From: Holophagales bacterium
GTDB taxonomy: Bacteria > Acidobacteriota > Thermoanaerobaculia > Multivoradales > Multivoraceae
Assembly (NCBI GenBank): GCA_009837885.1
Contig: VXSP01000045.1
Location: 234,174-298,173 of the forward strand
Direction: 5' to 3'
Length of the DNA stretch: 64,000 nt
How positions within the stretch are numbered: position 1 is the first letter of the stretch; each line of letters starts with the position of its first letter. Below, piece by piece: positions 1-64,000 of this stretch. The translations under genes were made by a program, and so were the position numbers. The notes below the pieces were generated by a model that saw only the letters and a list, made by a program, of their open reading frames with translations, was not told the origin of the DNA and ran no database searches.

Positions 1-574
1 CTACTTCTTTGAGCCGGACAACCCGGAGATGCTGCTCAAGGTGGTCGACGGCTGCTGGCTGAACGGCCACTGGTGGGTCTTCGGCTCCGCCGCCACCGAC
101 TTGGCGTACGAGGTCGCCATCGAGGATCTTGCGCAAGGGGGCGGGATAGTCGAGTATCGGCATAACGGCGGCGGCGTGATCGTCGGCGACAACGGGTACT
201 CGACCGCTGCTGGTGTGATCGACGACACCTCGGCGTTCCCCTGCGGGCGGTCGCCGGTGCACGCCGGTGCGGACCGCCAGTCTGCCGGCGGGCCGGCTGC
301 CCACGCCGTGGCCGAGTACGGCCAAGACCCTTTTTCCGGGATCGTCGCGGCACGGGATTCCGCCGATGTACGCGACTACGGCTGCCCGGGCGAGTCCTGC
401 CTGAACAACTGGCGGTTCAGGGTAGGTGCGACCTTCCTTGATCGGGAGGCGTGCGACGGTTGCATTTCGGGCACTGGGCGTGTCCCGACCCACGGCCTGG
501 GTGATTCGGGAGCGCTGACCTACTTCTTCGAGCCGGACAACCCTGAAATGCTGCTCAAGGTGGTCGACGGCTGC
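1..574 (+). repeat. In-frame direct DNA repeat, period 519 bp
   Basis: The stretch at 1-55 recurs at 520-574 with only a handful of differences, and similarity continues through the GGCCACTGGTGGGT segment. The period of 519 bp is 173 codons, so the repeat is an in-frame domain duplication. The near identity at DNA level suggests it is recent or kept alike by gene conversion. Confidence 0.8.
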
Positions 575-802
575 GCGGTCAACGGCCACTGGTGGGTGTT
601 CGGGTCGGCCGCCACGGACATCGGGTACACCGTCTACATCGACGACTATGCGACCGCCAGACAGAATGCCAGGGGGCACATGGTCTTTGATCGCCAGAAC
701 ATCTACGACCACCACGGCGGCGGCTGGATCACCGGCAGCAACGGCTACTCGACGCGGGCGGGTGTGATCAGCGACACGACCGCGTTCCCGTGCGACGGGT
801 GA
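2..802 (+). CDS. Secreted-type protein with duplicated C-terminal domain (5' partial)
   Basis: Function unknown. The frame is open from the window edge, so the gene begins upstream; 266 residues are visible. They hold two copies of a domain of roughly 120 residues. The first is cut by the edge (about residues 1-80) and the second is complete (about 130-266). Shared landmarks are YFFEPDNPEMLLKVVDGC, then NGHWWVFGSAATD, then NGYST-AGVI-DT-AFPC. The conserved cysteines suggest an extracytoplasmic, disulfide-bonded beta domain. A related domain ends the metalloprotease at 2200-5121 (landmarks NSRFQVKVGWW, LIKVLDGC, AAATTDLGY). Such domains typically form the C-termini of large secreted acidobacterial proteins. 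The role in adhesion or surface retention is inference only. Confidence 0.8.
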   Translation, partial: YFFEPDNPEMLLKVVDGCWLNGHWWVFGSAATDLAYEVAIEDLAQGGGIVEYRHNGGGVIVGDNGYSTAAGVIDDTSAFPCGRSPVHAGADRQSAGGPAAHAVAEYGQDPFSGIVAARDSADVRDYGCPGESCLNNWRFRVGATFLDREACDGCISGTGRVPTHGLGDSGALTYFFEPDNPEMLLKVVDGCAVNGHWWVFGSAATDIGYTVYIDDYATARQNARGHMVFDRQNIYDHHGGGWITGSNGYSTRAGVISDTTAFPCDG

Positions 803-863
803 GGGCTGCGCGGCAGCCTCGAGTGTTGCGCCGGTCGTTGGCTCGCACCGGGAATGAAGACCG

Positions 864-2180
864 ATGAAGCGACTTGCCGTCGTCGCCACCCTGTTTCTCG
901 GCTGTGTCCCGGAGGCAGATTCTGACTGGCCACAATGGCGTGGGCCGGAAGGGCTTGGTGTCTCAACCGCAACCGATCTTCCAGTGGAGTGGTCGGATGC
1001 AGAGACGAACACTCGCTGGACTGTCGCACTTCAGGGACTGGGAAACTCGTCTCCGATTGTCGCTCTCGACACCGTCTACCTTACGGAGGCGCGACGAGAG
1101 AATCCTGGCGAGGAGCCCAGACGATTCTCCAGATGGCTGCTGGCCATTGACGGCGAGAACGGCGACCTGAGGTGGGAGAAACGCATCTCAACCGCGGATG
1201 CGGAACCAAAGCACCGGGAGAACACGTTCTCCAGTCCGACTCCGGCTGCCGACAGACATGGTGTGTACGTCTACTTCGGCGCTCACCTTGCGCGTGTACT
1301 CCACACTGGAGAGGTCGACTGGCTGGTGGAGGTGGACCCGGACTACGCCGCCACTTCGCGCTACGGCGCGGCGAGTTCACCCGTGCTCGCTGCGGATGTA
1401 GTCGTTGTCATGCAAGACCGCGAGTGGGGCTACCGGCGGCGACCTTCTCACACAGGGTGGATCGCCGGTTTCGACCGCGATGGCGGCGCGCTTCGGTGGA
1501 AGCACGAGTGGGCCGGCGAAGAGGGTCCGTGCTGCACCTATACGACACCCCTGGTCCTGAGAAGCGAATCCGGAGAGCGGTTGATCGTCGCCTACTCCTG
1601 GATCATGCACGAGTACGATCCGCGGACAGGCGAGATTCTCTGGTCATACGAGTACACGGATGGCGGTTGGGCGATCAACCAGTTGGCGTCCAGTCCCGTC
1701 TTCGAGAAAGATCTCCTGGTCGTTTCGGGTGGGGCCCACGGTGTCAAGTCCACCCAGGCATTCAGCTTCGCGGCGTCGGATTCGGGCAGCATCCCGACGT
1801 TGCTATGGGGCAATGAGCAGGCGGTTCCCGAAACCAGTTCCCCAGTGCTCATGGACGGTGTTCTCTACACCGTCACAGACAACAGGACGATGAGTGCCTA
1901 CGATGGGCACACGGGCCATCTTTACTGGAGGCAGAGGCTCCCTCCGAACGGCAAGTACCAGGCCTCGCTCCTGGGTGGGGCCGGTCGGATCTATGCGGCC
2001 GCGACCGACGGGGTCGCGGTCGTCGAGGCCGGCAGGGAGTTCAAGCTGCTGGCGAACAACGTCTCGGATGGCGGGCTCACCAATGCATCGCTCGCCGTCG
2101 GGGCTGACTGCTTGCTGCTGCGAACGCTAACCGCGCTTCGCTGCATAGGACGTTCAGGGTCGACGGTCGAGTCAGGGTAG
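864..2180 (+). CDS. PQQ-binding-like beta-propeller lipoprotein
   Basis: 438 residues. The N-terminus is a short lipoprotein signal ending LFLGC (C14), so the product should be lipid-anchored outside the cytoplasm. It is followed by the WPQWRGPEGLGVS signature common at the start of PQQ-like propellers in planctomycete and acidobacterial proteins. Repeating blade motifs follow, such as LLAIDGENGDLRWEKR, IAGFDRDGGALRWKHEW, YDPRTGEILWSYE and YDGHTGHLYWRQR. This repeat pattern is shared by BamB and quinoprotein dehydrogenases. No dehydrogenase catalytic loop is recognisable, so a scaffold or binding role is as likely as an enzyme. It sits 61 bp after the preceding gene and 19 bp before the metalloprotease. 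Confidence 0.85.
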   Translation: MKRLAVVATLFLGCVPEADSDWPQWRGPEGLGVSTATDLPVEWSDAETNTRWTVALQGLGNSSPIVALDTVYLTEARRENPGEEPRRFSRWLLAIDGENGDLRWEKRISTADAEPKHRENTFSSPTPAADRHGVYVYFGAHLARVLHTGEVDWLVEVDPDYAATSRYGAASSPVLAADVVVVMQDREWGYRRRPSHTGWIAGFDRDGGALRWKHEWAGEEGPCCTYTTPLVLRSESGERLIVAYSWIMHEYDPRTGEILWSYEYTDGGWAINQLASSPVFEKDLLVVSGGAHGVKSTQAFSFAASDSGSIPTLLWGNEQAVPETSSPVLMDGVLYTVTDNRTMSAYDGHTGHLYWRQRLPPNGKYQASLLGGAGRIYAAATDGVAVVEAGREFKLLANNVSDGGLTNASLAVGADCLLLRTLTALRCIGRSGSTVESG

Positions 2181-2199
2181 CCGGGTCCGGCTGAACCTG

Positions 2200-5121
2200 A
2201 TGTCTACTGTTGATTCCATTCGCTTTGCTGCTTGCCGGGCATCAGTGCGTTGCTCCGTTGTGCTCCTGGCGGCGGTGTTGCTGGCGCCCTCTTCGGCGGC
2301 TCAGGCACAGCAGCTCCTGACTCTGGTGCGGGGCGTCGGAGAAGCGGCATCGGTGGGCGACCCTGGTCCTTCGATCGGGCCGGTTCCGACAGCCGTGCAG
2401 GTGGACCTGACCTTGCTGCGCGGTGCGCCGTTACGGCTGGAGGTGCCGACGCCCGACGGCAGCGTCCTTGTGGCGGAACGAAGTGTGTTCGAGGACCGTG
2501 GCGGCGGCGACCTGATGTGGTCAGGCGGCCAGCCGGAGGCGGGGTACGACACGGTGGTGCTGACGGTGGAGGGCGGCCGTCTGGTGGGCCGCTTCGGGGC
2601 GGCGGGCGGCGGCGTGTACCAGATCCACGCGGAGCGGGACGGCCGCGGCGGCATGGCGCCGATCGTTGGGCCGGACGGCTCCGAGCCGTGGTGCGCGGTG
2701 GAGACAGATGCGGACGGTGGCCACGACGTTCATGCCCATGGCCTGGCAGACGTCTATGCAGCGGATCCACCCGAGCCCGTGAGCAACCCGCAGAACCACG
2801 AGAGGCTGGACATCCTGGTGCTGTACACGGCGACAGCCGCCGAGAATTGGGCTGACCGCGGTGGCGCCCTGGCTGCGATTCGCCACGCCGGCGACTACCT
2901 GAAGATGGTGTTTCGGAACAACGACCTCCCGGTCGAGCCGCACATCGTGCACGTCGCGCAGGCGTCGGCCGCTTTGGATCGGGTGGGAAGAGACCTGGGT
3001 CGGCACGAGTGGCAACCCTTCGGGGAAAGCGAGTTGCTGAGCCTCCACATGGGGGATCGGGACGGGGTCTTGCCGCGTCTGCGACTCGAGCACCGGGCCG
3101 ACATGGTCTACCTCTTCCATGGAGAGAGCCGTCATCTGCACGGCGGCGTCTGCGGCAGGTACAGGCTCTTGGAGAAGAACGATGAAGCACGCTGGGTCGT
3201 TCCGAGCGGCTGGTCATCCAATGACCCGACGTGCGGCGACTACGCCGCGGTCTTCGTTCACGAACTCGGCCATGGTCTGGGGGCCCACCACGAACCCGCG
3301 AATCTCGTGGGTTTATTGGGTTTGGGAAGGGACCCTCGGGCCAGGCTCTTCGCACCGTACGCTCTTGGCCATGTGAACTACGACGTCATGCCGGGCCTCG
3401 GCACGGCGATGAGCTATCAGGGTCAAATCGAGCCGTTCTACTCCACCACCCGAATCAAACCCTACGGTGGTGCGGCCATCGGTGTCGCGGACCAGCAGGA
3501 CAACGCCCGGACCCTGCGCGAGACCGTTCCCATGATTGCCCAAGTCAGCGACTACTTGAGGTCGATCGAGGGCCTTCCTGCGCAGCCGAGCAACCTCCGA
3601 GGTCGGCTTGAGGGCGCGTTCGCGAGCCTCTCCTGGCAGGACAACGCGCCGGATGCAGACGGATACTACGTGGATCACTACGTCTCTTGGGGAGAGGACT
3701 CTCTGCACGACACTGTTCGGGTCGAAGGCCGGACCGAGGCGGTTCTCCCTCTGAAGATCACCGTGCCGGGAGCGCGACACCAATTCGCCGTACTCGCGGG
3801 GAAGAAGGGCGACGTCTACTCTCTCGCCAGCAATCGCATTGCCCTCATCTTCCCGGGCGACCCGATCGAAGCGCCGTCGGACGTCTCGGTGGCAGTCGAT
3901 CCTCAGCTTGGGGCCGTCGAAGTCCGTTGGGCCGACAACTCCGACAATGAAACCGGATTCGACGTGCAACTCCTGCGGACCGGGGACCCGATCCGGCGGC
4001 AACGGTTGCCAGCAGGCAGTACGAAGACGAGCTTCTACGCCTCGAATGTGTTGCCCCGGCAGCGCGCCGAGTACGAAGTGCGAGTCTTCGCTTTTAGCTC
4101 GTCGGGCCAATCCGGGAGCAGCGGAACAGTGGCTTTCCGGTGGGATCACCCGCTCGCGGTCGGGCCGGTTGCCGATCTCTCGGCGACGGCCATTGAGCCG
4201 ACCAAAGTGCGCGTCACGTGGACGGTCGATCCGGAGGTTGGGTGGTATCGTGTCGACGCCGAACTTCCAGGTTGGCAGGCTTCCCGCAACTGGTTCCCGC
4301 CACTCGACGGTGCTGTCGACACTGGGTGGATTGACTTTGAGGGTCTGGCGCGTGGCGGCCGCTACACGTTTGAAGTGACCCCGAGTCGGCCCCGCGGTTT
4401 GCCATCCAGGGTCTACCTTGCTTTGGGGGAGCGCGACGCGGGTCCAAGGGCGCCGTCGGACCCTTCCCTGACCGACGACGGAGAACTACGCCTGAGCTGG
4501 ACGGACAACTCCACCGACGAAACGGGCTTCGAGATCCAGGTTGGTGTCGTAGAGCCTGGGTCTGGCGGGTTTGGACACCGACAGAGTTGGTGGCGAGCGG
4601 CAACCGCCCCTCTGGACACGGAATCGGCCTTCGTCAGTACGCCGGTGAATCTCGGTGACGAGCTCCGTGTCCGGGTGTTTGCCTACAACGAGCGAGGGTT
4701 TTCCTTCGGCAGTCCTCGCGTGCCCGAGCGGCCGGCGGGGCCCGCCGGTTCCTGCCGGGCCGACGCGGAAACGCTTTGCCTCCAGAACTCGCGCTTCCAG
4801 GTGAAGGTTGGCTGGTGGAACGCCGATGGCGAGTCAGGGGTCGGCTGGGTCGTCGAGGACCGCACCGACGACTCGGGCATGTTCCGGTTTTTCGGCCCCC
4901 TGAACTGGGAGATCCTGATCAAGGTGCTGGATGGCTGCCGGTCCAACAGGCGGATGTGGGTGCTGGCCGCTGCCACGACGGACCTGGGGTACCGGATCGT
5001 GGTCACCGACACGGTGACCGGTGAATCGCGGTCGTACGAGAACGAGCCGGGCCAGCGGGCGCCGGCGATCGTTGACACTGACGCCTTCTCAAGGTCCTGT
5101 GGCGGCGGGGAAGCGCCTTGA
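2200..5121 (+). CDS. Secreted metzincin-type metalloprotease with fibronectin III repeats
   Basis: 973 residues. A signal peptide (about 1-37, ending SSAAQAQ) is followed by a catalytic domain with the zinc motif HELGHGLGAHH (H354, E355, H358, H364). A Met-turn lies at GTAMSY (M404), so this is a metzincin of the reprolysin-like kind. Downstream come about four fibronectin type III-like modules, at roughly 455-545, 555-645, 650-740 and 745-845. Two of them carry the typical W-x-DNS-x-ET-GF-x-V/I-Q strand. The last 120 residues (about 850-973) form the same Cys-containing domain that is duplicated in the gene at 2-802. The likely role is an extracellular protease held at or near the surface. 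Substrate is unknown. The ATG at 2200 gives a complete signal peptide. Confidence 0.9.
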   Translation: MSTVDSIRFAACRASVRCSVVLLAAVLLAPSSAAQAQQLLTLVRGVGEAASVGDPGPSIGPVPTAVQVDLTLLRGAPLRLEVPTPDGSVLVAERSVFEDRGGGDLMWSGGQPEAGYDTVVLTVEGGRLVGRFGAAGGGVYQIHAERDGRGGMAPIVGPDGSEPWCAVETDADGGHDVHAHGLADVYAADPPEPVSNPQNHERLDILVLYTATAAENWADRGGALAAIRHAGDYLKMVFRNNDLPVEPHIVHVAQASAALDRVGRDLGRHEWQPFGESELLSLHMGDRDGVLPRLRLEHRADMVYLFHGESRHLHGGVCGRYRLLEKNDEARWVVPSGWSSNDPTCGDYAAVFVHELGHGLGAHHEPANLVGLLGLGRDPRARLFAPYALGHVNYDVMPGLGTAMSYQGQIEPFYSTTRIKPYGGAAIGVADQQDNARTLRETVPMIAQVSDYLRSIEGLPAQPSNLRGRLEGAFASLSWQDNAPDADGYYVDHYVSWGEDSLHDTVRVEGRTEAVLPLKITVPGARHQFAVLAGKKGDVYSLASNRIALIFPGDPIEAPSDVSVAVDPQLGAVEVRWADNSDNETGFDVQLLRTGDPIRRQRLPAGSTKTSFYASNVLPRQRAEYEVRVFAFSSSGQSGSSGTVAFRWDHPLAVGPVADLSATAIEPTKVRVTWTVDPEVGWYRVDAELPGWQASRNWFPPLDGAVDTGWIDFEGLARGGRYTFEVTPSRPRGLPSRVYLALGERDAGPRAPSDPSLTDDGELRLSWTDNSTDETGFEIQVGVVEPGSGGFGHRQSWWRAATAPLDTESAFVSTPVNLGDELRVRVFAYNERGFSFGSPRVPERPAGPAGSCRADAETLCLQNSRFQVKVGWWNADGESGVGWVVEDRTDDSGMFRFFGPLNWEILIKVLDGCRSNRRMWVLAAATTDLGYRIVVTDTVTGESRSYENEPGQRAPAIVDTDAFSRSCGGGEAP

Positions 5122-5148
5122 AGGTGTGGCGCCCGTGAGATCAGCTCA

Positions 5149-6702
5149 CTACGGCCGATAGCTGGGCCCCGTCGCCGGCCCGAGCAGCTCGGCCGCCACC
5201 ACCCGCCGCGCGTCGCGCACAAAGTCCACCAGCAGCGGCCGCGTGTCGCGCGGATCGATGATCTCCTCGACGCCGAAGGCATGGGCGTTGCGGAAGGGCG
5301 ATGAGATGGCGAACAGCCGCGCTTCGATCTCGGCGCGCTTCGCCTCCGGGTCGTCGGCTGCCTCGATCTCGCGCTTGTAGGCGATCGCGGTGCCGCCCTG
5401 GATGTGCATCGAGCCGCCGTGCGCCGAGGGCCAGGCGTAGCGGCGGTAGAAGCCCTGGCCCCGCCAGTGGAGGCCGCCGGCGACTCCGTAGAGCTGGCGC
5501 ACGACGAAGCAGATGTACGGCGTCCGGCTCGAGTTGAGCGCCGTCACGACGCGGGCGCCCGCCCTCACGATGCCCAGGCGCTCCTGCGCGGGCCCGACGG
5601 AGAACCCGGGCTCGTCGGCGAAGTAGACGAGTGGCAGGTGGAAGGTCTCGCAGAGTTCCAGCAGCCGGAGCATCTTCTCGCCGGCCGCGATGTCCATCGA
5701 GCCGCCGTTGAAGCGCGGATCGTTGCTCATGACCCCGCAGGGGATGCCGTCGACGCGGGCGAGGCCGGTGACGCGGGCCTGGCCGTAGAGCGGCCCGATC
5801 TCGAAGAAACTGCCTTCGTCGACGACGGCCTCGATGATCGCGTGCGGATCGTAGGTCCGGCGGCGGTCCTGCGGCACGACGGACAGCAGCGACTCGGCGC
5901 GCCGGCTCGGATCGTCGTCCGGCGTCTGCTCCGGCGGCGCCTCCCAGACGCTCGATGGCAGGTACGAGAGGAACCGGCGCACCTGGGCGATCGCGTCGGC
6001 CTCGTTCTCGGCGAGGTTCATGACGACGCCGTTCCTGATCTGGGTGCGTTCGTCGCCCAGTTCTTCCTTGGTGATCCGCTGGCCGGTCGCCTGCTCGACC
6101 ACCTTCGGTCCGCCGACGAACACCTGGCTCGTGCCCTTGACCATGACGCTGAAGTGGCAAAGGCACGCCTGCACGGCCGGCAGGCCGGCGACCGAGCCCA
6201 GGACGGCCGACACCACCGGAACGGCCTGCAGGAGATGGCTCGAGACGTCGGTTCCCGCGCCGCCGGGCAGGTAGGTCCTGCCGATCTGCTCGAACGTCTT
6301 GACGCTGCCGCCGGTCGCATCGAGAAGGCGGACGAACGGGAGCCGGCTGCGCAGCGCGAACTGCTCGGCGAAGCGGCTCTTGTTGCCGATGTTCGCGTCT
6401 GACGCCCCGCCCCGGATCGTGAAGTCGCCGCCCGAGAAGGCGACCTTGCGGCCGTCGACGCGCACCGTACCGACGACCATGTTGGACGGTTTGAGCGCCG
6501 CCACCGAACCGTCTTCCCAGGTCGCCGTACCGGCCAGCGCGCCGATCTCGTGGAAGGTCCCCGGATCCGCCAGTAGATCGACGCGCTCGCGCACCGTCAG
6601 CTTGCCGCGGCCGTGCTGGAACGCGACGCTGTCGGCGCCGCCCATCTGCTCGGCCATGCGGCGTTGCCGTTCGATCTCGTTGACGTCGTCGTTCCAGGTC
6701 AT
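5149..6702 (-). CDS. Acyl-CoA carboxylase, carboxyltransferase (beta) subunit
   Basis: 517 residues, normal length for the family. It transfers carboxyl from carboxybiotin to a short- or branched-chain acyl-CoA (propionyl-CoA or methylcrotonyl-CoA type). Family hallmarks include the N-terminal GRGKLTVRERVDLLADPGTFHEIG segment, the oxyanion/glycine-rich RLLDATGGS region and GGPKVV. The C-terminal half has VGVVRAGA-like and GGLHWRGQGFYRRYAWPSAHGGS segments. Other members in catabolic pathways are encoded next to a biotin carboxylase subunit. None lies in this window, so the partner must be elsewhere. The acyl substrate cannot be fixed from sequence. Convergent with the metalloprotease gene, 27 bp apart. 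Confidence 0.9.
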   Translation of the reverse strand: MTWNDDVNEIERQRRMAEQMGGADSVAFQHGRGKLTVRERVDLLADPGTFHEIGALAGTATWEDGSVAALKPSNMVVGTVRVDGRKVAFSGGDFTIRGGASDANIGNKSRFAEQFALRSRLPFVRLLDATGGSVKTFEQIGRTYLPGGAGTDVSSHLLQAVPVVSAVLGSVAGLPAVQACLCHFSVMVKGTSQVFVGGPKVVEQATGQRITKEELGDERTQIRNGVVMNLAENEADAIAQVRRFLSYLPSSVWEAPPEQTPDDDPSRRAESLLSVVPQDRRRTYDPHAIIEAVVDEGSFFEIGPLYGQARVTGLARVDGIPCGVMSNDPRFNGGSMDIAAGEKMLRLLELCETFHLPLVYFADEPGFSVGPAQERLGIVRAGARVVTALNSSRTPYICFVVRQLYGVAGGLHWRGQGFYRRYAWPSAHGGSMHIQGGTAIAYKREIEAADDPEAKRAEIEARLFAISSPFRNAHAFGVEEIIDPRDTRPLLVDFVRDARRVVAAELLGPATGPSYRP

Positions 6703-6772
6703 TCGCTGCTCCGTGCGGATTGGCGGGATTCTCTCATTCCGGGGTGTGCGTCGGTATGTCTAGCTCATGGTG

Positions 6773-6834
6773 TTGATTTTTCAGCACTCGTCGACTATGG
6801 TGTCTTCAGGACGTCGAGAGGGAGTCTTCAAGAC
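6773..6834 (+). promoter_or_regulatory. Promoter and twin palindromic operators of the blaI-like operon
   Basis: A -35-like TTGATT (6773-6778) is separated by 17 bp from a -10-like TATGGT (6796-6801). Directly after it lie GTCTTCAGGAC (6802-6812) and GTCTTCAAGAC (6824-6834). The second is a perfect 11-bp palindrome and the first has one mismatch. Their centres are 22 bp apart, about two helical turns. Position and symmetry suit autoregulation by the dimeric BlaI-family repressor encoded just downstream. That binding assignment is inference. Confidence 0.6.
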
Positions 6835-6844
6835 GGTGCGTCGG

Positions 6845-7243
6845 ATGGGCGAGGTGATCGTGAACGAGCTGCCCCAACTCAGCAGACGAGAGCGTGAGGT
6901 GATGGACATCGTCCATGAATCCGGAGCCGCCACGGCGGCGCAGATCCGCGAACGCATGGCCGAACCGCCCACCTACTCGGCTGTGCGTTCGGTGCTTCGC
7001 ATCCTCGTCAACAAGGGCCACTTGGCGAGTGAGCAGGATGGCGCCCGCAATTTGTACTCGCCCACGGTCCCGGCTTCGAGGGCGCGGCGTTCGGCCATGC
7101 GGCACGTCCTCAGGACGTTCTTCGGCGGCTCGGTGGAGGGCGCGGTCGCCACCCTTCTGGAGCTCGATGAGACGAAACTCACCCCGGAAGAGCGAGCTCG
7201 CATTCAGGCGCTCATCGACGAGGCGTCAAGGGAGGGCCGGTGA
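6845..7243 (+). CDS. BlaI/MecI/CopY-family transcriptional repressor
   Basis: 132 residues from the ATG at 6845; a GTG at 6836 is the alternative. The open frame extends further upstream, but that part would overlap the promoter and operator region. The product has the family winged helix (LSRREREVMDIVHESGAATAAQIRERM, then YSAVRSVLRILVNKGHL). A C-terminal dimerisation and cleavage region follows. In BlaI/MecI systems the repressor is inactivated by its partner M56 metalloprotease. Here that partner overlaps by 4 bp (GTGA) and is followed by a TlpA/TIGR03435 gene, an arrangement common in Acidobacteriota. No beta-lactamase is nearby, so the regulated function is probably envelope or thiol stress, not antibiotic resistance. 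This last point is inference. Confidence 0.88.
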   Translation: MGEVIVNELPQLSRREREVMDIVHESGAATAAQIRERMAEPPTYSAVRSVLRILVNKGHLASEQDGARNLYSPTVPASRARRSAMRHVLRTFFGGSVEGAVATLLELDETKLTPEERARIQALIDEASREGR

Positions 7244-8829
7244 CCGATCTCGTACTCACTCCTGAAGCTTCGAATCTGCTCGAACTGGCGGGCCGCGCGA
7301 CCCTCGTCTTCTGCATCGCACTGGTCTTCGCGTGGCTCCTCCGAAAGGGGGCCGCGGCGGCCCGTCATCACCTGTGGACCCTGACATTCCTGCTTCTGCT
7401 CGCGCTGCCGGTTCTGACCTTGCTTGGGCCGTCCTGGGACTTGCCGCTGCTTCCATCTCCTGACCGGGTGGCAAGCGTTCCCGTCGCGGAAGCAGCGTTC
7501 GACGCAGGTCCCTTCGATCCGGGGCCGGTCGACTCAGGAACCTTCGATCTTGGCGGTCCGGTTGGGGGCTCCGGGTTGCCGGCCCATGCTGCCCTCGTTG
7601 TCGCTCATACCGCTCCCGGGATCTCTCGCCTGCCGTTTCTGATCTGGGCCATCGGCTGCGTGGCGGCTCTCGGCTCCCTCGGGGTTGGGATCCTGAGGTT
7701 TCGGAAGCTCGTTCGCTCCGCGCGACCGGTGGACGATCCAGGCTGGCATCGTCAGTTGGGGACAGTTCAGAGCGAGCTGGGTCTCCGCGCCGACGTGCGG
7801 CTCCGTTTGGGCGGGGAAGTCGTGACGCCGATGACCGGCGGCCTCTGGAGCCCGGTCATTCTGCTGCCGGCTTCAGCGTCTGGCTGGTCGGCCGCTCGGC
7901 GCACTGTCGTCCTCACGCACGAACTGGTCCACGTACGCAGACGCGACGCGCTGCGCCAGCTCCTGGGTCGTGTCGTGCTGGCGCTCTACTGGTTCCACCC
8001 GTTGAGCTGGGTGGCGTCGCGTCTGGCGGCGGCGAGCCGCGAGCAGGCTTGCGACGAAGACGTTCTGGCGGTTGGCCAGCGTCCCTCCGAGTACGCCAGG
8101 CATCTCGTTTCCCTGGCGGCGAACATGGGACGCAGAGAGACGGCTCTGTCACTGCCGATCGTTCATCCGTCGCAGTTCGAGAAGAGGATCATGGCCATTG
8201 TCAGCCGCAATCGACCGCGCCGTCGCGGACTGATCACAGTGCCCATCTTGACGGCGCTTGGTGTGGCAGGCGTCACCGCATCTGTTGCGAATCCTGTCCC
8301 TGTCGCGACCGCTCCAGCGACGACTTCCCAGCCGGCCGCCGACGAGTTCGTTCGCAAGGACTGCTCGTTCGTTTCGGCCGAGGATTGGGTTGCCAAACGA
8401 AGTCTCGATGATGCGGTTCTTTGCATCGGCGTCAACGGCGAGGCCGTGATGAGCGACGACGGCCTGGAGGTGCTGGCGATCGCTGCCGGCGGTTCCGTCG
8501 AGCTGGAATCTTCGGGGCGGCATCAACATCGCCTGGTGATTACCCAAGGGCGCGGCGGACTTGAGCACGATTGGCGAATCGACGGGCGCAGACACGCCTT
8601 CGACGAGGAGGCACGGCAGTGGCGCGACCTGATGCTGGTCTTGCTCCGCGACATGTCTCCGGGACTCTGGGAGTTACTCAGAGCCCAGATGCCGCGCCCT
8701 CCGAGACCACCGAAGGCCCCGTTTCCGCCAAGGGCTCCTTCCTCGGAGCATGACCAGGAAGCAGGGACAAGCGACCGTTCTACTGATGAAGACATCGAAG
8801 CGCTACGCCGTCTGATCAACCACCGCTAG
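7240..8829 (+). CDS. M56 (BlaR1/MecR1-like) membrane metalloprotease antirepressor
   Basis: 529 residues, starting at a GTG that overlaps the repressor stop codon and so is probably translationally coupled. The N-terminal half has membrane segments (about 15-35, 45-65 and 125-145). The cytoplasmic zinc protease motif HELVH is at H227-H231, followed by RRRD and a second membrane segment. A downstream EQACDEDVL supplies the usual third ligand region. A further hydrophobic segment (about 325-345) is followed by an extracytoplasmic tail of about 180 residues. The tail is not a penicillin-binding domain and ends in a proline-rich PRPPRPPKAPFPP stretch. The sensor input is therefore unlike classical BlaR1. 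Cleaving the BlaI-like partner is the expected role. Confidence 0.88.
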   Translation: MTDLVLTPEASNLLELAGRATLVFCIALVFAWLLRKGAAAARHHLWTLTFLLLLALPVLTLLGPSWDLPLLPSPDRVASVPVAEAAFDAGPFDPGPVDSGTFDLGGPVGGSGLPAHAALVVAHTAPGISRLPFLIWAIGCVAALGSLGVGILRFRKLVRSARPVDDPGWHRQLGTVQSELGLRADVRLRLGGEVVTPMTGGLWSPVILLPASASGWSAARRTVVLTHELVHVRRRDALRQLLGRVVLALYWFHPLSWVASRLAAASREQACDEDVLAVGQRPSEYARHLVSLAANMGRRETALSLPIVHPSQFEKRIMAIVSRNRPRRRGLITVPILTALGVAGVTASVANPVPVATAPATTSQPAADEFVRKDCSFVSAEDWVAKRSLDDAVLCIGVNGEAVMSDDGLEVLAIAAGGSVELESSGRHQHRLVITQGRGGLEHDWRIDGRRHAFDEEARQWRDLMLVLLRDMSPGLWELLRAQMPRPPRPPKAPFPPRAPSSEHDQEAGTSDRSTDEDIEALRRLINHR

Positions 8830-8863
8830 AGCCCGGAGACAGCACGACCGGAAAGGAACCGCG

Positions 8864-10168
8864 ATGCGGAGAGTGACCATGAACTGGGGGCTCGTGATCG
8901 GCGCACTGGCGAGTCTGATCACGGTTTCGAGCCTGGCCTGTGGGGGGAAGGCCGAGTCAGGGGACGATGGTGAGGATGACGCTCGCACCAGCGAGGACCT
9001 GAGCTGGGCGGTTCCGAACCCCGATGCGCCAAGTCCGGGAGACCAGGCTCCTCCTCTCGCCATCGAAGAGACGTTGAACGGTCCCGGCGATGGTGACGCG
9101 GATTGGCCGGCGTTGAAGGGGAAGGCGACCGTCCTGGAGTTCTGGGCGACCTGGTGCGCGCCCTGTGTCCAGGTCATCCCACATCTGAACGAACTGGCGG
9201 ACGAAATGCCAACGGAGGACATCCGATTCGTCTCCGTAACGGACGAGGCGGAGGAAGTTGTGGCGCCTTTCCTCGAGTCGACCCCCATCTCCGGCCTGGT
9301 CGGCCTCGATCTCGACAGATCGGTCTTTCGGGACTACGGAGTTCTGGCGATACCGACTACGTTTCTCGTGGACCGGGAGGGGGTGATTCAGGGGGTCACC
9401 CACGCACGTGACTTGAGTAGGGAACACTTGCTGGACCTGATCGGAGGCCGGCGGCCCGATGTTCCGGAGATTGGAGACATCGAAGGGATGCTCGAGCTCA
9501 AGGCGCTGGATGAGCTGACCGCTCGTGCCGACGGCGACCATCTCATGGTGAAGGGATCGAGGGGAGAACTCCTGATGCTCTTCGCCCCGACGGAGAAGGC
9601 GGAGTACGCGATGAGTCGAACTCCGGATGAGGTCCGGATGGTCTCGGCCGACCCGGCCCTGATCCTCCGCGTTGCCTACGGTGTTCGGCCGGGCCGGTTC
9701 GTGATGGAAACAGAGCTGCCCGATCAGAAGTACGACGTCGCGGTGATGACCGGCGGTAGGCCCGAGCTCGTAGAACCGATGTTCCGCCAGATTGTCACGG
9801 CGGGTCTGGGAATCGAGGTTGCTTGGGAAGAGCGAATAGTGGATGCGTACGTAGTCGTCCAGAAGGGTGAGCCGAAGCTCAAACCTCTTCCTGATTCCGC
9901 TCGGTACGGCTACTCGGTGTCGTCGGACTCGCTGGGGGCCACAGACCTGGATGGCCTCGCGGACCAGGTCGCCCGTCTGCTGGAGCGCCCAACCGTGAAT
10001 GAGACGGGCATCGCGGGTCGCTACCAGATCCTGGTGGAGTTCGATGCGCCTGAACCGGAAGCCATCTTCCAGGCGATCGACGACACCTTGGGGCTGGTTG
10101 TGGTTGAGGAGAAACGGGCGGTCGAGATGCTGGTTGTCAGGGAGGCCGCTGCGAACGAACCGGAGTAG
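8864..10168 (+). CDS. Exported TlpA-like thioredoxin fused to TIGR03435-type domain
   Basis: 434 residues. The N-terminal signal ends in a lipobox-like SSLAC (C26). A thioredoxin fold follows with the redox motif WCAPC (C98, C101), the cis-proline segment GVLAIPTTFLVD and a C-terminal helix. From about residue 225 the sequence matches the pattern of the TIGR03435 family, first described in Solibacter: GRPELVEPMFRQIV, GRYQILVEFDAPEPEA, then LGLVVVEEKRAVEMLVV. Known fusions of this kind sit behind BlaI/M56 pairs. The protein probably works in the periplasm on thiols or as an assembly factor; its substrate is unknown. A clear AAAGGAA ribosome site precedes the ATG. Confidence 0.85.
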   Translation: MRRVTMNWGLVIGALASLITVSSLACGGKAESGDDGEDDARTSEDLSWAVPNPDAPSPGDQAPPLAIEETLNGPGDGDADWPALKGKATVLEFWATWCAPCVQVIPHLNELADEMPTEDIRFVSVTDEAEEVVAPFLESTPISGLVGLDLDRSVFRDYGVLAIPTTFLVDREGVIQGVTHARDLSREHLLDLIGGRRPDVPEIGDIEGMLELKALDELTARADGDHLMVKGSRGELLMLFAPTEKAEYAMSRTPDEVRMVSADPALILRVAYGVRPGRFVMETELPDQKYDVAVMTGGRPELVEPMFRQIVTAGLGIEVAWEERIVDAYVVVQKGEPKLKPLPDSARYGYSVSSDSLGATDLDGLADQVARLLERPTVNETGIAGRYQILVEFDAPEPEAIFQAIDDTLGLVVVEEKRAVEMLVVREAAANEPE

Positions 10169-10214
10169 CGGCGCGGGCGGCGACGTGCGAGCCGGCTGGT
10201 AGCCTGCCCGCACC

Positions 10215-11582
10215 ATGACGAGAAAGGCCGTTGTCGCAGTTCTTGCACTCCTGGCGATCACTCTCCTAGCGGCTTGTGGCGCCCGTGCCGAGCCGGTGGA
10301 GCCCGCCGATCTCGCGATCGTCGGCGCCCGGCTCATCGACGGCACGGGCGTCGAACCCGTCGCCGACGCGGTCATCCTGATCGACGGCGGCCGGGTCCGG
10401 GCGGCCGGCCCGAGCGACGCCGTCGAGGTGCCCGACGGCACGGAAGTCGTCGACGCCGCCGGCAAGACGGTCATCCCGGGGCTCGTCGACCTGCACGCCC
10501 ACTACGGTGGACCGGTGGAGGCCACCGAGCAGGCGCTCCGGTCGCAGCTCTACTACGGCGTCACCACGACCCGGAGCATCGGCTCGGACCCCCCGGACAA
10601 AGTGGCCCTGATGCTGGAGGCGAACGCCGGGCGCCCTGACCTGCCGCGGGCGTTCACCGCCGGACTCGGCTTCTCGTACCCGGGCGGCTTCAACTCGGGT
10701 TTCACGAACACGCCGACGACGGAGGAAGAGGCGCGTGCCATGGTGCGTGCGCAGGCGGCCCTCGGTGTCCACTTCACGAAGATGTGGATCAACGAGGTCG
10801 AGGAACCCGGCCTGAAGATCCCGTTCGAGATCCGGGCCGCGATCGTCGACGAGTCGTACAAGAACGGGCTCATCCCGGTTGCCCACATCAACGAGGAAGC
10901 CGACGGCATGCAGCTCCTCGAGGTCGGCCTGAACGAGTTCATGCACACCACGGTGCGGACGTTCGGGCCGGGCGGCGGCGTGCCGATGGAGGACCCGGTG
11001 CCCAGCCAGGCGTTCCTCGACCTGTGCCTGGAGAAGAATTGCGGCTTCGCGCCGACCCTGTCGATCGTTCAGAACAACTGGCATTTCGCCGAGCATCCGG
11101 AGCTGCTGGAAGACCCGGAACTGCGGGCGGTGATGAACTCGCGTGTGCTCGAGCGCTGGAGCGACGAGGAGACCCGCGCCGCCGTTCTCGCGGCCGACGG
11201 TTTCGAGGGGCGCAAGCTCTCCTTCCGGCACATGCAGGACTTCGTCAAGACGCTCCACGACCATGGCATCAAGGTGGCGCTCGGTACCGACAGCGGCACG
11301 CCGAACGTGCCGATGGGGTGGGGCACCCACCACGAACTCGAGCTCTACGTCGAGGCGGGTCTCACGCCGATGGAGACGCTCGTCGCCGCCACGGCAACGG
11401 GCGCCGGCCGGGTGCCGCCGGTCGGCGAAGCGGACTTCGGGACACTTACCGCCGGCATGAGTGCCGACCTGATCGTGCTGAACGCCGATCCGCTAGCCGA
11501 CATCCGGAACACGCTCCAGATCGACCGCGTCATGCTGCGCGGCGAGTGGGTGGATCGCGACGCGCTGTTGCAGTCAGAGTAG
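10215..11582 (+). CDS. Amidohydrolase-family lipoprotein
   Basis: 455 residues with a lipoprotein signal ending LLAAC (about C20). The rest is a metal-dependent amidohydrolase (urease/imidazolonepropionase superfamily): a beta-sandwich N-terminus (DLAIVGARLIDGTG), the metal-binding HAH at H94/H96, then IPVAHINEEAD-type and ALGTDSGTPNVP segments carrying the later His and Asp ligands. The C-terminal AADLIVLNADPLADI closure is typical of the imidazolonepropionase/prolidase-like branch. The exact substrate cannot be told. There is no Shine-Dalgarno sequence, but a TAGCCT box lies 9 nt before the ATG, suggesting a leaderless mRNA. Confidence 0.88.
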   Translation: MTRKAVVAVLALLAITLLAACGARAEPVEPADLAIVGARLIDGTGVEPVADAVILIDGGRVRAAGPSDAVEVPDGTEVVDAAGKTVIPGLVDLHAHYGGPVEATEQALRSQLYYGVTTTRSIGSDPPDKVALMLEANAGRPDLPRAFTAGLGFSYPGGFNSGFTNTPTTEEEARAMVRAQAALGVHFTKMWINEVEEPGLKIPFEIRAAIVDESYKNGLIPVAHINEEADGMQLLEVGLNEFMHTTVRTFGPGGGVPMEDPVPSQAFLDLCLEKNCGFAPTLSIVQNNWHFAEHPELLEDPELRAVMNSRVLERWSDEETRAAVLAADGFEGRKLSFRHMQDFVKTLHDHGIKVALGTDSGTPNVPMGWGTHHELELYVEAGLTPMETLVAATATGAGRVPPVGEADFGTLTAGMSADLIVLNADPLADIRNTLQIDRVMLRGEWVDRDALLQSE

Positions 11583-11589
11583 AGCGACG

Positions 11590-13815
11590 CTGCTCTGCGG
11601 CTCGCTCGCATTCGGCGCCTCGTTCTCGTCCGGCGTCGCCATCGGTCAGGACGAGGCGAGCCGGCCGACCCGGACGGCGGTCGTCACGGTCGTGTCGGAG
11701 CCGATCCTCCTCGACGGCGTCCTGGACGAACCGGCGTGGCAATCGTCGCCCCGGATCGGCAACCTGGTGCAACGCATCCCGACGGAGGGCGCCGTGCCGA
11801 GCGAGCGCACGGAGGTCATCCTGCTTCGCGACGCGGACCACCTCTACATCGGCGTGATGTGCCACGACTCCGAGCCGGACCGGGTCCTCGCGTCCCAGAT
11901 GGCACGCGACGCCTCGCTCAGGGCGGACGACTACGTCGAGCTCCTGCTCGATACCTTCCGCGATCAGAGCAACGCCTACTACTTCTCGACGAACCCGAAC
12001 GGCGCCCTGGTCGACGGCCTCGTGTTCGCGAACGGCGAGACGAACGAGGATTGGGACGCCATCTGGAACGTCGCGACGCAGCGCTCGGACCGGGGCTGGA
12101 GCGCGGAGTTCGCCATCCCCTTCAAGAGCCTGAACTTCCCGCCGGACGGCGCGGTCTGGGGGTTCAACTTCAGCCGCAACATCCAGCGGAAGTTCGAGGA
12201 GGCGCGCTGGGCTGGCGCCCGTTTCGACGCGCAGTTCTTCCAGGTTTCGGAGGCGGGGGAGATCTCGGGCCTCGGGGGTTTGGAGCAGGGCCTCAGCCTG
12301 GACATCCGGCCGTTCGTTGCCGGGCGCTGGGATCACAGCGCCGCCAGTGGTGACGACAGCCTGCGCGGCAAGCCCGGGCTCGATCTGTTCTTCAACGTGA
12401 CGCCCAATCTGAAGCTGACGGCCACGTTGAACACCGACTTCGGCGAGACGGAGGTCGACGCGCGCCAGATCAATCTGACCCGTTTCTCGATCTTCTTCCC
12501 TGAGAAACGGTCATTCTTCCTCCAGGATGCCGGCGTCTTCAACTTCGCGACCACCGGGGTTAGCCAGCCGGGAGGCATTCCCAGCACGGGTGCGGAGATC
12601 TTCCCCTTCTTCAGCCGCCGCATCGGTCTGCTGGGAGGCCGGGAGGTGCCGCTCGACTACGGGCTGAAGCTGACCGGCAGGGTGGGACGGACGGAAGTCG
12701 GCGTGCTCAACGTCGGCACGCGCGACACCTCGTTCGCCCCTGACCAGAGCCTGTTCGTCGGCCGGGTCCGGCAGAACTTCTGGCAGCAGTCCTACGTCGG
12801 CGCGCTCGTCACCAGCGGCAACCAGGCCCTCGCGACGGACGCCACCACGATGGGCGTGGACCTCCGTCTGGCCACCTCCGACATTCTGGGCAGCGGCCGG
12901 AACTTCGTCTTCAACGCCTGGGGACTCGAGAGCGACAACGAGGGCACTCCTGGAGAAGGCACTGCGGACAACGACGCGTCCTTCGGCTTCGCGGCCGCGT
13001 TCCCGAACGACCGGTACGACGCCCAGGTGCAGTGGCGCGAGATCCAGGAGAACTTCGATCCCGCGCTCGGCTTCGTTCAGCGCCGCAACGTACAGATGCT
13101 GCGACTCGGCGCCAGCTTCAACCCGCGGCCGAAGAACCAGTGGCTGGGCATCCAGCAGATGTACCACGACATCTTCTACACGGAGTTCAGCCGGCTCGAC
13201 AACGGCCTGGTCGAGAGCCGGGACTTCTACTTCACGCTCGTCGACTGGCACTTCCAGTCGGGCGATTCGCTGCACAGCCTGTTCGACGTGAACCCGACCT
13301 ACGAACGGCTGTTCGAGCCGTTCGAGATCTCTCCCGGCGTGGTCCTGCCGCCAGGCGAGTACGACTTCACGCCGCTCCGGATCTTCTTCACCTCGGCGCA
13401 GAAGCGCCGGCTCCAGGGGAGCTTCGGAGTCACCTTCGGCAGCTTCTGGTCGGGAGACGCCGAGACGGTCAGCGTGAGCCTTAGGTACTCCGCGCCGCCA
13501 CGGTTGACGATCAGCGTGAACACGAGCCAGACCTTCGCGCGGCTGCCGCAGGGCGACTTCGTCGCCAGAATCCACCGGGCCGAGTTCAACTACGCCCTCT
13601 CGCCCAGGCTGTCCTTCGCGAACGTGCTGCAGTTCGACAACCGTTCGGGGAATCTCGGCTTCCAGGGCCGGGTGCGCTGGACCCTCGAGCCGGGCAACGA
13701 CCTGTTCTTCATCTTCGGCCAGGGCTGGGTGCAGGAGGTGGGCGAGCGGGGAACCGACTTCCGGCAGCAGGACTCGAGGCTGGCGGTGAAGGCGCAGTAC
13801 ACCTTCCGTTTCTGA
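11590..13815 (+). CDS. DUF5916/CBM9-like outer-membrane protein (start unclear)
   Basis: The clear domain content begins at the GTG at 11692 (707 residues): a carbohydrate-binding family 9-like module (ILLDGVLDEPAW to about residue 200). A DUF5916 region follows, ending in beta strands and a C-terminal aromatic residue (QYTFRF), as in outer-membrane barrels. In-frame codons before 11692 read as a good signal peptide (LLCGSLAFGASFSSGVAIGQD) beginning about 11590. However, no ATG, GTG or TTG is in frame back to the stop at 11494. A CTG at 11590 is the nearest candidate and is used here for the boundary. Either a rare start or a sequence error is possible. Only 7 bp separate it from the amidohydrolase stop codon. 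Confidence 0.75.
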   Translation: MLCGSLAFGASFSSGVAIGQDEASRPTRTAVVTVVSEPILLDGVLDEPAWQSSPRIGNLVQRIPTEGAVPSERTEVILLRDADHLYIGVMCHDSEPDRVLASQMARDASLRADDYVELLLDTFRDQSNAYYFSTNPNGALVDGLVFANGETNEDWDAIWNVATQRSDRGWSAEFAIPFKSLNFPPDGAVWGFNFSRNIQRKFEEARWAGARFDAQFFQVSEAGEISGLGGLEQGLSLDIRPFVAGRWDHSAASGDDSLRGKPGLDLFFNVTPNLKLTATLNTDFGETEVDARQINLTRFSIFFPEKRSFFLQDAGVFNFATTGVSQPGGIPSTGAEIFPFFSRRIGLLGGREVPLDYGLKLTGRVGRTEVGVLNVGTRDTSFAPDQSLFVGRVRQNFWQQSYVGALVTSGNQALATDATTMGVDLRLATSDILGSGRNFVFNAWGLESDNEGTPGEGTADNDASFGFAAAFPNDRYDAQVQWREIQENFDPALGFVQRRNVQMLRLGASFNPRPKNQWLGIQQMYHDIFYTEFSRLDNGLVESRDFYFTLVDWHFQSGDSLHSLFDVNPTYERLFEPFEISPGVVLPPGEYDFTPLRIFFTSAQKRRLQGSFGVTFGSFWSGDAETVSVSLRYSAPPRLTISVNTSQTFARLPQGDFVARIHRAEFNYALSPRLSFANVLQFDNRSGNLGFQGRVRWTLEPGNDLFFIFGQGWVQEVGERGTDFRQQDSRLAVKAQYTFRF

Positions 13816-13868
13816 CGGAGGTTTGGGGGAGCCGACATCGGTGCGGCTTGGCGCACAGGAAGTCATCG

Positions 13869-13902
13869 GACCTGTTGTCAACAAATGAGTTGACAACAGG
13901 TC
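13869..13902 (+). promoter_or_regulatory. 14-bp inverted repeat covering a consensus -35 box
   Basis: Arms 13869-13882 and 13889-13902 are perfectly complementary around a 6-nt centre (AAATGA). The core is CCTGTTGTCAAC / GTTGACAACAGG. A third partial copy, CTGTTGTC, follows directly at 13902-13909. The right arm contains TTGACA (13890-13895), a perfect -35 hexamer. A bound dimer here would block polymerase, so this looks like an operator for the two-ATPase operon. It could also fold as a terminator for the upstream gene, but no U tract follows. Confidence 0.7.
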
Positions 13903-13918
13903 TGTTGTCTGATCTCAT
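13890..13918 (+). promoter_or_regulatory. Predicted promoter of the two-ATPase operon
   Basis: TTGACA (13890-13895), a 17-bp spacer and TCTCAT (13913-13918, 4 of 6 matches to TATAAT). A second short palindrome, CATGCC-G-GGCATG (13916-13928), overlaps the -10 end. The expected transcript start is about 30 bp before the GTG start at 13958, leaving room for the GGAG at 13944-13947. Confidence 0.5.
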
Positions 13919-13957
13919 GCCGGGCATGCCCCACCGCATTCACGGAGTGACTGTCGC

Positions 13958-15190
13958 GTGAGATCTTCCACAGGCCGCTGGGTATCCGGCACCGATTTCT
14001 TCGGCCGCAAGGCCGAACTTCGTCAACTTGACGCCTTGGTTCGAGAACGGAACCATGTCCTTCTGACAGGCCCGCGCCGCATGGGCAAGACCAGCATCGT
14101 CCGAGAGCTTGGGCGTCGCCTTGAGGACGATGATTGGCTCTTCGTATTCGTGGACCTCGAGGGTGCGGGGAGCCCGGAGGACGCCGTGGCCGACATGGCG
14201 CAGGCTGTCTGTGCCCACGCGGATGTTGCGCGTCGCTTTGCGGACCGTGCCGGCCGCTGGTTTCGCCACCGATTCGAGGAGGCTGGTGCAGCCGGGTTTC
14301 GCTTTCGGGTCCGTTCCGGCCTGGACACGGGCAGTTGGCGCCGCCTCGGCGAGCGCCTGTTCCGCGAATGCGGGCGGCACGATCGTTCCGTGCTCTTGGC
14401 CCTTGACGAACTGCCCATCTTTCTCAAGCGGATGCTGAATGAAGATGGAAATCCGAAGCGGGTAGACGAGTTCCTTAGCTGGCTCCGCGGTGCGTTGCAG
14501 TCGATGGGTGATGGTGCCCCGGTGCTCCTCGTATCGGGCTCCATCGGGCTGGAGCCCCTCCTGCGTAGAGTCGGGCTTCCAGACCGGATCAACCACCTCT
14601 ATACGGTCCGCCTGCCGCCGTGGGACCGGCGTACCAGCGTGGCGTGCATCGAGTGTCTGGCGGAGAGCCACGACCTCGACCTGGGGCATGGCGTCGCGAG
14701 GGCCGTCTACGAAACCCTGGGTATCGGTGTTCCTCACCACGTTCAAGGCTTCTTCGCGCGCTTGCGCGACTACGCGACGATGCATGGGCGCCGCAGCGTG
14801 GCCGTGACCGATGTCCGAGCGGTGTATCTGAACGACGTGCTCGGCCCGTCGGGTCAGGCCGACTTGATGCACTGGGAGACGCGTCTCGGGGAGGCGCTCG
14901 ACGATGAGACGTTCTGCCTTGCCATGGAGATCCTGGCAGAAGCCGCCACCCAGGGCGCCTTCACGCCGTCGGCGCGCGCCTGCTTGATTCTCCTGTACTC
15001 CGAGGTCGTCGACGATTCCGAGGCCCGTGTTGCCGAGGCGCTTGAGGTGCTCGTCCACGATGGTTATCTCACCTTGGCCGAGGATGGGTACCGCTTTCAG
15101 CTGCACCTTTTGCGGGACTGGTTGGCAGCGCGCTTTCGTGATCACCATGTACCTATCGAGGGGCGCGCCGGCAACGATTCCCCGGTTTGA
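13958..15190 (+). CDS. P-loop ATPase with C-terminal winged-helix-like region (ATPase A)
   Basis: 410 residues from a GTG. It resembles the archaeal-type/MNS ATPases related to STAND proteins. The family opener FFGRKAEL (14-21) is followed by Walker A GPRRMGKTS (38-46) and Walker B VLLALDE (D150, E151). A sensor-like VLLVSGSIGLE segment lies near 185-195. The C-terminal 120 residues look helical and end in a winged-helix-like LILLYSEVVDD ... LEVLVHDGYLTL region. No nuclease, protease or transmembrane effector is visible. It overlaps the next ATPase gene by a TTGA junction, so the two are almost surely one operon. Possible roles include signalling, a defence NTPase or DNA-bound regulation; none is proven. 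Confidence 0.78.
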   Translation: MRSSTGRWVSGTDFFGRKAELRQLDALVRERNHVLLTGPRRMGKTSIVRELGRRLEDDDWLFVFVDLEGAGSPEDAVADMAQAVCAHADVARRFADRAGRWFRHRFEEAGAAGFRFRVRSGLDTGSWRRLGERLFRECGRHDRSVLLALDELPIFLKRMLNEDGNPKRVDEFLSWLRGALQSMGDGAPVLLVSGSIGLEPLLRRVGLPDRINHLYTVRLPPWDRRTSVACIECLAESHDLDLGHGVARAVYETLGIGVPHHVQGFFARLRDYATMHGRRSVAVTDVRAVYLNDVLGPSGQADLMHWETRLGEALDDETFCLAMEILAEAATQGAFTPSARACLILLYSEVVDDSEARVAEALEVLVHDGYLTLAEDGYRFQLHLLRDWLAARFRDHHVPIEGRAGNDSPV

Positions 15191-17847
15191 TCTTCGTCAT
15201 GACCGATCCAGTCGTCCAAGACCATCTGCCGGCGACTCGCCGTTTCAATCCCGCTGTGCTTCAGTCCGACCAGGCGGTTGTTGACCAGTTCGTAGTTCGG
15301 CACCACGAACTGTCCATGGCGATGGATTTGCTCCGCAGCAACATCGATGTTCAGTCATCCCAGCACGCTCTCGTCGTCGGGCCACGCGGTCGAGGAAAGA
15401 CCATGCTTCTCGCCCGGGTCGCGGCGGAGATACGCGCTGATGCGCATCTCTCACAGCGTCTCTTGGCCGTCCGGTTCATGGAGGAGAACCATGAAGTCTC
15501 TGGCCTTGGAGAGTTCTGGCTCGAAACGCTATTCCAGCTTGCGAGCGCGGTCGCGTTTTGCGATGCTGCCCTGGCCGCCGAGTTGAGGGAAAGGCATGCG
15601 GAACTCACCCCCCGGTGGGGTGAGCATGGCCTCGCCGACCTTGCCCGGGCCGCCGTCCTTGATGTCGCCGATCGCCTTGATTGCCGCTTGGTGCTGATGA
15701 TCGAGAACTTCCAGACGCTCTGCGAGCAGGCTGAGTCCGACTTCGGATGGCAACTCAGGCAGGTATTGCAGTCAGTGCCGGAGGTCGTGCTGCTCGGCTC
15801 GGCGACAAGCCGCTTCCAGGCACTTGACGACGTCGAGGAGCCCTTTTTCGAACTGTTCCGCATCATCGACCTCAAACCTCTTGGAACGGAAGACTGTCGG
15901 CGCCTTTGGGAGATGGCCCGCGGTGAGCGAGTGTTCGCGTCTGACGTCAGACCGCTTCAGATCCTGACTGGCGGCAGCCCGCGCTTCCTAGTCTTCCTGG
16001 CTGGCTTCGGCCGCCATCAATCGCTGGGCAGTTTGATGGAAGAAGTCGTCACTATCGTCGATCAACACACTGAGTACTTCCGCGGGCACTTGGACAACCT
16101 TCCGCGTGGCGAACGTCGCGTCTTCATCGCGTTGATCGATCTCTGGGCGCCCTCCACTGCCGGAGAGATTGCCGCACGTGCACGCATGGATATCCGGGTG
16201 GTGTCGACAATGCTGGCGCGCCTCATCAACAGGGGAGCCGTGTTGACGGATCCGAACACTGCACGGCGAGGCCGTCTTTACTCCGCCGCAGAGCCCCTCT
16301 TCAGCATCTACTACAAGCTGCGCCGGGAGCGTAGTGAGGCCGCGGTCGTGGAGAGCTTGGTCCACTTCATGGTAGCCCTTTATGAAGTCGACCTGTTCTT
16401 GCGCCTCCGCGACTCGTTGGCGCTTGAGCTTTCCGACTCGATCTCCCTCTATGCAGGTTTCGAAAGAGCGCTTGGCCGACGCCCGGTGAATCTTGACGTA
16501 CTGTCCAAGGTGAAGTGGGACGCCGTCGAACACATCGTCGGCAGAGCACGAAAACGCCAGGTCCTCGAGGCTGTGCTTCGGCGCGATAAGGAGATCGGGG
16601 AAGCCATTGCGCAAAGTGCCTGGAAGGAGATCCACTCCGCCATCGACCGGTACGTTGAGGCCGTGTCGCCATTCAAAAACGTCGACAACGACCACGACGC
16701 AGCCTACTTCGCCGACCTGCGCACGTCGGCGTATCTGAACACGCAGGAGTTCGCCAAAGTCATTGAGATCGCGAAACAGACCACAGAGCGGTTTCGGAAG
16801 ACACGGGACGTTACTGTTTGGCTCCGCTCGGCCAGGGTGCTCTTGAACCAGACCGCAGCTCACTTCAATCAGCGCGACTATCCGGCCGCGATTGTTGCCG
16901 CGGGCGAGCTCACTGACTGGCTCGGCGATGATGAGGGCTCTGATGTCGAAGAGCTTCGGGCCCAAGCACAGCTCTACAGGGCGATGGGTGAAGAGGCTCA
17001 AGGGAACTTCGACGCGGCAACTCGGTGGTTCGACGATCTGTTGACGCGGTTTGGCAGTGCCGAAGAAGCCACTCTGCAGAGGATCGTTGTGAGAGCGCTG
17101 CTTCGCTATGCGAGGGCCTTGCGAAGGGCCCGTCAGGACACTCAGCGCGTAATCGACCTCTACTCCATCGCAGCCAGTCGCATCGAGAGTCTGGATTCGG
17201 AGGTGCTCGGCGAAGACGAGTTCCGGAAGCTCGCCAGCGATGCCTTCCTCAACGGTGCGTTCGTGCGGGGTGGGGCCCACGACTTCGACGGTGAGATCTG
17301 TGCCTACCGACGGCTCATCGTTCTTCTCGAGGCCCGCTGCGGCCCCACGCCTATCACCGCAGGGACAGTCGCGCGAGCTTTGATGAGCATGCGTCAAGCT
17401 GAGCTCGGTAGGACGGAGGAGGCTCTGGCCGCGGTTCCAGCCCTTCTCGCGCGAGTCGATGCCGCGTCGGACGAAACGAAGGAGTGGCTTGCCTGGTACG
17501 CGACTGGCGTCACGGCCGTTGCGCTCACGGTACGCGGCGAGGACAAGGCTGCGCGTAAGGCGATTCGCGAGACGATTGCGGCTTTTCGACCAGGTCACCA
17601 GCTGTGGACCGGCCTGATGATTCGTTTCGTGCTCAATCTGGTCGCGGTCGGCGCCGCCGAAGACGAACTTGCTGACATTCTCGCGGCGGAACCAGCCGCG
17701 TCCGAGAGTCTCGCGCCGCTTGTTGTTGCCCTGCGCCAGGCTTCTAGTGAGGAGGTTCGGGCTCCGGCCGAGGTGGTCGCCGTGGCGGCCGATATCCGGC
17801 AGCGCCTTGAAGAACAGGCCGCCAACGGTGTGCTGCAGGCTTGGTGA
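15187..17847 (+). CDS. Large P-loop ATPase with winged helix and TPR-like tail (ATPase B)
   Basis: Up to 886 residues from the TTG at 15187; an ATG at 15199 gives 882 and is a good alternative. Numbering here is from the ATG. Walker A is GPRGRGKT (61-68). The Walker B strand reads RLVLMIEN, so E169-N170 stand where most AAA/STAND proteins have DE; hydrolysis may be altered. A winged helix lies at about 290-360 (ERRVFIALIDLW ... STMLARLINRGAVL) and ends in GRLYSAAEPLFSIYYKLRRE, typical of archaeal-ATPase relatives. The remaining 500 residues are helical and repeat-like (LNQTAAHFNQRDYPAAIVAAGEL), resembling TPR. The NTPase-wHTH-TPR order is that of STAND sensors. An effector domain is missing, unless ATPase A supplies the output. 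Confidence 0.78.
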   Translation: MIFVMTDPVVQDHLPATRRFNPAVLQSDQAVVDQFVVRHHELSMAMDLLRSNIDVQSSQHALVVGPRGRGKTMLLARVAAEIRADAHLSQRLLAVRFMEENHEVSGLGEFWLETLFQLASAVAFCDAALAAELRERHAELTPRWGEHGLADLARAAVLDVADRLDCRLVLMIENFQTLCEQAESDFGWQLRQVLQSVPEVVLLGSATSRFQALDDVEEPFFELFRIIDLKPLGTEDCRRLWEMARGERVFASDVRPLQILTGGSPRFLVFLAGFGRHQSLGSLMEEVVTIVDQHTEYFRGHLDNLPRGERRVFIALIDLWAPSTAGEIAARARMDIRVVSTMLARLINRGAVLTDPNTARRGRLYSAAEPLFSIYYKLRRERSEAAVVESLVHFMVALYEVDLFLRLRDSLALELSDSISLYAGFERALGRRPVNLDVLSKVKWDAVEHIVGRARKRQVLEAVLRRDKEIGEAIAQSAWKEIHSAIDRYVEAVSPFKNVDNDHDAAYFADLRTSAYLNTQEFAKVIEIAKQTTERFRKTRDVTVWLRSARVLLNQTAAHFNQRDYPAAIVAAGELTDWLGDDEGSDVEELRAQAQLYRAMGEEAQGNFDAATRWFDDLLTRFGSAEEATLQRIVVRALLRYARALRRARQDTQRVIDLYSIAASRIESLDSEVLGEDEFRKLASDAFLNGAFVRGGAHDFDGEICAYRRLIVLLEARCGPTPITAGTVARALMSMRQAELGRTEEALAAVPALLARVDAASDETKEWLAWYATGVTAVALTVRGEDKAARKAIRETIAAFRPGHQLWTGLMIRFVLNLVAVGAAEDELADILAAEPAASESLAPLVVALRQASSEEVRAPAEVVAVAADIRQRLEEQAANGVLQAW

Positions 17848-17958
17848 TTCTGGTGCTGCCCCTTCCTGTGGGGACATTTCGGTCGGATCTGATGAGGCTG
17901 TGTGTGACAGCATTCGGCGCTGCGGCCACCGGGTAGACCAGCCGAGGGAGGCAACTTC

Positions 17959-18567
17959 ATGAGCATTCTGACGATCATCATTCTGGCGGGGCTGGTACTC
18001 CTCGCCGTCATCTTCGGCGCGTCTCTGATCGGGACCTTCAACAAGCTCGTCACGCTGAAGAACCGTTACCAGAACGCGTTCGCGCAGATCGAGGTCCAGC
18101 TCAAGCGGCGCTACGACCTGATCCCGAACATGGTCGAGGTGGCGAAGGGCTACATGAGTCACGAGCGGGAAACCCTCGAGGCGGTGATCCAGGCCCGGAA
18201 CATGGCGGCGGGCGGACTGGAGCAGGCGGCCGCGAACCCGGGCGACGCCGCGGCGATCCAGGGACTCGCTTCGGCGGAAGGCGTCCTCACGGGCACGCTG
18301 GGCCGCCTCTTCGCGTTGGCTGAGGCCTACCCGGATCTGAAGGCGAACCAGAACATGATGCAGGTCAGCGAGGAACTCCGCTCGACCGAGAACAAGGTCG
18401 CCTTCGCTCGTCAGGCCTTCAACGACGCGGTGACCACGTACAACACGTTCAAGCAGAGGTTCCCGGCCGTCATGGTCGCCGGGATGTTCGGCCACGGCCA
18501 GGACGCGACGCTGCTCGAGTTCGACAGCGAGGCGATCGCCGAAGCGCCGCAGATCTCGTTCGAGTAG
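17959..18567 (+). CDS. lemA: LemA family protein
   Basis: 202 residues. One N-terminal membrane helix (about 3-23) is followed by the helical LemA domain, recognised by FNKLVTLKNRYQNAFAQIEVQLKRRYDLIPN and the later NQNMMQVSEELRSTENKVAFARQAFNDAVT. A GGAGG site at 17946-17950 supports the ATG. The M48 protease gene follows after 33 bp. LemA and M48/HtpX-like proteases are a frequent pair with roles in membrane protein quality control, so the two probably act together at the membrane. Confidence 0.93.
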   Translation: MSILTIIILAGLVLLAVIFGASLIGTFNKLVTLKNRYQNAFAQIEVQLKRRYDLIPNMVEVAKGYMSHERETLEAVIQARNMAAGGLEQAAANPGDAAAIQGLASAEGVLTGTLGRLFALAEAYPDLKANQNMMQVSEELRSTENKVAFARQAFNDAVTTYNTFKQRFPAVMVAGMFGHGQDATLLEFDSEAIAEAPQISFE

Positions 18568-18600
18568 TACTCCGGTTTCGCGGGTTCGGGCGACTGCGCG

Positions 18601-20541
18601 ATGGCCACCGACTTCTTTCAGCAGCAGGACGTAGCCCGGCGGGGCACTACCCGCCTCGTCGTACTGTTCTCGCTGGCGGTGCTGGCGATCATCGTTTCGG
18701 TCGAACTCGTCCTGGCCGCTACGCTCGGCTTCCTGGGCCGCGATCCGGAAACGAACGAGATCGACTGGACGACCGCTGCGGATCCGGGCCTACTGCTGCT
18801 TGCCGTCGGCGGCACCCTGATTGTGGTCGGCGGGGGTAGCCTCTACAAGATCGCCCAGCTACGCGGCGGCGGTCGCGTGATCGCCGAGGAACTTGGCGGC
18901 CGTCTCGTGGATGGCGGCACCTCGGACCCGGTCGAGCGCAGGCTGCTCAACGTCGTCGAAGAGATGGCGATCGCCTCGGGAACGTCGACGCCGCCGGTCT
19001 ACATCATGGACGGCGAAGCGGGCATCAACGCGTTCGCCGCCGGCTTCGCGCCGCAGGACGCCGTCATCGGCATCACGCGGGGAGCGGCAACGACCCTCGA
19101 CCGCGATGAACTCCAGGGCGTGATCGCCCACGAGTTCAGTCACATCCTGAACGGCGACATGCGGCTCAACATCCGCCTGATCGGTCTGCTGCACGGCATC
19201 TTCCTCATCGGGATGATCGGCTACTTCATCCTGAGGATGTCGTTCTACACCGGGGGCGGGCGATCGAAGGACAACAAGGGTGCGGTGCCGATCCTCGCGC
19301 TCGGCGCGGGCCTGGCCATTGTCGGCTTTGCCGGGACTTTCTTCGGCAATCTGATCAAGGCCGCCGTCAGCCGGCAGCGCGAGTTCCTGGCCGACTCCTC
19401 GGCCGTGCAGTTCACCCGTCATCCCGGGGGTATCGCCGGCGCGCTCAAGAAGATCGGCGGCTTCGTGACCGGTTCGAAGGTGGAGAACCCGAACGCGCCG
19501 CAGGCGAGTCACATGTTCTTCGGCCGGGCGACCTCGGGTTTCAGCGCGATGTTCTCGACCCATCCGCCCCTCGGGGAGCGGATCAGGCGGATCGATCCGT
19601 CCTGGGACGGCGAGTTTCCGGATCTGGCCGAGACGGCCGGTCGTGCTCCGGGCGCGGTTGGTCCTCCAGGTGCGGCGGGCTTCGCGGGCGGCGATGCCGG
19701 AGGGGCCGCCGGGCCGAATCTCGCTGCCGCGATCGGCCAGGTCGGCCAGCCGACGCCTGCGCACGTGGAGTACGCGGCCGGGTTGATCGACCGCCTGCCG
19801 GAGCCGGTCATGGTGGCCGCGCACGAGCCCTACGGCGCCCGGGCCCTCGTCTACGCGCTTCTGCTCGACCATGATCCGGGACCGCGACGGTTGCAGCTCG
19901 CTCACCTGGAGGCGGCGGCGGACGACGGCGTCTACGAAGAGACCGTGCGGCTGGCTCCGGTCGTCGAGCGGCTCGATCCGAGAGTGCGCTTGCCCGTGCT
20001 CGAGATCGCTTTACCCGCGCTCCGCAGCCTCACGTCGCGGCAGGTCAAGCGGTTCCAGGAGAACGTCGTGGCGCTTGTCGAGGCGGACGAGGTCATCGAC
20101 CTGTTCGAGTGGTCGCTCCAGCGCATCCTGTTGCGCGACATGCGGGCGTCCTTCGGCAGGTCGGGGCCGACGCGGGTGCGCCATCGTTCGGCCGGCGCGG
20201 TGCGATCCCCGTTGGCCGTGCTCCTGTCGGTGCTCGCTTACGTCGGCAATCGGGATGCCCAGGCGGCCGAACGGGCCTTCGCGGAAGGGTGGCGGGTCCT
20301 TTCGCTTCCCGAGCAACGAATGCTCCCTCACGGGGAGTGTGGCTTCACCGCGCTCGATGCCGCACTCGTGGAACTGGACCGGGCCGCGCCGCAAGTGAAG
20401 AAGCAGACGCTGGAAGCGGCGGTCGCTTGCATCACGGCTGACCGGGAAGTCACCGTTGAAGAGGGCGAACTTCTGCGTGTCGTATCGGCCTGGATCAACT
20501 GCCCGATGCCGCCGATCCTCACGCCTCCCGGATCCACCTGA
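18601..20541 (+). CDS. M48 family membrane zinc protease (HtpX-like) with long C-terminal extension
   Basis: 646 residues. Two N-terminal membrane segments (about 20-42 and 58-78) precede the catalytic core with HEFSH (H177, E178, H181). The third ligand is E261 in REFLADSSAVQ, and two more membrane segments lie between them. HPPLGERIRRI closes the M48 domain. A Gly/Pro/Ala-rich linker (about 345-380) leads to an extra 260-residue helical domain not found in E. coli HtpX. Such long forms occur next to lemA. The likely role is cleavage of misfolded membrane proteins. Convergent with the ABC permease gene downstream. Confidence 0.9.
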   Translation: MATDFFQQQDVARRGTTRLVVLFSLAVLAIIVSVELVLAATLGFLGRDPETNEIDWTTAADPGLLLLAVGGTLIVVGGGSLYKIAQLRGGGRVIAEELGGRLVDGGTSDPVERRLLNVVEEMAIASGTSTPPVYIMDGEAGINAFAAGFAPQDAVIGITRGAATTLDRDELQGVIAHEFSHILNGDMRLNIRLIGLLHGIFLIGMIGYFILRMSFYTGGGRSKDNKGAVPILALGAGLAIVGFAGTFFGNLIKAAVSRQREFLADSSAVQFTRHPGGIAGALKKIGGFVTGSKVENPNAPQASHMFFGRATSGFSAMFSTHPPLGERIRRIDPSWDGEFPDLAETAGRAPGAVGPPGAAGFAGGDAGGAAGPNLAAAIGQVGQPTPAHVEYAAGLIDRLPEPVMVAAHEPYGARALVYALLLDHDPGPRRLQLAHLEAAADDGVYEETVRLAPVVERLDPRVRLPVLEIALPALRSLTSRQVKRFQENVVALVEADEVIDLFEWSLQRILLRDMRASFGRSGPTRVRHRSAGAVRSPLAVLLSVLAYVGNRDAQAAERAFAEGWRVLSLPEQRMLPHGECGFTALDAALVELDRAAPQVKKQTLEAAVACITADREVTVEEGELLRVVSAWINCPMPPILTPPGST

Positions 20542-20623
20542 TCAGTGCACGTCGCGGTCTGACGACGCGCTCCGCGGTCATTGAGCTGGTCCGGGTCGCC
20601 GCAGCAGTGCGCTCCGCGCCCGG

Positions 20624-21889
20624 CTACGCCTCCCGGATCCAGCGCAGTAGTTCCCGCGGGCTGGGCCGGTTGCCCTGACTGAGGATGCCAACCTTGTAGA
20701 TCCTGCCCGCGACCCAGGACGAGCCCCAGACGGTCAGCGCCATCAGCACGATCGAGACGGCGACCATCCAGGCGGGTACGTCCCCCATCACGGCTCGGGG
20801 GTACATCATGATCGGGCTGAAGAAGGGAAACAGGGCCACCCAGTTCATCCACTGCATGTTGTTTCCCTGGAACGTCATCATCTGCAGCATGAACGGAATG
20901 ATGATCAGGAAGATGAGGGGCGCCTGGGTCTGGCCCGCTTCCTGCAGGTTCCTGCACATCGCGCCGACCGCGGCGAACAGGCTCGAGTAGAGGAAGTAGC
21001 CGAGCAGAAAGAAGACGACGAGCAGCAGAACGGCGCCGGGGCCCGGCAGGTACTGCCGAAACTGAGCCAACTCTTCGAAATCCGAGGCGGCGGCGATCAA
21101 GGTCGGCAACGCAAGGCTGGCCAGCAGGGCCACGCAAGCGATCCAGATTGCCACCTGGGTGAGCCCGACGGCTCCGACCCCCACGATCTTGCCCAGCATG
21201 AGCTGCCAGGGTCGCAGCGACGAGATCACCAGTTCGACGACCCGGCTTTGCTTCTCTTCGAGGACCGACTGCAGCGTCTGGGCGCCGTAGGCGAGCATCA
21301 TGATGTAGAGGATGATGCCGCCCGCAATGCCGGTGATCATTCCGGTGATCCGTTCGGCCTCGGCTTCCTCCGCTTCGGCCTCGTCGAGGCCGACGGGCTC
21401 GTACTCCAGCGAGCCGCCCTGGAACAGCCTGCGCACCGAGTCGCCGTCCTCGAGCTGGCCGAGACGCAGGTCGACGACCTCCTCGACGATGGCCGCGCGC
21501 ATCAACTGGCTGCGCACTCCGCCCGGCGGTTCCTTCGACCGGTAGGCGAAGACGGCTTCGCTGGCCGTCGTGTCGTCGAGCACGATGTAGGCCTCGAGTT
21601 CCTCGTCCAGTACCTGCTGGTCCAGGTCCTCGGTGTCGGTCCCGGGCGCGGCCAGTTCCACGTCGTATCCCGCCCGATCCAGCGCTTGCTGCACGCGTTC
21701 GCCGAGTTGTCCGTTCAGGTCGATAAGGGCGATCTGCCGCTCCGACTGCTCGGAGAGCACCGCCACGAAGCCGACCACCGCCATGATGCCGATGATGAGC
21801 AGCGGCATGCCCAGCGTCGAGAGGATGAACGCCCTCGTCTTGACGCGTTCCACGTACTCGCGGCGGATCACCGACCAGACCTGCTTCAT
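20624..21889 (-). CDS. ABC-2 type (NatB-like) transporter permease
   Basis: 421 residues. The first membrane helix (about 22-42, in MKQVWSVIRREYVERVKTRAF...) is followed by an extracytoplasmic domain of about 150 residues. Five or six C-terminal helices follow (from about 175). This is the NatB/ABC-2 layout of sodium or drug exporters. The conserved EEKQSRVVELVISSLRPWQLMLGKI motif, found just after the second helix, is typical. Its start overlaps the stop of the ATPase gene by 4 bp (ATGA), so the two subunits are co-translated. Substrate unknown. Confidence 0.9.
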   Translation of the reverse strand: MKQVWSVIRREYVERVKTRAFILSTLGMPLLIIGIMAVVGFVAVLSEQSERQIALIDLNGQLGERVQQALDRAGYDVELAAPGTDTEDLDQQVLDEELEAYIVLDDTTASEAVFAYRSKEPPGGVRSQLMRAAIVEEVVDLRLGQLEDGDSVRRLFQGGSLEYEPVGLDEAEAEEAEAERITGMITGIAGGIILYIMMLAYGAQTLQSVLEEKQSRVVELVISSLRPWQLMLGKIVGVGAVGLTQVAIWIACVALLASLALPTLIAAASDFEELAQFRQYLPGPGAVLLLVVFFLLGYFLYSSLFAAVGAMCRNLQEAGQTQAPLIFLIIIPFMLQMMTFQGNNMQWMNWVALFPFFSPIMMYPRAVMGDVPAWMVAVSIVLMALTVWGSSWVAGRIYKVGILSQGNRPSPRELLRWIREA

Positions 21890-22836
21890 GACGCACCTCC
21901 CGTCTGCGAAGGGGCATCGTCTTCGGCTGGTTCACCGGCATGGCGGACGAAGATCTCGTGCAGCCGGGGTTCGAGCAACTCGAACCTGCGCAGGCTGACT
22001 CCTTCGGAGAGCACCGCCCCCAGAATCTCCTCCGGGCGCACCCCGTCGTGCAGGGACAGGTGGAACGCGTCGCCGGCCTCTTCGACCTCCGAGACGCCGG
22101 GCCAGGTGGCAACCGGGGGAGCCTCGCCTTCGAACTCCACTGCCACGACGCCCGTGCGCTCTCGCCGCTTCAGTTCCTTCAGGTCGTCGTCGAGCACCTT
22201 GCGCGACCTGGAGATGAGGCAAACCCGCTCGCAGAGCCGCTCCGCCTGCTCCATGAGATGGGTGGAGAAGAGGATCGTCTTGCCACGCTCCTTCTCCTCG
22301 AGGACGATCTCCTCCAGCACGTCCTGGTTGATCGGGTCGAGGCCGCTGAACGGCTCGTCCAGGATCAGCAACTCCGGATCGTGGAGCACCGTCGAGATGA
22401 ACTGCACCTTCTGCTGCATCCCTTTCGACAGTGCCTGCACCTTCTTGGACGCCCACTCGCTGAGCCCGAGGCGTTCCAGCCACTCCTCGGCCCGGGTGCG
22501 GGCGAGAGACCGTGCGATGCCGCGGATCTCACCGAAGAAGACGAGCTGGTCGAGCACCTTCATCTTCTCGTAGACGCCGCGTTCCTCGGGCAGGTAGCCG
22601 ACCCGGCTGCGCCGGGCGAAGTCGGGTGCGCCGCCGAAGAGCTCCACCGAGCCGCCGTCGGGCAGCAGGATGCCCATCATCATGCGGATGGTTGTCGTCT
22701 TGCCCGAGCCGTTGGGCCCCAGCAGGCCGTAGATCGTGCCGGGCTCGATGGCGAGGTCGAAGTCGTCGACCGCGGTGTGGGCACCGAACGTCTTGCGGAC
22801 GCCTGAGAGGCGTACAACGGTTCCGTTCTGAGTCAT
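21886..22836 (-). CDS. ABC transporter ATP-binding protein (NatA-like)
   Basis: 316 residues. Walker A GPNGSGKTT is near residue 40, the signature LSKGMQQK near 135 and Walker B LLILDEPFSGLDP near 155. The H-loop is FSTHLMEQAE. The C-terminal 90 residues are the regulatory extension found in NatA/CcmA-like ATPases that pair with ABC-2 permeases. It is the first gene of a leftward two-gene operon and drives export through the permease at 20624-21889. Confidence 0.93.
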   Translation of the reverse strand: MTQNGTVVRLSGVRKTFGAHTAVDDFDLAIEPGTIYGLLGPNGSGKTTTIRMMMGILLPDGGSVELFGGAPDFARRSRVGYLPEERGVYEKMKVLDQLVFFGEIRGIARSLARTRAEEWLERLGLSEWASKKVQALSKGMQQKVQFISTVLHDPELLILDEPFSGLDPINQDVLEEIVLEEKERGKTILFSTHLMEQAERLCERVCLISRSRKVLDDDLKELKRRERTGVVAVEFEGEAPPVATWPGVSEVEEAGDAFHLSLHDGVRPEEILGAVLSEGVSLRRFELLEPRLHEIFVRHAGEPAEDDAPSQTGGAS

Positions 22837-22943
22837 CTGGGCCTACTCCGTTCGTGGGGGCGGAGAGAGGATAGTGCATGGCGCGCGCCCGATAGCGCCC
22901 CGAAACGCCTCGCGGACTCGGTGTTTCGGCCCATCCCGTCCTC

Positions 22944-22994
22944 GCGAGCTTGCATCGCAGACTTGCTACGCTGCGTTCCGCGACGCAAGCTCGC
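22944..22994. repeat. 10-bp inverted repeat in divergent intergenic region
   Basis: GCGAGCTTGC (22944-22953) and GCAAGCTCGC (22985-22994) are perfect reverse complements separated by 31 nt. They lie in the 208-bp region between the leftward ABC operon and the rightward dehalogenase gene. It could be an operator for one of the divergent promoters or a chance stem in GC-rich DNA. No clear -35/-10 pair was found. Confidence 0.45.
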
Positions 22995-23044
22995 AGTCGG
23001 GCGCCATTTCCATAGCGTGCGCACGACGGAACGGAGGACGCGAG

Positions 23045-24064
23045 ATGAAGAGATCACGGAGAAACCTCGTCGCGACGGCGAGCCTGGTCGCCATCGCTTT
23101 GACCCTCGCGACGATGGCGACACCCGCCCTGGCCGAGGAGATTCGCCCGGGCGTGTACCGCACGCCCGACGCCCGCTTCGAGAATCTGCCCGGCTTCGAC
23201 TTCGAGCCGCACTACCTGGAGATCGATGGTTACCGCGTCCACTACCTGGACGAGGGGCCGGCCGACGGCGAAGTGGTTCTGCTGCTCCACGGCGAGCCGA
23301 CCTGGGCGTACCTGTTCCGGAAGATGATCCCCGTTCTCGTCGAAGCGGGCCATCGCTGCATCGTGCCCGACCTCATCGGCTTCGGGCGTTCGGACAAGCC
23401 GGCGAGCATGGACACCCATACCTACAAGTTCCACGTCGATGCGATGACCAAGCTGGTCGAGGGGCTCGACCTGCAGCAGGCGACCTTTTTCGGCCAGGAC
23501 TGGGGAAGCCTGATCGGCCTGCGGGTCGTGGCGGAGAACGAGGAGCGCTTCGCGCGGGTCGTGCTCTCCAACGCCGGCCTGCCGGTCGGCAGGGCGGCCG
23601 GTCCGGAGGACTTCCCGGAGGGCAGCGCCTTCATCCGCTGGAAGCGCAGGAACCAGGCCATGATCGACGCCGGCGACATTCCCACGGGCCGCCTGCTGGC
23701 GACCAACACGGGCGACCCGTCGATCGCGGCCGCCTACGATGCGCCGTTCCCCGAGCCGGCCTACAAGGCCGGGGCACTGATCATGCCGCAGCGGGTGCCG
23801 GTCTTCGCCGACGATCCGGCGAACGAGGCGAACCGCAAGGCCTGGGAAGTGTTCGAACGCTGGGAGAAGCCCTTCCTGACGGCCTACGGCGACAGGGACC
23901 CGATCACGCGCGGCGGCGAAGTGCCGTTCCAGCGACGGGTTCCCGGCGCCCAGGGTCAGCCGCATGTCAAGGTCGAAGGGGCGGGCCACTTCATCCAGGA
24001 GACGCACGGCGAGAAGCTGGCGGGAATCATCAACGAGTTCATCGCCGCGAATCCGGTGGAGTAG
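23045..24064 (+). CDS. Exported haloalkane dehalogenase-like alpha/beta hydrolase (HLD-I type)
   Basis: 339 residues. The start is fixed by GGAGG at 23033-23037, 7 nt before an ATG that opens a Sec signal peptide (about 1-29, ending TPALA). The hydrolase core has HGEPTWAYLFRK (oxyanion and halide tryptophan) and the nucleophile elbow GQDWGS (D152 with halide-binding W153). The catalytic histidine is in GHFIQET (H315). These are the HLD subfamily I hallmarks: hydrolysis of a carbon-halogen bond to an alcohol plus halide. The acid residue is probably in AYGDRDP. Most known members are cytoplasmic, so the signal peptide is notable. Epoxide hydrolase activity is less likely because a nucleophile-adjacent Trp and GEPTW are present. 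Confidence 0.88.
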   Translation: MKRSRRNLVATASLVAIALTLATMATPALAEEIRPGVYRTPDARFENLPGFDFEPHYLEIDGYRVHYLDEGPADGEVVLLLHGEPTWAYLFRKMIPVLVEAGHRCIVPDLIGFGRSDKPASMDTHTYKFHVDAMTKLVEGLDLQQATFFGQDWGSLIGLRVVAENEERFARVVLSNAGLPVGRAAGPEDFPEGSAFIRWKRRNQAMIDAGDIPTGRLLATNTGDPSIAAAYDAPFPEPAYKAGALIMPQRVPVFADDPANEANRKAWEVFERWEKPFLTAYGDRDPITRGGEVPFQRRVPGAQGQPHVKVEGAGHFIQETHGEKLAGIINEFIAANPVE

Positions 24065-24443
24065 GCGAGTAGTCGAGATCGGCCGGGTGGCAGTTCCGGT
24101 GGTCGGGCTCCGGATCGACCGCGAAGCGCTTCGCTGTGATCGTCGTGCGGCCCTGGACGAGCGCCTTGGCTACCCGGTGCATTCCGTCCATCACGCGGCC
24201 GTCCATTCCCAGAATGATCGGGTGCGCGAGGTCCGTCGCCTCGATGAGCGCCATGTGCTCGACGACGGACCGGACAGTCGGCCGGAAGTGGTCGCGATCG
24301 AACCAGTAGACCTGGTCGATCTCGGCGATGTCGGCCAGGGGCACCTCTTCGACGGGTAGGTCGGCGCTCAGTTCGATGAGGCGTCGGACATCCCATGCCT
24401 TCTGGCCGTCCTCGTCGGGCATGAAGTGGTACTGACGCCGCAT
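24039..24443 (-). CDS. ParB-like N-terminal domain protein
   Basis: 134 residues. The central part has the ParB/Srx-like layout: VEEVPLADIAEIDQVYWF, then HPIILGMDGRVMDGMHRVAKALVQG, where DGMHR occupies the place of the nucleotide-binding G-x-HR motif. ParB-fold proteins of this size often act alone as small NTP-binding or kinase-like enzymes, not in chromosome partition. There are no parA or HTH segments here. The 3' end overlaps the dehalogenase gene by 26 bp (convergent). A TAGCCT box 6 nt before the ATG suggests leaderless expression. Confidence 0.7.
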   Translation of the reverse strand: MRRQYHFMPDEDGQKAWDVRRLIELSADLPVEEVPLADIAEIDQVYWFDRDHFRPTVRSVVEHMALIEATDLAHPIILGMDGRVMDGMHRVAKALVQGRTTITAKRFAVDPEPDHRNCHPADLDYSPTPPDSRR

Positions 24444-24542
24444 CCCCGCAGGCTATCGGGAGGGCGATGGTCCGCGGATAGGGCGCGGTATGCTCGCCGG
24501 CCTCTATTGACAGTGAGTCTGATGCTCGGAAAGGAGCCTGGG

Positions 24543-25010
24543 ATGTCGAAGTGGACCGTTCGGGCCTTGGTGTTTGCGGCGTCGTTGTGCGTGTGCGTCC
24601 CGGTGATGGCGGGAGACGAGAAGTCCGACGCTTCGTTGGGGCTGGTGGCCATCAACGTGGCGGACCTCGAGCGGTCCGAGAGGTTCTACGCCGAGGTGCT
24701 GGGCTTCACTCGTGCCTGGCAGTACCCGCCGGACTCGGACGATCCGATCGAGATCGGCCTGGTGGCGCCCGGCGGTGGAGCAGGCCTCGCTCTGGCGCAT
24801 CTCAACGACGATCCGCTCCCTGAGGGCAAGGGCGGCTATGGCCGGATCATCCTCAACACGGCGAACGCCAAGGCTCTGGCTAAGAAGGCCGAGGCGGCTG
24901 GTTCCACGCTTCGGTGGGTCACCATTCCCGGCGACAACCCGCCGACGATCGTGTTCTTCCGCGACCCGGACGGCTACGAGATCGAGCTGTACCAGGCTGC
25001 GTCGCAGTAG
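24543..25010 (+). CDS. Exported VOC (glyoxalase/dioxygenase fold) protein
   Basis: 155 residues from the ATG at 24543, supported by AAGGAG at 24531-24536. An N-terminal signal peptide (about 1-22, ending VPVMAG) precedes a single VOC domain: LVAINVADLERSERFYAEVLGF, then GGYGRIILNTANAKALAKKAEAAG, and the closing FFRDPDGYEIELYQ with the C-terminal glutamate metal ligand. VOC enzymes with signal peptides are less usual and imply a periplasmic role. Activity (glyoxalase I-like isomerase, dioxygenase or binding protein) cannot be settled. Confidence 0.85.
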   Translation: MSKWTVRALVFAASLCVCVPVMAGDEKSDASLGLVAINVADLERSERFYAEVLGFTRAWQYPPDSDDPIEIGLVAPGGGAGLALAHLNDDPLPEGKGGYGRIILNTANAKALAKKAEAAGSTLRWVTIPGDNPPTIVFFRDPDGYEIELYQAASQ

Positions 25011-25034
25011 CGGCGGCGCCTCCGGCCGCTGGCC

Positions 25035-25844
25035 TCAGAGCACAGCGGCGACTAGAGCGATCGTCCATGCCAACATCACCTCGACGAGAACGAAGGCCAG
25101 GAACCCGAGGACAAGAGCGACGAAGCGCGCGATCAGCCCCACCCAGCCGCCGCCGTACACGCGGCGCATCGCCACCACGAGGTAGAGGAGCGAAGCGATC
25201 GTCACCAGGACGATCGCGATCGAACGCGCAATCCCCGTCATCAGCAGGGGCAGGAGCGTGACCACGACGAGGAAGGTCCCGTAGTGGCAGCCGAAGGCGA
25301 GATGCTCCTGCAGGTACCGCCTCCAGTAGAGGAGCTTGAGCAGCGCCATCATGGCGAGTGGGCTGAGCAGGTTCAGGATCGGGAAAGCCGTGTCCAGGCT
25401 GAGGTTGAAGCGCGCCTGGAAGAGCGGGTCGTGTAGATCGGCTACCCCCTCCAGGGCCTCTTCCATCGCCGCGACGTTTTCTTCGGGCGCGCTGGCAAGC
25501 ATCGTCTCGAGATCGGAGATGCCGAGCAGGTTCATCGCAGCGAGGACCACGGCACTCGCTGCGACGTAGAGCCGGATCGGCGAGGTGTACGCCAGCCGCC
25601 GCCCGGCCACGTACTCGGCGGTCAGGCGTCCCGGCGAGGAGAACAGCCGCGGTAGCGTCCGCAGCAGCCGGATGTCAAGGACGGCGACTTGGCGGCCGAC
25701 GTCGGTCAGCCAGTGATGGAGGGGCCGCAGCGGCGGGCGGTTCTTCGCGCCGCAGCGCGAGCAGAACTTCCCGGCGAGAGGCTCGCCGCACTCAAGGCAG
25801 AGTGCCTGGAGCAGGTCGCCGGACTGTTCTCGTGTCTCCGCCAC
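25035..25844 (-). CDS. DUF3667 domain membrane protein with zinc ribbon
   Basis: 269 residues from a GTG. An N-terminal zinc ribbon (CLECGEPLAGKFCSRCGAKN, about 15-36) is followed by the DUF3667 pattern LLRTLPRLFSSPGRLTAEYVAGRRLAYTSPIRLYV. About four membrane helices lie in the C-terminal half. The family's function is not known. The gene stands alone between convergent neighbours. Confidence 0.85.
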   Translation of the reverse strand: MAETREQSGDLLQALCLECGEPLAGKFCSRCGAKNRPPLRPLHHWLTDVGRQVAVLDIRLLRTLPRLFSSPGRLTAEYVAGRRLAYTSPIRLYVAASAVVLAAMNLLGISDLETMLASAPEENVAAMEEALEGVADLHDPLFQARFNLSLDTAFPILNLLSPLAMMALLKLLYWRRYLQEHLAFGCHYGTFLVVVTLLPLLMTGIARSIAIVLVTIASLLYLVVAMRRVYGGGWVGLIARFVALVLGFLAFVLVEVMLAWTIALVAAVL

Positions 25845-25919
25845 TTTGCCGCACGATCATGCCAGACGGCGATCGCGGGATTCCCGGCGGCTGCCACGCT
25901 CCCGGTTTCCGATCAACAG

Positions 25920-27335
25920 TCAAGCCTGCAGTTCCCGGCCGATCTCCAGAACGCGGTCGAGGATCTGCATGACGTCATCCTCGGTGGTGCGGGTGTTCAG
26001 CACGCAGAACCTCAGTGAGAACCGGTCGCCGAGCCGTGTCGAGGCGATCATCGCGAAGCCCGACTGGACGATGCGGTCCTGGATCTGGCGGTTCAGTTCG
26101 TCGAGGCGTTCACCCGAAGCAGGTGGCTCCGTGGCAGGGCCGCGGTAGCGGAAACAGACCACGCCCAGGCTCGGCGGGGCCAGAAGCTCCAGTTCGTCTT
26201 CGCGTGCGATCCGATCCGCCGCCTTCGCGGCGATACTCATGGCCTGGGAGATGGCCTGCCGGTGCGCGGCCAGACCGTAGCGCTGGATCGACAGCCATAC
26301 GCGTAGGGCGCGAAACGCACGGGTGAGTTGCAGCCCGCGGTTGCAGAAGTTCACCTGCCGGGTGCCGAGATCGGTGTCCTGCATGTAGTCGGGCAGGATG
26401 CGAAAGGCGGACTCCAAGCGGGTGACGTCGCGGGCCATGAGGCAGCCCGTCTCGTAGGGCTGCATGAGCCACTTGTGCGGGTCGAGCGTCACGCTGTCGG
26501 CCAGTTCGAGGCCCTGGAGCAGAGGTCGGACTTCCGGATCGAGGACGGCGAAGCCGCCGTACGCGGCGTCGATGTGGTTCCAGAGCCCTTCCGCCCGCGC
26601 GATCTCCGCCAGCTCCACCATGGGATCGATGGCGCCGGTGTTCGTCGTGCCGGCATTTGCCACGAGGCAGAACGGTTCCAGGCCCGCCTCGCGGTCTCGA
26701 CGGACGGCTTCCAGCAGGGTCGCCGGAACGATCCGGAACTCACTGTCGGTGGCCAGGACCCGTATCCGGGACGGGTCGACTCCGGCAATCCGGGCGGCGC
26801 GTCCCACCGAGCCGTGGGCCTGGTCGGAGATGTAGACCACGCCGCGCTGGGGGTTTCCAGCAGCCTCGCGCGCCGCGACGACGGCCAGCAGGTTGGCGGC
26901 CGATCCGCCGCTCGTGAACAGGCCGCCCGCACCCTCCGGGTAGCCCAGCCAATCGCGAAACCAGTCGGTGACCGTGAGTTCGATCTGGGAAGGTCCCGCG
27001 GACGCCAGCCAGGTCCCCTGGAAGACGTTGTACCCGCTGATCAGGAAGCTGGCCAGCACGGAGGCCCAGGAGGGGCTGGCGGGCACGAAGGCGAGAAAGC
27101 GCGGGTGGTCGATCCGCGCCGCGAGCGGCATCACGTCGCGTACCACGGTCTCGAGCAGCGGGTCGAGATCCCGTCCCTCCTCGGGAGGAGGTCCATCGAG
27201 CAACGCCTCGGTGACATCGCGCGGCGCCGTCTGGAAGGCCTTGTCGTCCTCGAGTTCGGTCAGGCGCTCGACGATCGCGTCGACCACCCGGTAGCCGGAC
27301 CGGCGCATCTCCTCGCGATCTTCGAGGATGGACAT
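25920..27335 (-). CDS. PLP-dependent group II amino acid decarboxylase
   Basis: 471 residues, typical length. The PLP-lysine motif is SVTLDPHKWLMQPYETG, and LFTSGGSAANLLAVVAAREAA binds the cofactor phosphate. HIDAAYGGFAVLDPE holds the Asp pairing with the pyridine nitrogen. N-terminal HPRFLAFVPASPSWASVLASFL is typical of aromatic-L-amino-acid/tyrosine/tryptophan decarboxylases. The product would be an aromatic amine, but substrate choice is not certain from sequence. The gene lies 57 bp downstream of the MFS gene, so it may be the last member of the leftward operon. Confidence 0.92.
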   Translation of the reverse strand: MSILEDREEMRRSGYRVVDAIVERLTELEDDKAFQTAPRDVTEALLDGPPPEEGRDLDPLLETVVRDVMPLAARIDHPRFLAFVPASPSWASVLASFLISGYNVFQGTWLASAGPSQIELTVTDWFRDWLGYPEGAGGLFTSGGSAANLLAVVAAREAAGNPQRGVVYISDQAHGSVGRAARIAGVDPSRIRVLATDSEFRIVPATLLEAVRRDREAGLEPFCLVANAGTTNTGAIDPMVELAEIARAEGLWNHIDAAYGGFAVLDPEVRPLLQGLELADSVTLDPHKWLMQPYETGCLMARDVTRLESAFRILPDYMQDTDLGTRQVNFCNRGLQLTRAFRALRVWLSIQRYGLAAHRQAISQAMSIAAKAADRIAREDELELLAPPSLGVVCFRYRGPATEPPASGERLDELNRQIQDRIVQSGFAMIASTRLGDRFSLRFCVLNTRTTEDDVMQILDRVLEIGRELQA

Positions 27336-27392
27336 GTGTTGGAAGTAGCTGAGTTCCTCAGCGCGGAGCGAGTCTGACGCCGCCCTCCGTCA

Positions 27393-28826
27393 TCAGCTCT
27401 CCTGCTGCGACGTCAGCTCGATCTGCTTGTAGCCACCTGCCCGCCGGAAGTGGAGGATCAGGTAGAGGAAGCCGAGCGCCATGAACACCGGGATCGCCGC
27501 GGTGATCCGGAGAGCGGTCTGGCCGCCGTGGAACGACGCGTCGCGCACCGCCTGCTCGTCGGGTGGCAGGGTGATGCTGAAGTCCTTCGCCTTCTCCATG
27601 ACCGGACCGGCCTTCGTGCCGTCGAGTCCCTGGACGGGGGCGAAGAACAGGAAGCTGTTCGTGCCCTGGGCCTTGTACTCGTCGTAGACGGCGGGGGCGT
27701 TGGCCTGCAGGTCCTGCGAGGCGTGCCGGTCCTGGAGGTAGCCGATGCCGGGGCCGCCCAGCAGTCCCGCCGAGAGCATGCCGACGCCGCCGACGGCGCC
27801 GAGCGTCAGGGCGCCGCCGCGCGGGAAGCGCTCCGAGACGACGGCCAGCATCGTCGGCCAGAAGAAGGCCTTGCCGGCGCCGTAGATCGTGGCGGCGATC
27901 ATCACGGTGACCGCGCCGGCCAGCGAACCGAGCGAGTAGAGGCCGATGGCGGCGACGACGGCGCTCACGAACAGCAGGCCGAGCGGGTTGATCCGATGAA
28001 CGATCGGGCCGGCGAAGAAGCGCAGCACGAACATCAGGATGGACGTGTAGAGCAGGATGAACAGCCCCTTGCCGCCGAGGACGGTATCCATGATGTTGAC
28101 GATCCAACTGTCCGTGCCGAGCTCGACGTAGCCGATGCAGACGTGGAGCACGAGCAGGAAGAGCAGCATGGGCGCCGCGAACTCCTTGACCATGTCCATG
28201 AACTTGACGCCGGCGGCGGCCGCCTCGGACGTGGGGAACTTCTCCTTGACCATCATCAGGACATAGATGAGGGTCGGAACGAGATAGAGCGCGAGGACAA
28301 TCTCCCAGCGCACGCGGCCGATCAGGCCGATACCCAGGAGAGAGCCGCAGATCAGGCCGGCGGGCCAGCCGGCGTGCAGGATGTTCAGGTAGTGGGTCTT
28401 CTCCTTGCGGTACAGGGTCGCGACCAGCGGGTTGATGACCGCTTCGCAGATGCCGTTCGCGACCGCGAAGATGAAGACGCCCCAGAACAGGCAGAAGTAG
28501 GCCCCGGCGCGGGCGAAGTCCGGGTCTGTTGCGATCGATCCGTTGTAGACGAACGTGGCCGCGACGGCCACGACGACGGACAGCACGTGCAGGACGCCCG
28601 CGCCCAGCAGGAACGGCTTGTAGCCGTAGCGGTCGAGGAAGGCGCTGGCCACCAGGATGACGAGTCCGAAGCCGACGAAGCCGCCGCCGGTGATCTGTCC
28701 GAGTTCCGTCTGCGTGAAGCCGAATGCCGTGCCCCACTCCAGGAGCAGGCCGCCGCGGACCGCCGTGCCAAGTCCGGCGACCAGGATGGTGAGGAAGCTC
28801 GCGATCAGTAGTTTCGTCTTGTTCAT
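27393..28826 (-). CDS. Major facilitator superfamily transporter
   Basis: 477 residues, about 12 membrane helices with a long loop before the last one. Features such as FLDRYGYKPFLLGAG after helix 2 and ICEAVINPLVATLYRKEKTHYLNILHAGWP (the N-P and H residues resembling FucP-like sugar permeases) suggest a sugar or sugar-acid transporter. AGGAGG precedes the ATG. Its neighbours, an oxidoreductase and a DUF6807-cytochrome fusion, support uptake of a compound that they degrade. Confidence 0.88.
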   Translation of the reverse strand: MNKTKLLIASFLTILVAGLGTAVRGGLLLEWGTAFGFTQTELGQITGGGFVGFGLVILVASAFLDRYGYKPFLLGAGVLHVLSVVVAVAATFVYNGSIATDPDFARAGAYFCLFWGVFIFAVANGICEAVINPLVATLYRKEKTHYLNILHAGWPAGLICGSLLGIGLIGRVRWEIVLALYLVPTLIYVLMMVKEKFPTSEAAAAGVKFMDMVKEFAAPMLLFLLVLHVCIGYVELGTDSWIVNIMDTVLGGKGLFILLYTSILMFVLRFFAGPIVHRINPLGLLFVSAVVAAIGLYSLGSLAGAVTVMIAATIYGAGKAFFWPTMLAVVSERFPRGGALTLGAVGGVGMLSAGLLGGPGIGYLQDRHASQDLQANAPAVYDEYKAQGTNSFLFFAPVQGLDGTKAGPVMEKAKDFSITLPPDEQAVRDASFHGGQTALRITAAIPVFMALGFLYLILHFRRAGGYKQIELTSQQES

Positions 28827-28860
28827 TGGCCCTCCTGAAGCCGGTCCGATGGTGTGGGTC

Positions 28861-29973
28861 CTATGGTCCGAGCGTGAAGCCCGGTAGCCGGATGATCTCG
28901 CCGCCCTTCGTGGCGGACTCGTGGGCGCAGATGCCGACGCAGGTCCAGTTGGCGCTCGTGACCGCGTTCGGCCAGGGATCGCGGTCGTCGCCGAGCGCGC
29001 TCAGGAACTCGTGGACGAGGTGGGGATGGGAGCCGCCGTGGCCGCCGCCCTGGATGAAGGAGAGGTGCTCGGCGTCGTGGATCTCCTGCGGCAGGGTGAA
29101 ATGCCGGATCTCCTGCGGCAGGAGGTGCGCGTAGTCGGGCACCTCGATCTTCTCCGGAATCTCGTGCTCGGGCTTCTTCGCCGTGTGCAGGACGTGCGGT
29201 TCGTCCTCGATCAGGGTCCACTCGAAGCTCTTCTTCGTGCCGTAGACGTCGAAGCTCTCGCGGTACTGCCGGGCGACGTCGTAGAGGAAGCGCCAGATGT
29301 GGGCGACGAGGTCGCTGTCCTTGACCTTGATGTGGCAGGTCTCGACGGCGAAGCGGTTGCCGGACTTCTCCGCGATGTCGTCGCGGACGACGCCTGAACC
29401 GAAGCAGCTCACGTACTCGGCGAGCCCGTCGACCAGGCCCAGGCAGGGGCTGACGACGTGGGTCGCGTAGTGCATCGGGATCATCCGCTCCCAGTAGGAC
29501 GGCCAACCGTCCATGTCCTGCGGATGCGAGGCGGCGAGGTGCTGGATGTCGCCGAGTTCGCCCTCTTCGTACAGCTCCTTGATGAACAGGAACTCGCGGC
29601 TGTAGACGACCGTCTCGGCCATCATGTACCTGAGGCCCGTCTCCGCGACCTTCTCGACGATCTTGCGGCAGTCCTCGACGGTGGTCGCCATCGGAACCGT
29701 GCACATGACGTGCTTGCCGGCGTCGAGCGCGGCGAGCGACATCCAGGCGTGGTCCGGGATCGGCGTGTTGATGTGGACGTAGTCGACGTCCGGATCGGCG
29801 AGCACGTCGTCGTAGTCCGTGTAACGCCGCTCGATCCCGAACTGGTCGCCGACCTTGTTCAGCTCCTCTTCGTCCCGGCGGCAGATCGCGTGGACGTTGG
29901 CGCCTGGGTAGGCCTGGTAGATGGGGATGAACTCGGCGCCGAAGCCGAGGCCGATCATGGCGACGTTCGTCAT
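28861..29973 (-). CDS. Gfo/Idh/MocA family oxidoreductase
   Basis: 370 residues. An N-terminal Rossmann fold (VAMIGLGFGAEFIPIYQAYPGANVHAICRR) binds NAD(P). The family's CxxP-like segment reads DAGKHVMCTVPMATTVEDC, with the EKP-type lysine replaced by V-P. The C-terminal alpha/beta domain ends GGEIIRLPGFT. These enzymes oxidise or reduce sugars, inositols and related cyclic alcohols. The start is the ATG at 29973; the open frame runs further, but that part overlaps the upstream gene in another frame. The loss of the usual EKP lysine could change activity. It lies 29 bp after the DUF6807 fusion gene, so it is co-transcribed. Confidence 0.9.
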   Translation of the reverse strand: MTNVAMIGLGFGAEFIPIYQAYPGANVHAICRRDEEELNKVGDQFGIERRYTDYDDVLADPDVDYVHINTPIPDHAWMSLAALDAGKHVMCTVPMATTVEDCRKIVEKVAETGLRYMMAETVVYSREFLFIKELYEEGELGDIQHLAASHPQDMDGWPSYWERMIPMHYATHVVSPCLGLVDGLAEYVSCFGSGVVRDDIAEKSGNRFAVETCHIKVKDSDLVAHIWRFLYDVARQYRESFDVYGTKKSFEWTLIEDEPHVLHTAKKPEHEIPEKIEVPDYAHLLPQEIRHFTLPQEIHDAEHLSFIQGGGHGGSHPHLVHEFLSALGDDRDPWPNAVTSANWTCVGICAHESATKGGEIIRLPGFTLGP

Positions 29974-30002
29974 GTCCACTTCTTCGGAAACTTGCCTCGG
30001 GC

Positions 30003-33000
30003 TCAGGGGCCCTGGGGGTTCGTCGCTTCCTGCGCGGTCATCAGGTACGCCACGAGGTTCGTCACCTCGTCGTCGTCGTAGGGATCGAGCAGTCCCTCCG
30101 GCATCATCGAGAGCGGGAAGTAATCGAACGACTGGATATCCGACTGCGCGATGACGACTTCGTCCTGGCCGACGACGCGCAGGGTCATGGAGCGGGGGCT
30201 CTTCGTGGCGACGGTGCCGGAGTAGGTCCGGCCGTCCCGGGTGGTCACCATCAGGGTCTGGTAGACGTCCTGGATGTCGCCGCTCGGGTCGAGGATGTTC
30301 GTCAGCAGGTAGTCCAGTTCCGTGCGGTTGGAACCGGTGAGGTCGGGACCGATGAGGCCGCCTTCGCCGAACATCTGGTGGCACACGGCGCAAAGCTCGG
30401 TGAACATCTGCTCGCCGTGAGCGGTGTCGGCCGCCGCGATCGCGTCGTCGCTCAGGATCGTCGTGTACTTCGCGATGGCCGCGGCCTTTTCGCTGGAAAC
30501 CCGCGTGATCGGTCCCCAGACCTCCAGAAAGCCGCTGCCGACGACGCGGTGGAGCTGGCGGGCCACGTAGGCCGGCACATCGCGTCGCGGGACGCCTTCC
30601 TTTTCGATCGCACCCATCAGGATCCGGCCATAGATGGGGCGGGAGGAGAGGGTCTGGACGGCGGCGAGCTTCTCGTCTGCGTTGAAGGTCTCATAGCGAC
30701 CCATCAGCAGCAGTCCCATTTCCCAGCCTCCGTCGAACGCGGCGAAGGCGCGGATCGCGGCGATCCGCAGTTCCGGTTCGTCGAGCAGGGCCGGGAGCCG
30801 CTCGCGGAGTGCCTGGTGCTGCTGGTCGGCGAGGCCCTGGATGGCCCGCCGCCGATCCTCGGGCGGTGCGCTCTCGTCGTCGAGAGTGGCAAGGAACTGA
30901 CGCGCGACCTCGACGCCGCCGAACTGCTGTTCGACCTCGAGGGCGAGGTCGGCGACGTTGCGGTCGCGCTTCAGGCGGCCGTAGACCCGTTCCCAGTTGT
31001 CCGGGGGCTCGGCGTAGACCTGACCCTCGAGTCCGGCCAGCATGCCCCGGAGCAGAGCCGGCCGGGCGTCGGAGCGGTCGTCCAGCGAGGTGACGAGGAA
31101 CCCGAGCTCGTCCGCGTCGACTGCGCGGCGCGCGATGTTCTCCGTGAGCATCGGGATCTGGGAGGTCCTGGCCAGCCGCAACGCGCGCTTCGGGTCCTCC
31201 GGAACCAGGGGCTCGATGCCGAACCAGATCATCTTCGGGATGTTGTGGTCGTCCGCGTCGTCGCCCTTCATGACCAGGTGCTCGGCGATCGACCAGCGGA
31301 CGTCGTGCTCGACACGCTGGAGGGCAGCCGCGAGGTACAGGCGGACAACCGGTGAAGTATCCCTGTCCGCCAGCTCGATGAACTTCTCCGTTGCGGCGGC
31401 CGGCGCATCGTGGTCTTCGGTCAGGAGCTGGATCGCCCAGGCGCGGACGTGCTGGTCCTCGTCGTCCAGCGCTGTCATCAGCTCGTCGGACGTGAAGCCG
31501 TCGGTGACGTGGAGCGCCCACATCGCCCGCAGGCGCAGGTCGCCGTCCGGGTTCGACGTGAACACCTCGCGCAGCGCCTCGTGGACCGCGGCGTCGACTT
31601 CGCCCTTCGCCGCCCGGCCCTGCAGGACGACCCGGGCCCGGCGCGCGTGCCAGGCGCTCTTCGAGAGTTGCAGCTCGACGAGTTTCTTGTTCGACATCGA
31701 CTTGACGTCGTCGTAGCGGCCCTCCCAGTCGTCCGCCAGGGACTGCTCGGGCGTGATGCGGAAGATACGCCCGGTCTCCTTGTGCTGGACGTCGTTGCCG
31801 CAGATGTCGGCGTCGTGCCAGTCGAGGACGTAGACGTCGCCTCCCGGCCCGATCTCCATGCTGAAGCCGACCCACTGCTTGTTGTTGGCGAGCAGGAAGT
31901 CCTCGCCGTGGTGGGCGACGAAGCTGGATCCCTTCGGTTCGAGTTCGTCGGTCAGCACCGCGTGCTCGTGGATGTTCGCCATGAAGAGCCGGCCGTGCTG
32001 CTCCTCGGGGAACGCGTCCGACAGGTAGACGCGGGCGCCGCCGTGCGCGGAGCGGTGCCGGTGGTTGACGATCGTGCGGATGTCGCCGTAGACGTACGGA
32101 TTGAAGTGCGAGCCGCCCTGGCGGTGGTAGATGCCGCCGGGGACGACGTGGAACAGGTGGGGGATCACGCAGGCGGTGATGAAGATCTGTCCCTTCGCGT
32201 CGTAGTCGATGCCCCAGGGGTTGCTGAAGCCGTGGGCCACGACCTCGAAGCGGTCCTTGGTCGGGTGGTAGCGCCAGACGCCGCCGTTGATGTCGACTCC
32301 GTCGTACTCGAAGAGGTCATCGGGGAAGGGGTCGTTGTGGCCGTAGATCGTCTCGTCGGGTCCCGGCTTGCGGATCCTGGAGGGCGTCGCGAACCCTTCC
32401 AGGCCGTAAAGCCAGCCGTCGGGCCCCCAGTGGAAGCTGTTGATCGTCTCGTGACGGTCACGGATGCCCCAGCCGGTCAGCAGGATCTCGGCGTCGTCCA
32501 TGTCGGCAACGTCGTCGCCGTCGCGGTCGGGGAGGTAGAGGAGGTGGGGCGGCGCGCCGACGAAGACGCCGTCGAAGCCGACCGCCAGCGCCGCCGGGAA
32601 CGGGATGCCCTCAGCGAAGACCTTCCTGCTGTCGGCCGTGCCGTCGCGATCCGTGTCCTCCAGGATCAGGATCTTGCTGTCGCCCGAGCCGGAGAAGCCG
32701 CGGCCGCGGGTCTCGTAGTCGCGGTTCTCGGCGATCCACATGCGGCCGCGGTCGTCCCAGGCGAAGGCCATGGGCTGGGTGATCATGGGCTCTGATGCCC
32801 AGGCGTTGACCTTGAACCCGTCGCGCACGGTCATCGCATCGACCGCCTCTTCCGGGGTCAGGAACTTCTCCTGCTTCGCTTCCCGCTGGGCGATGCCCCA
32901 TAGCGACGACGTCGAGTAGGAACCCTCGGCGGCCCCGGTGTACTCCTCCCAGTCCTCCGTCAGTTCGAGGTCGTTCAGCTCGCCGGTGTAGACGATCAGG

Positions 33001-33950
33001 CGGTGGCGGATGACCTCGGTTGCGCCTTCGGGGATGTGCCAGTCGCCCATCCGTGCCCGGGTGGGCCCGACACCGAGCTGGCCGTCGACGCGCCAGGTCT
33101 GGGGGTAGCCGGCGTTCATCGGGTGATCGAAGATCGCGACGTGCAGGAAGTCGTCGCGGCCCTCGACCTGCATGCCGACGTCGACCCACATCGCTCGCTG
33201 GCCCTCGGCTTGCCGGTTGCGCTGCCGCGCCGCGTTGACGGCCTCGCCGGGGATGTCCCTGGTCCAGGGCATGCGCAGGAACATGCCGCCGTAGGACATC
33301 TCGTTGATCGAGACCTCGGTGTGCGCTTCGCCGGCCCATTCGAGGTCGAGGATGAAGCGGTCTTCCTCGGCCCGCATGGACCAGTTCTGGGTCTCGGTCA
33401 TGAAGACCTTGCCGTCGGCGTCCAGCATGCCGTAGACCGTCTGCCACTGCACCTCGGTCCCGGCCTCCGTCACCACGGAAGCCGAATCGCGGCGCCAGTA
33501 GTCGCCGCCGGGGTTGTGGAAGTAGTCCCGGCCCACGGCGCGCGCGATCTCTTCCGGCTTGTCACGGCGGTAGAACCACTGCCGGAGCGTGTCCGCGTCC
33601 ATCGGCTCGCCATTGACCCGGGTGAAGCCCCAGTAGAGCCCCGTCTGGTGGGGATGGTGGCCCGGGCTGTACTGCGTCGCCAGACCCTTGCCGTCCGGGG
33701 CTACGATCGGGTGCAGGAAGGGCCGGTGCTCGGCGCCGGCGTTCTGGGTGACGATCGGTTCCTCTTCGCCCTCCCGGTAGATCGAGATCGAGCCGGTCTC
33801 CTCGTCCTGGACGGCTCGTAGCGGCACGGCGCTCGGGGTTTTCTGGGCCTCCGCTCCTTCGGCGCCCGTGCCCTGCGTGCAGCCGGCGACGAGCGCCGCC
33901 AGGGCCAGTAGAACGATCGGTACCACTACCGGCGCGGCCGGAACTCTCAT
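30003..33950 (-). CDS. Lipoprotein fusion: DUF6807 (PmoA-like) + PVC-type dehydrogenase/HEAT + cytochrome c
   Basis: 1315 residues. GGGAGGAAGG lies just before the ATG at 33950, which opens a lipoprotein signal ending LVAGC. Domain order is as follows. A DUF6807/PmoA-family domain (about 30-345) includes GHHPHQTGLYWGF and the late ELTEDWEEYTG. A sugar-dehydrogenase/NHL-like propeller of the PVC type (about 365-760) begins with VNAWASEPMITQPMAFAWDD. HEAT-like helical repeats cover about 770-1120. The C-terminal cytochrome c domain has the haem motif CAVCH (1187-1191), with a methionine in its tail (PLSMMPEGLL) as possible sixth ligand. It is likely a periplasmic, lipid-anchored dehydrogenase passing electrons through its own haem. 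Fusion of DUF6807 to this scaffold is not the usual form. Confidence 0.88.
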   Translation of the reverse strand: MRVPAAPVVVPIVLLALAALVAGCTQGTGAEGAEAQKTPSAVPLRAVQDEETGSISIYREGEEEPIVTQNAGAEHRPFLHPIVAPDGKGLATQYSPGHHPHQTGLYWGFTRVNGEPMDADTLRQWFYRRDKPEEIARAVGRDYFHNPGGDYWRRDSASVVTEAGTEVQWQTVYGMLDADGKVFMTETQNWSMRAEEDRFILDLEWAGEAHTEVSINEMSYGGMFLRMPWTRDIPGEAVNAARQRNRQAEGQRAMWVDVGMQVEGRDDFLHVAIFDHPMNAGYPQTWRVDGQLGVGPTRARMGDWHIPEGATEVIRHRLIVYTGELNDLELTEDWEEYTGAAEGSYSTSSLWGIAQREAKQEKFLTPEEAVDAMTVRDGFKVNAWASEPMITQPMAFAWDDRGRMWIAENRDYETRGRGFSGSGDSKILILEDTDRDGTADSRKVFAEGIPFPAALAVGFDGVFVGAPPHLLYLPDRDGDDVADMDDAEILLTGWGIRDRHETINSFHWGPDGWLYGLEGFATPSRIRKPGPDETIYGHNDPFPDDLFEYDGVDINGGVWRYHPTKDRFEVVAHGFSNPWGIDYDAKGQIFITACVIPHLFHVVPGGIYHRQGGSHFNPYVYGDIRTIVNHRHRSAHGGARVYLSDAFPEEQHGRLFMANIHEHAVLTDELEPKGSSFVAHHGEDFLLANNKQWVGFSMEIGPGGDVYVLDWHDADICGNDVQHKETGRIFRITPEQSLADDWEGRYDDVKSMSNKKLVELQLSKSAWHARRARVVLQGRAAKGEVDAAVHEALREVFTSNPDGDLRLRAMWALHVTDGFTSDELMTALDDEDQHVRAWAIQLLTEDHDAPAAATEKFIELADRDTSPVVRLYLAAALQRVEHDVRWSIAEHLVMKGDDADDHNIPKMIWFGIEPLVPEDPKRALRLARTSQIPMLTENIARRAVDADELGFLVTSLDDRSDARPALLRGMLAGLEGQVYAEPPDNWERVYGRLKRDRNVADLALEVEQQFGGVEVARQFLATLDDESAPPEDRRRAIQGLADQQHQALRERLPALLDEPELRIAAIRAFAAFDGGWEMGLLLMGRYETFNADEKLAAVQTLSSRPIYGRILMGAIEKEGVPRRDVPAYVARQLHRVVGSGFLEVWGPITRVSSEKAAAIAKYTTILSDDAIAAADTAHGEQMFTELCAVCHQMFGEGGLIGPDLTGSNRTELDYLLTNILDPSGDIQDVYQTLMVTTRDGRTYSGTVATKSPRSMTLRVVGQDEVVIAQSDIQSFDYFPLSMMPEGLLDPYDDDEVTNLVAYLMTAQEATNPQGP

Positions 33951-34115
33951 CCGCCTTCCTCCCTCGATCCCTGAGACCTGTCGTGGAGACAAGGGCGCAT
34001 CCTATCGTCCCGCCAGGACGTGGCGCGGCGCGAAGCTCAGCGGGGCAATTCGCAAGATCGGTCAGGTCGGGCCGCAGCTTCGGTCAGGCGCGGACGCTCC
34101 CTCCACTCCAGACTT

Positions 34116-34136
34116 CAGGTGTGGGGACGACACCTG
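34116..34136. repeat. 7-bp perfect inverted repeat near a possible start
   Basis: CAGGTGT (34116-34122) and ACACCTG (34130-34136) are perfect reverse complements around a 7-nt loop. The hairpin would bury the GTG at 34121. It may be an operator, or it may argue for the later TTG start (34163) of the membrane protein gene. Confidence 0.5.
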
Positions 34137-35887
34137 ACGGGGCAAGGGCGGTCATTCGGCTCTTGCAGCACCGGCGATTACCGATCGTGGCAGGAGTGCT
34201 GTCCGCTCTGCTGTTGCTGCCGGCGCTCTGGGGCGGCTTTCAGCTCGATGACCACCTCCAGCGCTTCCGGCTCCTGGGGCTCGGCGACCCGTCCATCCAG
34301 CTCTTCGTCTTCTACGACGGCGATGTAGCGGCCAATCGAGGCCAGATGGAAGAGGGCACGCTGCCGTGGTGGGCTAGTCCCGATCTACGGCATGCGAACT
34401 TCCGGTATCTGAGCGTGCTCTCGATGCAGCTCGACTACCTGCTGTGGCCGGATTCAGCGACGCTCATGCACCTGCACAGCCTGGTGTGGTTGGGGCTCTG
34501 CGTGGGAGTTGCGGCGGTGCTGTACAGGCGCCTGTTCGGGCGCGAGGCCCGTGGAGCCCTGTGGGCGGCCGGCCTGGCCGCCCTTCTCTACGCATTGGAC
34601 GACGCCCACTCCCTGCCGGCGGTGTACATCGCCAACCGGAACGCCCTCCTGGCCACGTTCTTCGGTCTCCTGTGCCTGGAGTGCCACGCGAGATGGCGGG
34701 ACGATGGGTGGCGGGCCGGTGGCGTGCTGGCTCCGGTCAGCTTGGCCCTCTCGCTGCTGTCCGCCGAGCTCGGTGTGTCGACGCTAGCGCTTCTTGGCGC
34801 CTGGGTACTGGTCCTCGACCGTGGCTCGTGGCGGGAGCGGCTCCTTTCCCTGCTGCCGCATGCCGGCGTGGCGTTCGGCTGGTTTCTCTCCTACCGAATC
34901 GGTGGGTTCGGCGCGCAGGGATCGGGCGTCTACGTCGATCCTCTCGGCGATCCGGCTGGCTTCCTCGCGCTTCTCGCCGATCGGACCACGGCGCTGATTC
35001 TGGGGCAGTGGACTCCCTTCCCCGCGGATTGGGCGTTTGTCATCGACTCCGGAACGCGTGCGGCGTGGGGTCTCCGGTTCGCGACGCTGACCCTGGTCGT
35101 CGGTATCGGCTGGCTCTTCTTCAAGGTCTTGCGCCGGAGCCCCCTTGCTCGCTTCTTCCTGGTCGGGGCGGTCCTCTCGCTGGTCCCGATCAGCGCGGTT
35201 GGTCCACAGAACCGCCTTCTGTTTTTCGTCGGCTTCTGCTCGATGGGGCTTCTGGGTTGCCTTGCCGCTGGTCCTCTCGACGCGTCGCGGCGGCTGGCGT
35301 TCGGTGGGCTCCTGGTGTTTCATCTCTTGGCGGCGCCGGTGGCGGCTTACGTGTTTCTGGACGTCCAGAATCGGGCGGCAAGGCGGATGGAGGCCGCGTC
35401 GGAGAGCGTGCCGGACGATGTCGGGCTCGACCGGCACGACGTGATCCTGGTCAATCCGACGGACTCCGTCTACCTCACGACTTCGATCGTCACCATGCGC
35501 TGGGCCGATGGGCGTGCGGCGCCGCGCCGGCTCCGGGTGCTGTCGAACGGCTTGACCGATGTGCGGGTCGTGCGGGTGGGTGAGACGGAGCTTCTCCTCG
35601 AACCCGCGGCGGGTCTGTTTCCCGACCCCTTCAGCCGCTATCACCGGTCGAGCGAGCGGCCTTTCCGGGCAGGAGATGTGGAGGAACTGAGCGACCTCCG
35701 GATCGAAGTCCTCGAAGTGGATCCGGAGGGCGGAGGACCGTCGTCGATCCGGTACGACTTCGCCGAGCCACTGGAGGCTAAGCGCTACCTCTGGATGGTC
35801 TGGAACGGAAGCCGCTACGAGAAGTGGGTACCGCCAGACGTCGGCCGGGAGGTCGTGTTGCGTTCGCAACCCGGTATCTTCGAATGA
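34121..35887 (+). CDS. Polytopic membrane protein, glycosyltransferase-39-like layout
   Basis: About 588 residues from the GTG at 34121, or 574 from the TTG at 34163; the start is unsure. Around ten hydrophobic helices alternate with short loops. HRRLPIVAGVLSALLLLPALWGGF is the first helix, and a luminal FQLDDHLQRF follows it. The DD after helix 1 and the multi-helix layout resemble GT-C (PMT/ArnT-like) glycosyltransferases. The last 150 residues form a soluble beta-rich domain (RIEVLEVDPEGGGPSSIRYDF). Catalysis is not demonstrated. The gene is divergent from the DUF6807 fusion gene, and the AraC gene starts 6 bp after it. Confidence 0.65.
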   Translation: MGTTPDGARAVIRLLQHRRLPIVAGVLSALLLLPALWGGFQLDDHLQRFRLLGLGDPSIQLFVFYDGDVAANRGQMEEGTLPWWASPDLRHANFRYLSVLSMQLDYLLWPDSATLMHLHSLVWLGLCVGVAAVLYRRLFGREARGALWAAGLAALLYALDDAHSLPAVYIANRNALLATFFGLLCLECHARWRDDGWRAGGVLAPVSLALSLLSAELGVSTLALLGAWVLVLDRGSWRERLLSLLPHAGVAFGWFLSYRIGGFGAQGSGVYVDPLGDPAGFLALLADRTTALILGQWTPFPADWAFVIDSGTRAAWGLRFATLTLVVGIGWLFFKVLRRSPLARFFLVGAVLSLVPISAVGPQNRLLFFVGFCSMGLLGCLAAGPLDASRRLAFGGLLVFHLLAAPVAAYVFLDVQNRAARRMEAASESVPDDVGLDRHDVILVNPTDSVYLTTSIVTMRWADGRAAPRRLRVLSNGLTDVRVVRVGETELLLEPAAGLFPDPFSRYHRSSERPFRAGDVEELSDLRIEVLEVDPEGGGPSSIRYDFAEPLEAKRYLWMVWNGSRYEKWVPPDVGREVVLRSQPGIFE

Positions 35888-35893
35888 CGCCGA

Positions 35894-36706
35894 ATGAGAG
35901 CCTCGACGGACAGCCGCCACCGTCTCTTCGTCCAAGCGGCGATCGACTACATTGCGGATCATCTCACCGACGCGGTGCGGCTCGAGGACCTGGCCCGCCA
36001 CATCGGGCTGTCACCGGCCTACCTGCAGCGGCTCTTTGTCGCACGGATGGGGGAGTCACCGGCCCAGTACACACGACGCCTGCGGCTTGAGCGGGCCGCA
36101 TGGCTGCTTAAGCGACCTGGCACCACGGTCACGGAGGTGGCGCTCGAAGCGGGCTACGAAGCGCCCGAATCGTTCACTCGAGCCTTCCGCTCGCGGTTCA
36201 AAGTCTCACCCAGCGCGTATCGACAGAGCTTGAGAGTTCGGCGTCGCGAAAGCACCGAGGCCTTCGAAATCCTGCGACGTCCACCCTCCCGGGTTGCCTG
36301 CGTCCGCGTCGCGGGGCACTACGACGAAGCGGACGACGCCTACGACCATCTCCGGCACTGGGCTGAGCCGCTTGGCCTTCTCGATCGCGGGAACTTCTTG
36401 GGTGTCTACTGGGACGACCAGACGATCACCGATTCCGGGAACACGCGGTGGGACGCGGCGATCGAAGTGCCGGACGAACTCGGGCGTGTGGTCGGCCCGG
36501 GCATCCAGGAGCGCCACCTTCCCGGTGGCGCCTACGCAGTGGTGCACCACCGCGGTCCGGCGTCCGTGCGTGAGACCTACGAGGCTCACTTTCGCGACTG
36601 GTTCCCCCGCTACGGCTGGAAGCCGGATGCGCGACCGATGATCGTCGAGTTCAGCCGCGCAGGAGACTGGTCGGAAGCGTCGCTCTTCGTCGCCGTGACT
36701 CGGTAA
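35894..36706 (+). CDS. AraC-family regulator with GyrI-like ligand domain
   Basis: 270 residues. The two AraC helix-turn-helix motifs occupy about 10-115 (AVRLEDLARHIGLSPAYLQRLF, then TVTEVALEAGYEAPESFTRAFRSRFKVSPSAYRQ). The C-terminal half (about 125-270) is a GyrI-like (SOUL/Rob-type) small-molecule binding fold, recognised by VRVAGHYDEADDAYDHLRHWAEPLGLL and the closing ADWFPRYGW-like segment. Rob- and GyrI-type regulators respond to hydrophobic drugs or metabolites. Target genes are not evident. The neighbouring membrane protein gene, 6 bp upstream on the same strand, may be a partner. Confidence 0.9.
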   Translation: MRASTDSRHRLFVQAAIDYIADHLTDAVRLEDLARHIGLSPAYLQRLFVARMGESPAQYTRRLRLERAAWLLKRPGTTVTEVALEAGYEAPESFTRAFRSRFKVSPSAYRQSLRVRRRESTEAFEILRRPPSRVACVRVAGHYDEADDAYDHLRHWAEPLGLLDRGNFLGVYWDDQTITDSGNTRWDAAIEVPDELGRVVGPGIQERHLPGGAYAVVHHRGPASVRETYEAHFRDWFPRYGWKPDARPMIVEFSRAGDWSEASLFVAVTR

Positions 36707-36737
36707 TCGCCCGGCCGCCGCGCTAAACTCCTGCATC

Positions 36738-36959
36738 ATGTCCACGACTACGTGCATCGTGAAGCTCGGGGCCGATGGCGGAATCCAGGTGCCGCAGGGT
36801 CTGTTGAGGGCGGCGGATCTCGGCGAGAAGGTGGAAGTCCGTGCTGAGCCCGGACGGCTCGTGGTGACGGCTGCCGAATCGGGCGGCGAGACTCGTAGCG
36901 GTTGGGCCGATGCAGCACGGGAGATGCGCGTGGCTGGAGACGACCGGCTTCTTCAGTAG
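36738..36959 (+). CDS. AbrB/MazE-like swapped-hairpin DNA-binding protein (antitoxin-type)
   Basis: 73 residues. The N-terminal 48 residues have the AbrB/MazE pattern (VKLGADGGIQVPQGLLRAADLGEKVEVRAEPGRLVV). The acidic tail (DAAREMRVAGDDRLL) is typical of antitoxins that wrap a toxin. No MazF or PIN toxin follows; the next gene is hicA, 32 bp on. It may therefore be an orphan antitoxin or an extra regulator of the hicAB pair. A TAAACT box lies 8 nt before the ATG without any Shine-Dalgarno sequence. Confidence 0.82.
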   Translation: MSTTTCIVKLGADGGIQVPQGLLRAADLGEKVEVRAEPGRLVVTAAESGGETRSGWADAAREMRVAGDDRLLQ

Positions 36960-36991
36960 GCTCTTAGGGCCGCGGGCATGGTGGAGAGCGC

Positions 36992-37198
36992 GTGAATGGG
37001 GCCGAGTTCGTAAGACGCGTTCGGCGCCATGCGAGACGTACCCGGCAGCCGTTTCGGTTCGAGAAGGCCCGCGGCAAAGGCAGTCATGGGATGCTCTACC
37101 TCGGCGAAAGGCGAACCATCGTGAAACACGGTCCCATCCGGAAGGGCCTGCTCAAGAGCATGTTGAAGCAGCTTGGCATCGAGGAAGAGGACATCTGA
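36992..37198 (+). CDS. hicA: HicA-family mRNA interferase toxin
   Basis: 68 residues from a GTG. The double-stranded RNA-binding-like HicA fold is indicated by MNGAEFVRRVRRHARRT, the catalytic histidine motif GKGSHGMLYL (H about 32) and HGPIRKGLLKSMLKQLGI. HicA cleaves mRNA when free. The gene directly precedes hicB (10 bp), the normal toxin-first order. It is slightly longer than many HicA proteins but complete. Confidence 0.88.
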   Translation: MNGAEFVRRVRRHARRTRQPFRFEKARGKGSHGMLYLGERRTIVKHGPIRKGLLKSMLKQLGIEEEDI

Positions 37199-37208
37199 GG
37201 TCGAGAGC

Positions 37209-37673
37209 ATGGACTACGCCTATCCCTGCCTCCTGACTCCGGAAGACGACGCGGCAGGCTACGTCGTGTCCTTCCCGGACGTCCCCGAGGCGTTGACCGG
37301 CGCCGAAACCTGGGAGGAGTCTCTGGCGCTGGCCGAGGATGCCCTGGTCGTTGCCCTGGGAGCGTACGTCCGCGCGCAGGAGGACATCCCGGTTCCAAGC
37401 CAAGCGTCTGCCGAGCACGAGGTCGTGACCGTACCGCCGCACACCGCGGCAAAGCTGGCGCTCTACACGGCAATGCGCCGAAAGGGCGTGTCGCCTCGAA
37501 CGCTTGCGGAGACTCTCGGTGTTCGCGAGGCAAAGGTGAGACGTCTTCTCGATCTGAACCGTTCCGCACGCCTGGAGGACGTGGCGACTGTTCTCCGAAC
37601 CCTGGGCAGGATGCTCGTGGTCGGAGATCGGGAGGTGCCAGAGTCGGCGTCCGCGCGGGCTACTGCCGGCTGA
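37209..37673 (+). CDS. hicB: HicB-family antitoxin with C-terminal helix-turn-helix
   Basis: 154 residues. The ATG at 37209 gives the HicB beta-fold start MDYAYPCLLTPEDDAAGYVVSFPDVPEALTGAETWEESLALAEDAL. This partially degraded RNase H-like domain masks HicA. The C-terminal part (about 95-140) is an XRE-like helix-turn-helix (YTAMRRKGVSPRTLAETLGVREAKVRRLL), which would repress the operon. A complete type II module with hicA is visible. Confidence 0.9.
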   Translation: MDYAYPCLLTPEDDAAGYVVSFPDVPEALTGAETWEESLALAEDALVVALGAYVRAQEDIPVPSQASAEHEVVTVPPHTAAKLALYTAMRRKGVSPRTLAETLGVREAKVRRLLDLNRSARLEDVATVLRTLGRMLVVGDREVPESASARATAG

Positions 37674-37680
37674 CAACTCC

Positions 37681-39099
37681 CTACGAGCCCTCCCCAGGGA
37701 AGTAGTACTTCATCTCGTCGAAGTCCATCGTCCACGACCCCTTGGGCCAGAGGTACTGGTGCGAGATCAGGACATCCGCCATGAAGCCGAATCGCCAGAA
37801 GAAGTCACTTTCCACGAAGACGTTGCCGAGCGCCTGGGCCGGTCCGCTGGGGAGGCCGTCGAGGCCGTGGGACTCGATCGGCGACCAGTAGTAAGGCGTT
37901 CCCTCGATCTCGGTCTTATCGAGTTCGAGGAACTCGACGGTTTCCTCGACGATGACGAGGGGCATGCTCGCGGCCAGGCCGGAATCCAGGAAGTAGTTCA
38001 TTCCCGGGTGGCCGTTCAGGCTGCCTCTCGCGAACATCAGGTGGGTGCTGGTCATGTAGAAGGGAACTTCGACGGGCGGCATGTCGCCGAAGGTCTCCAT
38101 CACGTCGGCAAGAGCTTCTTCGCTTCGCTCGCGGAAGGTGATGCGCCGGTTGTCGTAGTCGACCGTCGTCAGGAACTGCTTGAGGATCTGCGTGGTCAGC
38201 ACGCCGTCGGAGGTCTGGCCGAGGGCCTTCCAGGTCGCGCCGATGACCGGCACGTTCAAGAGCGTCACGTCGCCCATCGTGACGGTCGCGGCGACGCCTA
38301 GCGGTTCCTCGACCGTCTCGCCCCCTGTGTAGGCGTAGCGGGCTTCGCGGTTGGCGAGGGTCGGCAGGCCGATGCGCTCGTAGATGCCCTGGTCGAGATA
38401 GAGACGGTCGCCGCCGGTGTCGAGGATCAGGTTGACCGCCTCGCCGTTGATCTCCAGGGTGACGATGGGCAGGGCCCCGGGCTGCGTGATGTCGTTCGTC
38501 ATCGGCAGGTGGGCGATTCGCTCGTCGCCGGTCCATTCGATGGCGTACGGCTCGCCCTCGAAGGCCTGCATGAAGGTGAGCGGGCTCGCCGACGCTTCCG
38601 CCGTGTCCGGTGCGGGCAGCTCCCGGGTCCTCGCGAAGTCGTTGGTCTGGTAGTGCGCCAGGGTCAGTCCGCGGAGGGCCTGGGCATGGAGGTCCGAGCC
38701 GTTGTCGGCGAGTTCGAGAAGCGGTTTGTACAGCCTCACGGCCCGTTCGTAGTCACCCAGAAGGTACGCCGTTCCGGCCGCGAGCCGCAGGTCGCCCGCG
38801 TGGCACGTCGCTGCTGTGCCCAGGCGTGCGATGACGTCGTCGGCTTCCCAGATGTCGCCCAGCTTGAACAGGACCTCGGCGTAGGCACGGCGGGCTTCGT
38901 CGTTGTCGGGTTCGGCCTCGAGAGCCTGGCGCCGTGCTTCCAGGGCCGCTTCGACGTCGCCCCGGAGTCTCGGGTTCCACTCCTCCGCTTCGGTACCGGT
39001 CAGCTCGCCGCAGGGAGCGGAGTCGCTGCGACAACCCCAGGTGGTCAACCCGGTGGCCAACGCGACCAGCGTGACGACGAAGGGCGCAACGTTCCTCAT
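37681..39099 (-). CDS. Retropepsin-like aspartyl protease lipoprotein with TPR region
   Basis: 472 residues. A lipoprotein-type signal (about 1-23, ending TTWGC) is followed by TPR-like helices (about 45-150, such as EARRAYAEVLFKLGDIWEADDVIARLG). The aspartyl protease domain has VNLILDTGGDRLYLD (D-T-G) and a later NYFLDSGLAASM that may carry the second Asp (D-S-G). Two acidic motifs in one chain suggest a pepsin-like two-domain form. Periplasmic or surface location is implied by the signal. Substrate unknown. Divergent from the PH-domain gene. Confidence 0.85.
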   Translation of the reverse strand: MRNVAPFVVTLVALATGLTTWGCRSDSAPCGELTGTEAEEWNPRLRGDVEAALEARRQALEAEPDNDEARRAYAEVLFKLGDIWEADDVIARLGTAATCHAGDLRLAAGTAYLLGDYERAVRLYKPLLELADNGSDLHAQALRGLTLAHYQTNDFARTRELPAPDTAEASASPLTFMQAFEGEPYAIEWTGDERIAHLPMTNDITQPGALPIVTLEINGEAVNLILDTGGDRLYLDQGIYERIGLPTLANREARYAYTGGETVEEPLGVAATVTMGDVTLLNVPVIGATWKALGQTSDGVLTTQILKQFLTTVDYDNRRITFRERSEEALADVMETFGDMPPVEVPFYMTSTHLMFARGSLNGHPGMNYFLDSGLAASMPLVIVEETVEFLELDKTEIEGTPYYWSPIESHGLDGLPSGPAQALGNVFVESDFFWRFGFMADVLISHQYLWPKGSWTMDFDEMKYYFPGEGS

Positions 39100-39166
39100 G
39101 GGCTACATTCTCCGGGTCGGTTTCGTCCCGATTCTACGAACCGTCCCAACACCAGGGGAGCCGCTC

Positions 39167-39766
39167 ATGACCGATGTCGCCATAGCCGATCCGGACCTGC
39201 ACACCGGCGAGGAGCCGATCCTCCGCGAGGCGACCTTCAACCCGAAGGTGCGCACTTACTGGTTGCTGACGGGCGCGTTCGTGCTGACCGTCAGCATCGT
39301 CGGGATCCCCCTTCTCATCTTCTGGTTTCCCATCGGCTACGCCCTGACGGGCCGCTACCTGGAGCGTGTTCGCTGCGTGCTGACCGAGAAGAACCTCCAC
39401 GTCGCGAGGGGCGTGCTGGTGCGGCAGGAGAAGACGGTTCCGCTGGACAAGATCACGGACCTGGCGATGTCACACGGGCCGATCATGAGGTCTCTCGGCC
39501 TGCGCGGCCGGTCGGTGGAGACGGCCGGCCAATCCGGTCAGGGCAGCTTCGTCAAGCTGGTCGGCATCGAGGGGACGGAGGAGTTCCGGGCGGCCGTACT
39601 GGCGCAGCGCGAGCGGGTCGGAGGACCGGGCGGCGGATTGTCCGCTGCGTCGGCAGCCACGGCCGCGGAGGGCGAGGCGAGCGTGGAATCGGCGAGGCTG
39701 CTGAGCGAGATCAGGGACTCGCTGCTGCGGATCGAGAAGCGGTTGGGCGACGGCGGCGGAGGATAG
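39167..39766 (+). CDS. Bacterial PH-domain (YdbS-like) membrane protein
   Basis: 199 residues from the ATG at 39167, preceded by AGGGGAG. Two close membrane segments (about 33-70, YWLLTGAFVLTVSIVGIPLLIFWF) are followed by the bPH/DUF304 domain: LTEKNLHVARGVLVRQEKTVPLDKITDLAMSHGPIMRSLGL. The tail after about 150 is Ala/Gly-rich with a short coiled-coil-like end. The function of the family is poorly known. The gene stands alone before the oxidoreductase. Confidence 0.88.
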   Translation: MTDVAIADPDLHTGEEPILREATFNPKVRTYWLLTGAFVLTVSIVGIPLLIFWFPIGYALTGRYLERVRCVLTEKNLHVARGVLVRQEKTVPLDKITDLAMSHGPIMRSLGLRGRSVETAGQSGQGSFVKLVGIEGTEEFRAAVLAQRERVGGPGGGLSAASAATAAEGEASVESARLLSEIRDSLLRIEKRLGDGGGG

Positions 39767-39821
39767 GGTTCCGCGGCCGGCGCGCGGCCGGTGAAACCCA
39801 CGATCCCCCGGGAGCCAGCCA

Positions 39822-40835
39822 ATGACCGAGAACCGCCAGATCATCATCGACTCCTTGCCGACGGACCGGCTCGAGCCCGGCAACTATGCGCTCCGGACCG
39901 TCGATGCGCCTGCGCCGGGCGACGGCGAGGTGCTTTGCCGTACTCTGGCGATCACGATCGGCGCCGGTCAACGGGCCGGTCTCCAGGGCAGTGCGAGCTA
40001 CGCCGGCGCGCCTCGTGCGGGCATCGTGATGAGCGGCACCGCGGTAGCCCGCGTCGAGGCGTCGAACGACGACGCAGTCCCGCTCGGGTCACTCGTCGTC
40101 TGCCCGGCCGGCTGGCAGGACTACTCGGTCCACGCGGCGGCGAAAGTGCGCGTCGTCGGTGAGGGCGACGGCGTCGGCGATCCGGCCCACCATCTTGGCG
40201 TCTACGGCACGAACGGGCTGACCGCCTACTTCGGGCTCTTCGATGTCGGCGAGCCGAAGAAGGGCCAGACGGTGCTTGTTTCGGCCGCTGCCGGTTCGGT
40301 CGGGCACCTGGTCGGCCAGATGGCGAAGATCGCCGGCTGCCGCGTCGTCGGCGTCGCCGGCGGCGAGGCGAAGTGCCGGCTGCTCACGGAGGAACTCGGC
40401 TTCGACGCCGCCGCCGACTACAAGAGCCCGAGCTTCCGGAGCGACTTCAAGGAGGCGACGCCAGATCGCGTCGACATCTACTTCGACAACACGGGCGGCG
40501 AGGTCCTGGGCAGCGCGCTGCGGCGGATGAAGGTCGGCGGCCGGATCGTCTGCTGCGGCGTCGTCTCCCAGTACGACACGTCCAAGCCGGCGCCGGGACC
40601 GTTCGGCGTTCCGGGTCTCCTGATCAACTTCCGCGTTCGCATGGAGGGCTTCCTCGTCTTCGACTACGCGAAGCGCTATCCGGAGGCCTGGACCCGGATG
40701 CGCGAGTGGGTTGAGGGCGGCAAGCTGGTCCCGAAGCAGGATGTCTTCGAGGGTCTGGAGAAGGCGCCGGAGGCGTTCGTCGACCTGCTGGCGGGCGGCA
40801 ACGTGGGGACGCGGATCGTCCGCGTCGCGTCGTGA
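39822..40835 (+). CDS. Zinc-independent MDR NADP-dependent oxidoreductase
   Basis: 337 residues. This is a medium-chain dehydrogenase/reductase of the curcumin reductase/leukotriene B4 dehydrogenase type. An N-terminal GroES-like domain is followed by the nucleotide-binding segment QTVLVSAAAGSVGHLVGQMAKIAGCRVVGVAGGEAKC and DIYFDNTGGEVLGSALRRMKVGGRIVCCG. The catalytic zinc cysteines are absent, as expected for this branch. It reduces double bonds of enones using NADPH in known members. Its stop overlaps the open frame of the next gene, which starts 17 bp later. Confidence 0.9.
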   Translation: MTENRQIIIDSLPTDRLEPGNYALRTVDAPAPGDGEVLCRTLAITIGAGQRAGLQGSASYAGAPRAGIVMSGTAVARVEASNDDAVPLGSLVVCPAGWQDYSVHAAAKVRVVGEGDGVGDPAHHLGVYGTNGLTAYFGLFDVGEPKKGQTVLVSAAAGSVGHLVGQMAKIAGCRVVGVAGGEAKCRLLTEELGFDAAADYKSPSFRSDFKEATPDRVDIYFDNTGGEVLGSALRRMKVGGRIVCCGVVSQYDTSKPAPGPFGVPGLLINFRVRMEGFLVFDYAKRYPEAWTRMREWVEGGKLVPKQDVFEGLEKAPEAFVDLLAGGNVGTRIVRVAS

Positions 40836-40852
40836 TGGGAGAGAGGAGAGCG

Positions 40853-42139
40853 ATGAACCGAGCTGCAAGCTGGACTCTGGCGCTCGGCGCCGTATTGACC
40901 TTCGGATGCGCGGGTGGCCCGGCGAGCGAGAGCGTCGCGGACGGCGCCCCGTCGCCCGAGGCCCTCCTCGAGCAGGCTCGCGCCATACACGAGCGAGTGC
41001 TGGTCCTCGACGCCCACGCGGACACCGAGCTTCCGGATGCGCCGTCTCCCTACGTCGGCGACGATGGGCTGTCCCAGGTCGACCCGTCCAAGCTCCACGC
41101 GGGCGGCGTCGACGCGGTCGTCATGTCCGTCGCCGTCGGTTCGGGGCCGCGGACGCCCGAAGGTTACGCCGCGGCGCGATCGAGAGCGGACCAGGAGGTC
41201 GCGGCGGTGCTCGAACTGGCGGCGGATCCGGCGAACAACGCGGTGGTCGCCCGGTCGGCCGATGAGATCGTCGCTGCGCATGAGCAGGGCGAGGCGGCCC
41301 TCGTCCTTGGCTTCCAGAACGCGATGATTCTCGGCACGGAAGTCTCGGCGCTGGACGACTTCTACGACGCCGGTGCGCGCGTGTTTGCGCTCACCCATCT
41401 GGGGAACAACGACTTCGCCGACTCGTCGCGCCCGGTCTTCAACGCGGCGACGGGCACGCACGAAGCGGCCGAGCACGGCGGGCTGTCTGACCTCGGGGTC
41501 GCGGCGATCGAACGGATCAATGCTCTGGGCGGAGTCGTCGACGTGTCCCAGTTGTCGCGAGACGGGGTGCTGCAGGTGCTGGAGGTCTCGACAGTGCCGG
41601 TCATCGCGAGTCACTCCAACGCCAGGCAACTCACCGACGTCAGCCGCAACCTGAGCGACGAGGAGATCGACGGCATCGGTGCGATCGGCGGCGTGATCCA
41701 CGTCTGCCCGTTCCGGGGCTACCTCTACGATTCGAACGATGCTGCGCTGGACGCGGCGATCCGCGAGGCGCGGCGCGAGGCCGGCGTCCTGGAGGACTAC
41801 CTCTATCCCTTCGAGCTGTACTGGGAGATCGACGATCCGGCTGCCAGGTCCGCCTTCACGCAGTCGATCAGCGACCTCCTCGGCCCGGGCAGCGTCGACG
41901 CCATGCTCGACCACCTCGACTACATCGTCGACCGGATCGGCGTCGACCATGTCGGGATCGGCACGGACTTCAACCACGGTGGCGGAGTCGAGGGCTTCGA
42001 CCATTCCGGCGAAGCTCTCGGCGTGACTGTCGGCCTGCTGGAGCGCGGCTACAGCGAGGAGGACATCGAGAAGATCTGGGGCGGCAACTTCCTGCGGGTC
42101 CTGCGGGCGGCGGAGGCTGCGAAGAGCTCGGTTGAGTAG
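40853..42139 (+). CDS. M19-family membrane dipeptidase lipoprotein
   Basis: 428 residues from the ATG at 40853, with GAGGAG just before it. A lipoprotein signal ends LTFGC (C20). The M19 renal-dipeptidase fold shows the metal site LDAHADTELP (HxD), VVMSVAVG, the central LTHLGNNDFADS, later SHSNAR and the C-terminal VGIGTDFNHGGGVEGF. Members hydrolyse dipeptides, including some with D-residues. Location is outside the cytoplasm. Interest lies in the peptide-scavenging theme shared with the M24 and metzincin genes in this window. Confidence 0.92.
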   Translation: MNRAASWTLALGAVLTFGCAGGPASESVADGAPSPEALLEQARAIHERVLVLDAHADTELPDAPSPYVGDDGLSQVDPSKLHAGGVDAVVMSVAVGSGPRTPEGYAAARSRADQEVAAVLELAADPANNAVVARSADEIVAAHEQGEAALVLGFQNAMILGTEVSALDDFYDAGARVFALTHLGNNDFADSSRPVFNAATGTHEAAEHGGLSDLGVAAIERINALGGVVDVSQLSRDGVLQVLEVSTVPVIASHSNARQLTDVSRNLSDEEIDGIGAIGGVIHVCPFRGYLYDSNDAALDAAIREARREAGVLEDYLYPFELYWEIDDPAARSAFTQSISDLLGPGSVDAMLDHLDYIVDRIGVDHVGIGTDFNHGGGVEGFDHSGEALGVTVGLLERGYSEEDIEKIWGGNFLRVLRAAEAAKSSVE

Positions 42140-42207
42140 GTGGCCGTGCCGCCGGGTGTGGCGTACACTAGAGACATCGATCTCAATCTGAATCGGAGGT
42201 CCTGAGA

Positions 42208-43311
42208 ATGAAGCGCACCGCGAGCTTGCTGTCGGCAGCCGTCCTCCTTCTCGTCCTTGTCCCGGCCCTTGCGGCCCAGGACGACGGGATTCCACGAACG
42301 GCGAGCGGCCGGCCGGATCTGAACGGAACCTACGACGCCGCCACGCTGACACCGCTCGAGCGGCCGGTGCATCTCGGCGAGCGGGCGTACCTGACGCCGG
42401 AGGAAGCCGCCGAGATCGCCGAGGAGGAGCGCGCGATCCAGGAAGGCGCGGTGGCGAGGTCGGACGCGAACCGCGAGGCGCCGCCCGAGGGTGGCGCCAA
42501 GGTGGTCGGTCTGGAACACACCGCCGGCGGCGGCAACGAGTTCGGCGCCGGCAACGTCGGCGGCTACAACCTGTTCTGGATCGACCGGGGAACCGACACC
42601 TACCGGGTCGACGGGCAGATCCCGACCTCCATCATCATCGATCCTCCGAACGGTCGCATGCCTCCCATGACGGAGGCGGCACAGGCGCAGTTGAGAGCGG
42701 CTCTCGCCGGCATCATTCGCGCCAATGACGGCACCGCCTGGTGGGTAGAGCACGACGGCCCCGGCCCCTACGACGACCCCGAGTCGCTGCCGACGAGCGA
42801 GCGCTGCCTCGCCGGCTTCACCGGCGCCGCACCGACGCTCCCGAGCCTGTACAACAACTACAAGCGAATCGCGCAGACCGAGACGCACGTCGTCATCCTT
42901 CTAGAGATGATCCATGACGCCCGCATCGTCCGCCTCAACTCCGAGCATCCGGGGCCCGAGGTCACCAAGTGGCTGGGCGACTCGATCGGCTGGTGGGAAG
43001 GCGACACCCTCGTCGTCGACACGACGAACTTCCGTGTCGGCGGACGCGGCTTCCGCGGCGGCTCGGAGAACACCCACGTCGTCGAGCGCTTCTCCGTGCA
43101 GCACGATGGCAACGTGATCTACAACTTCACCGTCGAGGACGACACGGTCTGGACCGCCCCGTGGACCGGCGAGTACCTGTGGAAGGCCGCTGATGGCCTC
43201 GTCTACGAGTACGCCTGCCACGAAGGCAACTACTCGATGGGCGGCACCCTCCGCGGCGCCCGCCTCCTCGAGTCGGAGGCTCTGAGCGGCGCCAGCACCG
43301 GCGCCGAGTAG
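42208..43311 (+). CDS. Secreted protein of an uncharacterised acidobacterial/marine family
   Basis: 367 residues, signal peptide about 1-23 (ending PALAAQ). GGAGGT lies before the ATG and a TACACT box at 42164-42169. The family pattern is clear: PRTASGRPDLNGTYDAATLTPLERP near the N-terminus, NLFWIDRGTDTYR, then SIIIDPPNGRMPPMT. Further on come SERCLAGF, LYNNYKRIAQTETHVVILLEMIHDARIV and GWWEGDTLVVDTTNF. I know this family as very common in Acidobacteriota and marine genomes but cannot name a function. It has no catalytic motif that I recognise. Confidence 0.8.
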   Translation: MKRTASLLSAAVLLLVLVPALAAQDDGIPRTASGRPDLNGTYDAATLTPLERPVHLGERAYLTPEEAAEIAEEERAIQEGAVARSDANREAPPEGGAKVVGLEHTAGGGNEFGAGNVGGYNLFWIDRGTDTYRVDGQIPTSIIIDPPNGRMPPMTEAAQAQLRAALAGIIRANDGTAWWVEHDGPGPYDDPESLPTSERCLAGFTGAAPTLPSLYNNYKRIAQTETHVVILLEMIHDARIVRLNSEHPGPEVTKWLGDSIGWWEGDTLVVDTTNFRVGGRGFRGGSENTHVVERFSVQHDGNVIYNFTVEDDTVWTAPWTGEYLWKAADGLVYEYACHEGNYSMGGTLRGARLLESEALSGASTGAE

Positions 43312-43336
43312 ATCGGCGACATCGTCGGTTTCACGC

Positions 43337-43511
43337 GCCCGCCCATGGTCCGGGGGAGGGGGCCCAGCGGCCGTTCGCGCTTTCTGGGAACAGGGGGAGC
43401 TTGCGCTCACTTCACTCCGCTCGCTTCGGTAGGTCGTCGGTTTCTGGGCTGATGTTCGAAGTCGCTCGCTCCGAGCCCGCTGGGACCCCTCCCCCCGGAC
43501 CCTGGGCGGGC
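43337..43511. repeat. 175-bp element with about 36-bp terminal inverted repeats
   Basis: The left arm (43337-43372) and the right arm (43475-43511) are reverse complements with about three mismatches and one indel. The shared core reads GCCCGCCCA-n-GGTCCGGGGG, then AGGGG-n-CCCAGCGG. The arms enclose about 102 nt containing the near-repeats CTTTCTGGGAAC and GTTTCTGGGCTG. It could be a MITE-like miniature element, a large RNA hairpin or both. No transposase lies in the window and no target-site duplication could be identified. Confidence 0.7.
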
Positions 43512-43562
43512 TAGACGGCGTCGGCACTAGCAAGGTCTTTCGATCGGAGTCACGGCCTATAT

Positions 43563-43607
43563 CTGGGTGCGCGGGTCTTCCGACCCGCACGCTGCGGCTA
43601 CGCCGCG
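43563..43607 (+). repeat. Double-hairpin intergenic repeat, copy 1
   Basis: CTGGGTGC leads into stem 1 GCGGGTC/GACCCGC (43571-43577 with 43582-43588, loop TTCC). Stem 2 is GCGGC/GCCGC (43594-43598 with 43602-43606, loop TAC). Two other copies at 59130 and 61739 have the same layout with different stem sequences. Confidence 0.7.
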
Positions 43608-43715
43608 TCGATTTCGGCATAGGGTCCGCCGGGACGGCTTGTCGGTGTGCCGACCTGACATCCGAAGGTCCGGGCGCATCGCGGAGGGATCGCGACGAAG
43701 AGAGGGAGTGCGGAA

Positions 43716-44711
43716 ATGAAGGCGAGGACGAAGTCCACACTGCAGAAGTTCGCCGAAGAACAGAAGACCCGGACGTGTTCCAGACTTGCCGACGAGAGGT
43801 GCGGCAAGGACGGTCCGGTGGGTACTGCTTGCTGTTCAAGGATCAAGGCCGACCCCAAGGTCGTCGGAGGCTTCAGTGTCCTGAACGCGCTCGACGACTT
43901 CGGCCGTGAGCGCCTCTCGGAGCACTACTTCATGCGGGACTTCCTGTATTCGGAGATCGCTTCGGTTCATGGCATTCCGAACGTGCCGGAGAACGCCGAA
44001 CTCGCCATCGAAGCCGGGCGTGGATTGTGCGAGAACCTGCTCGAACCGCTTCACAGGATCTTCGGCCACGTCACGATCCGCTCCGCCTTCCGCAGCGTCA
44101 GCGTCAACGGCTTCGGCAACTGTCACAAAATGAACTGTTCCTCAAACAAGAAGAGCTACGCGAACCACGTCTGGGACCATCCGGACAAGCACGGCTACAT
44201 CGGCGCCACGGCCTGCATCGTCATTCCGTGGTTCGTGGACTGGCTGGAGGAACACCCGGACCGCGACTGGCGTTCCCTTGCCTGGTTCATCCATGACCAT
44301 CTGCCGTACTCGGAGATGGTCTTCTTTCCGGTGCTCGGCCCGGACGGCAAGCTTCTCCCGACCACGGGCTGCAATCTGAGCTGGCGACGCTCCTGTAAGG
44401 CACCCGATCGTCCGAGGTCCTGCGACCCCCGGCACAAGATCCGGAGCTTCCCCGCGGGGATCCTCACTGCGCCGGGGATGGCCGACTACACCGGGAGACA
44501 CGATTGCTGGTACCCGGACTTCCCCGACCTGGCCGCGGCGCGGGAGCCGAGCGCGACCGTGTCGGCAGCGCCGGCAGCGTCCAAGTGGCCCGACTACCTG
44601 CCCCGCGCTTGCGAGCTCAAGGAGAAGGAGGATGAGAAGTTCGAGGAACTGCGCCGCCAGCAGGAAGCAGGCGAAACGAATCCCGCCTTCGCCGTCTGGC
44701 GGAAGAACTAG
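43716..44711 (+). CDS. Peptidase M15-like fold protein, likely non-catalytic or divergent
   Basis: 331 residues. The middle resembles the M15 D-Ala-D-Ala carboxypeptidase-like fold: LSEHYFMRDFLYSEIASVHGIPNVP, then NLLEPLHRIFGHVTIRSAFRSVSVN (the SGYRS-x-x-N motif as SAFRSVSVN). SYANHVWDHPDKHGYIGATACIV stands where the usual SxH...AxD metal ligands lie. The Asp of the AxD element is not evident (ATACIV), so metal binding may be lost. PYSEMVFF fits the last strand. Related proteins occur in phages and in biosynthetic loci. No signal peptide; 8 or more cysteines. A GAGAGGGAG site precedes the ATG. Confidence 0.6.
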   Translation: MKARTKSTLQKFAEEQKTRTCSRLADERCGKDGPVGTACCSRIKADPKVVGGFSVLNALDDFGRERLSEHYFMRDFLYSEIASVHGIPNVPENAELAIEAGRGLCENLLEPLHRIFGHVTIRSAFRSVSVNGFGNCHKMNCSSNKKSYANHVWDHPDKHGYIGATACIVIPWFVDWLEEHPDRDWRSLAWFIHDHLPYSEMVFFPVLGPDGKLLPTTGCNLSWRRSCKAPDRPRSCDPRHKIRSFPAGILTAPGMADYTGRHDCWYPDFPDLAAAREPSATVSAAPAASKWPDYLPRACELKEKEDEKFEELRRQQEAGETNPAFAVWRKN

Positions 44712-44783
44712 GTTGCGGAAGTCAACAAGGCGTGGGAGGGGGACGGCAAGGGCGCGGTCCGTTCCGCCGGTGCCGAGTAGGCT

Positions 44784-46010
44784 TCAAGTCCGCTTCCGCG
44801 GCGCCTGAGTCGGCGGGACGGCGCGGCCGAAGAAACGGCGCCAGCTCATCGCGAGACCAGTCCAGACCAGGACGGCGACGCCGAGGGACACGACGCCGGC
44901 GATCGTCTGCCCGACCACGCCGTACACCTCTCCGGTGTGGGCAAACCGCAACCAGCGGCGAATCTTGAAGCCGCGCGTGAAGGTCGGATAGCCGGCGCGG
45001 CCGACCAGTTCGCCGGTCGCCCGGTCGAACAGCAGGTCCTCGCGCTTCGACGGCTGGCGGCCCGTCCCGCGGTCGACCGTGACCACGACGGGATCGTGAG
45101 TCGACTCGGAAAGGTCGATCGTGAGCGTCCGCCATCCGGGCGTCTCGGCGCCGGCCTTCGCGGCCAGTGCCTGCAGCTCGACAAACGATGACCTGCCCGT
45201 GATCGATTCGAGCTCACGCGCGAACACCCCGGGCGTAGCCGGGGAGGAGGTCGCCGGGTCCGGCGTGACGGATGGAGTCTCCCGCGCGTCCGACTGCGGC
45301 CGCGGCGACTGCTGAAACGGTGGCGTGTCGCCCGCCAGCCGATGGACGAGGTCGGCGGCCCATTGATACGAGATCGTGGCCCCGCTGAAGACGATGACGA
45401 CGAGCGGAACGGCCGACCAGAAGCCGATCACCTTGTGCCAGTTGTAGTCGCGCGCCCGTCCCGTGAGGCCGGGGCGAAACCACAGGCCGTGTTTCCAGGC
45501 GGCGCGGCTGCGAGTCGACGGCCACCAGAGGTAGACACCGCTGACGAGCAGGAACAGGAACCCGAGGTTGGCGATTGCCACCACCGTCCGACCGATGATC
45601 CGGTGTTCCCCGTCGAGGGCGAACCACCGGTGCCAGTACATGACGTTCTGGAGGAAGCGTCGCGTCCGCGTGTCGCCGTTGCCCAGCCGCTCGCCGGTGA
45701 ATCGGTCGACATAGACGGTGGCTCCATCGTCGAGCCCGACGACCGCTGGCTCAAGCGGATCCCTGTGCAACGCAGCGGAAGTGACGAGACCGGCGGGCGT
45801 CCCGCCGGCGACGCGCGCGATCAGGTCGTCGAGCCCGAGCGGCGCGACGCCCGGGGAGGGCGGGTCGGCGCGATAGTCGCGCAGCGCCCACTGGTTGAGC
45901 TGCGCCTCGTAGGTGAGGATCACGCCGGTCACCGCCAGCATGAGGACAACGACGGCGGCGGCGACGCCGACCGCCAGATGGATCCAGAAGATCGCCCGGC
46001 GCAGGGACAT
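44784..46010 (-). CDS. PepSY-associated transmembrane protein
   Basis: 408 residues. Four membrane helices: about 10-32 (the family start RRAIFWIHLAVGVAAAVVVLMLAVTGVIL), near 140, near 195 and near 365. A conserved YWHRWFALDGEHRIIGR-like segment precedes helix 2, and a PepSY-like periplasmic domain precedes the last helix (VVTVDRGTGRQPSKREDLLFDRATGELVG). Such proteins are often linked to iron or siderophore reduction and heme handling. The small Tat lipoprotein gene lies 25 bp upstream in the same direction and is probably in the same operon. Confidence 0.9.
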   Translation of the reverse strand: MSLRRAIFWIHLAVGVAAAVVVLMLAVTGVILTYEAQLNQWALRDYRADPPSPGVAPLGLDDLIARVAGGTPAGLVTSAALHRDPLEPAVVGLDDGATVYVDRFTGERLGNGDTRTRRFLQNVMYWHRWFALDGEHRIIGRTVVAIANLGFLFLLVSGVYLWWPSTRSRAAWKHGLWFRPGLTGRARDYNWHKVIGFWSAVPLVVIVFSGATISYQWAADLVHRLAGDTPPFQQSPRPQSDARETPSVTPDPATSSPATPGVFARELESITGRSSFVELQALAAKAGAETPGWRTLTIDLSESTHDPVVVTVDRGTGRQPSKREDLLFDRATGELVGRAGYPTFTRGFKIRRWLRFAHTGEVYGVVGQTIAGVVSLGVAVLVWTGLAMSWRRFFGRAVPPTQAPRKRT

Positions 46011-46035
46011 GCCCCGAGTAGCGCCGCGAGCGCTC

Positions 46036-46302
46036 CTACTGCTGGTCGGAGTCGGTTGCCTGGTCGGAGTCGGTCGCCTGCTCGGATTCGGCCTGGGCAG
46101 CGGCGTCGCCCTCGCCGTCGGAGTCGGTCCCGCCGGGGCAGGCCGTCGTCACGACGGCGGCCGCCGCGAGCGATCCGACCGCGACCGCGCGAGAAAGAAA
46201 CGAGCGGCGATCGACCCGGACAGTGGTGATGTCTTCGTCCGTCAGCGACATCGGCGTGGCGGGACGATTCGCTCCAGGCTCCCTGTTTTCCGATCTACCC
46301 AT
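46036..46302 (-). CDS. Small Tat-exported putative lipoprotein
   Basis: 88 residues. A twin-arginine motif DRRSFLSRAVAVG is followed by a hydrophobic stretch and a lipobox-like TTAC, so the mature protein is a tail of only about 35 residues beginning CPGGTDSDGEG. The tail is acidic and ends in two ATDSDQ repeats encoded by 18-bp tandem DNA repeats. AGGAGC precedes the ATG. No known domain. It lies in one operon with the PepSY protein and divergent from the JmjC gene. A role as a tether or cofactor carrier is guesswork. Confidence 0.7.
   Translation of the reverse strand: MGRSENREPGANRPATPMSLTDEDITTVRVDRRSFLSRAVAVGSLAAAAVVTTACPGGTDSDGEGDAAAQAESEQATDSDQATDSDQQ
46042..46077 (-). repeat. Two 18-bp tandem repeats in a coding region
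   Basis: CTGGTCGGAGTCGGTTGC (46042-46059) and CTGGTCGGAGTCGGTCGC (46060-46077) differ by one base. They encode ATDSDQ twice at the C-terminus of the small Tat lipoprotein, so tail length may vary between strains. Confidence 0.8.
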
Positions 46303-46324
46303 AACGTTGCTCCTGCGTTTGGAA

Positions 46325-46351
46325 ACTGGTACCGAATGAGTCCGGTATAGT
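46325..46351. promoter_or_regulatory. Imperfect dyad overlapping a -10-like box
   Basis: ACTGGTACCG (46325-46334) is nearly the reverse complement of CGGTATAGT (46343-46351), with an 8-nt centre and one indel. It overlaps TATAGT (46346-46351), a strong -10-like hexamer for the rightward JmjC gene, in the divergent region with the Tat lipoprotein gene. It may be an operator that controls both; no good -35 was found. Confidence 0.4.
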
Positions 46352-46446
46352 AGGGATGCAGGCCTTGGGTGTCAAGCGGCGACCCGACTGCCGGAGCCGA
46401 TGCGCGAGAACGAACCACGATGGGCCACGACGCAGGGAGCGCCCAG

Positions 46447-47718
46447 ATGACGACGGACCACACCGGGCCAGGATCGGCGAACCCTGGCGGCGCGTCCGCG
46501 CGTCACCAGCGTCACGGTCCGAGCGCCCGTCCGCGGGCGGTCGGACGTCACGACCGCGACTGGTACGCCTGGCTCCTCGATCCACTGCCGCCGGCGGAGT
46601 TCGAAACCGACTACTACGAGCAGCGGTTTCTTCACATCCGGCGCGACGCGCCGGCGTACTACGCCGGGCTCCTCTCGGTGAGCGACCTCGACAACGTGCT
46701 CGGCACCCACTCGGCCGGTCATCGCGACATCAAGCTGGTTCGTGCCGACGGCGACGTTGCCTCCCGTGAGTACGCGAACGACGCCGGCAGGGTCCAGCCG
46801 CTTGAGGTCGCCAGGCACTTCGACGACGGCGCGACGATCATCTTCAACCAGCTTCAAACGCGCGTACCGACGCTGGCCCGGCTGTGCGGCGCGCTCGGAC
46901 GGCGCTTCTCGTCGCGGGCACAGACCAACGTGTATCTCACGCCGCCCGAGGAGCAGGGCTTCGCCCCGCATTGGGACACCCACGACGTCTTCGTACTGCA
47001 GATCAGCGGCACCAAGCGCTGGTCGATCTACGACACCAAGGTGAAACTGCCGCTCCGGGGCCAGGGCTTCGAACGCGGTACGCCTCCCGGCGCCGTCACC
47101 GACGAGTTCGAACTCGGCCCGGGCAACGCCCTTTACATCCCACGAGGTCTGATGCACTCGGCCCGTTCGACAGGGCAGACGTCGTTGCACATCACGCTCG
47201 GGCTCACGGCGTTCACATGGGCCGAGTTCCTCGTCGAAAGTGTCACCGCGGCGGCACTCGAGGAAGAATCGCTGCGGCGGAATCTCCCTCGCGAGTTCGC
47301 TCGTGAGGAACTCCCCCTGGCCGAGCGAGAGCGCCTGTTCGGCGAGAAGCTGGCGTTCGTGCAGTCGCGATTCGATGCCGAGGTCGTGTGGCGCCGCTTC
47401 GCGGACGAGGTCCTGGCCGCCGACGTCCCCCTGTTCACCGACCTGCTCAGCCAGCGGCTCCACGGAGACCGGCTGACGCCCCGCTCGCGGGTAAGGCGCC
47501 GGGCCGGGCTGCTCACGGAAGCCGTGACGGACAGGGAATCGTGCCTCCTCCGGTTCGGTGGCCGTGAGATCAGGCTGCCGGCCGGCGTGTGGCCGGCGCT
47601 TCAGTTCGCGACGACGGCTGACGAGTTCGCCATCGAGGACCTGCCCGACTGCCTGGATGCCGAGGGAAAGCTGACCCTTGTGGCGCGACTCGTCAGGGAG
47701 GGGGTTCTCCAGCGCTGA
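46447..47718 (+). CDS. JmjC/cupin-like 2-oxoglutarate oxygenase
   Basis: 423 residues from the ATG at 46447; earlier in-frame starts are possible. The Fe(II) triad is seen as HWDTHD (H175, D177) and MHSA (H237). Between them is QISGTKRWSIYD, the lysine of which probably holds 2-oxoglutarate. The layout, with an N-terminal EQRFLHIRRDAPAYYAGLL and a C-terminal helical winged region, is that of YcfD/MINA53-like ribosomal oxygenases. Those hydroxylate ribosomal protein residues in E. coli and humans; here the substrate is unknown. It is divergent from a small exported protein and a PepSY gene. Confidence 0.88.
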   Translation: MTTDHTGPGSANPGGASARHQRHGPSARPRAVGRHDRDWYAWLLDPLPPAEFETDYYEQRFLHIRRDAPAYYAGLLSVSDLDNVLGTHSAGHRDIKLVRADGDVASREYANDAGRVQPLEVARHFDDGATIIFNQLQTRVPTLARLCGALGRRFSSRAQTNVYLTPPEEQGFAPHWDTHDVFVLQISGTKRWSIYDTKVKLPLRGQGFERGTPPGAVTDEFELGPGNALYIPRGLMHSARSTGQTSLHITLGLTAFTWAEFLVESVTAAALEEESLRRNLPREFAREELPLAERERLFGEKLAFVQSRFDAEVVWRRFADEVLAADVPLFTDLLSQRLHGDRLTPRSRVRRRAGLLTEAVTDRESCLLRFGGREIRLPAGVWPALQFATTADEFAIEDLPDCLDAEGKLTLVARLVREGVLQR

Positions 47719-47737
47719 GCGCGCTCAACGCCGGCTG

Positions 47738-48154
47738 CTAGCGGATAAGTTGCGCTGAACCGGCTAGTCCCGCGGCCGTCATGGCCGCGGCGAGCGTCCT
47801 GTCCGCGGTTGCTAGCGGGCAGTCGAGTTGTTGGGCCAGCGCCGCGTAGACGGCGTCGTACACGGTCAGATCCAGCGCGAAAGCCAAGCTACGGGCCGGA
47901 CGAATGAGTTCGGCCAGCGGCGTGAGCACGAGTGGTACCGCGGCCAGTGCCTCGAAGGCTGCGTCGGCCTGAGATCGGGTCAGGATGCCGCGGTGCGCCT
48001 TCGCCCAGAGTACGTTCCCGACTTCCAGCAGCAGGAAGTCCGGGGCGTGAAGGACATCCTGGCCCAGCAACTCGAGGGCGTCAGGGCTGCCTTCCTCTTC
48101 GAGAACCCACTTCAGGGCGGCGCTGGCGTCAACGACGACGCGTTGGAGCGGCAA
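47738..48154 (-). CDS. vapC: PIN-domain toxin (VapC/FitB type)
   Basis: 138 residues. PIN-domain acidic residues are seen in VVVDASAALKW (D about 8), LLLEVGNVLW (E about 43) and the C-terminal LTVYDAVYAALAQQLDCPLATADRTL (D about 97 and D about 115). This is a Mg-dependent ribonuclease that usually cuts tRNA. It directly follows the antitoxin gene by 6 bp on the same strand. The length is normal. Confidence 0.9.
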   Translation of the reverse strand: MPLQRVVVDASAALKWVLEEEGSPDALELLGQDVLHAPDFLLLEVGNVLWAKAHRGILTRSQADAAFEALAAVPLVLTPLAELIRPARSLAFALDLTVYDAVYAALAQQLDCPLATADRTLAAAMTAAGLAGSAQLIR

Positions 48155-48160
48155 GACGGG

Positions 48161-48412
48161 TCAGCCGGAGATGTCGTGGGCTCTTCCGTCCCGCAGTTTC
48201 CGAACCAGTTGCTCGACGGGTTCATCGTCGTCGTGCGCTATTGCAGCACGGACGGCGTCAAGGCGAGCCCGTGCCGCTTCGCGATCGACCCCGACGGCCA
48301 TCGCGAGTGAGCGGCGAGCTTCTTCCTCGGTTGAACGGCCGGCAGCCGCTGCTCTGCGGCGCAGAGCCTGCACGACCGCTTCGTCGACGTTGCGGATAGT
48401 AAGCTGGCCCAT
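48161..48412 (-). CDS. vapB: FitA/VapB-type ribbon-helix-helix antitoxin
   Basis: 83 residues from the ATG at 48412. A ribbon-helix-helix opens the protein: MGQLTIRNVDEAVVQALRRRAAAAGRSTEEEARRSL. The C-terminal half is the toxin-binding helix region ending in a short DISG tail. It lies 6 bp before the PIN toxin, the normal antitoxin-first order for this type. Confidence 0.88.
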   Translation of the reverse strand: MGQLTIRNVDEAVVQALRRRAAAAGRSTEEEARRSLAMAVGVDREAARARLDAVRAAIAHDDDEPVEQLVRKLRDGRAHDISG

Positions 48413-48426
48413 GAGCGAGGAGGCTA

Positions 48427-48446
48427 CAATGACAGCGCCTACATTG
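48427..48446. promoter_or_regulatory. Putative vapBC operator (inverted CAATG/CATTG)
   Basis: CAATG (48427-48431) and CATTG (48442-48446) are inverted with a 10-nt centre, and ATTGCAAT (48443-48450) adds a second short palindrome. They sit 15-40 bp upstream of the antitoxin start on the minus strand, where ribbon-helix-helix antitoxins bind their own promoter. Confidence 0.4.
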
Positions 48447-48520
48447 CAATCACTGTTGGCGGTCCGCAGGTGCCACGTTGATGCGGCTTCGCCGTGGGTA
48501 GCAGGAATCGGGGTGCGGCA

Positions 48521-49816
48521 ATGAGAGTCCTGAAGATCGTCGCAATAGCCGCGCTCGGCCTGGTCTTGATGCTGGCCTGTGCGGTCGGCCTTTTCTTCGC
48601 TACTGCCGGCGTCGACACGCCGGAGGGTCAGGCGAGCCGCGAAGTCCTCGCGCGGGGGCCCTACCAGGTCAAGAGGCTGGACACCACGTTCGTCGACCGG
48701 AGCCGCCCGACGCAGGCGAACAACGACTTCGCCGGCTCGGACGAGCGGCGCCTCGTGACCACGATCAACTATCCGACGAATCCGAACGCACGGGGGGTGG
48801 CGCGGGAAGGCCGACCGGCGAACGGCTTTCCGTTGATCGTCTACAACCACGGCTTCATGTCCAGGCGGTCGGAGGGCGCCTACCTGGCGCGGCACTTCGC
48901 CAGCCACGGCTACGTCCTCGTCGCCGCCGACTATCCGTTGACGAACTTCGCGAGCCCGGGTGGGCCGCGTTTCGAAGACGTGGTTCACCAGCCTGGCGAC
49001 GTGGGGTTCCTGATCGACAGCGTGTTGCGCTGGAACGACGATCCGGCCCACGAGTTCTTCGGGACCATCGACCCGGAACGCATCGGCGTGATGGGCCTGT
49101 CTCTCGGCGGCATGACCAGCACGCTCGCCGCCTTCCATCCGGAGCTTCGGGACGATCGGATCGGGGCTGCCGTCTCGATCGCGGGACCCAGCGTCATGTT
49201 CACGCCCGTCTTCTTCGAGACGGCCGAGGTGCCGTTCCTGATGATCGCCGGTGACGCCGACGCCATCGTGCCGTACCCCGAGAACGCGGCCTCGCTGCCG
49301 GAGCGAGCGCCGCGTAGCGGGCTGGTCACGCTCAAGGATGGTTCACACGTCGGGTTCGCCGACATCGCCCGCTATACCTCCCGTTGGTCCAGGCACGGCG
49401 ACACGCTGGCGTGTGGCGCCCTCATGGGCGCGGTGGAGGAAGACGCCGACCTGGGCGATGTGGCCGGGCTGGGAGGACTGGAACAGGGAGTGGACCGAAG
49501 TCAGGGCGGCAGGCCGTGCGATCCTCTTCCGAGCGTGCGGTCGATGCGGCCGGCACGCCAGCAGATGCTGACGACTCTCGCTGCTTTCTCCTTCTTCGAG
49601 AGCCGGTTCGCCGAAGAAGCCGCTGATCGCGAGAGAGCGGCCGGCTATCTGGCCGCGGAACTGGCCGCGGAGAACGACGACGTGACGGTGCGACTGCCGA
49701 GCACGCACGACTCAGCGTCGCGAACGGCCGCTACCTGGACGAGCCCACCAGGGCCAGCAGAGCATCGACTTCCTTCGGCACAGCCGCACTCAGGATCTCC
49801 GGCTCGCCTTCGGTGA
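48521..49816 (+). CDS. Lipase-like alpha/beta hydrolase (PAF-acetylhydrolase type)
   Basis: 431 residues from the ATG at 48521, which opens a signal peptide or membrane anchor (about 1-26). Core features are IVYNHGFMSRRSEGAYLARHFASHGYVLVAADYP, the nucleophile elbow GLSLGG (S about 195), and SLKDGSHVGF for the catalytic histidine (TLKDGSHVGFADI). The acid is probably in AGDADAIVPY. Relatives are platelet-activating-factor acetylhydrolase-like and dienelactone-type esterases. The last 40 residues are Ser/Pro/Arg-rich and overlap the opposite-strand M24 gene by 86 bp, so the real C-terminus may be shorter, with a frameshift near 49700 as one explanation. Confidence 0.82.
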   Translation: MRVLKIVAIAALGLVLMLACAVGLFFATAGVDTPEGQASREVLARGPYQVKRLDTTFVDRSRPTQANNDFAGSDERRLVTTINYPTNPNARGVAREGRPANGFPLIVYNHGFMSRRSEGAYLARHFASHGYVLVAADYPLTNFASPGGPRFEDVVHQPGDVGFLIDSVLRWNDDPAHEFFGTIDPERIGVMGLSLGGMTSTLAAFHPELRDDRIGAAVSIAGPSVMFTPVFFETAEVPFLMIAGDADAIVPYPENAASLPERAPRSGLVTLKDGSHVGFADIARYTSRWSRHGDTLACGALMGAVEEDADLGDVAGLGGLEQGVDRSQGGRPCDPLPSVRSMRPARQQMLTTLAAFSFFESRFAEEAADRERAAGYLAAELAAENDDVTVRLPSTHDSASRTAATWTSPPGPAEHRLPSAQPHSGSPARLR

Positions 49817-51092
49817 TCAGGACTGTGTCCTCGATCCGGATGTGGATGTTCCGCTCCGGGATCTCGAGGATCGGCTCGACGGCGATCACCATGCCCGGCT
49901 CGAAGGGCAGGGAGCTGTCGCCGACGTCGTGGACGGAGAGGCCCACGAAGTGGCCGGCCCCGTGGGCGGGCTTGTCCTCGAAGCCCCAGCGGTCGTAGAT
50001 CTCGCGGCAGATTGCGGTCGTCTCGCGCCGGGTGACGCCCGGGCGCATCGCGGCGATGATCGCCTTCTGCGCTTCCAGCACGGCGCGGTAGGCCCGGTCC
50101 TGGACCTCGTCGAACTCCCCGTTGACGGGCCAGGTGCGGGTGATGTCCATCGTCAGGTAGGCGAAAGAGGCTCCGTAGTCCATGACGACCAGGTCGCCGT
50201 CCTGTAGCTGCCGGTCGTTCCTGACCCAGTGCCAGATCAGGCCGTTGGGACCTGAGCCCACGATCGCGGGGTAGGCCTCCATCTCGGCGCCGTGCTTCAG
50301 GAAGACGTGCTTGGCCGCGGCCTCCAGCTCGTACTCCCAGCCGCCGGTTCGCGTGGCGCGGATGGCCGCCGCGATGCCATCGGCGCTGACCTTGCCGGCG
50401 CGACGCAGGATCTCGATCTCGCGTGCCGTCTTGATCATCCGCAGCCGGTCGAGGTGCGGCGTCAGATCGCGCAGCTCGGCGTAGGGGTAGCGGCTGCGGA
50501 TCGTCGCGATCTGGTGGGCCTGCTCGGTCGGCTGGCCGCCCCAGGGATTCTGCTCGCGACGGCCGAGGTAGAGGCCCTTCTCGCTGCGGGCGAGGTCGAG
50601 TTCGTCGCGCTCGCCCAGGCGCATCCAGAGGAGCTCTCCGGCCTTTCCCGGCATCCGTCCGCGGCGCCGGGCGAGGTGTTCGGGCAGGTAGGCGAGGTGG
50701 TCGACCTCGAAGCCGCTGCCTTCCGCCTGCTCGGGCGCGTAGAGCCAGTTCGGCCCGTCGATGAACTTCTCGCGGTCGCCCTGGTGGGGCAGGTAGAGGC
50801 GGGCCTCGCAGCCGTCGACCTCGAGCAGCAGCACCGCGTTCCGACCCTCATAGCCGGTCAGGTAGAAGAAGTCGTGGTCCTGCCGGAAGCGGGCGCCGTA
50901 GCGCGGCATCGTCTCCGAAAACATGAGCACTGCGCCGCCGTCCAGGCGTTCGCAAAGGCGCGCCCGTCGTTCCGCGAATTCTCCAGGCGCGTAGGTGGCT
51001 CGCTGAGCGGTCGCCACTGTGGCGGCGAACAAAACCGAGAGAAACAGGGCCGAGGAGGCGAGTTTGCCGACAAGTTTTTCTGTGAGAGTCAT
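49731..51092 (-). CDS. Exported Xaa-Pro aminopeptidase-like M24 metallopeptidase
   Basis: 453 residues. A signal peptide (about 1-29, ending TVATA) precedes an aminopeptidase P N-terminal domain (ERRARLCERLDGGAVLMFSE). The pita-bread catalytic domain follows: VVMDYGASFAYLTMDITRTWP (two Asp ligands), GHFVGLSVHDVG (His), PGMVIAVEPI (Glu) and RIEDTVLITEGEPE (Glu). All five metal ligands are recognisable. The function is removal of N-terminal residues before proline, here outside the cytoplasm. Confidence 0.92.
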   Translation of the reverse strand: MTLTEKLVGKLASSALFLSVLFAATVATAQRATYAPGEFAERRARLCERLDGGAVLMFSETMPRYGARFRQDHDFFYLTGYEGRNAVLLLEVDGCEARLYLPHQGDREKFIDGPNWLYAPEQAEGSGFEVDHLAYLPEHLARRRGRMPGKAGELLWMRLGERDELDLARSEKGLYLGRREQNPWGGQPTEQAHQIATIRSRYPYAELRDLTPHLDRLRMIKTAREIEILRRAGKVSADGIAAAIRATRTGGWEYELEAAAKHVFLKHGAEMEAYPAIVGSGPNGLIWHWVRNDRQLQDGDLVVMDYGASFAYLTMDITRTWPVNGEFDEVQDRAYRAVLEAQKAIIAAMRPGVTRRETTAICREIYDRWGFEDKPAHGAGHFVGLSVHDVGDSSLPFEPGMVIAVEPILEIPERNIHIRIEDTVLITEGEPEILSAAVPKEVDALLALVGSSR

Positions 51093-51118
51093 TTTCTCGG
51101 GGAGAAACAGGGTGTCTT

Positions 51119-52771
51119 CTAGTTTTTTCTTCCGCCTCCGATCGCGACAGCTCGCGTTTTGGCGAATGGAGCGAAGAAATCGTTCCCCTTGTCGTCGATC
51201 ACGACGAAAGCCGGGAAGTTCTCGACCTCGATCTGCCAGATGGCCTCCATGCCGAGATCCTCGAACTCGCGCAGCTCGACCTTCCGGATGCTCTGTTCGG
51301 CGAGTGCCGCCGCCGGTCCGCCGATCGAGCCGAGATGGAAGCCGCCGTGCCTCTCGCAGGCGCGGCGCACTTCAGGCGAGCGGTTGCCCTTGGCCAGCAT
51401 GACCATGCTGCCGCCGTGGCTCTGGAACAGGTCGACGTAGGGGTCCATGCGTCCGGCGGTCGTCGGACCGAAGGACCCGGACGCCTTGCCTTCGGGTTTC
51501 TTCGCGGGGCCGGCGTAGTACACCGGCTGGTCCTTGAAGTACTGAGGGAGATCCTGCCCCGAGTCGAGCAACTCCTTGAGCCGGGCGTGGGCGATGTCGC
51601 GGGCGACGACCATCGGACCCGTGAGCGCCAGTCGCGTGGCGACCGGATACTTCGAGAGCTCGGCCCGAATCTCGTCCATCGGCCGGTTCAGGTCGATGGC
51701 GACGACCTGGCCGCTGAGTTCGTCCTCGTCGATTTCGGGCAGGTACCTGGCCGGGTTCTCCTCGAGCTGCTCCAGGAAGATCCCGTCGCGGTTGATCCGG
51801 CCCAGGATCTGGCGGTCGGCCGAACAGGACACGCCGAGGCCGACGGGCAGCGAGGCGCCGTGGCGCGGCAGGCGGATGACCCGCACGTCGTGGGCGAAGT
51901 ACTTGCCGCCGAACTGGGCGCCGATCCCGATCCGGGTGCAGAGATCGAAGATCCGCTGCTCCATCTCCAGGTCGCGGAAGGCGCGGCCACGTTCGTTGCC
52001 GCTGGTCGGGAGATCGTCCAGGGCATGGCAGGTCGCGAGCTTGAGCGTCTTCATCGTCGCCTCGGCCGAGGTTCCGCCGACGACCAGGGCGATGTGGTAG
52101 GGCGGGCAGGCCGACGTGCCGAGAGTGCGCAGCTTCTCGTCGACGAAGTTCACCAGCGAGATCGGGTTCAGGATCGCCCTCGTTTCCTGGTACAGGAAGC
52201 ACTTGTTCGCCGAGCCGCCGCCCTTGGCGACAAACAGGAAGCGGTACTCGTCGCCGCGCGCCGCGTAGAGGTCGACCTGGGCGGGCAGGTTCGTGCCCGT
52301 GTTCTTCTCCTCGTACATCGACAGCGGCGCCATCTGCGAGTAGCGGAGGTTCCGCTCCTGGTAGGCGTCGAAGATGCCGCGGCAGAGTTCCTCCTCGTCG
52401 TCGAAATCGGTGTAGACGTCCTGGCCCTTGTATCCGAGGACGATCGCGGTGCCGGTGTCCTGGCAACCGGGCAGCTCGCGACCGGCCGCGATGTTCGCGT
52501 TCTTCAGCAGCTCCATCGCCACGAAGCGGTCGTTCGCCGACGACTCCGGATCGTCCAGGACGCGGCGCAACTGCTCCAGGTGGCTGGCCCGCAACAGGTG
52601 AGCGATGTCGTCCATCGCGTCGCGGGCGATCAGCCGCAACGCCTCGGGCTCGATGTGCAGGGTCTCGCGGCCGCCGGCGGACTCGACACGGACGTGGTCC
52701 GAGGTCAGGTGGCGATAGTCCGGCTCGTCGCCGGCGTGTTCGAAGAGGTGTTGGTGGTGGAAGTCGGTCAT
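51119..52771 (-). CDS. Class I (iron-sulfur) fumarate hydratase
   Basis: 550 residues from the ATG at 52771 (the open frame extends upstream but would overlap galM's opposite-strand region). This is the two-domain fusion form of class I fumarase: N-terminal alpha region with [29 protein letters not shown] and [13 protein letters not shown] (iron-sulfur cysteines), then the beta region with [30 protein letters not shown]. It interconverts fumarate and malate in the TCA cycle. Length is normal. It lies 26 bp downstream of the M24 start on the same strand. Confidence 0.93.
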
Positions 52772-52835
52772 GGCTGCCTGCGAGTCTGCGTGACGGAGCG
52801 CCGCGAAGCAAGTTCGGTAGTGTGCGTCGTGCTCC

Positions 52836-53996
52836 ATGCGGTCCTTCGTTCTCCTCGTCCTGGTGGCTGCCCTGACGGCTGGCGGATGTTTCCTTGACCC
52901 TGGACTCTTCGTGGAAGTGACCAGACAGCCTTGGGGCGAAGTAGACGGCAAGGAGGTCGAGCTGTTCCGCCTCGAATCGCGATCCGGCACCGTTGTCGAG
53001 ATCGCCGAGTTGGGCGGCGCGATCGTGTCGTTGACCGCCGCGGATCGCGACGGCGAATTCGCCGACGTTGTACTCGGCTTCAACGATCTCGACTCTTACC
53101 TCGCGGACACGAACCCGTACTTCGGGGCCATCGTCGGCCGCTACGCGAACCGGATCGCGGGCGGCGAGTTCACGCTTGACGGCAAGACCTACAACCTGCC
53201 ACGAAACGACGGCGAGAACAGCCTCCACGGCGGCGTCCGCGGGCTGACCCGGGTGGTCTGGGACGGCGAGCCGATCAGGACCGAGGACGGCAGGGGCGTC
53301 GCTCTTCGGTACAGGAGTCCGGACGGTGAAGAGGGCTATCCAGGGAACGTCGACTTCGAAGTGCGGTACATCCTGGGGTTCAACGATCTCCGCATCGAGG
53401 CGGAGGCAACGACCGACAAGCCCACCGTCGTCAATCTTTCCTTCCACTCCTACTTCAACCTGAAGGGAGAAGGCGAGGGCGACATTCTGGATCACGAACT
53501 CGCCCTACTCAGCCTGTCCTACACGCCCGTTGATGCCAGCCTGATTCCCACCGGCGAGATCGCGTCCGTCTTGGGGACGCCAATGCGTTTCGTTCCTCCA
53601 ATGCGGGTCGGCGAGCGGATCGACGACGACTTCGAGCAGCTTCGGCTAGCGGGCGGCTACGACCACAACTGGGTCGTCGACAGGTCCGGCGCCAGCGCCA
53701 GCGAGCAGGTATCGGTTGCGCGCTTGTACGAGCCGGCAAGCGGCAGGGAGCTCCAGGTCACGAGCAGCGCTCCCGGCTTGCAGCTCTACACGGGGAACTT
53801 TCTCGACGGTACGCTGGTCGGCAAGAGCGGTCGGCCCTATGTCCACCGGGGCGGCGTCTGCCTTGAGACCCAGCACTTTCCCGACTCGCCGAACCAACCT
53901 GGCTTCCCCAGTACGGTCCTGCGGCCAGGCGAGACCTACCGGCAGGTGACTGAGTACCTGTTCTATACGGACTCCGTCGGCCGGCGAGATCGCTAG
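52836..53996 (+). CDS. galM: Aldose 1-epimerase, lipoprotein form
   Basis: 386 residues. An N-terminal lipoprotein signal ends LTAGGC (C18). The mutarotase fold shows [44 protein letters not shown] (His), [16 protein letters not shown] (His), the DHNWVV segment (Asp) and the C-terminal [14 protein letters not shown] (catalytic Glu). It interconverts alpha and beta anomers of hexoses. Being anchored outside the cytoplasm suggests action on sugars released by extracellular enzymes. Divergent from the fumarase gene, starts 64 bp apart. Confidence 0.92.
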
Positions 53997-54057
53997 CGGA
54001 GCGGCGTAGCGGCGTGGAGTAGCATCGCGACGGTGCCAACCAGGGTTCTTGTGGTCT

Positions 54058-54086
54058 TTGACGTTGCTTCCGTCGAAGCGTAGACT
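54058..54086 (+). promoter_or_regulatory. Promoter of the second vapBC, likely leaderless
   Basis: TTGACG (54058-54063), exactly 17 bp, then TAGACT (54081-54086). The ATG of vapB starts 7 nt after the -10 box, so the first transcribed base should be at or within a base or two of the start codon. No Shine-Dalgarno sequence is present. It is the clearest complete promoter in the window outside the two operons described above. Confidence 0.65.
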
Positions 54087-54093
54087 GCGCATC

Positions 54094-54297
54094 ATGAAGA
54101 CCACTGTGGATATTCCAGAACGTGAACTGGAAGATGCAATCAGGTTCACGAACGCGAAGACGAAGCGCGAGGCGATCGTCGGGGCGATCACAGACTTCAA
54201 CCGCCGGATGCGCATGGCGGAGCTGGTTCGCTACGCGGACACGTGCGACGACCTGATGACGCCCGAGGAACTCCAGGCGCTTCGCCGTCGGGGCTAG
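54094..54297 (+). CDS. vapB: VapB-type antitoxin
   Basis: 67 residues. MKTTVDIPERELEDAIRFTNAKTKREAIVGAITDFNRRMR is the ribbon-helix-helix of the VapB (type II) family. The tail (ADTCDDLMTPEELQALRR) binds the PIN toxin. The toxin gene starts 5 bp later. It is a different family branch from the FitA-like antitoxin at 48 kb. Confidence 0.9.
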   Translation: MKTTVDIPERELEDAIRFTNAKTKREAIVGAITDFNRRMRMAELVRYADTCDDLMTPEELQALRRRG

Positions 54298-54302
54298 GGC
54301 GG

Positions 54303-54686
54303 GTGATTCTCGTCGACACGTCGTCCTGGATTCACCTGCTGCGTCCGGACGGCGACTCGACCGTCCACGCGCGAGTCGAAGAGGCCCTCACGACCGGAAC
54401 GGCCTGCTGGTGTCCGGTCGTTCAACTCGAGCTATGGAACGGCGCCCGTGGCGACCGCGAGCGCAGGGCGCTTCGCGGCCTTGCCGAGGCACTGCCGGAA
54501 CTTTCCATCGACGAAGAGGTCTGGCGGACGGCCTACGGCCTGGCGCAACGGGCTCGCAGTCAAGGCGTCACGGTGCCTGCGACCGACGTACTCATCGCCG
54601 CGTGTGCCGCGCGTCACGACGCGGCGCTTGAGACCGCGGATAGCGACTTCGACCTTCTGGCCTCGCTGGACGGCCCGACCAGCTAG
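54303..54686 (+). CDS. vapC: PIN-domain toxin VapC
   Basis: 127 residues from a GTG. Acidic PIN residues: VILVDTSSWIHLLR (D5), VQLELWNGARG (E about 40), ATDVLIAACAARHDAALETADSDFDLL (D about 97, D about 115). It is a predicted Mg-dependent ribonuclease, complete, and paired with the vapB 5 bp upstream. Confidence 0.9.
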   Translation: MILVDTSSWIHLLRPDGDSTVHARVEEALTTGTACWCPVVQLELWNGARGDRERRALRGLAEALPELSIDEEVWRTAYGLAQRARSQGVTVPATDVLIAACAARHDAALETADSDFDLLASLDGPTS

Positions 54687-54775
54687 CGCCCGCCGCCACC
54701 CGTTGACTGAAGGCTCGGCCAGGCCCGAAACCATCGCTTCCACGCCGCGTAAACCAGAACCATAGAATGCGCGGC

Positions 54776-54829
54776 ATGGAACGATCGGCCGGCGGCGCCA
54801 GTCCGCCGAAGCCAGCGGTGCGCCGGTGA
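54776..54829 (+). CDS. Short upstream ORF coupled to the efflux adaptor gene
   Basis: 17 codons: MERSAGGASPPKPAVRR then TGA. A TAGAAT box lies 7 nt before the ATG, with no Shine-Dalgarno sequence, so it is placed to be the first codon of a leaderless transcript. Its TGA (54827-54829) overlaps the GTG start of the adaptor gene (54826-54828) in a GTGA junction. It may act only to bring ribosomes to the weak GTG start; the peptide may have no role. Proline codons are frequent (PPK-P), which could slow ribosomes. Confidence 0.45.
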   Translation: MERSAGGASPPKPAVRR

Positions 54830-56061
54830 GCGCCCCGGCGCCTCAGGGCGAGGGTTCCGACGGTTCGCCGCCGCGGCCGGATCTGTCCATCCTGCGCGAC
54901 GACGACGAGTACGAATACCGTCCCCGGCGCGGACGTTTCATCAAGTGGGGGATCCTGCTGCTGCTCGTGGCGGCCGCGGTCTTCGCCTTCTATCGGGTGC
55001 CGCCCGACCAGTACGTGCCCTTCCTCATGCCCGAGGTCGAGACGACGACGGTCCAGCGCCTGACCCCGGAGCAGGCGTCCACCGTGCTCACCGCGACCGG
55101 CTACACCTACGCGCGGGTGCGGGCGGCGGTGGGGGCGAAGATCATCGGCCGGATCACGGAGTTGCACGTCGACGAGGGCGACGCGGTGGCGGCCGGCGAC
55201 GTGATCGCGGTGCTCGACAGCGATGACCTCGAGGCGGCGGTGCGCCGCGCCCAGGCGTCGCTGATCGAAGCGACGGCGCGGCTCGCCGATGCGATACGGG
55301 AGGAGGCACGCCAGCGGCGCATCGTCGAGGCGGGTGTGGCGCCTTCCGCCGATCTGGACGCGGCGGTCACGCAACTTCAGGTCACGCGAGCCCAGCTCGG
55401 CACGGCGCGGGCGAACCTGGAGTCGATCGAGGCCCAGCTCGCCTACACGGTCATTCATGCCCCGGTGGACGGGGTGGTCATCGAGCGGACGGTCGAGGTG
55501 GGGGAGATGGTCGCGCCGGGAGGGTTCACCAGCCAGCAGGCCACCGGCGCGCTGGTGCGGATCGCCGATCCGACCTCGCTCGAGGTCGAGGCGGACATCA
55601 ACGAGAGCTTCATCGCCCGGATCCAGCTCGGCCAGCCGGCGACGATCAAGGTCGACGCCGTGCCGGACCACGAGTACCACGGCACGCTGCGGCAGATCGT
55701 GCCGACCGCCGACCGGCAGCGCGCGGTGGTTCAGGTCAAGGTCACGATCGACGACCGGGACGAGCGCCTGGTGCCGGACATGAGTTGCAGCGTCACGTTC
55801 CTGCAGGAGGGCGTCGACGAGACCGTGCTCCAGGCTGCCCCGAAGATCCTGGTCGCGGCGGAGGCGGTGGCGAACGACGGCGGCGGCGACTACGTCCTGC
55901 TCCTGCGCGACGGCCAACTGGAGCGGGCGCCGATCGAGCTCGGCCTGGAGCAGGACGGCAACCAGTTCGAGGTGCTATCGGGGCTTCGCGGCGGTGAGGT
56001 CGTCGTGCGAAGTCCGACACCGGAACTCACACCGGGCCTGCGCGTACGCGAGGCCTCCTGA
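54826..56061 (+). CDS. Efflux periplasmic adaptor (MacA/HlyD-like membrane fusion protein)
   Basis: 411 residues from a GTG. One N-terminal membrane helix (about 37-57, KWGILLLLVAAAVFAFY) is followed by a biotinyl-lipoyl-like half (YARVRAAVGAKIIGRITELHVDEGDAVAAGDVIAVLDS). A coiled-coil hairpin (about 130-205) comes next, with the other lipoyl half (IHAPVDGVVIERTVEVGEMV). Beta-barrel and membrane-proximal domains end it. It links the inner-membrane ABC exporter to an outer-membrane channel. The ATPase and two permease genes follow; an outer-membrane TolC is not in this operon. Confidence 0.92.
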   Translation: MSAPAPQGEGSDGSPPRPDLSILRDDDEYEYRPRRGRFIKWGILLLLVAAAVFAFYRVPPDQYVPFLMPEVETTTVQRLTPEQASTVLTATGYTYARVRAAVGAKIIGRITELHVDEGDAVAAGDVIAVLDSDDLEAAVRRAQASLIEATARLADAIREEARQRRIVEAGVAPSADLDAAVTQLQVTRAQLGTARANLESIEAQLAYTVIHAPVDGVVIERTVEVGEMVAPGGFTSQQATGALVRIADPTSLEVEADINESFIARIQLGQPATIKVDAVPDHEYHGTLRQIVPTADRQRAVVQVKVTIDDRDERLVPDMSCSVTFLQEGVDETVLQAAPKILVAAEAVANDGGGDYVLLLRDGQLERAPIELGLEQDGNQFEVLSGLRGGEVVVRSPTPELTPGLRVREAS

Positions 56062-56099
56062 AAACAGCGAGCAGAGAGATCCAACGAGGGAGCTGATAG

Positions 56100-56798
56100 A
56101 TGGCTGAAACCGTCGTCCAGATGCGCGACGTGACGAAGAACTACCGGCGTGACGCCTTCGAACTGAAGGTGCTCCAGGGCATCACCCTGAACGTTGAGGC
56201 GGGCGACTTCGTCGCCTTGATGGGGCCGTCCGGTTCCGGCAAGAGCACGTTGCTGAACCTGCTCGCCGGCATCGACCAGCCGAGCAGCGGGGACCTGGTC
56301 GTCGCCGGCGAACAGGTGAGCCGGATGAACGAGAGCAAGCTCGCCAGGTGGCGCCAGCGGCACATCGGCTTCATCTTTCAGTTCTACAACCTGATTCCGG
56401 TGCTGACGGCCTATGAGAACGTGGAGCTACCGCTGACGCTGCGGCGCGGATCGCGGGCGGCGCGGAAGCGGCGGGTCGAGACCGCGCTTTCGGTGGTCGG
56501 CCTGCAGAACCGGATGAAGCACTACCCACGGCAACTCTCGGGCGGCCAGGAACAGCGGGTGGCGATCGCCCGGGCGATCGTCACCGACCCGACCCTGCTG
56601 CTCGCCGACGAGCCGACCGGCGATCTCGACGCGGACTCGGGGCGGGAGATCCTCGACCTCCTCGGTCAACTGAACGAGCAGTTCAACAAGACGATTCTCA
56701 TGGTGACCCACGATCCGAACGCGGCCGCGAGGGCGAAGCGCCTGGTGCGGCTCGACAAGGGACAACTGGTGTCGGGCGACGCGGGAGCTGGAGCATGA
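56100..56798 (+). CDS. ABC exporter ATP-binding protein (MacB/LolD-like)
   Basis: 232 residues. Walker [10 protein letters not shown] (42-50), Q-loop [21 protein letters not shown], signature [16 protein letters not shown], Walker [13 protein letters not shown] and H-loop MVTHDPN are all present. The [13 protein letters not shown] segment is characteristic of the LolD/FtsE/MacB branch. Its stop overlaps the first permease start by 4 bp (ATGA). Confidence 0.95.
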
Positions 56799-57940
56799 TC
56801 AAGCTGATTCGACGCAATCTGCTGCGCAACAAGCGCCGCACCTTCCTGACGATGGCCAGCCTGGCGATGGCGCTGTTCATCCTGTCGCTGCTGGGCGTGG
56901 TCAACGATGCGATGAGCTTCGCCGACGAGTCCGAGATCCCCGACCGGCTGGTCGTGCGCAACGCGATCTCGCTGACGTTCCCGCTGCCCGAGGCGTACGA
57001 AGCGCGCCTGCGGTCGATCGAGCACGTCGTCGAGGTGTCGCCGCAGAACTGGTTCCAGGGTGTCTACAAGGACCAGCGACCCGAGAACTTCTTCCCGCGC
57101 TTCACGATCGATCCGGACACCTTCCGGACCGTCTTCTACGAGTACGAGTGGGATGAGACGGAGTGGGAAGCGTTCGCGGCCCAGCGGACCGCCTTTGCCG
57201 CCGGCCGCGCGCTTGCCGAGGACCAGGGGTGGGCCATCGGCGACACGATCGCGATTCAGGGCGACATCTACCCGATCAACGTCGAACTCGAACTCCGAGC
57301 CATCTTCGACTACGAGGACGAGGCGCAGGAGCGGCAGATGTTCTTCCACCGGCGCTACGTGGAAGAGGCGATGAACAACCCAGGCCAGAACGGCACCTAC
57401 TGGCTGCTCCTGGACGATCCGGACGCGACACCGGCGGTGATCGCGGCGGCCGAAGCGATGTTCGAGAACTCGGACAATCAGGTGCGTGCCGAGACTGCCA
57501 AGGCGTTCGCGGAATCGTTCGGGGAGATGCTGGGCAACGTCCGGCTTTTCTTCCTGGTGATCGGGTCGGGGATCGTCTTCTCGATCTTCTCCATTACCGC
57601 GGTCACGATGGCGATGGCGGCGCGCGAGCGGACCACGGAGGTTTCCGTGCTGCGCACCCTGGGCTTCCGGCGTAACCAGGTGATCGGCATGGTGCTCGGC
57701 GAGTCCCTGACCGTGGGCGTACTCGGTTCCCTCCTGGGAATCGGAATCGCTTCGGTTCTCATCCAGGGCCTGACTCCGATACTGGACCAGATGGGCTTCG
57801 GCTTCGGCGGCTTCGGACTCGACGCCCAGACCGCGGGGCTCGCGGTGGCCATTGGCATAGCGATCGGCCTGTTGAGCGGCGTCTTCCCGGCGGTTGCCGC
57901 CGCCCGGCTCAAGATCGTCGACGGACTGAGGCGGCTCTGA
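56795..57940 (+). CDS. ABC exporter permease 1 (MacB/FtsX-like)
   Basis: 381 residues. An N-terminal helix (about 17-37) is followed by a periplasmic domain of about 220 residues. Three C-terminal helices (from about 245, 300 and 345) sit in the FtsX fold, with AARERTTEVSVLRTLGFRRNQVIGMVLGES before helix 3. It pairs with the ATPase upstream and the second permease downstream as a heterodimeric type VII ABC transporter. Confidence 0.92.
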   Translation: MIKLIRRNLLRNKRRTFLTMASLAMALFILSLLGVVNDAMSFADESEIPDRLVVRNAISLTFPLPEAYEARLRSIEHVVEVSPQNWFQGVYKDQRPENFFPRFTIDPDTFRTVFYEYEWDETEWEAFAAQRTAFAAGRALAEDQGWAIGDTIAIQGDIYPINVELELRAIFDYEDEAQERQMFFHRRYVEEAMNNPGQNGTYWLLLDDPDATPAVIAAAEAMFENSDNQVRAETAKAFAESFGEMLGNVRLFFLVIGSGIVFSIFSITAVTMAMAARERTTEVSVLRTLGFRRNQVIGMVLGESLTVGVLGSLLGIGIASVLIQGLTPILDQMGFGFGGFGLDAQTAGLAVAIGIAIGLLSGVFPAVAAARLKIVDGLRRL

Positions 57941-57968
57941 TGGTGGGCGGCGCGGGCAAGGAGACGGC

Positions 57969-59126
57969 ATGATTCCGATCAAGTACACGTACCGTAACCT
58001 GTTCGAACGGCGTGGCGTGGCGTTCATGACGCTCGCCTCGATCGGCTTCGTCGTTCTCGTCTACATCGGCGTGCTCGCCCTCGCCGGCGGCCTGCAGGCC
58101 GCGTTCGCGGACACAGGGGACGCCTCGGTCGTCATCGTGATGCGGGACGGCACACGCGCCGAGATGGAGAGTTCCTACGCTCAGGAGAGCCACCGGCTGT
58201 TGACCGCGATGCCCGGCATCGAACGAACGGCCGACGGCGCCGTGATCGCCTCCGGCGAAACGGTCACGATCCAGATCTTCAAGCGGGTCGACGGCACCGA
58301 GACGAACGTGATGGTCCGCGGCGTCGAGCCCGGAGCGTTCGCCATTCGGCCCGGCTTCGAGATCACCGAGGGCCGGGTCTTCGAGCCGGGCCGGGGCGAG
58401 ATCATCGTCGGCCGCAGCCTGGCCGGCCGGCTCGGCCTGCGAGTCGGCGACGAGCGCAAGATGGGCCGGAACACGTTCCGGGTCGTGGGCACGTTCGCCG
58501 GCGTGGGCGCCCACGGCTCCGAGATCTGGGGGGACTACCGCGACCTGGGCGATTCGTTCCGCCGCAGCGGCTACTACTCGTCGACCCGGCTCCAGGCGGC
58601 GTCGCCGGGCGCGGCGCGCAACCTGATCGAGACGGTCAAGGCCGACCAGCGGCTCCAGGTGCAGGCCCTGACGGAACCCGAGTACTACGAGCTCCAGTCG
58701 GAAACGTCATCGGGCCAGTTCATCATCCTCGGCAACGTGCTGGCCGTGCTGATGGCGATCGGCGCCTGCTTCGCCGCCGCGAACACGATGTACGCGCAGG
58801 TCGCCGCCCGCGCGCGCGAGATCGGCACCCTGCGCGCCCTCGGTTTCAAGCGGCGCTCGATCATGGGCAGCTTCTTCCTGGAAGCGGTGCTGCTCGGGGT
58901 GGTCGCGGGCGGCTTCGGCGCCCTGCTGTCGCTTCCCCTCAACGCGATCCAGACTGGCACGATGAACCAGGTGACGTTCAGCGAGATCACGTTCCAGTTG
59001 CGCACGACGCCGTTCGCCCTCTTCTCGGGCATCTTCCTGGCCACCGTGACCGGCGTCCTCGGCGGCCTGCTGCCGGCGTTTGGCGCCTCGCGCCAGAAGA
59101 TCACCGACCTTCTCCGCGAAGCGTAA
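57969..59126 (+). CDS. ABC exporter permease 2 (MacB/FtsX-like)
   Basis: 385 residues. Same layout as the preceding permease: an N-terminal helix (about 18-40), a periplasmic MacB-type domain with the PGIERTADGAVIASGETV and EPGRGEIIVGRSLAGRLGL segments, and three C-terminal helices with ARAREIGTLRALGFKRRSIMGSFFLEAVLLG. It begins 28 bp after permease 1. With adaptor, ATPase and permease 1 it makes a complete inner-membrane half of a tripartite exporter. Substrate unknown. Confidence 0.92.
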   Translation: MIPIKYTYRNLFERRGVAFMTLASIGFVVLVYIGVLALAGGLQAAFADTGDASVVIVMRDGTRAEMESSYAQESHRLLTAMPGIERTADGAVIASGETVTIQIFKRVDGTETNVMVRGVEPGAFAIRPGFEITEGRVFEPGRGEIIVGRSLAGRLGLRVGDERKMGRNTFRVVGTFAGVGAHGSEIWGDYRDLGDSFRRSGYYSSTRLQAASPGAARNLIETVKADQRLQVQALTEPEYYELQSETSSGQFIILGNVLAVLMAIGACFAAANTMYAQVAARAREIGTLRALGFKRRSIMGSFFLEAVLLGVVAGGFGALLSLPLNAIQTGTMNQVTFSEITFQLRTTPFALFSGIFLATVTGVLGGLLPAFGASRQKITDLLREA

Positions 59127-59129
59127 ACA

Positions 59130-59190
59130 CTGGGTGCGCGTGCCGGTGCGCCGGCCCTCTGGCCGGCATCCACGCGAGCCGCGAAGCGGC
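59130..59190 (+). repeat. Double-hairpin intergenic repeat, copy 2
   Basis: CTGGGTGCGC is followed, after an extra 10-nt segment, by stem 1 GCCGGCC/GGCCGGC (59150-59156 with 59161-59167, loop CTCT). Stem 2 is GCCGC/GCGGC (59178-59182 with 59186-59190, loop GAA). It begins 4 bp after the stop codon of permease 2 and so may also end transcription of the exporter operon. Confidence 0.72.
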
Positions 59191-59222
59191 GAGCCCGAGT
59201 GGCCGTGTACCCTGAAGGAACG

Positions 59223-60755
59223 GTGTCGAGCCCTTCGGTCCGTCTTTCCCAGACCTCTCTGTTGGTCGCCGCGACGCTCCTTGTCGCCGCCTGCCATGAC
59301 TCGCTGACGCCGGCTGCACCGGCCTCAGTGACCCTCCCCAACATCGTCCTCATCGTCCCGGACGACCTCGGTCATCACGACGTCAGCTTCAACGGCGGCG
59401 AGATCGCGACCCCGAACATCGACCGGATTGCCGCCGAGGGGGTGCTGATCGATCGCTTCTACACGGCGCCGATCTGCTCGCCGACCCGGGCGGGCTTGAT
59501 GACTGGCCGCTATCCCATCCGCTACGGGCTGATGCGGAATGTCATCGCACCCTGGCAGGACTTCGGGCTGGACACCGCGGAGGTCACGCTGCCTGAGGTG
59601 CTGGCAAGGGCCGGCTATGAGCACCGCGCCGCTTTCGGCAAATGGCATCTGGGCCACGTCCGCCGGGAGCACCACCCGCTGCGCCGCGGCTTCACGGAGT
59701 TCGTCGGCCACAACACGTCGATCGACTACTTCACGAAGGAGCGCTTCGGAGAACGGGACTGGTTTCACGGCTACGAGCCGGTAGACGAAGAGGGTTACGT
59801 CACGGACCTCGTGGCCGAGCACGCGGTCCGGTTCATCGACCGGCACGCGAACGGCCAGGCGCCGTTCTTCCTCTACGTTCCGTTCAACGCGGCGCACTCT
59901 CCGCTGCAGGCGAAGGAGGAGGACCTGCCGCGATACGCTCACCTGGACGCGGTCGAGCCGCCGCGCAGTTGGGAGGAAGTCACCGCCGGCTGGCCTCTTG
60001 GGCCGGAGGAGCAGCGCCGCGAAGACCGTCGCGTCCACGCCTCGATGGTTCACGCGCTGGACGAGGGCGTGGGCCGCATCCTCCGGGCGCTCGACGATCG
60101 CGGCATCGCGGAGAACACTCTCGTCCTCTTCTTCAGCGACAACGGCGGCGGCCTCGGCGCCGCTGACAACGGGCCCTACCGGGGCACGAAGAGCACCGTC
60201 TTCGAGGGCGGCACGCGCGTCGCCGCGGCAGCGCGCTGGCCGACGGGGGGCATCTCGGGCGGCCGCCGGGTGAAGCCGCCGGTCGCCTACATCGACATCC
60301 TGCCGACCCTGATGGGCGTCGCCGGCTTGAACGACCACGGCGGCAAGGAACTGGACGGTCGGGACGTCAGCGACGTGCTCGCCGGCGCGGACGTCGACGG
60401 ACCGGAGCGCGACCTGTACTCCTTCGTCGGCCAGAAGAACCCGGAGCGGGAGCAAGTGTCGGTGATGTCGGGCGCCTGGAAGCTCGTCGTCATCGGCCCG
60501 CCGCTCGACCGACCCGGATCGGCGCCGGCGTCCGAGCAGCTTCTGTACCGGATCGAGGAGGATCCCTTCGAAGAACGGAACCTGGTCACGGACCATCCGC
60601 ACGTGGTCGAGCGTCTCCTCGAAAAGGCCCATGATTTCCGCGCCCTGCAACCGCCGAACCCGGTGGGGTCCTTCGGCGTGGGTATGGAAGGGTTCGAGCC
60701 GCCGCCGAACTGGCGGTTCCCTGAAGCCGATACCACCGAATCAGGAGGATCCTGA
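59223..60755 (+). CDS. Sulfatase lipoprotein (type I, formylglycine-dependent)
   Basis: 510 residues from the GTG at 59223, preceded by GAAGGA. A lipoprotein signal ends LLVAAC (about C20). The catalytic motif CSPTRAGLMTGR has Cys at residue 85, to be converted to formylglycine, and the metal site opens with VPDDLGHHD. Later KWHLGH and SDNGGGLGAADNGPYRG complete the arylsulfatase fold. It removes sulfate from a polysaccharide, phenol or steroid ester outside the cytoplasm. A double-lipocalin lipoprotein gene follows after 2 bp, so the two are one operon. No maturase (anSME/FGE) lies in the window. Confidence 0.92.
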   Translation: MSSPSVRLSQTSLLVAATLLVAACHDSLTPAAPASVTLPNIVLIVPDDLGHHDVSFNGGEIATPNIDRIAAEGVLIDRFYTAPICSPTRAGLMTGRYPIRYGLMRNVIAPWQDFGLDTAEVTLPEVLARAGYEHRAAFGKWHLGHVRREHHPLRRGFTEFVGHNTSIDYFTKERFGERDWFHGYEPVDEEGYVTDLVAEHAVRFIDRHANGQAPFFLYVPFNAAHSPLQAKEEDLPRYAHLDAVEPPRSWEEVTAGWPLGPEEQRREDRRVHASMVHALDEGVGRILRALDDRGIAENTLVLFFSDNGGGLGAADNGPYRGTKSTVFEGGTRVAAAARWPTGGISGGRRVKPPVAYIDILPTLMGVAGLNDHGGKELDGRDVSDVLAGADVDGPERDLYSFVGQKNPEREQVSVMSGAWKLVVIGPPLDRPGSAPASEQLLYRIEEDPFEERNLVTDHPHVVERLLEKAHDFRALQPPNPVGSFGVGMEGFEPPPNWRFPEADTTESGGS

Positions 60756-60757
60756 CC

Positions 60758-61714
60758 ATGCGTTCGAGTTACTGTGCCCTCGTCGGCGTCGCCCTGCTAC
60801 TTGGTGGCTGCGCTGGTCCCACCGCCGACCAGTCGTCCGCCCCGGCCGCGCCCGGCGACCCGGGCGCGCCGTTTCACGGCGCCTGGGAGTTGGCTTCGGT
60901 CGTTCGCTACTCGGGCGACGGCGAGGAGTTGTCGCGCAACGAATCGTCGACCGGCTTCATCATGTACGACCCGGCCGGAACGATGGGTGTCGTCATCCAG
61001 GGCGCCGATCGCGCGCCGTATGCGGGTGATGAGGCGACACCCGAGGAGATCCTGGCGGCCTACCGGTCGTACACGTCCTACTTCGGCGGCTTCACGGTGG
61101 ACCCGGAGGCGGGCACCGTCACCCACCACCTGCGGGCGAGCATGAACCCGCGCGGCGCCGGCTCGGACTACGTCCGTCACTACGAATTCGAGGAGGACCG
61201 CCTGACTCTGCAGCCACCTGCCGGCGCCGACGGCGGCGTCGTGCGGCTGACCTGGAGGCGGCTGTCCGACCTGGCCGAACTCACGGACGAGCACCGCCGC
61301 TTCATCGGCTTCTGGGAGTTCGCGCGGCTGGACCGCACCGACGACTCGGGCACAGCGCTGCCGGTGCAGCGGACCTACGAGGACGGCTTCATCATCTACA
61401 CGGCCTCCGGCCACATGGCGGTTCACCTGGTGCGTCCGGGCCGGGAACTCTCCGCCGCCGGCCGCCCGACGGCGGAGGAGGCCGCCGCCGCGATGAGCAC
61501 CCACGTCAGCTACTTCGGGCCGTACACGATCCACGAGGAAGAGGGATTCGTCGTTCACCAGCGGCCCGGTTGCTGGTTTCCCGGCTGCATCGGCTCGGAC
61601 GCCCGGCGCGGCTACGAGTTCGGAGACGGCACGCTGACGCTAAGGCCGCCGGCGCGGGAAGTCGACGGTGGCACAGTTCAGGACGCTTTGACGTGGGAAC
61701 GTGTCGGCGAGTAG
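60758..61714 (+). CDS. Lipoprotein with two lipocalin-like domains
   Basis: 318 residues; AGGAGG before the ATG and a lipoprotein signal ending LLGGC (C18). Two repeats of a lipocalin-like module follow, each starting with a GxWEx(A/F) strand: FHGAWELASVVRYSGDGEE (about 40-165) and FIGFWEFARLDRTDDSG (about 180-310). Both contain the family's GFI-Y--(A/S)G-M-V motif and a YFG-(F/Y)T or YFGPYTI strand. It may bind a small hydrophobic ligand. Direct coupling to the sulfatase suggests a related task; no enzyme residues are known. Confidence 0.85.
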   Translation: MRSSYCALVGVALLLGGCAGPTADQSSAPAAPGDPGAPFHGAWELASVVRYSGDGEELSRNESSTGFIMYDPAGTMGVVIQGADRAPYAGDEATPEEILAAYRSYTSYFGGFTVDPEAGTVTHHLRASMNPRGAGSDYVRHYEFEEDRLTLQPPAGADGGVVRLTWRRLSDLAELTDEHRRFIGFWEFARLDRTDDSGTALPVQRTYEDGFIIYTASGHMAVHLVRPGRELSAAGRPTAEEAAAAMSTHVSYFGPYTIHEEEGFVVHQRPGCWFPGCIGSDARRGYEFGDGTLTLRPPAREVDGGTVQDALTWERVGE

Positions 61715-61738
61715 GAGGCGGCTCGGCTCACCACCTTC

Positions 61739-61793
61739 CTCGCCGCTCCGCGGCTCGTTGGATGCCGACGGGGACGTCGGCGCACCCAGTGTG
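61739..61793 (-). repeat. Double-hairpin intergenic repeat, copy 3 (inverted)
   Basis: Read on the minus strand it opens ACACTGGGTGCGC. Stem 1 is GCCGACG/CGTCGGC (61764-61770 with 61775-61781 on the plus strand, 4-nt loop). Stem 2 is GCCGC/GCGGC (61742-61746 with 61750-61754). It lies between convergent genes, in inverted orientation to copy 2 at 59130. Confidence 0.72.
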
Positions 61794-61796
61794 TAG

Positions 61797-62885
61797 CTAG
61801 GCGGTCTTTGCGATCTTCCGTCGTAGCCAGTCGATCAGCACCCGGTTCGTCTCGGCCGGCTTCTCCTGCTGCGTCCAGTGACCGCAGTCGGCGACGGTGT
61901 ACTTCTCGAAGTCGTCGATGAAGTCCTCCATGCCGTCGGCGGAGGAGGGCCGGAGGATGACGTCGTTCTCGGCGCCGATGTAGAGGCACGGCACGTCGAT
62001 CTCCCACTTCGCGTTCTCGATGCCCGGGAAGGGCCTGCCGGCCATGCGGTACCAGTTGAGCCCGCCGGTGAAGCCGGTGATCTCGAAGGTCTCCGTGAAG
62101 TAGTCCAGGGCCTCCTCGGAAAGGAACACCTCGCCGGGGTAGTCCTCGCGGTCCAGCATCCGGAGCAGGTCCATCTGCCGCTCGGGTGAGTCCGCCGGCA
62201 TCGCCTTGAACGCCTCGACGTCCCAGATGTAGCCGCGGCGCAGCAGCATCTCGAAGGACTTGCGCACATCGGCGGAGAGGGCCTTCTCGGCCCGGCCGGG
62301 CTCCTGGAACTGGACCGTGTAGTAGTTCTCGGACCGGACGATCAGCGGTTCTTCGGTCGGTTGCCGGCGCGGCATGCCGGGGGGCCGTCCGCCTGGCGTG
62401 TTGACGCCGACGATGCCGAGACAGCGGTCCGGGTGCAGCCGCGCCATCATCCACACGACTCCACCGCCCCAGTCGTGGCCGACGAAGACGGCCTTGTCGA
62501 TCTCGAGCGCATCGAGCATTCCCGCCATGTCGTCGCAGAGGTGCTTCAGGCTGTACTCGGCCACGTCCTCGGGCCGGTCGGTCAGGCCGTAGCCGCGCTG
62601 ATCGGGGGCGATGGCGCGGAAACCCGCCTCGGCGAGCGCCGGGAGCTGGAAGCGCCAGGAGAAGGCGAGTTCGGGGAAGCCGTGGCAGAGGACGACGGGG
62701 ATGCCGGTTCCCTGCTCGTAGACCGCCATGCGGATGCCGTTCGTGTCCACGAAGCGGGGCGCAGGCATGCCCGGCGCGGGCCTCACTTCCGCACCCAGCG
62801 CGAGGCGCGGCAAGACCAATGCACCGGCCAGGGAGCCGGTGGCCTGCAGGAAGCCGCGGCGGGAGAGTTGGGGATAACGGATCAT
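61797..62885 (-). CDS. Tat-exported epoxide-hydrolase-like alpha/beta hydrolase
   Basis: 362 residues from the ATG at 62885, preceded by GGAGGT on its strand. The Tat signal is MIRYPQLSRRGFLQATGSLAGALVL. The enzyme core has CHGFPELAFSWRFQ (the HGFPE oxyanion motif), GHDWGGGVVWMMARLHP (nucleophile D in the elbow), a lid tyrosine region and a C-terminal DCGHWTQQEKP (catalytic His). The HGFPE plus GHDWGG pair is typical of soluble epoxide hydrolases and also occurs in fluoroacetate dehalogenase-like enzymes; halide-specific W residues are not convincing. Export by Tat implies folding before secretion. Confidence 0.88.
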   Translation of the reverse strand: MIRYPQLSRRGFLQATGSLAGALVLPRLALGAEVRPAPGMPAPRFVDTNGIRMAVYEQGTGIPVVLCHGFPELAFSWRFQLPALAEAGFRAIAPDQRGYGLTDRPEDVAEYSLKHLCDDMAGMLDALEIDKAVFVGHDWGGGVVWMMARLHPDRCLGIVGVNTPGGRPPGMPRRQPTEEPLIVRSENYYTVQFQEPGRAEKALSADVRKSFEMLLRRGYIWDVEAFKAMPADSPERQMDLLRMLDREDYPGEVFLSEEALDYFTETFEITGFTGGLNWYRMAGRPFPGIENAKWEIDVPCLYIGAENDVILRPSSADGMEDFIDDFEKYTVADCGHWTQQEKPAETNRVLIDWLRRKIAKTA

Positions 62886-62983
62886 CGGGACCTCCGGAGT
62901 CCAGGGTTGGGTTGAGGCGCGTTGTACGGGAAGCGGGAGGAGTATTTCAGGCCGCGACAGCGTTCGGGAGTACAATGTTGGCA

Positions 62984-63349
62984 ATGCGCGGCGCGTTTCG
63001 GCTCATCTCCGCATTCCTGGCTGTAGCGGTTCTGGCCGCTCCGGCGGCAGGACTGTGCGCGTCTCTGGCGGAGCCGGAAGACCCTTGCGCGATGCAGGAG
63101 ACGGGCGAGATGGCGTCCTGCGGCCACGAGAAGATGGTCATGACGGGCTGCTGCGCCGCAGAGTCGGTCGATCCGCCGGCCGAAGGGATCCTCCCCGGCC
63201 CCGCCGGCGACATCGACCCGCCCGCCCTGATCGGGACCGGGCTGGACGCACCCGAACGCTGTGGTCTCGAGGCCGCGGTGCTCGCCTGCGACGGAGACCC
63301 GCCGCCCGCTGTCCCGCGCTACAGGCTGTACTCGGCCCTGTTGCTCTGA
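62984..63349 (+). CDS. Exported Cys/Met/His-rich small protein, putative metal binder
   Basis: 121 residues from the ATG at 62984; an ATG at 62975 would add three residues. The signal peptide covers about 1-25 (ending PAAGLCA). The mature N-terminus has DPCAMQETGEMASCGHEKMVMTGCC: Met, Cys and His spaced as CxxxxxxxxxxCGHxxMxMxxCC. The rest is Pro/Gly-rich with two more cysteines. No named family. A TolC-family gene follows 78 bp later on the same strand, the usual setting for metal or drug efflux loci, so copper or similar metal binding is plausible but unproven. A TACAAT box 7 nt before the ATG suggests a leaderless transcript. Confidence 0.75.
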   Translation: MRGAFRLISAFLAVAVLAAPAAGLCASLAEPEDPCAMQETGEMASCGHEKMVMTGCCAAESVDPPAEGILPGPAGDIDPPALIGTGLDAPERCGLEAAVLACDGDPPPAVPRYRLYSALLL

Positions 63350-63427
63350 TCCTCCGCTGAAGCGAGTCGGAGCGGTCGCCCCCGAATGCGGGCGGCCGCG
63401 GAGTACACGTTTCCGCGGAGGAATCAG

Positions 63428-64000
63428 ATGGTTCGACATACGCCTTGCCTGCTCGCAGCCGTCCTGCTGACGGTTGGCTGGGCAGGAACATCGATGGCCG
63501 AGACCGGCCAAGCGGACGGGCTGAACGCCCCTCGGGATCGGGCGCCGGCGGACCGGGTCGCCCAGGGAATCGCTGATGAAGCGCTGCGCGCGCTCGTCGA
63601 GGAGACGCTGGAGCGGAATCCGGATCTTCGCGCCGGCTTCGCCAGGGCGCGGGCGGCGGCGCAGAAAGCGCCCCAGGTCGCCTCCCTGCCCGATCCGACG
63701 GCGGAGGCCACGGCTTTTCTCGCTCCGCCGGAAACGCGGGTCGGACCGCAGCGGCTCATGCTCGGCTACAGCCAGCCGCTGCCGTGGCTGGCCAAGCTGG
63801 ATCTGCGGGAGGAAGCGGCGGTTCACGGCGCGGTCGCCCTCGAGCACGGCGTCCAGGCCGATCGGCTGCGGCTGGTCACGGAGGTCAGGCGCCTGTACCA
63901 CGAACTGGCGTTCCTCGACCGTTCGAGGGAGACGGCCGCAACGTTCCTCGAGCATCTCATCCAGCACGAGGAGGTCGCCCAGGCGCGGTACGCGACCGGC
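63428..64000 (+). CDS. TolC/CusC-family outer-membrane efflux protein (3' partial)
   Basis: 191 residues are visible; the gene runs off the window. GGAGGAA precedes the ATG. A signal peptide (about 1-26, ending SMAET) leads to the first half-repeat of the TolC fold: DEALRALVEETLERNPDLRAGFARARAAAQKAP, then ASLPDPTAEATAF and LGYSQPLPWLAKLDLREEAAVHG, and helices with VTEVRRLYHELAFLDRS. The PLPWLAKLDLRE element is typical of the heavy-metal/CusC branch. Adaptor and RND pump genes are expected beyond the window. Confidence 0.9.
   Translation, partial: MVRHTPCLLAAVLLTVGWAGTSMAETGQADGLNAPRDRAPADRVAQGIADEALRALVEETLERNPDLRAGFARARAAAQKAPQVASLPDPTAEATAFLAPPETRVGPQRLMLGYSQPLPWLAKLDLREEAAVHGAVALEHGVQADRLRLVTEVRRLYHELAFLDRSRETAATFLEHLIQHEEVAQARYATG

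Follow-up and report, generated by a model that had tools for sequence, protein, structure and literature searches.

Three intergenic sites in the window, as we call the whole 64,000-nucleotide stretch of DNA analysed here, carry a short common sequence and two hairpins, and the stem of the first hairpin differs in sequence from site to site and yet remains paired. This raises the question of whether the sites are copies of one structured RNA maintained by compensatory changes or members of a mobile repeat family of the REP type. Rereading the three copies from the sequence, we found in each a first stem of 7 bp with a 4-nt loop, its pairing kept despite the changed sequence, and 3′ of it a second hairpin of 5 bp with a 3-nt loop (Table 1), as the preliminary description had reported. 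Its claim of a common foot stood in part: the window contains three exact matches to CTGGGTGCGC, but at 59130 that sequence lies apart from the stem, and the foot adjacent to the stem is TGCCGGTGC. One-mismatch matches to CTGGGTGCGC occurred in the window at a frequency not above chance. DNA folding gave z values of −2.7, −2.1, and −2.3 for the three window copies. A partial foot like CTGGGTGCGCG, followed by a class E REP, was also present on contig C15 of the host genome (L097, minus strand, 6726).

Table 1. Hairpin repeats and their parts in the window; REP classes are lettered as the RAYT clades in the text.
Feature	Position	Strand	Description	Basis
Class D REP	43563..43588	+	foot CTGGGTGC, stem GCGGGTC, loop TTCC, arm GACCCGC	sequence and perfect-stem scan
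Class D stem arms	43571-43577 / 43582-43588	+	GCGGGTC / GACCCGC	
Second hairpin	43594..43606	+	GCGGC TAC GCCGC; uncommon downstream module	
CTGGGTGCGCG	59130..59140	+	probable truncated REP start, upstream of the 59142 copy	sequence
Class E REP	59142..59167	+	foot TGCCGGTGC adjoining stem GCCGGCC, loop CTCT, arm GGCCGGC	
Class E stem arms	59150-59156 / 59161-59167	+	GCCGGCC / GGCCGGC	
Second hairpin	59178..59190	+	GCCGC GAA GCGGC	
Class B variant REP	61764..61789	-	foot CTGGGTGC, stem GCCGACG, loop TCCC, arm CGTCGGC	
Class B variant stem arms	61775-61781 / 61764-61770 (plus-strand numbering)	-	GCCGACG / CGTCGGC	
Second hairpin	61742..61754	-	GCCGC GGA GCGGC	

The window copies belong to a large family. 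Genome-wide, CTGGGTGCGC had 234 exact copies as against 19 for the reversed control, and a covariance-model search of the host genome returned at least 150 matches, counts with this model (R1) being lower bounds because about 150 candidates are scored per genome; the further copies on which the preliminary description had staked its reading are thus present in number. In a host sample of 845 kb (851 kb counting overlaps), 44 CTGGGTGC sites had a 7-bp stem in which 6 or more positions pair; the reversed sequence had no such site. The sample held 52 perfect-stem copies and all five of the stem/foot types described below. Host REPs were mainly singlets (51 of 65); few had a nearby inverted partner, the inverted doublet known as a REPIN, and none of the three window copies did. 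The family has the stem-loop palindrome, the high copy number, the mainly extragenic location and the lack of a T-rich tail that define REP elements broadly. It lacks the 5′ GT[AG]G tetranucleotide at the foot that marks GTAG-type REPs, its feet being CTGGGTGC or, in class E, TCGGTGC or CCGGTGC. A tRNA/tmRNA search gave no hit, and in the open-access literature we found no papers on this repeat family in Acidobacteriota.

Outside called genes we found 38 of the 52 perfect copies (3 of them at sequence edges), as compared with about 10% of positions, and inside them 14, as compared with about 90% of random positions in the 845-kb sample, the genes having been called with a crude home-made codon-usage caller that over-calls; several of the 14 intragenic copies were in low-scoring ORFs or near gene ends. 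Convergent gaps, which make up 1.4% of positions, held 13 of the 52. The window copies had been described as extragenic, with one of them between convergent genes, and so they are: the element at 59130 begins 3 nt past the stop codon of an upstream FtsX/MacB-type permease gene, and that at 61764–61789 lies between convergent lipocalin-like and α/β-hydrolase genes. Some E. coli REPs have been proposed to act as mRNA stabilisers or Rho-dependent attenuators. The hairpins here might likewise have been kept for a role in RNA, as stabilisers of mRNA 3′ ends or as Rho-dependent attenuators, their mobility belonging to the past only; the strong enrichment at 3′ ends and in convergent gaps and the stability of the predicted folds would agree with this, and such a role could coexist with the REP explanation as a secondary function. 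However, the same positional bias is also expected if only insertions clear of genes and promoters are tolerated, copies occur in divergent gaps too, and the genes concerned form no consistent set, so that we consider selection for an RNA role an unlikely account of these repeats. It is far less probable that the hairpins serve as intrinsic (Rho-independent) terminators, working in both directions where genes converge: they are G+C-rich and 13 copies lie in convergent gaps, but no T-run follows the stems on the 3′ side, which largely refutes the idea, a terminator scan of 58900–62100 found none, and the conserved 8-nt foot and the RAYT linkage would be left unexplained.

That linkage was found in related genomes. 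The preliminary description had proposed a search for a REP-associated tyrosine transposase (RAYT); in the host genome we found neither a Y1 transposase (Y1_Tnp) nor any match to the RAYTs of the genus, but 12 of 20 same-genus genomes carried RAYTs, 13 genes in total. The two RAYTs tested against NCBIfam REP_Tyr_transpos scored 79.1 and 81.2 bits (cut-off 80), and an invariant PNHVH (HUH) motif was present in the 7 that were aligned. The RAYT tree, in which some deep forks are weak, gave five clades, A to E, clade C consisting of one gene. The same repeats as in the host flank the RAYTs of the sister genomes, partly inverted (L101, L103, L106, L108–L112 and others; the L105 RAYT locus ends at a contig end), and inverted REP doublets adjoin the RAYT genes. 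With a CTGGGTGC foot, the stem was GCGGACC for clade A, GCCGGCG for clade B, GCCGGCC for clade C and GCGGGTC for clade D; clade E was accompanied by GCCGGCC with a TCGGTGC or CCGGTGC foot. Clade and stem/foot type agreed for 13 of 13 RAYTs. All three classes seen in the window have their counterparts there: GCGGGTC flanks the clade-D RAYTs of G002, G003, G008, G018 and G001, the class B stem GCCGGCG those of clade B in G011, G012 and G001, and the foot and stem of the 59142 copy those of clade E in G014 and G010. The term REP-type element, used in the preliminary description, is therefore backed by copy number, extragenic location, convergent-gap enrichment, the hairpin and RAYT linkage in sister species. 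The named relatives of the genus RAYTs come from metagenome-assembled Acidobacteriota, for example Holophagales bacterium and Thermoanaerobaculia bacterium, and, to judge from bin names, a sponge origin may be suspected. Other Acidobacteriota RAYTs (L124, L126, L143, L168) are flanked by related hairpins with feet TCGGAGC or TGGGAGC, which suggests a wider foot series, [TC]GG[AT]GC.

The stem-1 covariation held in a larger alignment. In a set of 24 distinct copies, taken from the host and from the flanks of RAYTs, both partners were changed at 4 of the 7 pairs, and the covariation score was 0.442 as compared with 0.160 in shuffles, none of 500 being as high, and was abolished by sliding the partner arm; these counts, with their shuffle and slide controls, are only partly corrected for relatedness. 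When 39 distinct host 26-mers were picked by CTGGGTGCGC alone, 15 were fully paired (shuffle mean 6.4, maximum 13, in 5000 shuffles). Within class B, GCCGGCG/CGCCGGC gives way to GCCGACG/CGTCGGC, alongside copies changed on one side only. The preliminary description had taken the covariation as evidence for RNA or DNA structure. As evidence for one conserved structure evolving by compensation it is not supported, since the stems differ mainly by REP class, each class tied to its own RAYT lineage. We conclude that stem-1 covariation largely mirrors divergent RAYT/REP lineages, and that the stem sequences in the window differ mainly because the three copies belong to different classes. The significant covariation of stem 1 could be taken to mean that the sites represent a single conserved structured RNA maintained by compensatory selection. 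This is hardly credible, given that Rfam yielded no match in the window, that there are hundreds of copies with no common gene context, and that discrete REP classes matching RAYT lineages explain the covariation. Nor could the proposed flip of the second stem be upheld as covariation. Genome-wide, any of several alternative modules can stand in the place of the downstream hairpin, the same stem classes being followed by GCCGCCG.AGGCGGC, GGCGC..AGCGCC, GCCGC..AGCGGC or other hairpins; compensation within one helix was rejected, the difference in the window being a module swap.

Host sites matching the clade D/E, B and A loci are contiguous, lie within contigs and lack a RAYT. Host C4:9247–17874 matches L119, the clade-D locus of G002, in blocks of 85–96% identity. 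This host site lacks the RAYT and the two REP pairs that flank it (L119 query 3796–4823), and its blocks stand in a rearranged order, the breaks falling at borders where G002 has REPs, as if REPs had served as recombination points around this locus. At the clade-B site, on C34, the left and right flanks are joined across 18 bp beside REP copies, one of which is a fused stub, and at the clade-A site, on C24, 138 bp with a stub in the form of a truncated REP replaces about 2.2 kb. From these alignments the likeliest course of events is that the RAYTs were deleted from the host together with their flanking REPs, rather than never having been present, although the empty sites could in part be ancestral instead of deletions. 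A RAYT could also sit in an assembly gap, since the host genome is a 97.6%-complete assembly in 47 contigs. The blocks of L119 recur beside the clade-D RAYTs of five genomes and, in part, beside the clade-E RAYTs of G014 and G010, and the clade-C RAYT of G007 shares part of the same neighbourhood. One chromosomal neighbourhood was seen with RAYTs of different REP classes (L245–L249, class D; L252 and L254, class E; L253, class C), which resembles the 'orthoswitch' of PMC3686654. Between L244 (host C4:7000–20000) and L119 or L245–L248, blocks of 0.5–1.7 kb change order and orientation, with borders at REP pairs.

After RAYT loss, cognate REPs stop multiplying and decay (PMC3686654), and singlet REPs have been read as defunct remnants (PMC3116915). 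The predominance of singlets in the host and the absence of a RAYT from the genomes poorest in copies fit this model of decay after loss. No RAYT was found in any of the five genomes that ranked lowest by model count (P 0.006, uncorrected for phylogeny); four RAYT-less genomes, one of which is the host, have copy counts (as at-least values) as high as those of RAYT-bearing genomes. Very probably, then, the window features are REPs, non-autonomous mobile hairpins that were spread by class-cognate RAYTs and have been orphaned in the host. By analogy with known systems, the cognate RAYT, an HUH/Y1 endonuclease, would recognise the REP as single-stranded DNA through the conserved 5′ foot and the class-specific 7-bp stem (PMC2817692, PMC3116915, PMC6006769) and would cut it, and the copy would move into intergenic gaps. 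The stem would change along with the RAYT lineage, producing the covariation. With the RAYTs apparently gone from the host, the copies would now be immobile relics in intergenic gaps, notably convergent ones.

In some REPs of this genus the loop of stem 1 holds, always at the same position, a two-hairpin module of 67–70 nt, which would make a three-way junction (L210, L200, L202, L102 and L007; host C9:212805–212874 and C16:115930–115999), with GCCGGCG, GCCGGCC, GCGGGTC and GCGGACC as the enclosing stem classes. A perfect 7-bp enclosing stem was present in 23 of 35 collected module copies, with a fixed 3-nt offset in those 23. RNAalifold predicted two inner hairpins enclosed by the REP stem; 11 of the 33 pairs showed changes on both sides, a figure that takes in the enclosing stem, for whose pairing the copies had been chosen. 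Exact copies of the module's 15-base core number 63 in G016 and likewise 63 in G019, genomes in which no Y1 transposase or RAYT was detected and in which the same scan found no short REPs in the 3-kb loci around 30 module copies; there the module also occurs outside REP stems, and at 66–69-bp spacing in short tandem runs. A second repeated context of the module in these two genomes (L207, L208, L212, L225, L227, L228), with GCATCCCGCCCGGCATCG on the 5′ side and CGCTC or CAAGCTC on the 3′ side, is unrelated to REP stems. The window holds a degenerate module copy with a weak enclosing stem at 46481–46550 on the minus strand. Module and RAYT loci, compared with Rfam at permissive settings, returned sub-threshold noise only. 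We suggest, tentatively, that the module may be a separate mobile element targeting REP loops or else the original long form of the REP.

REPs of Stenotrophomonas and Pseudomonas have a G+C-rich palindrome after a conserved 5′ head, exceed 100 copies per genome, and fall into several classes, each with a matching RAYT, copies remaining after RAYT loss (PMC2817692, PMC3686654). The host REPs are like them in palindrome, head, copy number, RAYT-matched classes and leftover copies, and one Stenotrophomonas class head, GGTGGGTGC, is close to the CTGGGTGC found here (PMC2817692, PMC3686654); they differ in that the head is CTGG (or TCGG/CCGG), not GT[AG]G, and in that the host is an acidobacterium, itself without a RAYT. 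The inverted doublets beside sister-genome RAYTs resemble the REPINs of Pseudomonas fluorescens SBW25 (PMC3116915), whereas most host copies are singlets. As in the TnpA-REP subclasses, there is an HUH/Y1 protein and a repeat type specific to each subclass; class 3, reported from Acidobacteria with about 600 repeats in Solibacter, has a CnGA foot unlike the feet here (PMC6006769). The GTAG and CGTC superfamilies, too, consist of extragenic stem-loops that are present in high copy number and carry a tag at the end, and the loops of some are complex (PMC3733652), but neither tag occurs in the REPs described here.

The biology is that already known for REP/RAYT systems, here with a non-canonical foot and in an acidobacterial genus that has received little study. 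It adds a well-resolved REP/RAYT system for a genus known here from genome assemblies alone; the loop module is the most novel side-find. Apparent RNA covariation, as this family illustrates, can come from lineages of a mobile DNA hairpin. The RAYT-less sites, two of which retain REP stubs, support the model already published, that repeats orphaned by the loss of their RAYT go on to decay. With five RAYT lineages, each matched by its own stem/foot type, this one genus offers a natural data set for the RAYT recognition code, since one type is set apart from another by no more than a few base pairs or else by the foot.
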